Part shown: piece by piece, positions 1 to 34,351 of the stretch
How the letters are laid out: the number at the start of each line of letters is the position of its first letter
Numbering within the stretch: the first letter of the stretch is position 1
IMG/VR virus record: IMGVR_UViG_3300023215_000813
Location: 1 to 34,351 of that record
DNA from: a virus
Reading direction: 5' to 3' (one strand)
DNA: 34,351 bases
Notes under the pieces: model-generated
Databases searched by the model: none
What the model saw: only the letters and a program-made list of their open reading frames with translations
What the model was told of the DNA's origin: nothing
Translations under genes and position numbers: made by a program

Positions 1-378
1 AGCATTTTGGAATGTCTTTTCCGTAATGTTTCCATTCTTGTCTAGGCACATTTCAACACCGATCGTTGAATAGTTGGCGTTGCCTATCTTAGAATACAGC
101 GGACGATAGCGTGAACCATCTGCATTGTATTTGCTGATTTCGTTGGCGTGATACGCAACTTCATTTAAAGGAATGATACAGAGTGCTTCAATATCATCTA
201 TAAACAGTTGAGCAGAAGCATAGGTTCCTTTTAGGTTATTAAAATAGTTCTTGTGATTGCGTGCGGTGCCACCGTTGTTGGCGGTGTAATGCATAACGAT
301 ACCATCAATACCGTTATTCCTGATACCTGGTCTTGAGTACTCATTAATATTGATATACTCGTATTTGATAAAACTCAT
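1..378 (-). CDS. N-acetylmuramoyl-L-alanine amidase endolysin (partial, 3' end outside window)
   Basis: Endolysin that cuts the amide bond between muramic acid and L-alanine in peptidoglycan, releasing phage once the holin has opened the membrane. The visible 126 residues form the start of an Amidase_2/PGRP fold. The motif IVMHYTANN (His30) supplies the first zinc ligand, followed by AYHAN (His77) and a STIGVEM strand typical of the family. The rest of the catalytic domain and any cell-wall-binding domain lie before base 1. The start is the ATG at 378, preceded by AAAGGAGG at good spacing. It is the last visible gene of the lysis cassette, downstream of the holin, but an opposite-strand gene sits between them. 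The family call is firm; substrate range cannot be judged from this fragment. Confidence 0.9.
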   Translation of the reverse strand, partial: MSFIKYEYININEYSRPGIRNNGIDGIVMHYTANNGGTARNHKNYFNNLKGTYASAQLFIDDIEALCIIPLNEVAYHANEISKYNADGSRYRPLYSKIGNANYSTIGVEMCLDKNGNITEKTFQNA

Positions 379-393
379 CGGTATTTCCTCCTT

Positions 394-417
394 TTGACAA
401 TATTTTTTTGCTATAAT
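394..417 (+). promoter_or_regulatory. Extended -10 promoter for the plus-strand zinc-ribbon gene
   Basis: A perfect -10 box TATAAT lies at 412-417 and is preceded by TG at 409-410, giving the extended -10 form TGnTATAAT. A TTGACA lies at 394-399, but only 12 bp separates it from the -10, so it is unlikely to act as a normal -35. Transcription should start near base 424, about 46 bases before the ATG at 470. The promoter points away from the amidase gene and against the late operon. Confidence 0.75.
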
Positions 418-461
418 CTCCTTATCAGCAAGTGGTCTGCTGAAATAGCCGATAAGGAGGT
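416..461 (+). promoter_or_regulatory. Inverted repeat masking the ribosome binding site on read-through RNA
   Basis: CTCCTTATC at 418-426 is the exact reverse complement of GATAAGGAG at 451-459, which contains the Shine-Dalgarno sequence of the zinc-ribbon gene. T417-G460 and A416-T461 can extend the stem to 11 pairs. A second, mutually exclusive stem TCAGCA/TGCTGA (425-430 with 438-443) lies inside. RNA started at the predicted local start site near 424 lacks most of the left arm, so the ribosome site would be free. RNA coming from further upstream would contain the full stem. The pairing is read directly; the regulatory role is inferred. Confidence 0.5.
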
Positions 462-469
462 GAAAAACA

Positions 470-673
470 ATGTTTAAATGTCCTCAATGTGGTAATCAAG
501 GAGCCTTACCACTTATGCCAACCGATGGCACAACCCATTATTTTCTACCATCAATTAATGTTGAAACTAAAGAATTGAAGCTTGATACAGGATTGCCTGT
601 AAAAGCTTATGGTTGTGTTTCTTGTCAAGCAGTATTTTTCAAAAGTGATTCCATCGGAAAAAAATTTGGTTAA
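470..673 (+). CDS. Small zinc-ribbon protein, cargo gene in the lysis cassette
   Basis: A 67-residue protein with two CxxC knuckles, CPQC (Cys4, Cys7) and CVSC (Cys49, Cys52), separated by 41 residues. This is the layout of a small treble-clef or zinc-ribbon protein. It has no membrane segment or signal peptide, so it should act in the cytoplasm, perhaps binding nucleic acid or a protein partner; the target is unknown. The ribosome site AAGGAGGTGA is close to perfect. It is transcribed on the plus strand from its own extended -10 promoter, between minus-strand genes, which is typical of a moron (cargo) gene that can be expressed in the lysogen. No convincing T-rich terminator follows; only a 7-bp hairpin at 686-712 is seen. 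Confidence 0.8.
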   Translation: MFKCPQCGNQGALPLMPTDGTTHYFLPSINVETKELKLDTGLPVKAYGCVSCQAVFFKSDSIGKKFG

Positions 674-696
674 ATAATTTATCGCATCACTCTGAG

Positions 697-930
697 TTAT
701 TCTTTGAGTGATACAGTTAGATTTTTAACTTTAATATTATCTATATCAATTTGAGCTGGCATGCCAATTGTCAGCTCTGTTAATGTGGCATTCTTTTTCA
801 TATAATCTTCCACTTCAGATACAGCATTTTGTAAATTAGAAATCGTCCAGCCTTTCTCAGTTACAAAACTAGTAACCATCTCAATAAATTCTTTTTCTTC
901 TGCTTCTAAAACAATTCTTTCTGCTTTCAT
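697..930 (-). CDS. Hypothetical 77-aa protein between holin and endolysin
   Basis: I do not recognise this protein. It is 77 residues, acidic at the start (AEEKEF), soluble, with a predicted helical first half and a beta-like second half (IDIDNIKVKNLTVSL). No membrane segment is visible, so it is not a second holin. The start at 930 has TTTGGAGGG upstream at normal spacing. It lies after the holin terminator (957-982), so its expression depends on read-through or an unseen promoter. Its position in the lysis cassette suggests a role late in infection, but nothing in the sequence proves this. Confidence 0.7.
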   Translation of the reverse strand: MKAERIVLEAEEKEFIEMVTSFVTEKGWTISNLQNAVSEVEDYMKKNATLTELTIGMPAQIDIDNIKVKNLTVSLKE

Positions 931-956
931 GTTGATCCCTCCAAATTTTTTGTATT

Positions 957-982
957 AAAAAAGAGCAACCGATCGGCTACTC
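957..982 (-). terminator. Intrinsic terminator overlapping the holin stop codon
   Basis: On the minus strand GAGTAGCC (982-975) pairs with GGTTGCTC (970-963) around a GATC loop, with two G-T wobbles, and is followed directly by six T (962-957). The holin stop codon lies inside the stem. The GGTTGCTC arm is shared with the hairpin upstream of the holin at 1524-1555. Confidence 0.8.
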
Positions 983-1474
983 CTTCTTTTCTGTAAATTC
1001 TTGGCCATCGCCATAGTCTGGAACATTTTTACTATCCAGAGCTTGGGTTTCAGATTGACCATCACCATAATCGATTTTGATTTCTGTTACTTTAGGTTTT
1101 GGATTTTCATTACTATCTTGTAATTTAGTTAGTCTTTCTTTTACCCAGTTTGGAATTGGAATCCCCAGTTGTCCAAGATTTTCAATAATTGAGATTCCAT
1201 AAACAGCGATATAGAAAAAGACGAATGCAGTTGCAAACGTCTCGAGATTCATAATCTTTAGGTACGGATAAGCAATGATCACTAAGCACACAACTAGCAT
1301 ATGCTTAACAATGCCAAGTAATCCTTTTGTACTATTAGCGTCTTTGATAAATACCCCTTTGCAAAGTCCTGTCACGATATCTCCTACCACTACCCACAAG
1401 AACAGCTGCACATAACCATTTGTCAACAACCCTCGAAATTCATTTAGTAACACTCCATTATCAATAATCACCAT
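977..1474 (-). CDS. Phage holin (phage_holin_4 / toxin-secretion type)
   Basis: Small membrane protein that forms holes in the cytoplasmic membrane at the end of infection. It has three hydrophobic segments, near residues 21-40, 52-70 and 80-97 of 165, and a long charged cytoplasmic tail. This fits the phage_holin_4_1 family, though at 165 residues it is longer than the usual 130-140. The tail carries DYGDGQ twice, separated by 15 residues. An upstream in-frame GTG at 1483 lies on top of the AAAAGGTGG ribosome site, so the ATG at 1474 is the better start. Neighbours are Tal upstream and the amidase downstream; strong hairpins flank the gene on both sides. Confidence 0.88.
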   Translation of the reverse strand: MVIIDNGVLLNEFRGLLTNGYVQLFLWVVVGDIVTGLCKGVFIKDANSTKGLLGIVKHMLVVCLVIIAYPYLKIMNLETFATAFVFFYIAVYGISIIENLGQLGIPIPNWVKERLTKLQDSNENPKPKVTEIKIDYGDGQSETQALDSKNVPDYGDGQEFTEKKE

Positions 1475-1523
1475 ATTTACCACCTTTTCTATTAATTAAG
1501 CAAAATTAGAATTCCAACAAATT

Positions 1524-1555
1524 AACAAGAGCAACCTATTCTGGCTGCTCTTGTT
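1524..1555 (-). terminator. Strong hairpin (terminator-like) between Tal-module small gene and holin
   Basis: A 13-bp stem on the minus strand joins 1555-1543 and 1536-1524 around a six-base loop (AGAATA). It overlaps the stop codon of the 66-aa gene. The following bases AATTTGTT are only moderately T-rich, so termination may be partial. The arm sequence GGTTGCTC is the same as in the terminator after the holin. Confidence 0.6.
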
Positions 1556-1736
1556 CTATCATTTGTAACATTTTTGCTTTGACTGCTTCATTTACGAAGC
1601 TGAGATCTAAATCCTCTTTCGCTAACGTCACTTCTGACTGAAAAGACATGCCTTTCTTCTTGCTCGACACTGAAACCGAATAACCAGAAACATTGCCCGC
1701 ATTGTCATAAATAAACGAGATTGATGAAATAACCAT
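1536..1736 (-). CDS. Hypothetical 66-aa protein after the tail fibre gene
   Basis: A 66-residue protein of unknown function. The first half looks beta-rich (ISSISFIYDNAGNVSGYSV) and the second half helical and acidic, ending in EQEQPE. No membrane segment is present. A strong ribosome site AAAGGAGGGG precedes the ATG at 1736, and the start is only 15 bp after the Tal stop codon, so it is co-expressed with tail genes. Genes at this position in Gram-positive siphophages are often small virion or lysis-accessory proteins. That is context only; the sequence itself does not identify it. Confidence 0.75.
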   Translation of the reverse strand: MVISSISFIYDNAGNVSGYSVSVSSKKKGMSFQSEVTLAKEDLDLSFVNEAVKAKMLQMIEQEQPE

Positions 1737-1751
1737 CTGTTCCCCTCCTTT

Positions 1752-4301
1752 CTAGATATATACCTCACCTACCGCAGTGATCCGACTGTTTCCGCTGTTA
1801 TTCGATAGCTTATACAAACGCCCGTTTTCAACTTGGAATTTTTCAGTCGCACTCCCTTCAATCCAGACTGGAACGGTAAACATTTGTGGAAACCCTTCTC
1901 TTACCTTGTCTGGAAGAATGGCAACAGCGTTGCTGGTACTTGCTCCATTGGCTGAACCATTCCAAACAAATTGATCAAATCGAATTAGAATCCTGTTCAT
2001 GTAACGTTTTAAATAGATATCACCAGCAGTCCCTTTTAATCTGGTCACTTTAAGCCATCCGGTATCATAGAGCATTTCAGCAGACAGAGATCCAGCAAAC
2101 CCTGCCTCTCGATTATTCAATTGAATCAAATCAAAAGTCATGGAAGCTGATGCGATAAGTTTTGTTTGGTCTCCAATTGAATTTCCTTCATATCTGGACA
2201 TATGGATAAATTGATCACTGATCACTTGTTCGTAGGATTGAATGATTACGCCCGATGAATTACGAATGACTCCAGCATTTCTGGTTTCTGCGTCTTTGAT
2301 GGTTAGTTCACCAATTTTTATTGTTCCATCATCGTATCTCCGTGTGTAGGGATTCGAAAACTCTGAACCAACAATCAGCGCACCTTCAACACGTTTAAAC
2401 ACGCCGTTTTCAATTTGCACATTACTTGCAATCAAGTTATCAATGGAAATCCCCCAATGTATCCATTTTGTGCCATCCCATTTATACACAGTGCTTGTTG
2501 CATCATTCGGATCTTGCCACAAATCTTCTTTTGCTGGATTAGTTGGTGGTGTGGCAGAAATGATGATCGCATCTTTTCCTTGCTGAGCGACAAGATAGAA
2601 ATAAGCACTGTAGGTATTATCCGTATATTTGAACCTTGTTCGTGTCCACATATACCAACCCGCTTTAGGTGTGGGTCTAGTCCCTGACCATCCAGATGTC
2701 GGTGGATTTACTCCATCTTGAGAAATAGCATAGCTGATTTCTTCGGCAGATACGCCTTTGCCAGGGTCACCTTTCAATGGTTCTGTTTGTTTAACGCCCT
2801 CATCATCCTCAATCGTAAGCGAGCTGTCATCGTTAATTGTGATGATAGGACTTTTCCCTGGTTCCCCTTTTTTACCATCATCGATATTGGCAACCGTCAC
2901 CTCAGCACCACCACGCACGTTCCCCGAATCGTCTGCTACTTCAAAACGAAAGACTGCCTTTTCTTCGATATCTGCAGCATTGATTGTCACTGTCTTGGTA
3001 TTTGAAAACAAGGTGCCATCTTTAAACCATTTCAGACTAAAGGTATCTGTTACATCCTTGATACCATCTCTAACACGAGCAGTTAATGTGGTACTGCCGA
3101 ATCCATTTTTGAAAGTAACTCCATCACTAGTGATGATTTCATACGTAAAGACTTTATTTGCTTCGATCAATGCTTGAACACGAGTAAGTAGAGTAGTATC
3201 CACTTCTGATTGGAGAATCTGAGCATTAGTGAATACACCTGAGTCATTACTTGGTTTATCAAAATAGATATCCAATTCGCTAACTCTCATAGTCATATTA
3301 AGTGAAGGGTTGTATGCCTCATTTAAAACTCGAACAGTATCTCCAATCTGCAAGGTTTTATCAAAGCCTTTGACAGTAACAGTGAGTGTTACTTTGGCTC
3401 TTTTCTTTAACTCCGCCAACCCCTGTCCCGCCAATACGTTCTCATTTTCTGTATCGTACTCCCAAGGATAGGAAATGTATCCTTCGCCGTTCACCTTAGA
3501 AATAAATTGATTTTTGGCTTGAACGGCTCTGATATGTGCGTCTCCTTTAGGGCTATAAAACAGCCGGTTGCCATCAGCATCCTTTTCATCAATCACGACA
3601 TTGGTAATTAAAAGACCATCTTTCCCAATGGGTTTGATCGCCGTTTTTAAATCATCTATATTTTCATGGATTTCAATGGTTTCAACATTATTGCCTAGTT
3701 CTAGAATAATGTCTTGACGATTATTCCCGATCCCTTGGTATTTATCACTATTTGCTACAAATACATTGAGAATGATGTCAAGCAAACCCCAGTGCTGATT
3801 TAATCGGGTAACAAATTCAATCTCTGCATCAAATTTTGTTGCGAGACTAAACAAGCGAGACATGATATTTGAATCTTCTGCTTCCCACTCTAATTGCAAC
3901 TTCTTATTCGACACCTCGTTGATACCCATCACTAAAGGATTGTCTCCAGTAAATAAAAACACCTTCAGGTATTCCTCAAAGCTCATCGCTTTTGTTGCCT
4001 TATATGCAGGGATTTGTTCATTACGAAGCTCTAAAGTAAGACTATCTGCTTGTATAGTTACTATTTCTTCATCCTTAACCATATCTGTAATATCGAAATG
4101 AAAGGCAGTTGCGTTATAGAAAAAAGAAATTTTATTTCCTACAACAAAATACTGGGACAATTCCGAGTTTTGCAAAATAGAACATCGAAAGAAAGCAGCT
4201 GTTCCTTGTAAAAATCTATGAAGGTTTCCGTCAAAATAGTCATCAGTCACACAGAGCAATTGGTCTTTATTATCTAAGATTGCGATTAATGGACGTTCCA
4301 T
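1752..4301 (-). CDS. Tail-associated lysin / receptor-binding tail protein (Tal, prophage endopeptidase tail family)
   Basis: An 849-residue protein at the tail tip. Residues 1 to about 370 match the Prophage_tail (gp44-like) hub fold that docks on Dit. Next comes an Ig-like segment (about 385-470), short collagen-like linkers with Gly-x-Pro-like triplets (KKGEPGK, KGDPGKG), a WQDP/W repeat segment and a C-terminal beta-rich domain ending in GEVYI. That C-terminal domain resembles receptor-binding heads, so this gene probably carries host recognition. An ATG at 4322 has no ribosome site; the ATG at 4301 has AGAGG upstream and follows the Dit stop codon by one base, so I chose it. No peptidase or lysozyme motif is obvious. 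No separate receptor-binding gene follows. Confidence 0.85.
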   Translation of the reverse strand: MERPLIAILDNKDQLLCVTDDYFDGNLHRFLQGTAAFFRCSILQNSELSQYFVVGNKISFFYNATAFHFDITDMVKDEEIVTIQADSLTLELRNEQIPAYKATKAMSFEEYLKVFLFTGDNPLVMGINEVSNKKLQLEWEAEDSNIMSRLFSLATKFDAEIEFVTRLNQHWGLLDIILNVFVANSDKYQGIGNNRQDIILELGNNVETIEIHENIDDLKTAIKPIGKDGLLITNVVIDEKDADGNRLFYSPKGDAHIRAVQAKNQFISKVNGEGYISYPWEYDTENENVLAGQGLAELKKRAKVTLTVTVKGFDKTLQIGDTVRVLNEAYNPSLNMTMRVSELDIYFDKPSNDSGVFTNAQILQSEVDTTLLTRVQALIEANKVFTYEIITSDGVTFKNGFGSTTLTARVRDGIKDVTDTFSLKWFKDGTLFSNTKTVTINAADIEEKAVFRFEVADDSGNVRGGAEVTVANIDDGKKGEPGKSPIITINDDSSLTIEDDEGVKQTEPLKGDPGKGVSAEEISYAISQDGVNPPTSGWSGTRPTPKAGWYMWTRTRFKYTDNTYSAYFYLVAQQGKDAIIISATPPTNPAKEDLWQDPNDATSTVYKWDGTKWIHWGISIDNLIASNVQIENGVFKRVEGALIVGSEFSNPYTRRYDDGTIKIGELTIKDAETRNAGVIRNSSGVIIQSYEQVISDQFIHMSRYEGNSIGDQTKLIASASMTFDLIQLNNREAGFAGSLSAEMLYDTGWLKVTRLKGTAGDIYLKRYMNRILIRFDQFVWNGSANGASTSNAVAILPDKVREGFPQMFTVPVWIEGSATEKFQVENGRLYKLSNNSGNSRITAVGEVYI

Positions 4302-4302
4302 T

Positions 4303-5814
4303 CTAAACAAACCTCTTTTCATACGTCCCGGTTATTGTCGGCGGAACGGTAGTAAATGGAGAATAGGGGAATTCAATATGATTATTACCAGGTACAAGAT
4401 ACGGAAAATTACTACCAGTGATAAAATCTTCAAGTGTTTGGATTCCGTCTCGATAGATCATGTTCATGCCATTTTCTTTGGTGATAATCACATCCGATCC
4501 AGCTGAGAATCGATTAGGTAAATTCTCCCAATACTGTGATTTCAAATCTGCAACCAACACATCCCTAAGTCCCATATTAGGAACAGCTTGTTGCGGTGTA
4601 CGATCTGCATATTGACCAGTATAGAACTGGACTCGTTTCACTTTTTTTCCTTTTAAGAAGGGGGCATTGACAGAATGATAGCCGCCATTCCAGAAAAACG
4701 TGATTTTCTCGCCTTCTTTTCTCAGATCAAACATATTTCGATTGTCATTTCTTGCTTGCGATCCATACGGGTTTGGAGGCAACCAATAAGAAGGTGTTAA
4801 GGGGATACTTTTATAAATCTTTGTGCCAGCTCCTTCATTAATCAGAAAATACACAGTAGCACTATTTCCGTTCTTGTCTCCTTTGGAAATTGCCATGCCT
4901 GCCACAAAGAGATTATTCTCGTCAACATAGGCTAATGTCCATTGACCAGTTTGCCCCATTTTTCCTGTTTCAAACCATGCCCTTCCCCACAAGTACGCAC
5001 TTTCAATCGAATTCGGAAGAATCAGTTCCTTGGCTGTTCCATACCATTTTTTTGTACCTGATTTCTTGGCATCCGCTGGGATACCACCCATCCATCCACC
5101 ATACGCAGTCGTTACCGGCATCTTGGCAACAATCGCCTTCTCTTGGTTCTCATAGAATGTCGTCGCATCCGTCCAATTGCTAAATACGCCGCCATCCTTT
5201 CCGATAATGATCTGCGCTTTTTCTCGGATCTCACCATCTGCTTCATCAACATAACCAAGTTGTGTTAGAAAGGTATTTTCATCATCATGCATCCCAATAG
5301 CACCTATAAATCCAGTTTCGGCATTATTATGGATCGTAAGTGTTAGCGGGGTTTTATCTGTTCCTTTATAATCAATATCCATCGCAAGTATTCCATTGGA
5401 ATCAACTTGAGCTGTCACGCTATTCAACGAAGTCGCGTGAGCCATACCATCCGGAACCAAAAAATTTAAAGAAACAGCCACTTCATTTTTATCATCCATT
5501 TTTCGAGTGTATTTACTATCTCCATCCAGAACGATGTTCCAATACCGATCTGGAAAGATAGACATCTCTAATCTTTTTGTTTCCCCGTTTGCTAGAAATA
5601 TACGAGCTAATTCATCTTTATAATTAGCCCATCTCGGATGGTATAAAACAAACTCCATGCTGTATACCTTGCGATCATACTCATTAGAAACGACTCTTCC
5701 CATCTTCAATTCATTGCTTATAGAAGGCAGTAAACCGAAGTCTGGAGATTCTGTAAGATCCATGTGTTTAGTTAATTCGAACCCATCAATAGTTATTTTG
5801 ATATCTGATTCCAT
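4303..5814 (-). CDS. Distal tail protein Dit with inserted carbohydrate-binding-like domain
   Basis: Hub protein joining the tail tube to the tail-tip complex. The first 140 residues fit the Sipho_tail/Dit family (KMGRVVSNEYDRKVYSMEF, then the LDGDSKYTRKMDDKNEVAV strand region). Classical Dit proteins are about 250 residues; this one has 503. The extra 250 residues (about 150-430) form a beta-rich, Trp/Gly-rich insert (GGWMGG, WGRAWFETG, WNGGYHSV) like the carbohydrate-binding modules of 'evolved' Dit proteins. The C-terminal part (NHIEFPYSPFTTVPP) returns to the Dit galectin-like domain. It lies between tape measure and Tal, the expected order. The ATG at 5814 is three bases after the tape-measure stop. 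Confidence 0.85.
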   Translation of the reverse strand: MESDIKITIDGFELTKHMDLTESPDFGLLPSISNELKMGRVVSNEYDRKVYSMEFVLYHPRWANYKDELARIFLANGETKRLEMSIFPDRYWNIVLDGDSKYTRKMDDKNEVAVSLNFLVPDGMAHATSLNSVTAQVDSNGILAMDIDYKGTDKTPLTLTIHNNAETGFIGAIGMHDDENTFLTQLGYVDEADGEIREKAQIIIGKDGGVFSNWTDATTFYENQEKAIVAKMPVTTAYGGWMGGIPADAKKSGTKKWYGTAKELILPNSIESAYLWGRAWFETGKMGQTGQWTLAYVDENNLFVAGMAISKGDKNGNSATVYFLINEGAGTKIYKSIPLTPSYWLPPNPYGSQARNDNRNMFDLRKEGEKITFFWNGGYHSVNAPFLKGKKVKRVQFYTGQYADRTPQQAVPNMGLRDVLVADLKSQYWENLPNRFSAGSDVIITKENGMNMIYRDGIQTLEDFITGSNFPYLVPGNNHIEFPYSPFTTVPPTITGTYEKRFV

Positions 5815-5817
5815 AAT

Positions 5818-8800
5818 CTATTTACCACCTACCTTATCTAACATGTTTTGACGATAGTCTCTTTGACTATTTACAACATCGGCCATTACTTTATTATTTG
5901 CCATTAGTTTGAGATTCTTAAGGCTGTTATCAAAATTCTTCATAATTTTAATTAATTGATCCAATCGATCCGTATAGTCTTGCGTATTAACAATCGTAGT
6001 TGATGTTGGCTCTACAAATGGACTCATACTTCTCAAGTTCCGAACCAATGAAGAATCTTCCGGAATACCCACGCCGTCAGCATACTTTGGAATGCCCAAG
6101 CGCCGCATGATCGATTTGGTGCGGCTTGCTTTATAAACTTTGGTTCCCCTCTTAGCATTAGGGATTAGAACATTACGTCCGACTGGAATGTACGGCTCTT
6201 TGCCTGGTTCATGTACAATTTCCTTATACAAAGGTCCGGGCTGATCATTTACGATCATATCTCCACCTTTATGAAAATTGGTTCCCTCAGCCATAAAAGC
6301 GCCAGCAGCACCGCCAATAGCAGCTCCAGCGGTAGCAACCTTTAGTGTCTTGGTTATAACAGATGGCAAATTTATGAATCTTTGTACAGCTTCTCTTGCA
6401 TTAAAAGCATTTGAACTGGCATTATCATCCGCATTCAGATATTTCCTAGCTGGATTGTTTCTTGCGAAAATATCTAGTGCTGTTCCACCTGTCCTAGCAG
6501 CTAGTTGCGCAGAAGATGAATCACCATTCAAAATCTTCTTAGCTGGATTATTCCCGTTGTAAGTATTTAGTCCGGATTCTCCTTGAAGTAATTTCTGAAT
6601 AATATCACTATTATCCCCGAATAGTTTCTTCAAAGTAGGCAGTACATTTTTGTTGTAATCATCAACAGAAATTGTTCCATCTTGGACTTTTGCCAGAATG
6701 TCCTCGTTATTACCTAACATATGTTTGACGGGATCAGGCAACTCTTTCCAAGCGTTTAAGGATTCTTCAGAAGCAAAAACCTTCGTCATCAAATCTTCGT
6801 TATTAAGCAAAATATTCTTTTGAGAGTCAGGAAGTTCCTGCCATCCTTTCCAAGACGTTTCAGAATTAAGAATCTTGAACAACAAGTCATCGTTTTCACC
6901 AAAAAATTTCTTTTCGGAATCCGGTAGTTCTTTGAATCGTCCGTACATCTCATCAGATGAATAAATTTTGGTTAACAAATCGTAGTTATCAGCATAAAGT
7001 TCTTTGGTAGTATCGGGAATTTCATCCCAGTTTTTCATTTTTTCCTCAGAGTCTTTAATCGTATTTAAGAAGTTGTAGTTCTTAGCATCTAAATCTTTGA
7101 TCTCTGGCTGATATTCATCCCACAAACCAAGTTTTAACATCGTTTCAGCCATTACCTCAGGAGTGTTTGAATAAAGAAAAGCAGTCTTTGCTTCTAATGA
7201 CAACTCATCCCATTTACCGGATTCGTCAAGTGCTTTGTACATCGTGATAGAAAATTCATCTTGCAACACAGCCTCTTTATCACTCCAAGCCATTCCATCC
7301 CAATACCCATTGGCAATAGCAGCTTCTCCAATGACTTTTTTAGCGTTGGAATCTAAGTTTGCATCATGAACTAAGACTTTCATATCATTCCATGTTTGGA
7401 TATCTTTAGTAGCTTCTGTAACTATTTCAGTCGCATTAGTTTTAACGTTTCCATCTTTATCCAAGAGTTCTAAATCATTCCAAGTTTTACCAGCTTTTGT
7501 GGTTTGATCTGCAGTCCATGCTAAGGATTTCGCGTTTTTCTTAGCGTTCTCCGATAATTTAGCAGATAGATTTGCTGAGTTTTCTAATATCTTTTGATTC
7601 TCAGCAATGAACGCTTCTGTAGTGCCAGCGGTTTGATCAATCATCTGACCGTTGGCCAATGATATCTTTTCTGCTAGTTCAGGGTATTTTTGTACTAGTA
7701 ACGCCATTTGGGCATCCAATGCATCGGTTGATGTTTCGCGCGCATCTTCGTAAAGACCGACCAGCATGTCAATTTCTTCTTTATTCAATTGACCAGTTTT
7801 CTCTAATTTACTCCTATAGTCATTAATATCTTCAGTGTAGCTGTCTTTGGTTTGTTGCCTTTGTTGTGCCAATGATTTTATCCATGCTTCAGCTTGTTCC
7901 GCTGTTGCTGCTTCAACATCACCTGTCAAGGCAGACATTACTTCTCTGCGAGCATCCGCATCAGTGATTGCTATGTTAAGATACTCTTTTGCACTTTGGG
8001 TCATAAGATCTTGAACCATTTTAGCGCCTTGGATTGTAATCTCCCCATCTTTATCAACATACTGCTGTTTGATTCGTAGAACTTCCTCATTATTGGCTTT
8101 AACAAGTTCCATTACTTTCTGGGTTTCATCAGCTTTTTCATCAAGAATCTGACCAGCTTTTTCCTGAAGTTCAGTAGGTAATAAATCAACTGCTGTTTTG
8201 TAAGCTTCTAGTTTGTTCGTAAGGTCATTCTCGATAGTTGATCCTATTAATTGGAAGTTACTCACCATTGATGCGGTATCAGTATCAAAACCTTGCGCCA
8301 TAAGATTAAATGTTCCTGATGCTTTATTTGTGTTATCCTGTACAGCTGATAGCGTAGTATCTGTAGCTTGCGTCACATCTTCTCCCCAACGTTGGACACG
8401 TTGACTAGAATTCCAAGCTTCTTCACCGAATAATTTCCATGCACCATACCCGACTGCAAGCGCACCACCAACACCAACGATACCAAGAATAAGCGGACCT
8501 AATGGACCGAGTGCAGCCGACATGGCTCCTATGCCTCCAGATCCTGCCGCCCCGCTGGCTGCAGCTCCAAATTGTGTCATGGTGCCTGACCCACCTGCTA
8601 AAGTTTTTAGAAAGTCATTGGCGGAAATATCTCCATCAATAAATGATTTTTTAACCTCATCGATAGCTTTTTTCTTGGCCATGTTTGCACTTAGATCAAT
8701 AAAGGATTTTCCTAACCCTCCAATTGTGCCGCTTAATTTTCCGGCAATTGATAACAAAGGGCCAGCGGCCGCAGTAGCAGCTATCAATTTTACGATCATC

Positions 8801-10518
8801 TGTTGGGTTTTAGGATCTGCATTGCTAAACGCCTCAGCTAGATTACCGATTTGTTTGATTAGAGGTTTGCTCGATTCTAATCCATCTCTTAATGCATCAA
8901 CAAAAGGACCTCCCAAATCAATCGCAGCGTTAACTGCTTCGTTTCTCAGCATCTTAAGTTTGGATTCCGTTGTTTCGTAACGCTTGCCAGCTTCTTCAGC
9001 AAGTGCAGTATTTTCTCCGAATGCTTTGTTACCCATTTCTACCGCCCCAGCAAATACTCCGCTGGCATTAGCTGCACGCAGCAAACTGTCTCTTAACCGA
9101 ACTTCAGTTATACCCATGTCATCCAACACACTAATTGCAGACGAACCTTGTTCTTCGGCTTTTCCTAATCCTTCGACAAATTTCATAATTGCTTCAGATG
9201 GATTAGATTTGAACATTTCAGCAAATTTGTCACCAGTCATTCCGGCAACATCAGCAAACTGTTCCAAGCTAGTTTTCGAATTGTCAGCTTCTTTATACAT
9301 CTTTTTAAGTTCTGCAGATGTAAATCCCATTTCTTTGGAAACACCAGTTAGTTCTTTGCCACCATTTCGCACCGCTGTTACTAATCTTTCCCAAGAAACA
9401 CCTTGATCCTCGGCATGTGCTTTCAACTCGTCAAATGAGCCCGCTCCTTTTTCAACAGCTAATTGCATATTAACCATCACTTTAGAAAAGGCTGACCCAC
9501 CTGCTTCGGCTTCAATACCTACAGATGAAAGAGCAGCGGCGAAACCTAAGATATCCCCTTCGGACATACCAATTTGAGCACCAGCCCCAGCTAACCGTAA
9601 TGCCATCGCCGATATTTCAGATTCCGTTGTTGCAAAGTTATTACCTAAGTCAACCAATGCAGATCCTAAGTTGCTAAATTTATCTTGCGACATTTGAGTA
9701 ATATTAGCAAAACGAGCCAACTCGGTGGCAGCTGTTTCAGCGCTCATGTTTGTTGACTCGCCTAGATCGATCATTACTTTAGTAAATGCAGAAACATTTT
9801 CTGTTTGAATTCCCAATTGCCCTGCAGCTTCAGCAACAGCAGCTATTTCACTATGGGTTGACGGTAGTTCATTTGCAAGATTTCTTAAACTCGCTTCAAG
9901 ATCATCGTATGAATAAACAACATTACCATTGCTATCCACCACTTCGTCTGATGTTTTCTTTACACCAGCAAATGCTGATTCCCAACTAATAGCAGCGGCA
10001 GTCACAGCAGTCACGCCAGCCGCAATAGGTACAGTTAAGCCTTTTGTCAAACTAGACCCTATGTCCCCTAGTCTTTTGCCGTTGTTTATTAAAACATCAC
10101 TTGCTTTATTGATTGAACCAGTTAAACCTTCATTTCTGATTTGATAGTCAGCAATCGCTCCTGCGGTATTTTGTAACTGTAGTTTATAGTTTGCCAGTTT
10201 ACCGTTAGCATCTTGTAATTGGTTAGCCAGCCGTTTCGTGGAGTCAGTAGCTTTACCATCAACAAATGAACCATCATAGGCTTTCTTGAGGGCGGTCACT
10301 TGATTTTCTTGTGCTTTGATAATCTGTGTTAAACCATCGTATCGAGTGCCTAATTTGCCAAGTTTGTTCCCTGCCAAGTCAGCAACTTTCATATTTGCTT
10401 GCATTTCTTTTGCTAGGTATTGTACTTGTTTTTTAGAATTAGCAACGCCTTTCCCAAAATCGGCATCATCCAACCCTAGCTTAATGACCATATTTCCTAA
10501 TGGAGTTGCACCAGCCAA
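5818..10518 (-). CDS. Tape measure protein
   Basis: A 1566-residue protein that sets tail length and fills the tail tube. Residues about 160-560 are the TP901-type core (PhageMin_Tail), followed by a Gly/Ala-rich hydrophobic stretch near 650-690 that could enter the host membrane. A Gln/Lys-rich coiled-coil part and then five tandem 31-residue repeats (about 1160-1320) with a W/F-x-E-L-P-D start come next. Near the end are the basic motifs NVLIPNAKRG and MRRLGIPKYADG, usual in Gram-positive tape measures. There is no in-frame ATG: TTG at 10518 is the start, with AAAGGGGGCGG upstream, and it lies one base after the stop of the frameshifted chaperone reading frame. No lytic domain was seen. Confidence 0.93.
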   Translation of the reverse strand: MAGATPLGNMVIKLGLDDADFGKGVANSKKQVQYLAKEMQANMKVADLAGNKLGKLGTRYDGLTQIIKAQENQVTALKKAYDGSFVDGKATDSTKRLANQLQDANGKLANYKLQLQNTAGAIADYQIRNEGLTGSINKASDVLINNGKRLGDIGSSLTKGLTVPIAAGVTAVTAAAISWESAFAGVKKTSDEVVDSNGNVVYSYDDLEASLRNLANELPSTHSEIAAVAEAAGQLGIQTENVSAFTKVMIDLGESTNMSAETAATELARFANITQMSQDKFSNLGSALVDLGNNFATTESEISAMALRLAGAGAQIGMSEGDILGFAAALSSVGIEAEAGGSAFSKVMVNMQLAVEKGAGSFDELKAHAEDQGVSWERLVTAVRNGGKELTGVSKEMGFTSAELKKMYKEADNSKTSLEQFADVAGMTGDKFAEMFKSNPSEAIMKFVEGLGKAEEQGSSAISVLDDMGITEVRLRDSLLRAANASGVFAGAVEMGNKAFGENTALAEEAGKRYETTESKLKMLRNEAVNAAIDLGGPFVDALRDGLESSKPLIKQIGNLAEAFSNADPKTQQMIVKLIAATAAAGPLLSIAGKLSGTIGGLGKSFIDLSANMAKKKAIDEVKKSFIDGDISANDFLKTLAGGSGTMTQFGAAASGAAGSGGIGAMSAALGPLGPLILGIVGVGGALAVGYGAWKLFGEEAWNSSQRVQRWGEDVTQATDTTLSAVQDNTNKASGTFNLMAQGFDTDTASMVSNFQLIGSTIENDLTNKLEAYKTAVDLLPTELQEKAGQILDEKADETQKVMELVKANNEEVLRIKQQYVDKDGEITIQGAKMVQDLMTQSAKEYLNIAITDADARREVMSALTGDVEAATAEQAEAWIKSLAQQRQQTKDSYTEDINDYRSKLEKTGQLNKEEIDMLVGLYEDARETSTDALDAQMALLVQKYPELAEKISLANGQMIDQTAGTTEAFIAENQKILENSANLSAKLSENAKKNAKSLAWTADQTTKAGKTWNDLELLDKDGNVKTNATEIVTEATKDIQTWNDMKVLVHDANLDSNAKKVIGEAAIANGYWDGMAWSDKEAVLQDEFSITMYKALDESGKWDELSLEAKTAFLYSNTPEVMAETMLKLGLWDEYQPEIKDLDAKNYNFLNTIKDSEEKMKNWDEIPDTTKELYADNYDLLTKIYSSDEMYGRFKELPDSEKKFFGENDDLLFKILNSETSWKGWQELPDSQKNILLNNEDLMTKVFASEESLNAWKELPDPVKHMLGNNEDILAKVQDGTISVDDYNKNVLPTLKKLFGDNSDIIQKLLQGESGLNTYNGNNPAKKILNGDSSSAQLAARTGGTALDIFARNNPARKYLNADDNASSNAFNAREAVQRFINLPSVITKTLKVATAGAAIGGAAGAFMAEGTNFHKGGDMIVNDQPGPLYKEIVHEPGKEPYIPVGRNVLIPNAKRGTKVYKASRTKSIMRRLGIPKYADGVGIPEDSSLVRNLRSMSPFVEPTSTTIVNTQDYTDRLDQLIKIMKNFDNSLKNLKLMANNKVMADVVNSQRDYRQNMLDKVGGK
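6562..7029 (-). repeat. Five 31-residue repeats coded in the tape measure gene
   Basis: The coded protein repeats a 31-residue unit with consensus W/F-x-E-L-P-D-x3-K, an N-x-D-L/I pair near position 15-18 and a K near position 21. Three central copies are exactly 31 residues each; the outer two are looser. Similar but weaker W-x2-L units extend upstream to about residue 1030. The DNA itself has diverged, so this is a protein-level repeat. Confidence 0.8.
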
Positions 10519-10519
10519 A

Positions 10520-10741
10520 TCATCCGCCCCCTTTCCCTTTGACTAAATCAGACAATGGCTTAATTTCTTTGCGTTTTTTATTTTTCTTTCCTTTTGGCGT
10601 TTGTTTAAACATAATTTCATAAAGGTACAGCGTATCTGTATTTAGAACGTCATTGATTGTCCAACTGGGATAAATCTTCAATATCGACCTCACAACATCT
10701 AGCTGTAACTCATGATGATCGGACGAACTTATTTTCCGTCC
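10520..10741 (-). CDS. Tail assembly chaperone GT extension, reached by -1 frameshift
   Basis: This reading frame has no start of its own. It opens in the -1 frame at the AAAAAAG slippery sequence near the end of the preceding chaperone gene and runs 73 codons to TGA at 10522-10520. The motif WTINDVLNTDTLYLYEIMF is typical of the T part of phage gpGT chaperones, and a basic tail (KGKKNKKRKE) follows. The fused product would be about 195 residues (122 from G plus 73). GpG and gpGT coat the tape measure while the tail tube assembles and are absent from the virion. The frame stops one base before the tape-measure TTG, which fits the universal gene order. Confidence 0.85.
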   Translation of the reverse strand, partial: GRKISSSDHHELQLDVVRSILKIYPSWTINDVLNTDTLYLYEIMFKQTPKGKKNKKRKEIKPLSDLVKGKGGG

Positions 10742-11106
10742 TTTTTTCCTTTTGGGTCTTTCTTATCTGTTGGATCTGATTCTTCCACGTCTTTCTCGTA
10801 CCCTAAGACACGGTACATAATGATTTCTAAGATTAAATCTTTGTCCCATGTATCAATACCGTCTAAAAGGACAGTTCCTGTTAAATCTTTGTCATCAAAC
10901 AAGCCTGCTACAAATTCAGCACGGAATTCAGTAAGCTCCCTATTTGAAGGAGCAACATCATTACCTTCTTCATCCTTTTTAAAAAGTTTTGCTTCACCAT
11001 CCGTGTAATCCAAAGCTTTTGAATAAGGCACGTGACTTTGCGTGAAGGTCTTTCTTGTTCCATTGATCATTAGATCCAATCTGATTTCTTTTCCAATTTC
11101 TGACAT
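10729..11106 (-). CDS. Tail assembly chaperone G
   Basis: A 125-residue acidic protein placed between major tail protein and tape measure, the fixed position of gpG. It has an N-terminal beta part (EIRLDLMINGTRKTF) and a helical C-terminal part (DTWDKDLILEIIMYRVLGYEKD), then a Lys/Asp-rich tail that codes the slippery heptamers. Most ribosomes should stop at TAA 10731-10729 to give G; a minority slip back one base to make GT. The ATG at 11106 has TAGGAGG upstream. A strong terminator hairpin between the major tail gene and this gene probably lowers its level relative to the tube protein. Confidence 0.85.
   Translation of the reverse strand: MSEIGKEIRLDLMINGTRKTFTQSHVPYSKALDYTDGEAKLFKKDEEGNDVAPSNRELTEFRAEFVAGLFDDKDLTGTVLLDGIDTWDKDLILEIIMYRVLGYEKDVEESDPTDKKDPKGKKDGK
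10741..10756 (-). promoter_or_regulatory. Programmed -1 frameshift site with two slippery heptamers
   Basis: Minus-strand bases 10756-10741 read CCCAAAAGGAAAAAAG. In the frame of gpG this contains C CCA AAA (10756-10750) and A AAA AAG (10747-10741), both of the X XXY YYZ form. AAAAAAG is the most efficient bacterial heptamer, as in E. coli dnaX. A weak GGACG/CGTCC stem begins directly after it, too close to be a clear stimulator. Confidence 0.8.
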
Positions 11107-11125
11107 GTATAATTCCTCCTATTAA

Positions 11126-11161
11126 TCAAAAATAAAAAGGCTAGTCCGAAGACTAACCTTT
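11126..11161 (-). terminator. Intrinsic terminator between major tail protein and chaperone genes
   Basis: An 11-bp stem on the minus strand, AAAGGTTAGTC (11161-11151) with GACTAGCCTTT (11146-11136), closes on a stable TTCG tetraloop and is followed by TTATTTTT. It lies inside the late operon between two essential tail genes, so it must be leaky or overcome. It would give more major tail protein than downstream products. Confidence 0.88.
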
Positions 11162-11167
11162 GTCATA

Positions 11168-11779
11168 TTACTGTCCGCCACCACTTGGAGGTGTAACAGC
11201 GCCACCAAGAACGGCAGTTTTTAGTTGGGCGACTGCAGCCGTCCCAAATGCACGTAAGACTTTAACAGTTTTATCATTTTCACCAATGGTAATTTTTCGA
11301 GAGATTGCGTTGTAAACGTACTCGCCCGCTTCAGGTGTAAAATCTTCATCGTTTTTCGTAGCCAATGAAAACCCATCACGATTAAACGAACCTGCTACCA
11401 TAGCAAAAGCAACTGGTTCACCATATAAATCTTCTGCTTCAGCGACTGCAGCCATATAAGGAGGATCTGTTTCATCACCGAAACCGTCGATACCTTCCGC
11501 CATTTTGATCAATCCTAATATTTCTTGTTCAACTTCTACAGGCACATCCAGTAAACCAAAGTTTGCAGCTACTGATCCGGTACCTTTTTTGGACAAGTAA
11601 TATTCAACGTTACCAGCAAATACTTTCACCGCTTCTTTGGATAGTCCTGTTAAGTCGAAGGCAGTAGGTCCACCTTCTTTTTGTTTACCTTCTAAAATGT
11701 GAATTTCCGCTGTTGTATCTGGTTCTAAAGCTGTAGTAAGTTTTCGAACCGATAATTTATCAAAGCCATAAGTTTCCAT
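11168..11779 (-). CDS. Major tail tube protein
   Basis: A 203-residue protein that polymerises into the tail tube. It matches the phi13-type major tail family: an N-terminal FDKLSVRKLT segment, a central region rich in Glu and Ala, and the GSFNRDGFSLATKNDEDFTP segment with GEYVYNAISRK. A short Gly/Pro tail (TPPSGGGQ) ends it. Position (after tail terminator, before chaperones) agrees. The ATG at 11779 has TAGGAGG upstream. It should be the most abundant tail protein, and the terminator just after it fits a need for higher expression than the next genes. Confidence 0.88.
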   Translation of the reverse strand: METYGFDKLSVRKLTTALEPDTTAEIHILEGKQKEGGPTAFDLTGLSKEAVKVFAGNVEYYLSKKGTGSVAANFGLLDVPVEVEQEILGLIKMAEGIDGFGDETDPPYMAAVAEAEDLYGEPVAFAMVAGSFNRDGFSLATKNDEDFTPEAGEYVYNAISRKITIGENDKTVKVLRAFGTAAVAQLKTAVLGGAVTPPSGGGQ

Positions 11780-11811
11780 TTATAAATTCCTCCTAATAAA
11801 ATAGACACCGA

Positions 11812-12207
11812 TTAATAATCAGTGTCATGAATTTGTGTGTTTTTTCGATAACGTCTTGCATCCACAAAGCGTTTTGTTTCTGAGAAATATTCGTCAAGCC
11901 CACCATTTAACTGAGCATAACCAAATTTCCACATCGCAGCTTTCACTGCTTTAGCAATTTCTTTCGTCAAAATCCTTGATTGAGTTTCAACGTTAATTTG
12001 ATAACTGAACGTTTGCGACATCTCTTTGTTGGCAGCATAATAAGCACTAGTCGGCGGCCCAAGTGGTGTATCGATGATAATAAAAGGTTTGGTCGAATCG
12101 AAGCTTTCAGGTACTTCATAGAATTTGATGTTCTTTGCAGTAACCTCTTTTGCAATCGTAGGATCAGCAGATAAAACGTTGTAGACTTCCATCATCATAT
12201 CTTTCAT
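11812..12207 (-). CDS. Tail terminator-like protein (DUF806-like)
   Basis: A 131-residue protein placed just before the major tail gene, where the tail terminator (which caps the tube and joins it to the head) is usually coded. It begins with a helix (MKDMMMEVYNVLSADPTIA) and has the PFIIIDTPLG strand and a central FSYQINVETQSRILTKEIAKAV strand-helix pair, as in DUF806 and related terminators. ATG at 12207 overlaps the upstream stop codon (ATGA). The role is inferred from place and weak family resemblance; no enzymatic motif is expected. Confidence 0.7.
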   Translation of the reverse strand: MKDMMMEVYNVLSADPTIAKEVTAKNIKFYEVPESFDSTKPFIIIDTPLGPPTSAYYAANKEMSQTFSYQINVETQSRILTKEIAKAVKAAMWKFGYAQLNGGLDEYFSETKRFVDARRYRKNTQIHDTDY

Positions 12208-12602
12208 CGTGCTAACTCCTCCAATTCTGACCGCATCTCCTCAAATGCAGATCCTTCTGTTTTATCAACCACACCTTGCAATTTCCCCATTCCTCTAGGG
12301 CTAATGTACTTACCAAACCGAGTATAGCCAAACTCACTCAAATGCACTAAGCGCCATCTTGAACCTTGACCCCAACCAACTTCGATCGTTTTAGGCGGTC
12401 CTTTTTTCACTCCGGAAACAATTACTGTGTCATGCGTTTCACCAGTATCCATGTAACTGGATACCGCCTCTTGCACATCTTGTTGCAATTTTTTCCCATA
12501 GTTTCTAAGCGACTTATTCACGATCCGGTTTGTTCTTGCTGGACCTAGCTTGGCTTCGAGATTCTTTAGTATCTCGTCCACACCTTTAACTGAAACGCTC
12601 AT
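12204..12602 (-). CDS. HK97 gp10-like head-tail joining / tail completion protein
   Basis: A 132-residue protein of the HK97-gp10_like family. Family signs are the N-terminal VKGVDEILKNLEAKL helix, the KKLQQDVQEAVSS helix, the TGETHDTVIVSGVKK strand and the conserved VGWGQGSRWRLVHLSEFGY segment. It acts in the neck that joins filled heads to tails. It is coupled by ATGA overlaps to the genes on both sides (12599 and 12207), so the connector set is translated as one block. Confidence 0.85.
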   Translation of the reverse strand: MSVSVKGVDEILKNLEAKLGPARTNRIVNKSLRNYGKKLQQDVQEAVSSYMDTGETHDTVIVSGVKKGPPKTIEVGWGQGSRWRLVHLSEFGYTRFGKYISPRGMGKLQGVVDKTEGSAFEEMRSELEELAR

Positions 12603-12979
12603 GAGGTCACCCCCAAGATGATTTTAAGAAAATCGTTATTCTCAACATCTGGCGCAAAATCTACAATATCCCACACATCATCTTTGTATCGGAAATCATC
12701 CAAGACTACTTTATGCGCATTGTTTGGCAAATAATCTGTGAATGGATCTCGAATCTTAATTGTGACAGCTTTTTTTGTTCCTTTGCCGCTAAGGATATCT
12801 CTATCCTTAGAAGAAGGATTGTAGACTAAGCAAGTGCAGTAATATAATTCCTTGTTTTCTTGTTCACCTGGTTCAGGTCCATCGTTTGGTTTTACTTCAA
12901 AAAAAGTAACCGGCGTATTTAGATCACCGGCTACAATTTCAGGTCTTTCATATTTTGTTTTAATCGGCAACTTGATCAC
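12599..12979 (-). CDS. Head closure protein (SPP1 gp16 / phage_H_T_join type)
   Basis: A 126-residue beta-rich protein fitting the small head-tail joining family that closes the portal channel after packaging. The motif NTPVTFFEVKPNDGPEPGE is the usual N-terminal strand and loop, followed by KAVTIKIRDPF and DDVWDIVDFAPD strands. No ATG exists near the start. GTG at 12979 overlaps the upstream gene by 20 bases; TTG at 12970 is nine bases later and has AGGTGATC at better spacing, so the true product may be 123 residues. Order in the connector block supports the role. Confidence 0.8.
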   Translation of the reverse strand: MIKLPIKTKYERPEIVAGDLNTPVTFFEVKPNDGPEPGEQENKELYYCTCLVYNPSSKDRDILSGKGTKKAVTIKIRDPFTDYLPNNAHKVVLDDFRYKDDVWDIVDFAPDVENNDFLKIILGVTS

Positions 12980-13238
12980 CTACCAAGTCAATTGAAGCGT
13001 CCATGATCATCATCTGAAAGTTGTCGTAAAAGTATTCGAGCGCCTCGTTCCTTAAATAACGAGTGCGCTCATAGACTAATTCTTTGCCCTTTTCATACTT
13101 CGTAGGATCAAACTCTCCAATAATTGATTTGATATCGGCAAACCCACTTTCCAGTTGTTTGCCAATACTTTCATCTTCGGATGAATGAAAAATACGAAAG
13201 CGATCTTTGAATTCATCAATAAAAACTGGATCGTTCAT
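12960..13238 (-). CDS. gp6-like head-tail connector (adaptor)
   Basis: A 92-residue helical protein of the HK97 gp6/SPP1 gp15 connector type, which forms a ring under the portal. It starts MNDPVFIDEFKDRFRIFHSS and has the helix with LVYERTRYLRNEALEYFYDNF, typical of this family's central and C-terminal helices. It lies directly after the capsid gene and a 40-aa HeH-type gene. ATG at 13238 follows the AGGG-type ribosome site that sits in the end of the small gene upstream. The call rests on order and helix pattern. Confidence 0.8.
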   Translation of the reverse strand: MNDPVFIDEFKDRFRIFHSSEDESIGKQLESGFADIKSIIGEFDPTKYEKGKELVYERTRYLRNEALEYFYDNFQMMIMDASIDLVGDQVAD

Positions 13239-13241
13239 TCG

Positions 13242-13364
13242 TTATCCCTCCAATAGATCAATTAAATCTTGCTTCTTAGCGTTGCTTGCATAATCAATTG
13301 CACGCTCGTCTAACAACGCTTTTAGTTCTGGAACCGTAAGGCTAGAATAGTCTACAGTCGCCAT
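13242..13364 (-). CDS. Small HeH/SAP-like protein (40 aa) in the -1 frame after the capsid gene
   Basis: A 40-residue reading frame with the pattern LTVPELKALLDERAIDY, then NAKKQDLIDLLEG. This is the short helix-extended-helix (HeH/Rho-N-like) fold common in phage head regions. Its frame is the -1 frame of the capsid gene and stays open through the capsid stop codon, so a capsid-HeH fusion by slipping on GGGGG is possible. The ATG at 13364 lacks a close ribosome site; GGGGGAG lies about 20 bases upstream. It fills what would otherwise be a gap between capsid and connector. Confidence 0.7.
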   Translation of the reverse strand: MATVDYSSLTVPELKALLDERAIDYASNAKKQDLIDLLEG

Positions 13365-13381
13365 ACGAGCGTTAGGCGTTG

Positions 13382-14560
13382 TTACTCCCCCGAGCCACCG
13401 CTAGTTGGAATAGCAATGTCATAGACTTGTGCTGCATAATTATCAACAGGCTTACCGTTACCCAACATGTCAATGGCATAAAGGGTTGCACGTTTCATCG
13501 CAAACGTTTCTTTGTATTCAGAAATCTTTTCAGGCTGAGACTGAGTAGCATCATAGCCATTTTCGATAAATACAATTAGTTTGTTAACAGGAACATCAAC
13601 CGATTGGATAATGTGATCAGGGGAAATGAATGGCATGTTCGTCACGAATACCCCATTTGCATTTTGGATCGTTAGCCGTGCAACAATATCGTAGTAGTTG
13701 ACTGGGTTGATAATTAAGTAAATCTTACCGTCAACCACACGTGTTTCATCAGTAGCATTTGTGTCACCAGTACCAATTGAATGTTTGTAAGAAGCCATTT
13801 TTTTCATAACAGCTGCAAATTCAGTAACCATCGAAGGTGCATCTTTGAATGTCAAAGTACCAACGCTGGCTTTATCCGGATAAACCCCACCAACAACGGC
13901 TCCATCTAAATCTTTCAACAAACCAATCGGTTCGTCTTTACCGGTACCAGTAACAATTTTAGTTGCCCAAGCGTCTTTAACAGCTTCTGTTAAGCAAAGG
14001 CGTACATAACGATTGATCCATCGAGCGCCTAAGTGCAATGTATCATTTGAAATTAAGAAGAAAGCAGTTAAGGCGATCTGTGTTGCTTCTTCCACTCCGA
14101 ATTCAGCATCTAATTGCCCTTCAAGATCTTTATGCAATGGACCGAAAACGGCAACCCCTTTGCGGCGAGAACGAATTGTTTTAGTTAAACCAACAGTAGG
14201 TGTGAAATTCACCAGACGTAAAATAGGATGTTCCTTTTGAAGATCTTCAAATACACGTTCGAAAATGGTTACTGGCCATGTAATGTCCTTGTCGAAACCA
14301 CCGGCTTTTTCTACTTCATTGTAGAATTTAGTTTCTTCTGCTGTTAAAACTGGAATGCCACGTGATTGAAGGATTTGGTTGTCAGTGACGTTCTTCAATT
14401 CTTCATATTCAGCACGTACTTGCGATCCTGCATCTTCTGCAATCGCAGTGACATAAGCTTCTAAAGCATCGTTTACTTGTTCAGGTGTTGCATCTTCTTT
14501 TGCAGAAATAGCGTTAAAGACTTTCTTCGCATCTGCAGTTTTGTCTGTAATTTTTAACAT
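13382..14560 (-). CDS. Major capsid protein, HK97 fold
   Basis: A 392-residue capsid subunit of the Phage_capsid family. The first 70 residues are a charged helical delta (scaffold) domain with DATPEQVNDALEAYV. It should be removed by the protease coded just upstream. The mature fold follows with the FERVFEDLQKEHPILRLVNF helix, the IRSRRKGVAVFGPLHKDLEG loop (E-loop region), and the A-domain segment GKIYLIINPVNYYDIVARLT. The C-terminus ends SGGSGE beside a run of five G that could allow slippage. ATG at 14560 has AAAAGGAG upstream. Confidence 0.93.
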   Translation of the reverse strand: MLKITDKTADAKKVFNAISAKEDATPEQVNDALEAYVTAIAEDAGSQVRAEYEELKNVTDNQILQSRGIPVLTAEETKFYNEVEKAGGFDKDITWPVTIFERVFEDLQKEHPILRLVNFTPTVGLTKTIRSRRKGVAVFGPLHKDLEGQLDAEFGVEEATQIALTAFFLISNDTLHLGARWINRYVRLCLTEAVKDAWATKIVTGTGKDEPIGLLKDLDGAVVGGVYPDKASVGTLTFKDAPSMVTEFAAVMKKMASYKHSIGTGDTNATDETRVVDGKIYLIINPVNYYDIVARLTIQNANGVFVTNMPFISPDHIIQSVDVPVNKLIVFIENGYDATQSQPEKISEYKETFAMKRATLYAIDMLGNGKPVDNYAAQVYDIAIPTSGGSGE

Positions 14561-14563
14561 AAT

Positions 14564-15268
14564 TTATTCTCCTTTTCGCAATCGTGCGATTAATGATTTT
14601 GGTTTAGGTTCTTGTTCCACTTGATTTGTTACAGTTTGATTTAAATTAGCCATAGCAACAGCAACTGCATCTTGAATCATTGATGCAATATCCTGCGGTT
14701 CTTCTTGAGGTTCGGCACGTTTTACAGAATCAGCAAATCCAAACTTTACAGCTTCATCTGCTGTGAACCACCTAGCTTCGTTAATCCATGTAGTGATTTG
14801 ATCTTTTGATTGGCCAGTTTTATCTGCATAAATAGATAAGATAGAATCATCAATTGTTTCAAGAGCCTGCAAGGTTTTCTTGATATCAGTTTTATTTCCC
14901 CATCCAACTGTTTCAGCTTCATGAATCATAAATGAAGTTCCAACATTCATAATTACCTCATCCGCACCAGCGCAAATAAATGTTGCTGCACTAGCAGCCG
15001 TTGCCATGACTTCTACAGTGATATGACTGCTATGGTTTTTCAGATAGTTATAAATTTCAACACCTTGGAAAACATCCCCGCCATTAGAATTCAGACGAAT
15101 CACAACATCATCAGTCACACCATCTAAATTATCTCGAATCAATTTGGCATCGATATACTTGTCATCTGACCAGTATCGTTTTTGGATAACACCAGATAAG
15201 GTGAGAATATGTTTTCCTTCTTTTGACTCATTGTGAAACTCAAAAGGTACTTTTTTAATTTCCGGCAT
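14564..15268 (-). CDS. ClpP-like head maturation protease
   Basis: A 234-residue serine protease of the S14/ClpP-related prohead family, which trims the capsid delta domain during head maturation. Visible catalytic elements are the Ser in MATAASAATF (Ser93), the His in FMIHEA (His116), and the conserved RLNSNGGDVFQG loop that forms the oxyanion region. The segment ARWFTADEAVKFGFAD closes the domain. A GTG at 15280 overlaps the GGGAGG ribosome site, so ATG at 15268 is preferred. It overlaps the portal gene by 14 bases and precedes the capsid gene by three, the standard portal-protease-capsid order. Confidence 0.92.
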   Translation of the reverse strand: MPEIKKVPFEFHNESKEGKHILTLSGVIQKRYWSDDKYIDAKLIRDNLDGVTDDVVIRLNSNGGDVFQGVEIYNYLKNHSSHITVEVMATAASAATFICAGADEVIMNVGTSFMIHEAETVGWGNKTDIKKTLQALETIDDSILSIYADKTGQSKDQITTWINEARWFTADEAVKFGFADSVKRAEPQEEPQDIASMIQDAVAVAMANLNQTVTNQVEQEPKPKSLIARLRKGE

Positions 15269-16424
15269 TTTCGTTCTCACCTCCCTTCACTTTTTCATAG
15301 TTTTTAGTCATAATCAGTTGCTGTCCTTCGCCATTCGGCAACGGATCATAGTCAGTCACTTCACGCACTTCATCACGCAAGAACGTTCCGGAAGAAACGA
15401 TCTTATCAATCTGAGTGGCGTTTTCCAGAATGCTGACAGGTAATACTTTAGAAACTTTGATACGTTCGCCGTTCTTGTATTCTTTTTTAGTAATAATTTT
15501 CGCCATTAGTTCATCCTCAAGCTTCTTCATTAGTGGTGCGATACACAACTTCCGAAAGGCTTGAAGGTTAGAATCAAGTTCAGCTTTTTCACCATAAATA
15601 AGCGCCGTAGGAACTCCTATGGCGTTGGCTACATCATCTATCAACGATGTTTTCATTTTATTCAGTTCATCCAGCGATTGATTAGACACACCTTGTTTGT
15701 TGGTGTATTCCTCATAATCAATGTTCTTCACCTTTGCCACGATCGCAACTGATTTCGTCTTAAAGGCTTGGTAGATTTTATCGACATATTCTTGAAGTTT
15801 TTCTGTTCGAGTCTTGCCGTTTTCATCTTTCTTTTCGTTGGCAGTAGCAGTTGCATTGATAGACACCGATCCACGAATTTGATTGTTTCGCATTGCAATT
15901 TCAATAATTCGCCCAAATAATTCGGAATAGTCCTCGAACAAGCCCTTTGTAAAACGATCAAGTTTATCATTGTTGTATTCAATATAGATCACATCTGACA
16001 TATTAAAGCTTTTTTGAAACACATAGTTCTTTACTGTTACGCCAGTGAACACATCATCATAAACGGCATATTCAGTACGAGAAAAATCATCAGCTATCAG
16101 CAATTGGTTATCTTCAGTAAAAATGACCAGTACTTCGTTGTCGTCCATAAGTCGGTAGAAAAACTTTTCCCAGAACGTTGCAGCCGACATATCATTGTTG
16201 GGTCGAACATTCAAAATGTATTCCCAGTCAGCAGTACCATCTTTGTTTTTGAATTTTACTTCCAGCGTGGACATTGTCCTTGCGACAAAATCTAGCACTG
16301 TATTCTTTGCCATAATTTTCAGATATGCTCGGGCGGATTCATCATCACCATAGACGAGATCTGGGATCCAGTCCGAAGGTTCTTCATTACGTATGGACTG
16401 CTTAAAGACATCAAATAAACTCAC
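15255..16424 (-). CDS. Portal protein
   Basis: A 389-residue member of the HK97-type Phage_portal family. Twelve copies form the ring through which DNA enters and leaves the head. Family marks include the WIPDLVYGDDESARAYL start, AKNTVLDFVARTMSTLEVKF, LLDDV-like IDDVANAIGVPTALIYG and the IAPLMKKLEDELMAKI stem helix. The start is GTG at 16424 with AAGGTGGTGA upstream. An out-of-frame ATG overlaps it as ATGTGA and would stop at once. It lies between TerL-adjacent small genes and the protease. Confidence 0.92.
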   Translation of the reverse strand: MSLFDVFKQSIRNEEPSDWIPDLVYGDDESARAYLKIMAKNTVLDFVARTMSTLEVKFKNKDGTADWEYILNVRPNNDMSAATFWEKFFYRLMDDNEVLVIFTEDNQLLIADDFSRTEYAVYDDVFTGVTVKNYVFQKSFNMSDVIYIEYNNDKLDRFTKGLFEDYSELFGRIIEIAMRNNQIRGSVSINATATANEKKDENGKTRTEKLQEYVDKIYQAFKTKSVAIVAKVKNIDYEEYTNKQGVSNQSLDELNKMKTSLIDDVANAIGVPTALIYGEKAELDSNLQAFRKLCIAPLMKKLEDELMAKIITKKEYKNGERIKVSKVLPVSILENATQIDKIVSSGTFLRDEVREVTDYDPLPNGEGQQLIMTKNYEKVKGGENENAGN

Positions 16425-16468
16425 ATATTTTCACCACCTTTCAATTGGATTAGATATATGGATCACCT

Positions 16469-16630
16469 TCACTTTCCGGCAAATCGCCTGCCTGATTTAT
16501 TTTGGATCTGTTCAGGTGGTTTCTTCTTGTATCCCAAAGGCGTTAAAGTTACTTTAGTGAAATAAACCATGTTGCCGGCCATTACGTTTTTTGTTTTTCG
16601 CTCAACGTTTAGATATTGTGGTTTATACAT
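16469..16630 (-). CDS. Hypothetical 53-aa basic protein upstream of portal
   Basis: A 53-residue basic protein I do not recognise. It begins MYKPQYLNVERKTKNVM, has a hydrophobic centre (GNMVYFTKVTLTPLGY) and a Lys/Arg-rich end. ATG at 16630 with TAGGAG ten bases upstream is the likely start; the frame is open eight codons further, to a codon with no ribosome site. Small genes between TerL and portal occur in many siphophages without known role. It overlaps nothing downstream and leaves 44 bp to the portal gene. Confidence 0.65.
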   Translation of the reverse strand: MYKPQYLNVERKTKNVMAGNMVYFTKVTLTPLGYKKKPPEQIQNKSGRRFAGK

Positions 16631-16635
16631 AATGA

Positions 16636-16953
16636 TCACTCTCCTATTGCACACGTTTTGAATCCGGCTGAAATTAATTTTTGGTTTAGTTCTTTAATCA
16701 TTGGACGCATTATTTTTTGCATTCTAAAACTACCTCCTCGGTAGTCAATGAACAGACCAACATCACTAGTGTTTAAATCGTATTCCCCCTCCTTGCAAAT
16801 TAATTTCTTAACAGCAAAGATTGTAGAATTACCTTGATACCTATAATCACTATTTAATGTTGTTTGACCAAGCAAATACTGCATTTGAAAGTACCTCAAC
16901 TCGAAACCCAAGGCTTTTTCAATCTTTTTTCCAGTTCTATAATCGATTTTCAA
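16636..16953 (-). CDS. Hypothetical 105-aa protein between TerL and portal
   Basis: A 105-residue basic protein of unknown function. It starts with TTG at 16953, preceded by GAGTGATC, which partly matches the anti-SD sequence; no nearby ATG is available. Sequence features are a YRTGKKIEKALGFELRYF start and a central acidic loop (GEYDLNTSDVG) before a basic helical end. It sits 16 bp after TerL and just before another small unknown gene. Co-direction and spacing support it as a real gene in the packaging block, but no motif indicates a role. Confidence 0.6.
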   Translation of the reverse strand: MKIDYRTGKKIEKALGFELRYFQMQYLLGQTTLNSDYRYQGNSTIFAVKKLICKEGEYDLNTSDVGLFIDYRGGSFRMQKIMRPMIKELNQKLISAGFKTCAIGE

Positions 16954-16969
16954 TTAGATCACTCGCTTT

Positions 16970-18652
16970 CTAAAATTCGATTTCATCCAACATATCAAAG
17001 GCATCATCATAGTCGTAGTCAATGATTTCATCAGCACGCCATAGGCAGTATTCAAAAGCCTTGAAGCCGTCTGTCTTACGACGAACCTCTTCTTTCTTCT
17101 TGTATGATTTATTCCCATCACCGTTAGTCTTAACTAGTACATTGTTTGTGTACCAGCGCATCAATGGATTATCACCAAAGATAATGTGGTTATTTGCGAA
17201 TGCATCTTCAATCCTTGGCGCTAGTAAATTATCAGCAGCTGTTGGGTTTTTAATCACTTTGATTTCAAATCCTTCCTCCAAAAACAATGGTCGCAATAAA
17301 TCCATCCGGAAATTATCGGCTACTATTTTCGTTATACCGTATTTTTCACGTTGCTCAACAAACCAGCCGACAACTGTTTTAGGATCGATTGTGGGCCCAT
17401 CTATGACCGTCAGCAATCCTTTTTCTTCCCATTCCCTTATCGGTGCAAATTTTTCTTTTGTAGTTTCAGAAGCTTTACGAGAATATCCGTAGTAAATGTC
17501 CACAAATTGCTTTCTAACGAACGAATGGGTCTTGAATACATAATCATCCCCATCACGAAACAAAAGCCCACAAGCGGCGAAATCACGCAGACTGGCATAG
17601 TCTAAACCGCCAATGGCTTGTTTGCCGATTAGGTTTGTTGGGAATGGTCTGTTGGTTGCCAGAATCTCTTCACGACTAGCCACCGATCGTTCTAAGTCTG
17701 TGACAGGTAAGTTCATACGTTTAGTCATGAACTCTTCTCGGTTGCTTGGATCGTCTTCCAAATCCTCGTATTCTTCCATAACAGTTTCGTAAAGATTGTC
17801 CGCATACTCAGATAGTGGCTGATGAAACATGGGATTGGCTAATTCCCAGTTGTCAGGATCATTGACCTGTTCTTCTGAGTCTAGTTTGCAAATGAAAGGA
17901 AAAAGAGCATTGAAACGGACTGAACCGCTCAACACTCTTTTCGCTTTTTCTTTCATGTCGTCCAAGAATCCCTCACGAACATAACCGTCAGTCCCCACAT
18001 AAAACTCCCTCGGGTTCGGGCGTTTACCAAGCCCACTAATATGGACTTTTACATCTTTGTTCGATTCGTATCGATGGATTTCATCAAAAGCTACTGCTCC
18101 ATCACGCAATCCATCTTTTGTATCGCCATTACTAGTACGGAATTTTATCTTGCTTGCAGTCTTTTTGCTGGTGATCACAGACTTGCCATATTCGAAAGCT
18201 TTTTGTAAAGTCTTATTCCGCTTGATTGTATTGTATATCTCTTCGAATGATGTTTTCGCTTGATCCTCACTATTAGCAACGATCGAAATATTGTAGTCCA
18301 TGATGCCATGCATTTCGGTTTGCAGAAAGTTTAGTACCACAGATAGCAGTCCGTTTTTTCCTCCACCACGACCAAACATCCATAGGAACTTACGATAAAC
18401 ATTCCGGTCATTCTTTTTGAAATAAAAAAAGATAAATGCGATTAAGAACTTCTGGAATGGCAGCATTGGGAAATACCATTTCTCACCATAAGCAATGCAC
18501 TTATCAATCATCACATCATCGAAGTAAACATCATCCCGACTAAGAACATCACGTTCTAAATACTCAATTAAATCTGCTCGCTCTTTGTTAAACTTTATTT
18601 TCCCTGATTTGAATTGTTCGATATAGTAATCAACATGTTTTTGATGAATCAT
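16970..18652 (-). CDS. terL: Terminase large subunit
   Basis: A 560-residue motor and nuclease that packages DNA into heads. The ATPase half has a Walker A-like GRGGGKN (about 94-100) and a Walker B AVAFDEIH (about 186-193, catalytic Glu after Asp). The C-terminal RNase H-like nuclease has acidic residues in GGLDYASLRDF, VADNFRMD and KTDGFKAFEYC. It belongs to the Terminase_1 (HK97/cos-type) group. ATG at 18652 overlaps the small subunit stop (ATGA), so the two subunits are translationally coupled. With the HNH gene and cos-like region upstream it suggests cohesive-end packaging. Confidence 0.95.
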   Translation of the reverse strand: MIHQKHVDYYIEQFKSGKIKFNKERADLIEYLERDVLSRDDVYFDDVMIDKCIAYGEKWYFPMLPFQKFLIAFIFFYFKKNDRNVYRKFLWMFGRGGGKNGLLSVVLNFLQTEMHGIMDYNISIVANSEDQAKTSFEEIYNTIKRNKTLQKAFEYGKSVITSKKTASKIKFRTSNGDTKDGLRDGAVAFDEIHRYESNKDVKVHISGLGKRPNPREFYVGTDGYVREGFLDDMKEKAKRVLSGSVRFNALFPFICKLDSEEQVNDPDNWELANPMFHQPLSEYADNLYETVMEEYEDLEDDPSNREEFMTKRMNLPVTDLERSVASREEILATNRPFPTNLIGKQAIGGLDYASLRDFAACGLLFRDGDDYVFKTHSFVRKQFVDIYYGYSRKASETTKEKFAPIREWEEKGLLTVIDGPTIDPKTVVGWFVEQREKYGITKIVADNFRMDLLRPLFLEEGFEIKVIKNPTAADNLLAPRIEDAFANNHIIFGDNPLMRWYTNNVLVKTNGDGNKSYKKKEEVRRKTDGFKAFEYCLWRADEIIDYDYDDAFDMLDEIEF

Positions 18653-18966
18653 GTTAGATCACTCTCATCGTAATCATCTTGATTATCAGTGACTACTTTA
18701 CCGTTCAAATCATCAAGGTTAAGGTCTTTACCAAGAGCAATAATTGCACGAGAAATCGTAACTTTTTGAGCGATTGCTGGGTTAGTTTTAAGATACGTTT
18801 GAGTGCCGTTAAAGCCTTCGACAATTGGTCCGTATTGCTTAACAGCTTTATCCATTTTTCGATAAAGCCTAACTAAATCAAGGTATCTCTCAACTTTTTC
18901 AAGTTCCATCTGATCGTTTACGTCAATCTGTCTCAGCAACTGTTTCTTTAAATCTGACATCTTCAA
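18649..18966 (-). CDS. terS: Terminase small subunit (P27 family)
   Basis: A 105-residue helical DNA-recognition subunit. The pattern YLDLVRLYRKMDKAVKQYGPIVEGFNGTQTYLKTNPA is that of the P27/Terminase_4 small terminases, with a conserved LKTNPAI and a C-terminal acidic tail (DNQDDYDESDL). It binds the packaging site and hands DNA to TerL. TTG at 18966 has AGGGGGGTGA nine bases upstream and fits better than the ATG two codons later. The GC-rich non-coding stretch just upstream is the likely site it binds. Confidence 0.88.
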   Translation of the reverse strand: MKMSDLKKQLLRQIDVNDQMELEKVERYLDLVRLYRKMDKAVKQYGPIVEGFNGTQTYLKTNPAIAQKVTISRAIIALGKDLNLDDLNGKVVTDNQDDYDESDLT

Positions 18967-19098
18967 AGGCTCTCACCCCCCTAGCAAAAAATTTTTAGTC
19001 ATAAATTTGGACAGTTGACCCCTCCCACCGGTTCCCTAGATTGGGATTTGACCCCAAAATAATTCGACCGGGGGTATGTTGGTCCCCACTTTCATTTG
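18967..19098 (-). other. Candidate cos / packaging site (non-coding, GC-rich)
   Basis: This 132-bp stretch has no gene and is much richer in C and G runs than its surroundings. On the plus strand it has TTGACCCC at 19015-19022 and again at 19048-19055, and a related TTGGTCCCC at 19079-19087. An inverted GACC/GGTC pair (19066-19084) surrounds GGGGGTATGTT. It lies between the HNH endonuclease operon and TerS, where cohesive-end phages of Gram-positive bacteria keep their cos site. The nick positions cannot be read from sequence. Confidence 0.5.
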
Positions 19099-19365
19099 TT
19101 ATTCGGTCCTGTTTTGGGATTTGGTTTCCACGAAGTCGATCGACAATGAGATGTAATCGTACGTTACCTGTTCTCTGTCTGGTGCTGGATGAGTTTCATT
19201 GTAGTCCCCACCCATTATGATCACATGACCATCATCAACTCGCTGCTTAAATGAATTCAACTTATCAATTGTATCCTGAATCCAAGTACTGGCATCATGT
19301 CTTGATTCATTTAGATTTTGAATTGCTGATCCTTCTTTTATAAATGTTCTTTCATCATTACTCAT
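19099..19365 (-). CDS. Hypothetical 88-aa protein beside the packaging site
   Basis: An 88-residue acidic protein I do not recognise. The first half is polar and helical (DASTWIQDTIDKLNSFKQRVDDG), then a hydrophobic strand VIIMGG and an acidic end. ATG at 19365 overlaps the upstream stop codon (ATGA) and has GGGGAGG ten bases upstream. It is the last gene of the HNH operon and borders the candidate cos region. The place suggests a role in packaging or its control; no motif confirms this. Confidence 0.7.
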   Translation of the reverse strand: MSNDERTFIKEGSAIQNLNESRHDASTWIQDTIDKLNSFKQRVDDGHVIIMGGDYNETHPAPDREQVTYDYISLSIDFVETKSQNRTE

Positions 19366-19685
19366 TGATTCATTACCTCCCCAGTGATTCGATCAATAGA
19401 TAATACTTTCTGTTTGGGATCATCATAAGTCACATAAATAAATGTAATCACATTGGTTCCTTCATCCCAGTCGTGTTTTGTTACATAGTGATTCGTCATT
19501 GATACAACTCCGACTTCGCAACCTTTGATATTCAGTTTAGGAACATGTCCATTCAAATCGAAGCTAACGTCTTCGCTATTCAATCTCAACACTCCCTCGT
19601 AATTAATACCTCCCACACCCAATATAGGTGTAGGAACCCAGTCATTCTGTGTACTGAGTAATCTTTTCAAAATACCTACCACCAC
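19362..19685 (-). CDS. Hypothetical 107-aa protein between HNH endonuclease and packaging site
   Basis: A 107-residue protein with many predicted strands (NYEGVLRLNSEDVSFDL, KLNIKGCEVGVVSM, TNVITFIYVTYDD) ending in DRITGEVMNQ. I know no family for it. The start is uncertain: GTG at 19685 overlaps the HNH stop region, while TTG at 19673 has GGTAGG just upstream. It is coupled by ATGA to the next gene. Together with the 88-aa gene it forms a two-gene unknown pair between the HNH nuclease and TerS. Confidence 0.65.
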   Translation of the reverse strand: MVVGILKRLLSTQNDWVPTPILGVGGINYEGVLRLNSEDVSFDLNGHVPKLNIKGCEVGVVSMTNHYVTKHDWDEGTNVITFIYVTYDDPKQKVLSIDRITGEVMNQ

Positions 19686-19990
19686 TCATCATCCCACTTT
19701 CTTTTCTTTGGTTGCCCACGATAGTTCATTCGATCGTGTCGCTTATTGTGACAGTCCTTACATAACGTTCTTAGATTGTCTGGATCAAACGCCAGCTCTG
19801 GATTTGTTTCTAACTCTTTGATGTGATCGACTTCCAGTATCGAATCATACTGTGTAGTCAGTCTGCCTTCTGCTTTACACCACTGGCATTCATAGTGATC
19901 TCTCTCAAGTATTACCTGCCTTAGATTTCTCCACTTAGTCGATCCATAAAACCTAGCTCGATCCGCTTTGGTTTTTACAACAGGTATCAT
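19676..19990 (-). CDS. HNH endonuclease (packaging-associated)
   Basis: A 104-residue HNH nuclease. Zinc ligands are CQWC (Cys35, Cys38) and CKDC (Cys77, Cys80); the beta-beta-alpha metal site has EVDHI (Asp55, His56), Asn72 in DPDNLRTL and His81 in DCHNKRH. In HK97 and many cos-type phages an HNH protein next to the terminase is needed together with TerL for cutting at cos, so this is its likely job. ATG at 19990 overlaps the upstream stop codon. It lies about 0.6 kb before TerS. Confidence 0.93.
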   Translation of the reverse strand: MIPVVKTKADRARFYGSTKWRNLRQVILERDHYECQWCKAEGRLTTQYDSILEVDHIKELETNPELAFDPDNLRTLCKDCHNKRHDRMNYRGQPKKRKWDDEWW

Positions 19991-20316
19991 TGTTCTTTGG
20001 CTAATTGCTCAACGTAAACATTTACCAAGGCTCTTTGCACTTGTAAGATTCCATCTACTCCAAGCTGAGTGACATCAAGATTCATACGTTCTTTTATAAA
20101 CGTTGCGTTGACAGGTGCCTCAAGTGATCGCTTCATCATGTAATAATTCAGTGCTGCAAGTTCATCTACCTTTAGTCCGTAAGCTGTAATGATTTTCCAG
20201 AACAGATCAGCAATAGCATCCATGTCCTTCTCTTCTCGCAACTGAGTTAGCATCTTGATGAAGTCGTCTTGCTTTTCTGGAACAGATTTCTTTTTATGAT
20301 CCTGCAGTTTCTTCAT
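19987..20316 (-). CDS. Hypothetical 109-aa helical protein before HNH gene
   Basis: A 109-residue helical protein with a basic start (MKKLQDHKKKSVPEKQ) and helices KMLTQLREEKDMDAIADLF and VDGILQVQRALVNVYVEQL. I do not recognise it. An in-frame GTG at 20325 overlaps the AAGGAG ribosome site, so ATG at 20316, eight bases after AAGGAG, is the start. The ATGA overlap with the HNH gene couples them. A strong terminator lies just upstream, so the promoter for this gene must be beyond it or the transcript must read through. Confidence 0.7.
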   Translation of the reverse strand: MKKLQDHKKKSVPEKQDDFIKMLTQLREEKDMDAIADLFWKIITAYGLKVDELAALNYYMMKRSLEAPVNATFIKERMNLDVTQLGVDGILQVQRALVNVYVEQLAKEQ

Positions 20317-20338
20317 TCCTATCACTCCTTTTCGGCAT

Positions 20339-20370
20339 AATAAAAAACACCTGAGGTTAATCAGGTGTTT
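20339..20370 (-). terminator. Strong intrinsic terminator after the membrane-protein gene
   Basis: AAACACCTGA (20370-20361) and TCAGGTGTTT (20354-20345) form a perfect 10-bp stem around a six-base loop, followed on the minus strand by TTTATT. It ends the membrane-protein cassette and stands between the late leader and the packaging genes. Confidence 0.9.
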
Positions 20371-20379
20371 AGACGAATT

Positions 20380-20715
20380 TTATTCTGTACCCATGATGTA
20401 TTCATATGCTTCTTTAACAAAGAAAAAAGATGCGATAAAAGCTAAAATCAGTTTATTCTCAACTAATTCTAAAGAAATGGATATTAAACCAGCGCATATT
20501 AACAATGTGGTTAATACTCTATAACCAGTCTTTTTAAACTTATCATCTTTTTCAATTTTTCTAATATAATAATCAAGTAAACAAAACATGACGCCAATAA
20601 TACCTCCAAGTATTAGATAGCCTACTTTATCTGTAAATATATTTAAATGATTTAAAATAAGTAATAATGCAAAAAATATTGCCATCAACGTCTTCCATTT
20701 ATTTTTATTCGACAT
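20380..20715 (-). CDS. Small membrane protein in a self-contained cassette
   Basis: A 111-residue protein with four hydrophobic segments: near TLMAIFFALLLILNHLNIF, VGYLILGGIIGVMFCLLDYY, VLTTLLICAGLISISLELV and LILAFIASFFFVKEAY. No family is recognised. ATG at 20715 is chosen; an upstream GTG at 20724 is too close to the AAAGGAG site. It has a candidate promoter upstream (20749-20777) and a strong terminator downstream (20339-20370), and is bracketed by a second terminator on its other side. Base composition is more AT-rich than neighbours. This is the layout of a moron; membrane position suggests a lysogenic or superinfection-exclusion role, which is unproven. Confidence 0.75.
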   Translation of the reverse strand: MSNKNKWKTLMAIFFALLLILNHLNIFTDKVGYLILGGIIGVMFCLLDYYIRKIEKDDKFKKTGYRVLTTLLICAGLISISLELVENKLILAFIASFFFVKEAYEYIMGTE

Positions 20716-20748
20716 CAGTAACACACTCTCCTTTTATACGATACATCC

Positions 20749-20777
20749 ATCATACCGAATTTAAAAAGAAAAGTGAA
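20749..20777 (-). promoter_or_regulatory. Candidate sigma-A promoter for the membrane-protein cassette
   Basis: On the minus strand TTCACT (20777-20772) and TATGAT (20754-20749) are separated by exactly 17 bp. The -10 matches consensus at five of six bases, the -35 at four of six. It lies just downstream of the leader terminator and upstream of the membrane-protein start. Confidence 0.55.
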
Positions 20778-20781
20778 TAAT

Positions 20782-20849
20782 AAAAAGACAGCACTAGCGA
20801 ATTCTGAAATGAGGAGATTCACCTCGATTCAAAAAATTGTGCTGTCTTT
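20782..20849 (-). terminator. Leader terminator with branched loop
   Basis: AAAGACAGCAC (20849-20839) pairs perfectly with GTGCTGTCTTT (20794-20784) and is followed by TTATTATT on the minus strand. The 44-base loop contains its own GAGG/CCTC stem (20825-20822 with 20814-20811). The long closing stem and T tract make it a likely terminator or attenuator at the end of the leader. Confidence 0.65.
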
Positions 20850-20947
20850 CTATTCCTGTCAAAGAAGTAAAGCGATGAGGGATTAGCCCCCTTTCGGTAT
20901 TTGGAATAGTGTGAGTAGTCCAACAACCGGCTCTCCGTTTCTTCTAC
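20784..20947 (-). ncRNA. Candidate structured late leader RNA / small RNA
   Basis: The 290-bp gap between the late regulator and the membrane-protein gene has no convincing coding frame. If RNA starts near 20947 (after the TATAGT box), it would run about 165 bases to the terminator at 20784. Inside, CGGTTGTTGG (20929-20920) pairs with CCAAATACCG (20904-20895) as two 4-bp stems around a 2x2 internal loop, and GGGGGCTAATCCC forms a small hairpin. I checked for a tRNA and found no T-loop or acceptor match. The layout resembles the lambda pR'-tR' leader (6S RNA). The RNA is inferred; the structures are read directly. Confidence 0.45.
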
Positions 20948-20953
20948 GCTATT

Positions 20954-20988
20954 ACTATAACCTGTTTAAATCAAGAAATATACACAGG
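20954..20988 (-). promoter_or_regulatory. Candidate late promoter with activator dyad
   Basis: On the minus strand a -10-like TATAGT (20959-20954) lies one base after an inverted repeat CCTGTGTA (20988-20981) / TAAACAGG (20968-20961); half-sites agree at seven of eight bases. There is no good -35 box, and the dyad covers the place where it would be. That is the usual arrangement for a promoter needing an activator. The DUF1492-type regulator gene ends only 27 bp upstream and is the natural candidate. Confidence 0.45.
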
Positions 20989-21014
20989 CTTTGAGGTCGC
21001 ATTTTGTGGCAATG

Positions 21015-21485
21015 TCAAAACAAACTTAACTGATCTTGATCCGCTGAATAGTAGTCCATTTCTTCTTGCTTCTTCAAGCGTTCCTCTCGCCGTGCCTCAT
21101 ACTCATCCACGAATGATAATGTCTTGCGAATCTCTGTATGCCGCTTTCTTATATAAGATACGCTGTAGCCTGTAGCATCTGCTATATCATAAACATCCAT
21201 GTCATCAATATACTTTAATTTAACAATTTGATTGTCTGCACCGCTGAACGAATCAATCAATTCCATCAGTTCAACTTTTTCTTTTTCAAGCAGCTCTAGT
21301 TCATTCTCTATGATCCTGATGTTTTCTTCCAACGATGATGATCTTGAATTTTTTTCAAGGCGCACGTTTGCTAAATCACCGTTGACCCATCGATCTAATT
21401 CCAACCTACTCTTGTTAAGATTCCATTTCATGAAGAGTATTTGTTCTTCTAAGTCTTGGTAGTTTTTAAGCCATTGAAATCTCAC
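21015..21485 (-). CDS. Late transcription regulator, DUF1492 / sigma-70 region 4-like
   Basis: A 156-residue protein with a coiled first half (NYQDLEEQILFMKWNLNKS, then ENELELLEKEKVELMELI) and a C-terminal helix-turn-helix like sigma region 4: NQIVKLKYIDDMDVYDIADATGYSVSYIRKRH split over about residues 84-118. This is the DUF1492/ArpU/RinA-like group that sits before the terminase genes in Gram-positive phages and is thought to activate late transcription. GTG at 21485 has AAAGGGGTGG five bases upstream; a longer frame open to 21521 has no ribosome site. The candidate late promoter lies immediately after the gene. Confidence 0.82.
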   Translation of the reverse strand: MRFQWLKNYQDLEEQILFMKWNLNKSRLELDRWVNGDLANVRLEKNSRSSSLEENIRIIENELELLEKEKVELMELIDSFSGADNQIVKLKYIDDMDVYDIADATGYSVSYIRKRHTEIRKTLSFVDEYEARREERLKKQEEMDYYSADQDQLSLF

Positions 21486-21551
21486 AAACGCCACCCCTTT
21501 ATGGTAAAATAGTCTTGTCACAGGTCACTTACCCAAAAGGTAGTGGCTTTT

Positions 21552-21728
21552 TTATTTATCAAAATGTGAGCCATGTTGATGTTCTTCATCAATGATCAAA
21601 CTCTTCAATGTCTTACCAAGGACTTTTTTATTTAATGTTCCATTTACCTTGGCTTTTTCTAGCAACTTGCGCTTCTTCTTTTTTACTTTCGATTTTTTCT
21701 TTGGCAATGGCTTGTTTCTCCTTTTCAT
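21552..21728 (-). CDS. Basic 58-aa protein overlapping the small membrane protein gene
   Basis: A 58-residue frame starting MKRRNKPLPKKKSKVKKKKR and ending in a His-rich acidic tail (IDEEHQHGSHFDK). Its first 100 bases overlap the preceding membrane-protein gene in another frame; the last 25 codons continue alone with sensible codon use up to TAA at 21552. ATG at 21728 has only a weak GGTAAAG upstream, so translation may be coupled to the upstream gene or reached by a +1 slip. The very basic start suggests nucleic-acid binding. It is below common length cut-offs; function unknown. Confidence 0.55.
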   Translation of the reverse strand: MKRRNKPLPKKKSKVKKKKRKLLEKAKVNGTLNKKVLGKTLKSLIIDEEHQHGSHFDK

Positions 21729-21804
21729 CCAATTCTTTACCGAAAATCACACTTGCGAATACTGCCGCTATTACGGCTACAAATATTAAAACCGCTTCTG
21801 TCAT
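21628..21804 (-). CDS. Small single-pass membrane protein (58 aa)
   Basis: A 58-residue protein with one N-terminal membrane segment (AVLIFVAVIAAVFASVIF, residues 4-21) followed by a long charged, Lys/Glu-rich cytoplasmic helix. ATG at 21804 overlaps the stop codon of the upstream gene (ATGA) and has AGAAGG seven bases upstream, so it is well supported despite its size. More than half of it is overlapped by a second reading frame that codes a basic protein. It belongs to the run of small early genes before the late regulator. No family is recognised. Confidence 0.65.
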   Translation of the reverse strand: MTEAVLIFVAVIAAVFASVIFGKELDEKEKQAIAKEKIESKKEEAQVARKSQGKWNIK

Positions 21805-22001
21805 TTTTGTACCTTCTCAATTTCCTGCTCTAGCCATTCATCTTTCGTTGCTAGCAAAGTACCTTCTTTGGAGTAATATTCATCGATCAACCTTGCTGGA
21901 TTTTCCTTGGTTCCCTCACCTTCGAACGAAACGACATGAATAACTTCCATCATTTTAACTTCACGAACATGATTTGATCTCTTAGGTAGTACCATTTTCA
22001 T
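21801..22001 (-). CDS. Hypothetical 66-aa protein
   Basis: A 66-residue protein I do not recognise. After a basic N-terminus (VLPKRSNHVREVKMM) comes EVIHVVSFEGEGTKENPARLIDEYY, a strand and helix pair often seen in small phage proteins of this region, and an acidic helical end. ATG at 22001 overlaps the upstream stop codon as ATGA; ATG at 21995 is in better distance from GGGGGG, so the protein may be two residues shorter. It is coupled on both sides by ATGA overlaps. Confidence 0.7.
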   Translation of the reverse strand: MKMVLPKRSNHVREVKMMEVIHVVSFEGEGTKENPARLIDEYYSKEGTLLATKDEWLEQEIEKVQK

Positions 22002-22186
22002 CCCCCCGCTTCCATCGCATCCCTAACCAGCGGATCATTGATAATAATCTTGTACTTCATCTGCTCATGCTGCAGCTGCTGTTCTAGCTTTACGATTTGC
22101 TGTTTCTGGTTGATTATTGTATAGGATAGCCAACTCAGGCCAGCGATTGTTAGCAGTATCAACATGACTGCTTGGCTAGTTTTCAT
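21998..22186 (-). CDS. Small single-pass membrane protein with coiled coil (62 aa)
   Basis: A 62-residue protein with an N-terminal membrane helix (AVMLILLTIAGLSWLSYTII, about residues 6-25) and a Gln/Glu-rich coiled coil (NQKQQIVKLEQQLQHEQMKY). The form resembles Rz-type or membrane-anchored spacer proteins, but in this early position a spanin role is unlikely in a Gram-positive host. ATG at 22186 has TGGAG seven bases upstream and is preferred over an in-frame codon at 22216 inside the YopX gene. Function unknown. Confidence 0.7.
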   Translation of the reverse strand: MKTSQAVMLILLTIAGLSWLSYTIINQKQQIVKLEQQLQHEQMKYKIIINDPLVRDAMEAGG

Positions 22187-22556
22187 CGGCTGGCTCCAGT
22201 AGGTTTGGGTTCTCATAGATATTGCCGATGACTTCCATTTTGCTGATAAAAGTTACTAAGCTAATAGCACCAAGTTTAAACATTCCGTTTTCAAAACGAA
22301 CAACTCCGTAACCATCTTTTATTGGATTAACCATTTTACAAGGTTGGACATTGCTTGTTAAAATATCCGCCTCGAAAATTTCCACGCCGTTCTTATCTTT
22401 CAATCCAGAAGATTGCATGAGGATAAATTCTTTAAACCAATACCACTCACTAACATCTTCAAATTTGAGATATGCCATCTTTCTACTAAAATCGATTTCT
22501 AGTACATCATGCATTGATTTGGTTTCAAGCAAAAACGCTCTAAATTTTGGTGCCAT
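22176..22556 (-). CDS. YopX-family protein
   Basis: A 126-residue member of the YopX family. The family pattern is clear: an N-terminal KFRAFLLETKSM, the central LMQSSGLKDKNGVEIFEADIL, VRFENGMFKL and the C-terminal MEVIGNIYENPNLL. YopX proteins are common in Gram-positive phages and the SPbeta genome; their molecular role is not known. ATG at 22556 has CAGGAGGG upstream. It overlaps the next small membrane gene by 11 bases. Confidence 0.88.
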   Translation of the reverse strand: MAPKFRAFLLETKSMHDVLEIDFSRKMAYLKFEDVSEWYWFKEFILMQSSGLKDKNGVEIFEADILTSNVQPCKMVNPIKDGYGVVRFENGMFKLGAISLVTFISKMEVIGNIYENPNLLEPADEN

Positions 22557-22557
22557 T

Positions 22558-22743
22558 TTATCCCTCCTGTTCGATTTCGACGGCGATATATTTCACAAAC
22601 ACATAGACACCCTCAATTATTCCTTGATACCACCTAACATGGCTATCTTGGATATTGAATCCAGCGCCCAGATAATGGTTCAACATATTTTCTAGTTCCT
22701 CACCAGAAACACGGTTTAAAACCTCTACTTTTACTTCACTCAT
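22558..22743 (-). CDS. Small DUF1737-like protein (61 aa)
   Basis: A 61-residue protein. The core ELENMLNHYLGAGFNIQDS resembles the helix-turn-strand core of DUF1737-type proteins, which occur in phages and plasmids without known function; this is a weak resemblance. A beta strand with VYVFVKYIAVEI ends it. ATG at 22743 has CAGGAGGG upstream at normal spacing, and the YopX gene starts one base after its stop codon, so both are expressed together. Confidence 0.68.
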   Translation of the reverse strand: MSEVKVEVLNRVSGEELENMLNHYLGAGFNIQDSHVRWYQGIIEGVYVFVKYIAVEIEQEG

Positions 22744-22782
22744 TCTTATCCCTCCTGTTTGCTATCGCTGACGATTGCGGAA

Positions 22783-23154
22783 TTAATCGTTTATTTCTTC
22801 TGCGCTTAGAACTCGGCGATACTGTGATGACAATCTTTCCTTTGCTTCCTCAGCATCAAGTGCATAGATCTCCATAGTTTCGGCTTCATTTGTTTCAGCA
22901 AACGCATTCTTAAATGAGACCTTAAAGCGTTTTTCCTTTAAATAATCGCTATCATTCATCATATCGCTTGCCCAAGACTTATCGTCAGGATCAAATTGAC
23001 CAATAAAGCTCTCCTCGTCATCCTCATTTGGGTTATACGCACAATACTTTATAGGTATGACTTCTAAGCATCCTTCGTGATAAAACTTATTATCAATTTT
23101 TACTACATCTTCAAATTGGCGAAATGCTTTTTCGCAGATCGGACATTTCATCAT
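22783..23154 (-). CDS. Small zinc-binding LIM-like protein (123 aa)
   Basis: A 123-residue protein with an N-terminal zinc site: CPIC (Cys4, Cys7) and FYHEGC (His26, Cys29), the spacing of half a LIM or treble-clef finger. The rest is acidic, with a central loop (NPNEDDEESF) and a C-terminal helix-strand unit (METMEIYAL-like, then DAEEAKERL). Its ATG at 23154 shares a base with the TAA of the upstream gene (TAATGATG). No family with known role is recognised; a protein-protein or nucleic-acid contact role is possible. Confidence 0.7.
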   Translation of the reverse strand: MMKCPICEKAFRQFEDVVKIDNKFYHEGCLEVIPIKYCAYNPNEDDEESFIGQFDPDDKSWASDMMNDSDYLKEKRFKVSFKNAFAETNEAETMEIYALDAEEAKERLSSQYRRVLSAEEIND

Positions 23155-23489
23155 TACTCTGCCTCCTGTTTCAAAGCCTGCAAGACCTGTAATATTTCCT
23201 GATCTGTAAAAGATTTGATATTAGACTTAGTCGTAAATCTTTGGCCGAGAACCCAGATTAAACCGAGCATGTTTTTATCTTTTTGAGATTCTTTAATCTC
23301 CCTCAGGTCTTCCAAAAGTAGTTTCTGATTCTCGTTGAGTTGCGGTTGATCAGACATTTTAACAAGCTTTTCACCTATATCGTGGACAGTACTCCAGTCT
23401 GAGTACATTGATTCAAAATCCGGATGTGTATATTGCAACGCTATGTGCATAAGAATTGTACCCATTTCTTCTAATTTACTCACATTCAT
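23154..23489 (-). CDS. Hypothetical 111-aa helical protein
   Basis: A 111-residue acidic, mostly helical protein (LEEMGTILMHIALQYTHPDF, then NENQKLLLEDLREIKESQKD). No family is recognised and no motif stands out. ATG at 23489 lies almost on the GAGG ribosome site, while GTG two codons later (23483) has seven-base spacing and is the more likely start. It is coupled to the zinc-binding gene by a TAATG overlap. Confidence 0.65.
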   Translation of the reverse strand: MNVSKLEEMGTILMHIALQYTHPDFESMYSDWSTVHDIGEKLVKMSDQPQLNENQKLLLEDLREIKESQKDKNMLGLIWVLGQRFTTKSNIKSFTDQEILQVLQALKQEAE

Positions 23490-23522
23490 TCCTCGCTTTC
23501 TGCTATCTCGTCGGATAGCTGA

Positions 23523-23921
23523 CTAATCGTAATAGCTCTCCAAAATCTTCCCTACATCTTCTCCGTTAACAAAAACGGATAAAACACTGAAATAATAATC
23601 CCCATTTCCGTTGTCTGCTCTCAGTTGAGCTTGGGCGATAGGATTTTGATCATGCATTACTACTAACTTCGCGACCATTTGAGTTTCTCCCCACTCTTCC
23701 ACATCTTTTTTCACATCGATTAGTTGCACATCGGTTATAAGACCATCAGCTTTAGCTGTTTCCCAAGTGCCGTCAGCAGAAGCGCAACAATCTGCATCAG
23801 TACATTCAAAATTGATGGTTGTACCATCCACTAAGACTAGACTATTGTTTGATAGCTCATTAATTCTTTTCATCAAAATTTTCTCTTTTAGTTTTTCAAT
23901 TGTATCTTTGTGATATTCCAT
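23523..23921 (-). CDS. DUF7448-like protein with DCC motif (132 aa)
   Basis: A 132-residue protein with a beta-rich core: LVLVDGTTINFECTDADCC, then VKKDVEEWGETQMVAKLVV and YYFSVLSVFVNGED. The DG...DCC pattern near the N-terminal third resembles the DUF7448 type found in phages of Firmicutes; I am not sure of this match. The first in-frame ATG (23930) abuts the AAAGGA site, so ATG at 23921 is taken. Two adjacent Cys may bind metal. Role unknown. Confidence 0.66.
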   Translation of the reverse strand: MEYHKDTIEKLKEKILMKRINELSNNSLVLVDGTTINFECTDADCCASADGTWETAKADGLITDVQLIDVKKDVEEWGETQMVAKLVVMHDQNPIAQAQLRADNGNGDYYFSVLSVFVNGEDVGKILESYYD

Positions 23922-23956
23922 TGATATCATTCCTTTCAGTTGGTAATATTGGTGGA

Positions 23957-24148
23957 TTACTGACTCTCAACCTTTTCAAAAAGTATCGAATAATCATCAA
24001 TCTTTAAAGATTTGGCAATCTCTTCAACAGTCCGTAATTGAATACCAGCTCTTTTCTGTCTTGCGTTTTCGTGAGTTTTTCTTAAAGCTACTTTCTTAGC
24101 TTTTAAGTGCCAGTCAACGTTTGTCCAAAATACTTCGAGAATGTCCAT
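23957..24148 (-). CDS. Cro/CI-type HTH protein (63 aa)
   Basis: A 63-residue protein that reads as a minimal Cro/CI helix-turn-helix: an N-terminal FWTNVDWHLKAKKVALRK helix, GIQLRTVEEIAKSLKI for the last two helices, and a DDYSILFE end as in XRE regulators. The segment in the usual recognition helix is short, so DNA binding is likely but not certain. ATG at 24148 has AAGGAG seven bases upstream; a longer frame to 24187 has no site. It overlaps the zinc-ribbon gene before it by 35 bases. Confidence 0.65.
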   Translation of the reverse strand: MDILEVFWTNVDWHLKAKKVALRKTHENARQKRAGIQLRTVEEIAKSLKIDDYSILFEKVESQ

Positions 24149-24281
24149 TTCCCCACTCCTTCGTTTCTTTACGAACAGCAGCACCATCTTTATTGCAGAC
24201 CGGACAGTTGATTGCTACTGCCCGGCCAAACATATCTTTTCCCCAAATAATCCTTTCGCCTTTACATCGATTGCATTTCAT
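24114..24281 (-). CDS. Small zinc-ribbon protein (55 aa)
   Basis: A 55-residue frame with two knuckles, CNRC (Cys3, Cys6) and CPVC (Cys26, Cys29), 19 residues apart: a compact zinc ribbon. ATG at 24281 has AGG then TGATCCC before it, a good ribosome site. The end overlaps the HTH gene by 35 bases in a different frame. It fills an apparent gap between the genes at 24148 and 24290. Rubredoxin-like or zinc-ribbon proteins of this size are common in phage early regions; role unknown. Confidence 0.72.
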   Translation of the reverse strand: MKCNRCKGERIIWGKDMFGRAVAINCPVCNKDGAAVRKETKEWGNGHSRSILDKR

Positions 24282-24289
24282 GGGATCAC

Positions 24290-24484
24290 CTACTTAATCT
24301 GGTTGCTTTCCAACAAGTGAAGGTACAATAAACCAACATCGATCAATTTCTCATTCATGATTTGAGCAACTTCGCTAGGTTTAAACCCTTTGCAAAAGAG
24401 ATCTTTTGCTTGGTTAATTACACCAACGCTCCAATAAAATTTTGCATCTTCCAGAATAATTATTTTGCCATCATTCTTCCCCAT
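24290..24484 (-). CDS. Hypothetical 64-aa HTH-like protein
   Basis: A 64-residue protein in which NQAKDLFCKGFKPSEVAQIMN looks like the two helices of a helix-turn-helix (homeodomain-like) and a leucine-rich end follows (LLYLHLLESNQI). It may bind DNA. ATG at 24484 with CAGGTGATT at good spacing is the likely start; an in-frame GTG at 24493 lies on that site. It overlaps the 198-aa gene before it by 14 bases. Confidence 0.62.
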   Translation of the reverse strand: MGKNDGKIIILEDAKFYWSVGVINQAKDLFCKGFKPSEVAQIMNEKLIDVGLLYLHLLESNQIK

Positions 24485-25067
24485 CCGAATCACCTGATAA
24501 TTCTTTGAATATCACTTCATCTTTTTTCTTACTCCAAGTATCAGCGAATGGTGCGAAGTACTGACGAGAGATTTCAATCTGATCAATTAATGCATCTTCA
24601 GACATTTCATAAACAGCAGCTACTTCGGAAATTTTCTCGCCCTCCTCAATTTGAATTAATACATCACGAGGATTGATAGTGATGCTGTCCGGTAACGGTA
24701 ACGAGGTAGCGGTTTTGATGAATTCATCAATGGTTACTTTGGAAACTTGAATCTCAACCATTTCAATTTCTTCAACACCATCACCAACATCTAATGAAGT
24801 TTGTTCTTCTTTCAAGACTTCAATTGTTCCATCGCTATTTACTGCATAATTGACGTTCGGACGTTTAGTCTGTTTATTGATAGGAAGCGTGTAGCCGACT
24901 GTTTCAGGTTGGATAGTAACTGATACTGTCTTACCTAAAAAGTCGCTCAAATCGTCATAACGACCTTTCAGTGATCCGTTGTTTACCACTAGTAGCACTT
25001 CTACGTTTCCGTTAGATTTTGATGTAGCCTTTTTTACCTCTGGTCGAAAGTTTACTTGTTTAGTCAT
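24471..25067 (-). CDS. Hypothetical 198-aa early protein
   Basis: A 198-residue acidic protein. The first 90 residues are beta-like (GNVEVLLVVNNGSLKGRYDDL, KTVSVTIQPETVGYTLPI); the last 80 hold a possible helix-turn-helix (GEKISEVAAVYEMSEDALIDQI). I recognise no family. ATG at 25067 has TTTGGAGG nine bases upstream. It overlaps the upstream gene by eight bases and belongs to the small-gene run between DUF1064 and the late regulator. A DNA-binding role is a guess from the possible HTH. Confidence 0.7.
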   Translation of the reverse strand: MTKQVNFRPEVKKATSKSNGNVEVLLVVNNGSLKGRYDDLSDFLGKTVSVTIQPETVGYTLPINKQTKRPNVNYAVNSDGTIEVLKEEQTSLDVGDGVEEIEMVEIQVSKVTIDEFIKTATSLPLPDSITINPRDVLIQIEEGEKISEVAAVYEMSEDALIDQIEISRQYFAPFADTWSKKKDEVIFKELSGDSDGEE

Positions 25068-25422
25068 TTTTGTTTTCCTCCAAATTTTTAATTTTGATTT
25101 CTAGCTTTGCTAGTTTTTCTGTTTCTCGTTCGATGTTCCGTTGATAATGTTCGGCACATAAGCGCAAGGCTTCCTCGTAGAATGGTTTCCACTCAAATTC
25201 TTCGTTGAATTCCTTGCAGATGCTATCAAAGTCTTCTAGCAGGTCCGCATCGTCACTGCTCATAAGTGCCCATACGTCACGCTTGCCGTTGTAATAAGCA
25301 CGAATGTTTATACTCACTTCTCCGGTAAAAATATCTTTGAATCTCTCGGTTTTCAATTCTGGCTTTTCTTCGTGGTCGATAACATCGAATCTGTTGAATT
25401 TCAGCCCATAAATTGTTTCCAT
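25060..25422 (-). CDS. Hypothetical 120-aa protein with C-terminal coiled coil
   Basis: A 120-residue acidic protein of unknown function. An N-terminal strand part (METIYGLKFNRFDVID) is followed by a mixed core rich in Asp and Glu and a C-terminal coiled coil (ERETEKLAKLEIKIKNLEEN). ATG at 25422 is preceded by AAGGAGG six bases upstream. The start follows the next gene's stop by one base, so the two are co-translated. No motif indicates a role. Confidence 0.7.
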   Translation of the reverse strand: METIYGLKFNRFDVIDHEEKPELKTERFKDIFTGEVSINIRAYYNGKRDVWALMSSDDADLLEDFDSICKEFNEEFEWKPFYEEALRLCAEHYQRNIERETEKLAKLEIKIKNLEENKND

Positions 25423-25423
25423 G

Positions 25424-25753
25424 TCATTCCTCCTTAGTGTTTATTAAGATAAAAGAACGTCCTTTGCTGTCTTTGGTTCCTGTTTTTACTCTGCATGTCA
25501 CTTCATACTTCGATAAGCCACAAAACTCCGCTACGGCTCTCTTATTGCCCTCAAAAGCGATTTTGCTATCTTCAATGACTTGGATTGTTAACCCTTTACG
25601 CCCTGATTTGGTGACAGCTGTTTCACTTCTGAGTCGTTTCAATTCCTGCTGTACTGTTTTATTGGTCTCAAAGTCGTCACGCTCGGCAAGGTAAACCATT
25701 CGGGCAAGTCTGGCACGCTTTAGCGCTCGCCGTCCTTGTTTACTTGTAACCAT
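25424..25753 (-). CDS. Hypothetical basic 109-aa protein
   Basis: A 109-residue protein with a strongly basic start (SKQGRRALKRARLARMV) and a C-terminal part with KRAVAEFCGLSKYEVTCRVKTG and SKGRSFILIN. The CGLSKYEVT segment resembles the turn and recognition helix of small DNA-binding domains, so nucleic-acid binding is plausible. ATG at 25753 has AGGTGGG upstream at good spacing. I do not recognise the family. Confidence 0.68.
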   Translation of the reverse strand: MVTSKQGRRALKRARLARMVYLAERDDFETNKTVQQELKRLRSETAVTKSGRKGLTIQVIEDSKIAFEGNKRAVAEFCGLSKYEVTCRVKTGTKDSKGRSFILINTKEE

Positions 25754-25763
25754 ATAAGCCCAC

Positions 25764-26234
25764 CTAACTTTCGATAATCGAATTGCGTTTATCTTTTAGT
25801 CGTTCCAGCTGATATTCAAGTGATTTGATTTCACTATCTACTTGATAAAGCTGCCGCTCTTTATCTGGTGATGCTGTTTTTTTAACAAAATATTTCGGAT
25901 ATTTTCTGCCGCCCGAATCACATGCAACACAAAATCGATCATCGTTTAAATATTCCTGATAGGTGGTTTGATCCACTTCCCGAACATCGCTATAATCAAA
26001 AATCAGCGTAAAGTCATTGATGTTTTCATTGTCCAGGACGTATGAAATACTGTCATGATAACTTTTATAATAGCTATCAATCAGCATTATTTTGTTTTCG
26101 CTGATCCGAGGAACGAACGTCCAATTCGTACACCAATAAGGATCGGAACTGCCCCCTCGACGTGTTCTTTCGTCAATCTCTCTTGCGTACAGTCCGGTAG
26201 GGATAATCTTTAACCTGTTTTCTGCTGATAACAT
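25764..26234 (-). CDS. Hypothetical 156-aa protein
   Basis: A 156-residue protein I do not recognise. It has conserved-looking aromatic segments (GGSSDPYWCTNWTFVPRI, DFTLIFDYSDVREVD) and a C-terminal coiled coil (EIKSLEYQLERLKDKRNSI). ATG at 26234 has AAGGAGG six bases upstream and replaces an in-frame upstream codon at 26252 with no site. Like its neighbours it is expressed in the early run downstream of the helicase loader. No catalytic motif is evident. Confidence 0.7.
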   Translation of the reverse strand: MLSAENRLKIIPTGLYAREIDERTRRGGSSDPYWCTNWTFVPRISENKIMLIDSYYKSYHDSISYVLDNENINDFTLIFDYSDVREVDQTTYQEYLNDDRFCVACDSGGRKYPKYFVKKTASPDKERQLYQVDSEIKSLEYQLERLKDKRNSIIES

Positions 26235-26248
26235 TTTCGCCCTCCTTG

Positions 26249-26455
26249 TCATAAGTGCCTCATTGATCGAACAGCAATCGGCGTTGAATTTTTCTTACTA
26301 CTCCGTTCATTTGCCGGTCGTGTACGCCACATCTGTTCTAGCTTCCGAGCAAGTGTTATTGCTTTTGATTCTGTACAGGTTTGGCTGATTTGATATTTCA
26401 CATCGCCGTTTACGTCCAAAAATTGAACATTCCATTCTTTAGACCTCTCCATCAT
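26249..26455 (-). CDS. Hypothetical 68-aa basic protein
   Basis: A 68-residue protein beginning with an acidic-polar strand part (VQFLDVNGDVKYQIS) and a basic C-terminus (RPANERSSKKNSTP, then VRSMRHL). No family is recognised. ATG at 26455 overlaps the DUF1064 stop codon (ATGATG) and has GGAGG seven bases upstream, so expression is coupled to DUF1064. Its charge pattern allows nucleic-acid contact, but there is no direct evidence. Confidence 0.65.
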   Translation of the reverse strand: MMERSKEWNVQFLDVNGDVKYQISQTCTESKAITLARKLEQMWRTRPANERSSKKNSTPIAVRSMRHL

Positions 26456-26913
26456 TTGGTTCCCTCCAATTTTCTCTTGCGGCGATCGCTTGCTCTTTTG
26501 CGCTGCTGACGAGCTGATTCAAAGCAACTCATTTCCTCGAATCTATTGGTTTTAGAATTGAACTTTGCGAATGTCACTGGGAACCCGTATCGGTTAGCAA
26601 ACATCTTCATTTTCAACATCGAGATTGCATCTTGATACCCTTTGACATCAACTACCTTAACCAGCTTGCCTTCTTCATAAATGACGAAATCCGCTCGATA
26701 ATGTATTGGAGCTACCTTCAAACCATCACTATAAAATCCCTCTTGCAAGATCATATTTTTTTGCATTTCGCAAAAATTATCTGATATTGGTAGAAAGCTC
26801 ATCCCTTTTTGTTTCAAGATTTTGTAGTATCTGGCTTCGGCTTTTGAATCAAAGAGAATGCCATCTACTTCATGTTTAGTATTTCCGTACTTACTTCTAG
26901 TTTTTGTAACCAA
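26452..26913 (-). CDS. DUF1064 phage endonuclease-like protein
   Basis: A 153-residue DUF1064 protein. The family start KYGNTKHEVDGILFDSKAEA gives the Glu of a PD-(D/E)XK-like core, followed by YRADFVIYEEGKLVKVVDVKGY with Asp and the D-V-K motif. These proteins are predicted structure-specific endonucleases (VSR/Holliday-type fold) placed with phage replication genes, possibly in resolving branched DNA. Activity has not been shown for this one. The very basic C-terminus (RQQRKRASDRRKRK) fits DNA binding. ATG at 26913 is three bases after the helicase loader stop. Confidence 0.85.
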   Translation of the reverse strand: MVTKTRSKYGNTKHEVDGILFDSKAEARYYKILKQKGMSFLPISDNFCEMQKNMILQEGFYSDGLKVAPIHYRADFVIYEEGKLVKVVDVKGYQDAISMLKMKMFANRYGFPVTFAKFNSKTNRFEEMSCFESARQQRKRASDRRKRKLEGTK

Positions 26914-26916
26914 TAG

Positions 26917-27756
26917 CTACACCGCCCTTAATCGTTTATCTGCTGTAGTTACGAACTTAAATGCGAATCCTTTTGAATTTTTGAATAAACGAGATACTAT
27001 TCTTTCTCCATATGCGTTCTTCATTTCTTTTCCAGTCAAATTTGTAGTTAAAATGATCGCCTGATTTTGGCGAGCTTCTAAAATTGAGTTCAATGTGTCA
27101 TTATTGAAATTCGTACTACTGCTATAGGTAGTTCCTCCTAGTTCAGACCCCAAATCATCGATCACCACAAGATCGGCTGTTTTAATGTCTTTCATAAGTG
27201 AACCTTGAATTTCCTTTCTCAATTGCTCGTCATTGAATGAATACTTGATTTGCTCCAACAATTCACGATAGCTAATAAACAGACATTTTTTGTCATAATC
27301 TGACCGTTTAATAATTTCCCAAGTGGCAGCCATGGCTAGATGACTTTTACCGCTACCTGACTTTCCATTCAAGGCAAGGTGTTTGGGTTCACCACTCAGT
27401 ACAGCTTCTACAAAACTTTTCGTGATATTAACAGCAGTCTCTGTTTCAACATCAATAATTTTGTAGTTATCAAAAGAACAGTCAAACAAAGATTTGTCGG
27501 TAATCACTGACCCAAATTTAAAGAAATTGAGCGTTTTGTTTTTTAGGCTTTCGTTGTAGATGCGTTCCGTTTGAATATCTTCTTTGCGTTTAAGATCATA
27601 AAAACCACATTTCATACACGTAGGCGCACATCGTTCAGAACCGTCTTTATTTTTTGAACGATAACCATACAAGTTACCGCCGCACTCTGGACATTCGCCC
27701 CTTACAATGAGTACTTTTTCTATCAGAATCTGCATACCTTTGGCTATGCTTTCCAT
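26917..27756 (-). CDS. DnaC-like helicase loader, AAA+ ATPase
   Basis: A 279-residue replication protein that loads the host replicative helicase at the phage origin. An N-terminal zinc finger (CPEC at 22-25, then CAPTCMKC at 43-50) precedes the AAA+ domain with Walker A NGKSGSGKSHL (130-140) and Walker B ADLVVIDDLGSE (194-205). Sensor 1 is ILTTNL (235-240), and an arginine-containing ERIVSRLF (251-258) fits the arginine finger. This is the DnaC/IstB-like group. ATG at 27756 has GAGGTGA upstream. It follows the initiator gene by 13 bases. Confidence 0.93.
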   Translation of the reverse strand: MESIAKGMQILIEKVLIVRGECPECGGNLYGYRSKNKDGSERCAPTCMKCGFYDLKRKEDIQTERIYNESLKNKTLNFFKFGSVITDKSLFDCSFDNYKIIDVETETAVNITKSFVEAVLSGEPKHLALNGKSGSGKSHLAMAATWEIIKRSDYDKKCLFISYRELLEQIKYSFNDEQLRKEIQGSLMKDIKTADLVVIDDLGSELGGTTYSSSTNFNNDTLNSILEARQNQAIILTTNLTGKEMKNAYGERIVSRLFKNSKGFAFKFVTTADKRLRAV

Positions 27757-27769
27757 TTTTCACCTCAAT

Positions 27770-28573
27770 CTATATAGGCAGATCATCATACTCATCTGAA
27801 CCTGTATTTTGTAGTTTGTTAGTTCCGCTTGTTGTTCTAGGCTTGTCTTTTTGAGCCTTCATCTTGTCGTAATGTTTTCTCAAACTGGACGGTGATAAAA
27901 TCACGCCACTCCAAAATTCATGTTGCGTTGCCCAGACAATCATTTCTTGAACTTCCTTACCTGATCGTTTGTCTGATTCGATTGTTAGGCGAATTGTATT
28001 CGCCCAATCATCCAAGTTCGGTTCTTTGATGTCTTGATTCTTTTTGATTAATTTGAAAAGAGTTTTTGCAAGAATTTTATTAGGGTCGTCGTCTGCGTAA
28101 ACGCGCTTTTTGCGTGTGTTACGAGGACTATTATTATTGTTATCATTGTTATTCATTGTTTTATCATTGTTGTTTGTGTGTTTCTGTGTCGTTTCTGCGT
28201 CGTTTTGCTGTCGTTTCTGCGTCGTTTCTTTAGATTCGTAACGTTGATAAAAGTCATAATTGACAATGGATATAGCCGTTTTTTTACTGTCGCTTTTTCG
28301 AATCAACATTTGATCATGTTCCAACATTTCTAAAAATCGATTTACTTTGGTGTTTGACCAACCCCATCTTTCACATAACTGTCTTACTGATGTAATAAAT
28401 TCCCCACGATTTACCTCTATTAACTGGCCATCAAACAAGAATTTATTATTCTGGTGATTGGCATCCATCAGCAAATCTAGCCATGCTTCATATTTAGAGA
28501 AAACTCTTTTTTCTTGATATACCCAATGCTCTCGGATATTTCGGTGAAGTGCTATCCAGCCTTTGTCTGCCAT
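27770..28573 (-). CDS. DnaD-like replication initiator
   Basis: A 267-residue phage replisome organiser. The N-terminal winged-helix part (GWIALHRNIREHWVYQEKRVF, then VRQLCERWGWSNTKVNRFLE) binds the origin. A low-complexity Gln/Asn/Thr linker (about residues 113-150) leads to a DnaD C-terminal domain (ILAKTLFKLIKK, VQEMIVWATQHEFW). The linker DNA holds four phased GTCGTTT iterons and an AT-rich block, so it probably contains the phage origin, as in lambda gene O. The C-terminus ends DEYDDLPI, similar to an SSB tip but with Ile in place of Phe. ATG at 28573 has AAGGTGG upstream. Confidence 0.88.
   Translation of the reverse strand: MADKGWIALHRNIREHWVYQEKRVFSKYEAWLDLLMDANHQNNKFLFDGQLIEVNRGEFITSVRQLCERWGWSNTKVNRFLEMLEHDQMLIRKSDSKKTAISIVNYDFYQRYESKETTQKRQQNDAETTQKHTNNNDKTMNNNDNNNNSPRNTRKKRVYADDDPNKILAKTLFKLIKKNQDIKEPNLDDWANTIRLTIESDKRSGKEVQEMIVWATQHEFWSGVILSPSSLRKHYDKMKAQKDKPRTTSGTNKLQNTGSDEYDDLPI
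28131..28231. other. Candidate phage replication origin: phased iterons plus AT-rich block
   Basis: On the plus strand GTCGTTT begins at 28188, 28199, 28210 and 28221, an exact 11-bp spacing, with a degenerate fifth unit at 28177. A 19-bp unit (28187-28205) recurs unchanged at 28209-28227. Next to it, 28131-28172 is AT-rich with repeated TATCATTGTT-like units, suitable as an unwinding element. Because 11 is not a multiple of three, the coded protein does not repeat with the DNA, which suggests selection on the DNA. Confidence 0.65.
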
Positions 28574-28586
28574 TTAAATCACCACC

Positions 28587-29417
28587 TTACAAGTCGTTCA
28601 TACTTGTAAATCCGGTTATTCGTTGATTTGCCCGGCAATACTCACAAGTTCCACAAGCTTCTGGTTTTTCTTCACCCATTTTTATCCGTTGAATACGATC
28701 GATGTTGTCTCTTAAGTTGATTAACTCGAATGACATTTTGTCCTCGTCCAGCGTGATCAACTTCGCTTCGCTTGGTGTCTGCTTAGAAACTGCAGCGATT
28801 ATAGGAACAAAATCTTTTCCGTATTGCTGTTTGAGTAATTCGCAGTAAACAGCCATCTGTAAGACGTAACCAAAATTCTCAATGAAGGTGCATCGTTGGC
28901 CGTAAATCTCATTCCATTTTCTTTCATGAATATCTTTACTTGTTTTGATATCTACGAAATAATCATCTTCAAAATTTAAGCAATCAATTTTTCCCTTCCA
29001 CTCGACACCAAATAGTTCCCCAGTTACGATCACTTCTTTTTCGCCTTGATATAAATTCAAGAATGCATCTTCAACAATCAATCGATCAATCATCTGTTCA
29101 GCGATCTTGAAATCTTTCAAAAGACCATAAGGTTTTCTAGAAGAAAACATCCTGATTTTATTTTCTTCCTTAAATTTTTCATGAACCGTTAGGTCCTCAA
29201 AATAAGAATGGACGTAGTTTCCAACTAATAGAGCGATTGGATCAGATGATGGTTGCCAGTCACCCTTTAATTTTGCTAAAGCAGCCGCAGGACATTTGAG
29301 AAAGTTTTTGTATTGAGATACCGACATGTATTGCCAGTCTGCTTCATTGCCGTAGTAATTATCATCATTGAGCTTGATCTTAGAACGGGTAATCTTCTTC
29401 TGGGAGGATTCCTTCAT
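28587..29417 (-). CDS. PD-(D/E)XK exonuclease (RecE/DUF3799-like), possible Fe-S cluster
   Basis: A 276-residue nuclease that should resect double-stranded ends for the RecT annealase. The core motifs are GKIDCL (Asp145), VDIKTS (Asp156, Lys158) and the RecB-family GYVLQMAVY (Gln187, Tyr191). A Cys in FLKCPAA (Cys42) and three near the end in CGTCEYC (255, 258, 261) match the layout of a 4Fe-4S nuclease such as Cas4 or AddB. ATG at 29417 with GGAAGG upstream is chosen; a longer frame to 29459 has no site. It overlaps the RecT gene by 38 bases. Confidence 0.85.
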   Translation of the reverse strand: MKESSQKKITRSKIKLNDDNYYGNEADWQYMSVSQYKNFLKCPAAALAKLKGDWQPSSDPIALLVGNYVHSYFEDLTVHEKFKEENKIRMFSSRKPYGLLKDFKIAEQMIDRLIVEDAFLNLYQGEKEVIVTGELFGVEWKGKIDCLNFEDDYFVDIKTSKDIHERKWNEIYGQRCTFIENFGYVLQMAVYCELLKQQYGKDFVPIIAAVSKQTPSEAKLITLDEDKMSFELINLRDNIDRIQRIKMGEEKPEACGTCEYCRANQRITGFTSMNDL

Positions 29418-30396
29418 CGTTGGCACCTTCCTCTCTGTCAAAGTTAGGAATGATACCAAGATCTCCTTGAACAGGTTCTGCTTCTTCGGATGCTTTTTCT
29501 AGCGATTCCAAATAAACTGGTTGTTCGTCCGCCTCCTGATTAACAGCTTCTTTCGGTTTCATCAAGTCTTCGATTGGTGCTGATTCTTCAACTGGTTCTG
29601 CTTGCTTGATGCCCATTTTCTGTTGTAATTTATTTTCGATTGCCTGAACCTTTACTGGTTCAGCTGGTTTAATTTCACGATCATCAAATTCATTTTCAAG
29701 TGTATCTTTTGCAGCTTGAACGAATAAATCATTGTCATTGCTCGTGTTGATTAAAGCTTTAGCTGCTCGGTTGATTACCGTACGCTTTGCCATTTCTTCA
29801 GGAAATTCTTTTTGAGGTCCAGATCCCTTCATTTTTGACTTAGCCCAGCTCTGATCAATTTGCTTCTTGGTCATGACTGTTGTAGTCTCTTTGCCATTAG
29901 CAAGTTTGATCACTACATAAGCAGCAACAATTTCATTATCCAGATTTTCAAAACTGGTATCGTGTTTAGTGACTACCATGTTTGGTCCATCCATACCCAC
30001 TTGAAAATCATCGCCTTTTCGTACGACTACAGGGGTAATGTCAGCTCCACCTGTTACACGATCTAGAACTGCCATGGTGCCAAAATATGAACGCATAAGC
30101 TGTACTTTGTTTCCATACTTGATGAAGTAGCATTGTTTCTTCGCAGGCGATAATCCTTGGATAACCATGTCCAACAAGGCATTGGAAATTGATGTCTTCG
30201 TTTCTTGGTTGTTAGCAGCCGCTTGAAGCAAGTTGCCGGCTGTATTATTTGTAAGTTCAAAGAAAGCACTCTTCAGCGCATTCTGGGGGCTGTAATTTGG
30301 GGGCATTTCTAACCCTTGATCTTTTAACCGATCTAAATTGCCAATTACTTGCTCGTCTAATGAACGCTGCGTTGTTTGAGTTAAATCATTTGCCAT
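29380..30396 (-). CDS. recT: RecT-family single-strand annealing protein with SSB-like C-terminal tip
   Basis: A 338-residue RecT recombinase. The family core covers about residues 20-240: NALKSAFFELTN, TKTSISNALLDMVIQGLSP, KKQCYFIKYGNKVQLMRSYFG and EFPEEMAKRTVINRAAKALI. It anneals single strands made by the exonuclease coded next. RecT proteins are usually about 270 residues; here an extra acidic tail of 90-100 residues ends in PEEDYPF, very like the DDDLPF tip by which SSB recruits partners. No ssb gene is visible in the window. ATG at 30396 has TTGGAGG upstream. Confidence 0.93.
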   Translation of the reverse strand: MANDLTQTTQRSLDEQVIGNLDRLKDQGLEMPPNYSPQNALKSAFFELTNNTAGNLLQAAANNQETKTSISNALLDMVIQGLSPAKKQCYFIKYGNKVQLMRSYFGTMAVLDRVTGGADITPVVVRKGDDFQVGMDGPNMVVTKHDTSFENLDNEIVAAYVVIKLANGKETTTVMTKKQIDQSWAKSKMKGSGPQKEFPEEMAKRTVINRAAKALINTSNDNDLFVQAAKDTLENEFDDREIKPAEPVKVQAIENKLQQKMGIKQAEPVEESAPIEDLMKPKEAVNQEADEQPVYLESLEKASEEAEPVQGDLGIIPNFDREEGANDEGILPEEDYPF

Positions 30397-30398
30397 TT

Positions 30399-30593
30399 TT
30401 AAATTCCTCCAATATTTATTTTTCTGTAGTTTTCGTTTACGTAGTCGATGATCTGATCTTCATGAACTAATCCCAAATCAGTTGTGTAGACGGTGTCGCC
30501 TTTGTATAGTGGATCGCCTTTCCAATCAACGGCGATTTGATTTGGTTCAGTTTCAGGCTGTTGACGAGCGCCTAATGAATCGAAATCATTCAT
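30399..30593 (-). CDS. Hypothetical 64-aa protein upstream of recT
   Basis: A 64-residue acidic protein I do not recognise. It has a polar start (NDFDSLGARQQPETEP) and the segment WKGDPLYKGDTVYTTDLGLVHED, a small beta unit found in several phage proteins without known role (perhaps YqaI-like; uncertain). ATG at 30593 is chosen over GTG at 30602, which lies on the GGTGATC site. Its stop codon is two bases before the recT start, so the two are co-translated. Confidence 0.62.
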   Translation of the reverse strand: MNDFDSLGARQQPETEPNQIAVDWKGDPLYKGDTVYTTDLGLVHEDQIIDYVNENYRKINIGGI

Positions 30594-30942
30594 GACGATC
30601 ACCAGCGTAAAAGATCATTTTCCGCAATTCGGATTTCAATTCTTCAATTCTTTTTTTACAGGATTCCGTAATCAGATCCCTAATTTGACCTTGAATATCT
30701 GTGATTCCTAAATCTGCTTCAATATAAACTCGATGGCATCTAGACTTGGCATCTTCTTTTAAATAGCCACTGCCCATGAAATGAGTAGGAATGCCTATTT
30801 CGATGTCATTCATTAATTCATTACTGACAGGATGCAACGCAGGTGTTTTTAGACTTATTAGCAAATCTTCCGCCTCGTTGATTTGATCAATAATGTGTTC
30901 CATTTTTCTTATTTGTTTTCTCGCTCCTTCTACCACGCCCAT
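30586..30942 (-). CDS. Hypothetical 118-aa helical protein
   Basis: A 118-residue, mostly helical protein (RKQIRKMEHIIDQINEAEDL at the start, KRIEELKSELRKM near the end). I recognise no family. ATG at 30942 has TAGGAGG seven bases upstream and is preferred over an in-frame upstream start at 30966. It overlaps its downstream neighbour by eight bases. The paired-helix form suggests a coiled-coil dimer; function unknown. It belongs to the early set before recT. Confidence 0.68.
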   Translation of the reverse strand: MGVVEGARKQIRKMEHIIDQINEAEDLLISLKTPALHPVSNELMNDIEIGIPTHFMGSGYLKEDAKSRCHRVYIEADLGITDIQGQIRDLITESCKKRIEELKSELRKMIFYAGDRHE

Positions 30943-30953
30943 TGCAATCCCTC

Positions 30954-31178
30954 CTAAAACTCCCAAAACAATTTGTATCGTCCGTCTTGCTCTACAAGAT
31001 TGTCCACTCCTTCGTTCTGAAGTTGAGACAAGAACCCTGGCGTTAGTCCTTTACTAGCGATCGTAATGCTTGTGCGCCCTTGACTAGCGGCAGTCATGAT
31101 GCTATCGATTACTCGCTCTTGAGCGTTCCCAAGCATTGCTGTATAGATGTCATCGTTAAGTCCAGTAATAGTAATCAT
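30954..31178 (-). CDS. Hypothetical 74-aa protein
   Basis: A 74-residue protein with NDDIYTAMLGNAQERVIDSIMTAA and a C-terminal GFLSQLQNEGVDNLVEQDGR, a strand-helix pattern without a family I recognise. ATG at 31178 has GGAG ten bases upstream. It lies 12 bases before the next gene's start. Its role is unknown. Confidence 0.66.
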   Translation of the reverse strand: MITITGLNDDIYTAMLGNAQERVIDSIMTAASQGRTSITIASKGLTPGFLSQLQNEGVDNLVEQDGRYKLFWEF

Positions 31179-31199
31179 TTGAAAATTTCTCCTCTCGTG

Positions 31200-31295
31200 C
31201 TACAATGTAGCCAGATATGTTTCGTATGCGACTCGATGCTTGGCGGCTGAGTCACTTTTTTTGCTCTTAAAGTACTTCTTCAAAAACAAACTCAT
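31200..31295 (-). CDS. Micro-protein, 31 aa, basic
   Basis: A 31-residue frame starting MSLFLKKYFKSKKSDSAAKH and ending YETYLATL. It fills an 88-bp gap between two small genes and overlaps the end of the upstream one by 29 bases. AGGA lies about nine bases before the ATG at 31295, with GGTGA nearer. The sharp change from a basic amphipathic start to a Tyr/Leu end looks like a real micro-protein, perhaps a membrane-surface helix. It is very short, so confidence is limited. Confidence 0.5.
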   Translation of the reverse strand: MSLFLKKYFKSKKSDSAAKHRVAYETYLATL

Positions 31296-31527
31296 ATTCA
31301 CCGATCCTTACTTGAACTGATAATTTGGGATAAGTTAAACTTCCCTTTTTAATAACCCCGATAAACGAAACTGGTATATCATCAGCAGATTGACCAACCT
31401 GCAACTCCACTCTGTAGCCTGAATCACTGATTAACTCAATCGTTGGCAATTTAGATAAGTAATCCTTATAAACATTAATTGTCCATAAATCATTTCCAAA
31501 CTTTACATTTGTTATGTTTACAGCCAT
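31267..31527 (-). CDS. Hypothetical 86-aa beta-rich protein
   Basis: An 86-residue protein made mostly of predicted strands (NITNVKFGNDLWTINVY, YRVELQVGQ, KLSVQVRIGEYEFVFEEVL). I recognise no family. ATG at 31527 directly follows the TAA of the 40-aa gene (TAAATG) and has GGAGAGGG upstream, so the two are coupled. It lies in the early region between the Rha regulator and recT. Role unknown. Confidence 0.68.
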   Translation of the reverse strand: MAVNITNVKFGNDLWTINVYKDYLSKLPTIELISDSGYRVELQVGQSADDIPVSFIGVIKKGSLTYPKLSVQVRIGEYEFVFEEVL

Positions 31528-31650
31528 TTACATCCCTCTCCGTTTCTTCATCCGTTCGATGTTCTGCCTTGATTGAATCAAAGGCTTGTTGTGCTTGTAC
31601 CAGCGATCAGCAATAACTTTACCGATGCGCAAAGCTTCTGCTCTATTCAT
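31528..31650 (-). CDS. Small basic protein (40 aa)
   Basis: A 40-residue basic protein: MNRAEALRIGKVIADRWY, then a helix with QSRQNIERMKKRRGM. ATG at 31650 has AAGGGTGAAA upstream at good spacing and overlaps the end of the preceding gene by eight bases; its TAA abuts the next ATG. This tight packing in the same direction supports it as a real gene despite its length. The Arg/Lys-rich end suggests nucleic-acid binding; function unknown. Confidence 0.62.
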   Translation of the reverse strand: MNRAEALRIGKVIADRWYKHNKPLIQSRQNIERMKKRRGM

Positions 31651-31822
31651 ACCGTTTCACCCTTCGTTCGAAAATCGCTTCGTCATACAGCATTAGCCAC
31701 CATATAGCCAAAACTGGGAAAGCAATTTTTAGCCACCCTGGTACATCTCCTGTAATCAACACCCCAACTGCGAACGTGGAAAGAATTAATGCTACACGTC
31801 TGAGCCAATACACCTTTTTCAT
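31643..31822 (-). CDS. Small membrane protein (59 aa)
   Basis: A 59-residue protein with two hydrophobic segments (VALILSTFAVGVLIT and WLKIAFPVLAIWWLMLY) joined by a short GDVPG turn, so a membrane hairpin with both ends on the same side. The end is basic (FERRVKRYE). ATG at 31822 overlaps the Rha gene stop (ATGA) and has GGAGG seven bases upstream. No family is recognised. Confidence 0.72.
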   Translation of the reverse strand: MKKVYWLRRVALILSTFAVGVLITGDVPGWLKIAFPVLAIWWLMLYDEAIFERRVKRYE

Positions 31823-32538
31823 GCCCGATCCTCCATATCCAATTCTGTTTGAATCTGATTGATTCGTTCCTTGGTTACAGATGACGGCTGCCAATGATCA
31901 ATGAACCCCAAAACTTTTTGGAAATCCTTGTCCTTGATGCGGCCACGATTCGGAACATTAAACAATTGTTTGATACTTGATCCTAGATCCTGAAACAACA
32001 TGCTTTTTGCGCCTTGCCCAAGATGTTGATCCTTGCAGATCTGATAGACTTTCTTTTGAACAGCTCGATCGATGGTGCCTTTGTCTTCGGTAGTGATCAG
32101 TTTGTTTTCTTCGATATCTACTAGGCGAGTGTCGATGTCATCAAGACGTTTACTCGCTTCTTCGTTTGCAGCTAACGCCAGCAAAGCAAGCCCTCGTGGT
32201 GTATCTGGAATCTGCGGTTGCTGTTTGATGTGATCTTCCATTTGATTGAAAGCTTCGATGTATTTCAGTTTGAAATCCAAAACTTTTTGAGTATTATTAA
32301 ATCCCAATGCCGCCAATGTGAACCCATCACGATTCATAAAAACAATACGGTATGGTTGCTTATTCTGTGGATGGACATAGGTATCTTCCCAAAATAGGTC
32401 TGCATACTTTTGTGCAAGCCCCTCTTTCAGATCATCGATTGCTTTTAAAACGGCACGATGTTCTTTTCCGAAGCTTTCTGCAACTTGTAGGCTGCTCGTT
32501 ACTGCTTGTTGATCTTTCATAATTACTAAATTTGTCAT
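31819..32538 (-). CDS. Rha-family regulator / antirepressor with ORF6C domain
   Basis: A 239-residue two-domain protein. Residues 1-105 are the Rha domain (SLQVAESFGKEHRAVLKAI, YRIVFMNRDGFTLAALGF, KLKYIEAFNQMED). Residues about 110-239 are the ORF6C domain (ANEEASKRLDDIDTRL, GTIDRAVQKKVYQ, FNVPNRGRIKDKDFQKVLGFI). Rha-type proteins act in lysogeny and host-range regulation and as antirepressors. ATG at 32538 has AGAAAGG about 11 bases upstream. It is divergent from the plus-strand membrane gene at 32590, with only 51 bp between their start codons. Confidence 0.88.
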   Translation of the reverse strand: MTNLVIMKDQQAVTSSLQVAESFGKEHRAVLKAIDDLKEGLAQKYADLFWEDTYVHPQNKQPYRIVFMNRDGFTLAALGFNNTQKVLDFKLKYIEAFNQMEDHIKQQPQIPDTPRGLALLALAANEEASKRLDDIDTRLVDIEENKLITTEDKGTIDRAVQKKVYQICKDQHLGQGAKSMLFQDLGSSIKQLFNVPNRGRIKDKDFQKVLGFIDHWQPSSVTKERINQIQTELDMEDRA

Positions 32539-32565
32539 TTTTCAATTTCCTTTCTGTTGTATAAT
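32539..32565 (+). promoter_or_regulatory. Candidate promoter for the plus-strand membrane protein
   Basis: A perfect TATAAT (32560-32565) lies about 25 bases before the ATG at 32590. A TTTTCA at 32539-32544 gives a 15-bp spacer, which is short, and TTGTCA at 32532-32537 gives a spacer that is too long, so only the -10 is convincing. It faces away from the Rha gene. Confidence 0.55.
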
Positions 32566-32589
32566 TGTTTAAAAACTGGTGGTGCTTAT

Positions 32590-33201
32590 ATGGATTCAAC
32601 TATTACCCTTGCATTTCTTGTAACTCTTATCTCGATAATCTCTCCTGTTATGACATCGATAATTAATAAGAGTTATGATTTGAAAGTTAAATCGGCAGAG
32701 TTGAGAAAAGAATCTCTATCTGTCAGCTACGATAGAATGTATGAAACATTCAAAACTTTTCTGATAGACTCAAGCGTTGTTATCTTGCAATTTGATTCTG
32801 ATAACAAACCTACCATTGAGGAATTCAAAAAATTTGAATCATCTTGCCTATCGTGTTTTTTATTTTTGAATGAAAACGAACGTAAAATATTTGAAGATTT
32901 CCGTATACTCATAAAGATGAAAATGGGATATGACGATCCCAGACCCAAGACAGTTCTACAATTAGCGTGGGGTTATGATATATATAAAGCACACGCCGTA
33001 CTAGAAGCTTTGAGTGGTAAAAAAGGAGATGAACTTTTTTTATCTTTCAACAAATGCATATCTATCGCTAACCAAAAATTGGATAAAGTAACACAAGAAG
33101 AATCGCAGCTATTATCATCAATCCGTAAAGCACACAAATTTTCAATTCCCATTCATTTAAAGCCCCTACAAGATAGAAACAAAAAAGACACAGAAGAATA
33201 A
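32590..33201 (+). CDS. Membrane-anchored protein on the opposite strand, cargo candidate
   Basis: A 203-residue protein with one N-terminal membrane segment (TLAFLVTLISIISPVMTSI, about residues 6-24) followed by a helical cytoplasmic part (DLKVKSAELRKESLS, KKFESSCLSCFLFLNENER) and a Lys-rich end. I recognise no family. It runs against the whole early operon, has its own TATAAT promoter and GGTGG ribosome site (ATG at 32590), and shares a terminator with the gene it converges on. This is the layout of a gene expressed in the lysogen. Superinfection exclusion or host defence is a reasonable idea, not shown. Confidence 0.75.
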   Translation: MDSTITLAFLVTLISIISPVMTSIINKSYDLKVKSAELRKESLSVSYDRMYETFKTFLIDSSVVILQFDSDNKPTIEEFKKFESSCLSCFLFLNENERKIFEDFRILIKMKMGYDDPRPKTVLQLAWGYDIYKAHAVLEALSGKKGDELFLSFNKCISIANQKLDKVTQEESQLLSSIRKAHKFSIPIHLKPLQDRNKKDTEE

Positions 33202-33224
33202 TCAAAACTTTTATTAGCACAACC

Positions 33225-33437
33225 TCAGCCCCTCCTTCCGTGTGGGGTTATTTCTATTTGCCGATTCAACCGACATTGATAAAGTAACTCCTGATACCTT
33301 TTGAGATCTCTAACGAGCAAATCTCGTTGAGAGTCGCTCAGTAAGCTTTTACGATCGTGTAGCTGCTCGTGCAAGCTGTGTACTTTCTCTTTGGCCAAGG
33401 TGTCAATCAGCAGCTCTTGTTGTAGTGTGTAGTTCAT
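33225..33437 (-). CDS. Hypothetical 70-aa helical protein
   Basis: A 70-residue helical, charged protein (LQQELLIDTLAKEKVHSLHEQ, then SDSQRDLLVRDLKRYQELLY) with a basic end (TPHGRRG). No family is recognised. ATG at 33437 overlaps the upstream stop codon (ATGA). The 3' end lies inside the hairpin that serves as terminator for the convergent plus-strand gene. It may be an early regulator by position, but no DNA-binding motif is plain. Confidence 0.65.
   Translation of the reverse strand: MNYTLQQELLIDTLAKEKVHSLHEQLHDRKSLLSDSQRDLLVRDLKRYQELLYQCRLNRQIEITPHGRRG
33227..33259 (+). terminator. Terminator after the plus-strand membrane protein gene
   Basis: AGCCCC (33227-33232) pairs with GGGGTT (33244-33249), one G-T wobble, followed by ATTTCTATTT on the plus strand. 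The stem is short but GC-rich. It lies inside the end of the convergent minus-strand gene. Confidence 0.5.
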
Positions 33438-33736
33438 GCTGTAACACCACCAAGCACTTCTTTCGGAGATACTTTCTTAGTCAGATATTTGTTTGCGTTT
33501 TTCCATCTTAGGAACCATAAGAAAGTATGATAATGAATGAATGTCGTTGAAGGGCCCGGGCGAAGCAAACCTTCTGCAAATTCAGGAATTTCGTCCATCT
33601 CCTTGCAATATTGCAGCAAAGCCGATTTTGACATCCCGTGAAATTTTTCTAGGATAAGCCCTTGCCGATACCAATCATCTGGATTTACTTCTTTTTCAGC
33701 AGATATGATCAATTCTTTTAAAGTAGGCTTTTTCAA
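33434..33736 (-). CDS. Hypothetical 100-aa early protein, possible excisionase-like
   Basis: A 100-residue protein beginning with TTG at 33736, seven bases after a perfect GGAGG; longer in-frame starts up to 33769 have no site. It has LKKPTLKELIISAEKEVNPDDW, a winged-helix-like centre (GLILEKFHGMSKSALLQYCKEM) and TTFIHYHTFLWFLRWKNANKYL. Position near the regulatory genes and the small winged look would fit an excisionase or regulator, but I cannot assign a family. It is coupled to the next gene by ATGA. Confidence 0.6.
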   Translation of the reverse strand: MKKPTLKELIISAEKEVNPDDWYRQGLILEKFHGMSKSALLQYCKEMDEIPEFAEGLLRPGPSTTFIHYHTFLWFLRWKNANKYLTKKVSPKEVLGGVTA

Positions 33737-33749
33737 TTTGATCCCTCCT

Positions 33750-33953
33750 TTACAATTCATACATAGCAATAATTGAATCGATAATTCGATTCGCCTCAGC
33801 TGAAGTACGTTTCCCGTTTAAAATCAAAGATAAATTGCTCTTGTCAATACCGAACCGATCCGCAAGCATTTTGTATGTTAAGAAATTGGAACTTTCCACA
33901 TATGCTTTGATTTTGTCTCTGTCTTTTTGTGTGATTTCAGCAATATCAGCCAT
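33750..33953 (-). CDS. Cro/CI-type HTH regulator (67 aa)
   Basis: A 67-residue helix-turn-helix protein of the XRE kind: LTYKMLADRFGIDKSNLSLIL with NGKRTSAEANRIID after it, the classic Cro/CI helices and loop. It is the right size for a Cro-like repressor or a minor regulator. ATG at 33953 has AGGAGG 12 bases upstream, a slightly long spacing. It lies between the antirepressor and the excisionase-like gene at the head of the early run. The matching CI gene is not in the window. Confidence 0.8.
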   Translation of the reverse strand: MADIAEITQKDRDKIKAYVESSNFLTYKMLADRFGIDKSNLSLILNGKRTSAEANRIIDSIIAMYEL

Positions 33954-33968
33954 AATTCACAACACCTC

Positions 33969-34351
33969 CTAACTAATTTCGTCTAAATCCATTTGAGGGT
34001 AATATCCCTCTTGTTTCAGCAATTCGTACAACATAATCCTTCCTTTTTGAGTCCAACGGGTATCCATAACTACCTTTGTGCCGCCTCCTCTTTTTGGAAC
34101 TTCAAACGTGCTAGACTTAACATACCCCTTGCCTTTATACCTCTTAGTTAAAATCCACTGCTTATTGACTTTGTACTGAACTTTTAACTCGTTCAAAAGC
34201 TTGTTAAGTTGATTTGGTGTCATCCCGTAGTCTTGAGCGATTTGGCTAGCCGTTACGGTATCTTCCGAATTCAAGATAATATCTAAGTAATTGATTTTAG
34301 GTTCATATTCAGCAATAGTGCTTTCTAGCATAGTGTTTTCTTGCTCCAATT
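33969..34351 (-). CDS. Phage antirepressor, KilA-C domain (partial, 5' end outside window)
   Basis: The visible 127 codons are the C-terminal part of a phage antirepressor. The KilA-C (ANT) pattern is clear: INYLDIILNSEDTVTASQIA, DYGMTPNQLNKLLNELKVQY, then WILTKRYKGKGYV, TRWTQKGRIMLYELL. The frame is open to the window edge with coiled-coil sequence (EQENTMLESTIAEYEPK), so an N-terminal BRO, AntA or Rha-like part probably lies beyond. Antirepressors inactivate the CI repressor to allow lytic growth. Confidence 0.85.
   Translation of the reverse strand, partial: LEQENTMLESTIAEYEPKINYLDIILNSEDTVTASQIAQDYGMTPNQLNKLLNELKVQYKVNKQWILTKRYKGKGYVKSSTFEVPKRGGGTKVVMDTRWTQKGRIMLYELLKQEGYYPQMDLDEIS

Follow-up and report, generated by a model that had tools for sequence, protein, structure and literature searches.

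How temperate phages of Gram-positive bacteria carry transcription past terminators and into their late genes is poorly described, and the known late regulators are called activators. This question is raised by a locus in a viral stretch of 34,351 nt (IMG/VR record IMGVR_UViG_3300023215_000813, analyzed in full and referred to here as the window). On its minus strand a presumed late promoter is followed by a structured leader, a predicted terminator, a cargo gene and another predicted terminator, all upstream of the first conserved late gene. The locus lies between the late regulator gene (21521–21015) and the late genes, as a preliminary description of the DNA had reported, and the leader is best explained, judging from its sequence, as the 5′ leader of the late transcript of an Enterococcus prophage.

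The late transcription regulator (168 aa, 21015–21521, minus strand) matches phrog_36 (E = 3e-18), which places it by similarity in the ArpU/Ltr late activator superfamily; its similarity to DUF1492 and sigma-70 region 4 is sub-threshold, and it showed no match to TIGR01637 or to a Q-family antiterminator. The TATAGT box and the inverted repeat in front of it, both noticed before, are present on the minus strand. The box (20959–20954) is the presumed −10 element of the late promoter and lies within the conserved string TATA(G/T)TAATAGCG, with TATAGTAATAG matching exactly at 20959–20949; the transcript is expected to start at approximately position 20947. No recognizable −35 element was found in the window at 17 nt from TATAGT, where the sequence reads TATATT. 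This fits an activated promoter, and activation by the regulator gene product is plausible from knowledge of the family. The inverted repeat CCTGTGTA/TAAACAGG (20961–20988, minus strand; arms 20988–20981 and 20968–20961) had been proposed as the activator site. As it is perfect in only three of 19 close relatives (the window, L003 and L024), with AAACGGG as the right arm in most of the 19, it is a poor candidate and we rejected it.

The leader folds far more stably than expected from its composition: the predicted free energy of positions 20950–20770 (181 nt) is −56.3 kcal/mol, compared to −38.4 ± 4.1 kcal/mol in dinucleotide shuffles (z = −4.4, an excess contributed in part by the distal hairpin), and none of 200 shuffles was as stable. 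In the window the predicted RNA consists of a three-way junction (approximately 20947–20858) and a subsequent long hairpin (20854–20779), and the hairpins described earlier for this non-coding stretch, at least three in number, are all present. The structured core, domain A (20851–20955, minus strand, the span of the covariance model R1, which scores it at 127 bits), is closed by P1 (20945–20941/20867–20863), followed by P2 (20937–20932/20878–20873), which has one mismatch. P3 (20929–20926/20898–20895) and P3b (20923–20919/20905–20901) bear the loop CUACUCACA (20910–20918), which caps P3b and is near-invariant across all homologues, and P4 (20891–20888/20882–20879) is a short G-rich hairpin; all of these elements are on the minus strand.

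Homologues maintain the pairing of this structure through compensatory changes, which puts it far beyond chance. In alignments fitted to the covariance model, and for that reason biased towards its structure with inflated pairing, double-sided changes were found in 17 of the 25 pairs among 48 homologues (6.7 in shuffles), with 95% of cells paired in the 48 matches against 43–66% when partners were slid, and in 21 of 25 pairs among 37 diverse sequences (11.9 in shuffles), where 97 cells carried double changes (25.8 in shuffles). The covariation of the stems in related phages to which the preliminary description had looked is therefore borne out. RNAalifold alone recovered P3, P3b and P4, and 12 of the 14 pairs covaried; the support for P1 and P2 is weaker than for these three. 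Compensatory versions can be read directly in L167 (GUCUUCAAGA-CUACUCACAAUAA-UCUUGAGAC), L025 (UUUAGAUUACUCACAUUACUCUAAA) and L185 (GAUAUUUG-GCUACUCACAAAUUAAUUU-CAAAUAUC). From these comparisons it appears virtually certain that the leader is a structured, conserved RNA.

The distal part, domain B (20775–20854, minus strand), is a long hairpin followed by the U-tract TTTTTATTATTC, and is the predicted leader terminator in the clade of the window. A stem of 11 bp with a T tract had been described here; stem and U-tract are present, and the outer stem is longer, at 16 bp with 94% complementarity (arms 20839–20854 and 20779–20794). It encloses an A/U-rich internal loop and an apical GAGGUGAAUCUCCUC (20825–20811), the apical stem-loop of the window RNA reading GGAGNUGA...CUCC. 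The outer stem occurs in different versions (GACAGCAC/GTGCTGTC, GGCGGCAC/GTGCCGCC, AAGACGGCG/CGCCGTCTT and GTCACTTGCAGAC/GTTTGCAAGTGAC), all of which surround an A-rich internal loop and an apical GGAG(G/U)UGA...CUCC stem-loop. When 20 representatives were compared with 200 flank shuffles each, the outer stem was unmatched by any shuffle in 14, and the search did not resolve L143 and L148. No U-tract follows domain B in L168, L169, L178 and L201–L203, and a separate terminator comes after it in at least L168, L171 and L178. Since several lineages lack the U-tract, domain B seems to be primarily an RNA domain, which serves as a terminator in some of the lineages only; of its earlier description as a terminator, the prediction stands for the clade of the window.

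A blastn search of the leader against the phage collection gave no match, and relatives were therefore sought with the regulator protein, degenerate patterns and covariance models. The protein search yielded 21 viral contigs and four Enterococcus genomes, including E. innesii and E. casseliflavus, in all of which the leader lies directly behind the regulator gene. Model R1 was built from 21 cores, and R2 and R3 were rebuilt on larger sets. Pattern search and R1 identified the same core at loci with a different regulator and promoter, and R2 and R3 reached members at 25–58 bits; in those inspected, the leader lies downstream of a late regulator gene, with terminase or other late genes after it. 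In total, covariance-model searches found more than 50 copies of the leader in phages and prophages of Enterococcaceae. In a sample of the family, 10 of 105 genomes had matches at E ≤ 0.05, of which one or two are doubtful; the E-values are rough, and many members are closely related. No match judged real was found outside the Enterococcaceae in an order sample of 395 genomes and a class sample of 398; a match at G223/L114, near a pflA-like gene, was rejected as chance. In the search of the 398 Bacilli genomes the centre genome was the only match, so that in this sampling the family seems confined to Enterococcaceae, under strict filters that distant members may escape. L112, L170 and L173 were set apart as doubtful or degenerate copies. 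Two of them, L112:1501–1602 (minus strand) and L173:1501–1604, are AT-rich degenerate leaders from a single bacterial genome; they contain a GACAGC hairpin and are not near evident late phage genes, and L112 adjoins an apparent cell-wall-anchored protein gene.

Rfam gave no matches in the window at the gathering threshold, and no credible match to the leader, in the window or in distant members, at relaxed thresholds. No described late RNA antiterminator of a Gram-positive phage was found in the open-access literature searched, and a keyword search of a dRNA-seq paper on E. faecalis and E. faecium (PMC7724050) found no mention of the leader. A 2026 paper on Ltr of S. aureus mentions neither terminators nor antitermination (PMC13123087).

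What the leader may do is suggested by the genes and terminators that follow it. In the window, a promoter-like TTCACT-17-TATGAT sequence (20749–20777, minus strand) precedes a cargo (moron) gene (20380–20724, minus strand) for a hydrophobic product of 114 aa, probably a membrane protein. A second predicted intrinsic terminator, AAACACCTGATTAACCTCAGGTGTTT-TTTATTAT (20345–20370, minus strand), lies 28 nt before the first conserved late gene, which matches phrog_11846 (19987–20316, minus strand; ATG at 20316, longest ORF 20325–19987). The genes for an HNH endonuclease (19676–19990, minus strand) and the small and large terminase subunits (terS and terL, 16970–18966, minus strand) follow in this order. 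The late operon itself holds a predicted terminator-like hairpin before the major tail protein gene (11804–11826, minus strand) and a predicted intrinsic terminator after it (11136–11161, minus strand). The non-coding gap before terS (18967–19098) contains GC-rich repeats (CCCCCGGTCG and GGGAGGGGTCAAC) and is possibly the packaging site. Outside the minus-strand genes, an ORF of 214 aa (32557–33201, plus strand) without a PHROG match adjoins an anti-repressor gene.

The cargo gene behind the leader differs in nearly every relative, and many cargo genes bring their own terminator. In 15 distinct records the phrog_11846 gene starts 10–28 nt after a predicted, non-homologous intrinsic terminator that closes the cargo cassette; the leader terminator (−17 to −30 kcal/mol) lies upstream in the same records, with 0.5–1.8 kb of variable cargo in between. 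With the first late gene this close behind a terminator, there are at least two terminators that the late RNA polymerase has to pass, and the gaps are so short that a sigma-A promoter does not fit them unless it overlaps the terminator. Variants of this arrangement were also seen. In L143 the leader terminator extends into the ribosome-binding site that serves the first late gene. L185 and L196 retain the core but have no terminator directly after it. In L080 the distal hairpin behind the same core is unrelated, and it is followed by an antisense cargo gene, another cargo gene and its terminator, and the late gene; in this region (L080:1249–2381) the antisense gene occupies 1274–1852 (minus strand) and the sense cargo has its own terminator, and late RNA must pass both.

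Besides the hydrophobic protein of the window, the cargo includes TIR proteins, a PD-T7-4-like protein, a DUF5677 protein and tRNAs. The cargo at L015:3791–4622 is a TIR-domain protein near PADLOC TIR-TM (E = 9e-62), that of L004 matches a TIR 'Effector' model, and that of L084 matches PD-T7-4; by these similarities the slot looks like a hotspot for defence genes. Genes for tRNAs are found behind the late leader at L134:929–1001 (Ile), L148:4498–4570 (Ile), L172:1320–1395 (Met), L170:1798–1873 (Arg), L201:2223–2295 (Asn) and L202:2605–2679 (Arg), and a tRNA-like GTCACTGTGGCGGAA...CCAGTGACA, not called by ARAGORN, is present at L109, L136 and L137.

If the predicted terminators are functional, the late genes can be expressed only by a polymerase able to disregard terminators that are unrelated in sequence, which is the meaning of processive antitermination. 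We regard this succession of additional terminators and cargo cassettes behind the leader as the decisive argument, from the layout of the loci, for the leader probably being a cis-acting processive-antitermination RNA. Like other members of that class, it has a conserved, covarying structure and stands at the 5′ end of an operon with predicted intrinsic terminators before essential genes; in conjugation operons, internal intrinsic terminators have served as a hallmark of processive antitermination (PMC8955417). We can propose only tentatively that the leader belongs to an RNA family not described before, which would render RNA polymerase resistant to terminators on late operons of Gram-positive phages, with RNA and host factors only. 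An RNA-only mechanism, taken by itself, is possible but somewhat doubtful.

In the proposed mechanism, the regulator product would activate the late promoter, as expected for its family, and the first ~170 nt of the RNA would fold into domain A, a three-way junction with the protruding CUACUCACA hairpin, and domain B. The folded leader would then act in cis on its own RNA polymerase and convert it into a terminator-resistant elongation complex, able to pass the leader terminator, the cargo terminator or terminators and the internal late terminators, and thereby to reach the packaging, head, tail and lysis genes. Polymerases without this modification, for instance those that started in the early operon or at the cargo promoter, would stop at these terminators, so that cargo could be expressed from the prophage without switching on the late genes. 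Antitermination activity and processivity are what we infer from this arrangement; host Nus factors or a phage protein may take part. The terminators could also be leaky, or a hidden promoter could overlap the cargo terminator.

Among the other explanations, Q-like antitermination by a protein survives best, even if it appears unlikely. Here the late regulator, similar to sigma region 4, would load onto polymerase at the promoter or at a promoter-proximal pause and carry it through the terminators, with the RNA as a pause or loading aid only. Lambda Q acts at promoter–terminator–late gene sites of such architecture. The same order is found in L097–L100 with a similar regulator and no recognizable core (in L098, TATAGTAATAGCATAG is followed by a terminator), which makes a protein contribution or other RNA types possible; in addition, a class-B regulator homologue weakly matches phrog_79, a Q-like antitermination protein (E = 9e-4). 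However, the family is annotated as 'transcriptional activator' (ArpU/Ltr), the window protein has no Q match, and the strongly conserved fold far exceeds the length of a pause site. The fold also persists when its neighbors change: the core accompanies regulators of two families, phrog_36, as in the window, and ArpU/phrog_248, with phrog_248 and TIGR01637 matching the regulators of other leader-carrying phages, and the promoter repeats in front of the same core are wholly different (TTTGGCG, TAGGG and CGGTCATTTTCC). That the core persists across these different regulators and promoter repeats favors the leader over the regulator as the antiterminating element, and a special role in RNA function for the DUF1492-type protein, named as activator in the preliminary description, is not supported. 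Put, EAR and canT, described below, are precedents for RNA antiterminators that need no phage protein. That leader and regulator are conserved side by side does leave room for a protein partner.

Conditional attenuation, in which the leader, on sensing a protein or small molecule, would make its own distal hairpin act as a terminator or not and leave the polymerase unmodified, is more unlikely still. A terminator hairpin does directly follow the structured RNA in most members. No upstream segment complementary to the 5′ arm of the terminator was found in the window leader, however, and an antiterminator helix was rejected for want of such alternative pairing. The terminator is absent in L185 and L196, so that the core must be more than the sensing half of an attenuator; the absence of the U-tract in the six members listed above and the unrelated distal hairpin of L080 likewise argue against it, and attenuation leaves the passage of the second, non-homologous terminators 10–28 nt before the late gene unexplained. 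Of the preliminary proposal of an attenuating or antiterminating leader with an architecture like lambda pR′-tR′, the late leader and the architecture hold; antitermination is the most likely function, and simple attenuation is less likely than processive antitermination.

A terminated small RNA of ~170 nt that acts in trans, with the late genes expressed by leaky read-through or from another promoter, is improbable. The compact structured RNA with promoter and terminator would suit it, as would the degenerate copies in L112 and L173 outside an evident phage context, but with the exception of those two the leader always heads a late operon, some members lack the terminator, and no second late-type promoter was found downstream in the window. 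An insulating terminator with an untranslated leader of no special function, conserved through common descent of the module, would fit the near-identity of close relatives and the recombination of phage modules, but it is very hard to reconcile with compensatory double-sided changes in 17–21 of 25 pairs and with a near-invariant loop in sequences whose flanks are otherwise unrelated.

Processive antitermination by the leader can be compared with known systems. The put element of phage HK022 is an RNA-only antiterminator (PMC9378689), which the terminator-resistance role of the leader probably resembles, by analogy, as it works in E. coli. Both are structured RNAs after a phage promoter, heading a terminator-containing operon, with no dedicated phage protein evident. 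Put differs in being ~70 nt long, with two stem-loops that contact the β′ zinc-binding domain, and in serving early operons of lambdoid phages, whereas the leader has a three-way junction and a long hairpin as its consensus and heads late operons of Enterococcaceae phages. The cis-acting RNA antiterminator canT of Tn916, a mobile element found in Enterococcus, is processive on heterologous terminators (PMC11658703) and consists of a 452-nt fragment with complex folding. The leader model reached at best 6.3 bits (E = 4.7) over the canT region of pCF10, and homology to canT was rejected. EAR of the Bacillus eps operons and conAn of pLS20 are further Gram-positive processive-antitermination RNAs (PMC8955417) and, like the leader, head long operons that contain internal terminators. 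The EAR model did not match the leader in the Rfam scans. ConAn needs the protein ConAn1, and the leader model gave no match in positions 1–40000 of pLS20, a stretch in which the position of conAn is unconfirmed. Overall we consider it fairly likely, by analogy, that the leader works like put, EAR and canT, while our tests gave no sign of homology to EAR or canT.

Lambda pR′-tR′ likewise combines a late promoter with a short, terminator-ended leader, and in Stx phages cargo and tRNA genes follow this leader, ahead of the late genes. The lambda leader is not known to be a conserved multi-helix RNA, and in place of Q, the leader-carrying phages have regulators of the ArpU/Ltr activator type.

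Leaders of other types were observed in related phages. In the E. faecalis phages phiEf11, phiFL2A and phiFL3A (L201–L203, approximately 2060–2215) a long near-perfect hairpin, ATCGAAAGTCAAAG...CTTTCGAT, unrelated to domain A, takes its place and is followed by a domain B-like hairpin and then tRNA genes; this is possibly a second, unrelated type of antitermination RNA. The E. faecium phages L162–L164, L166 and L200 have in common the promoter GATATTATGATAGTGTCGAAAGATT and a domain B-like hairpin; their domain A is different or shortened, and B1578 and 4995_2 retain a P4-like hairpin (GGGAGGAAATCTCCC). In L180–L182, L184, L187 and L199 a shortened core is followed by a conserved, structured-looking GCTAAAGTCCAGCTCTGCGGAAACAGGGTTGGCAAGCGACCGTGTATCGTG before the late genes.

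If the proposed reading is correct, the leader would do in Gram-positive phages the job that Q does in lambda, and to our knowledge no RNA antiterminator of a phage late operon has been known before. RNA elements that suppress termination would be useful tools for long operons in Gram-positive hosts. For the phages themselves, such a leader would allow cassettes of promoter, gene and terminator, carrying defence genes or tRNAs, to be gathered without loss of late expression. It would also explain a cargo hotspot in which TIR-domain and other defence-like genes, tRNAs and membrane proteins have been inserted at a point where virion production would otherwise be blocked by them.
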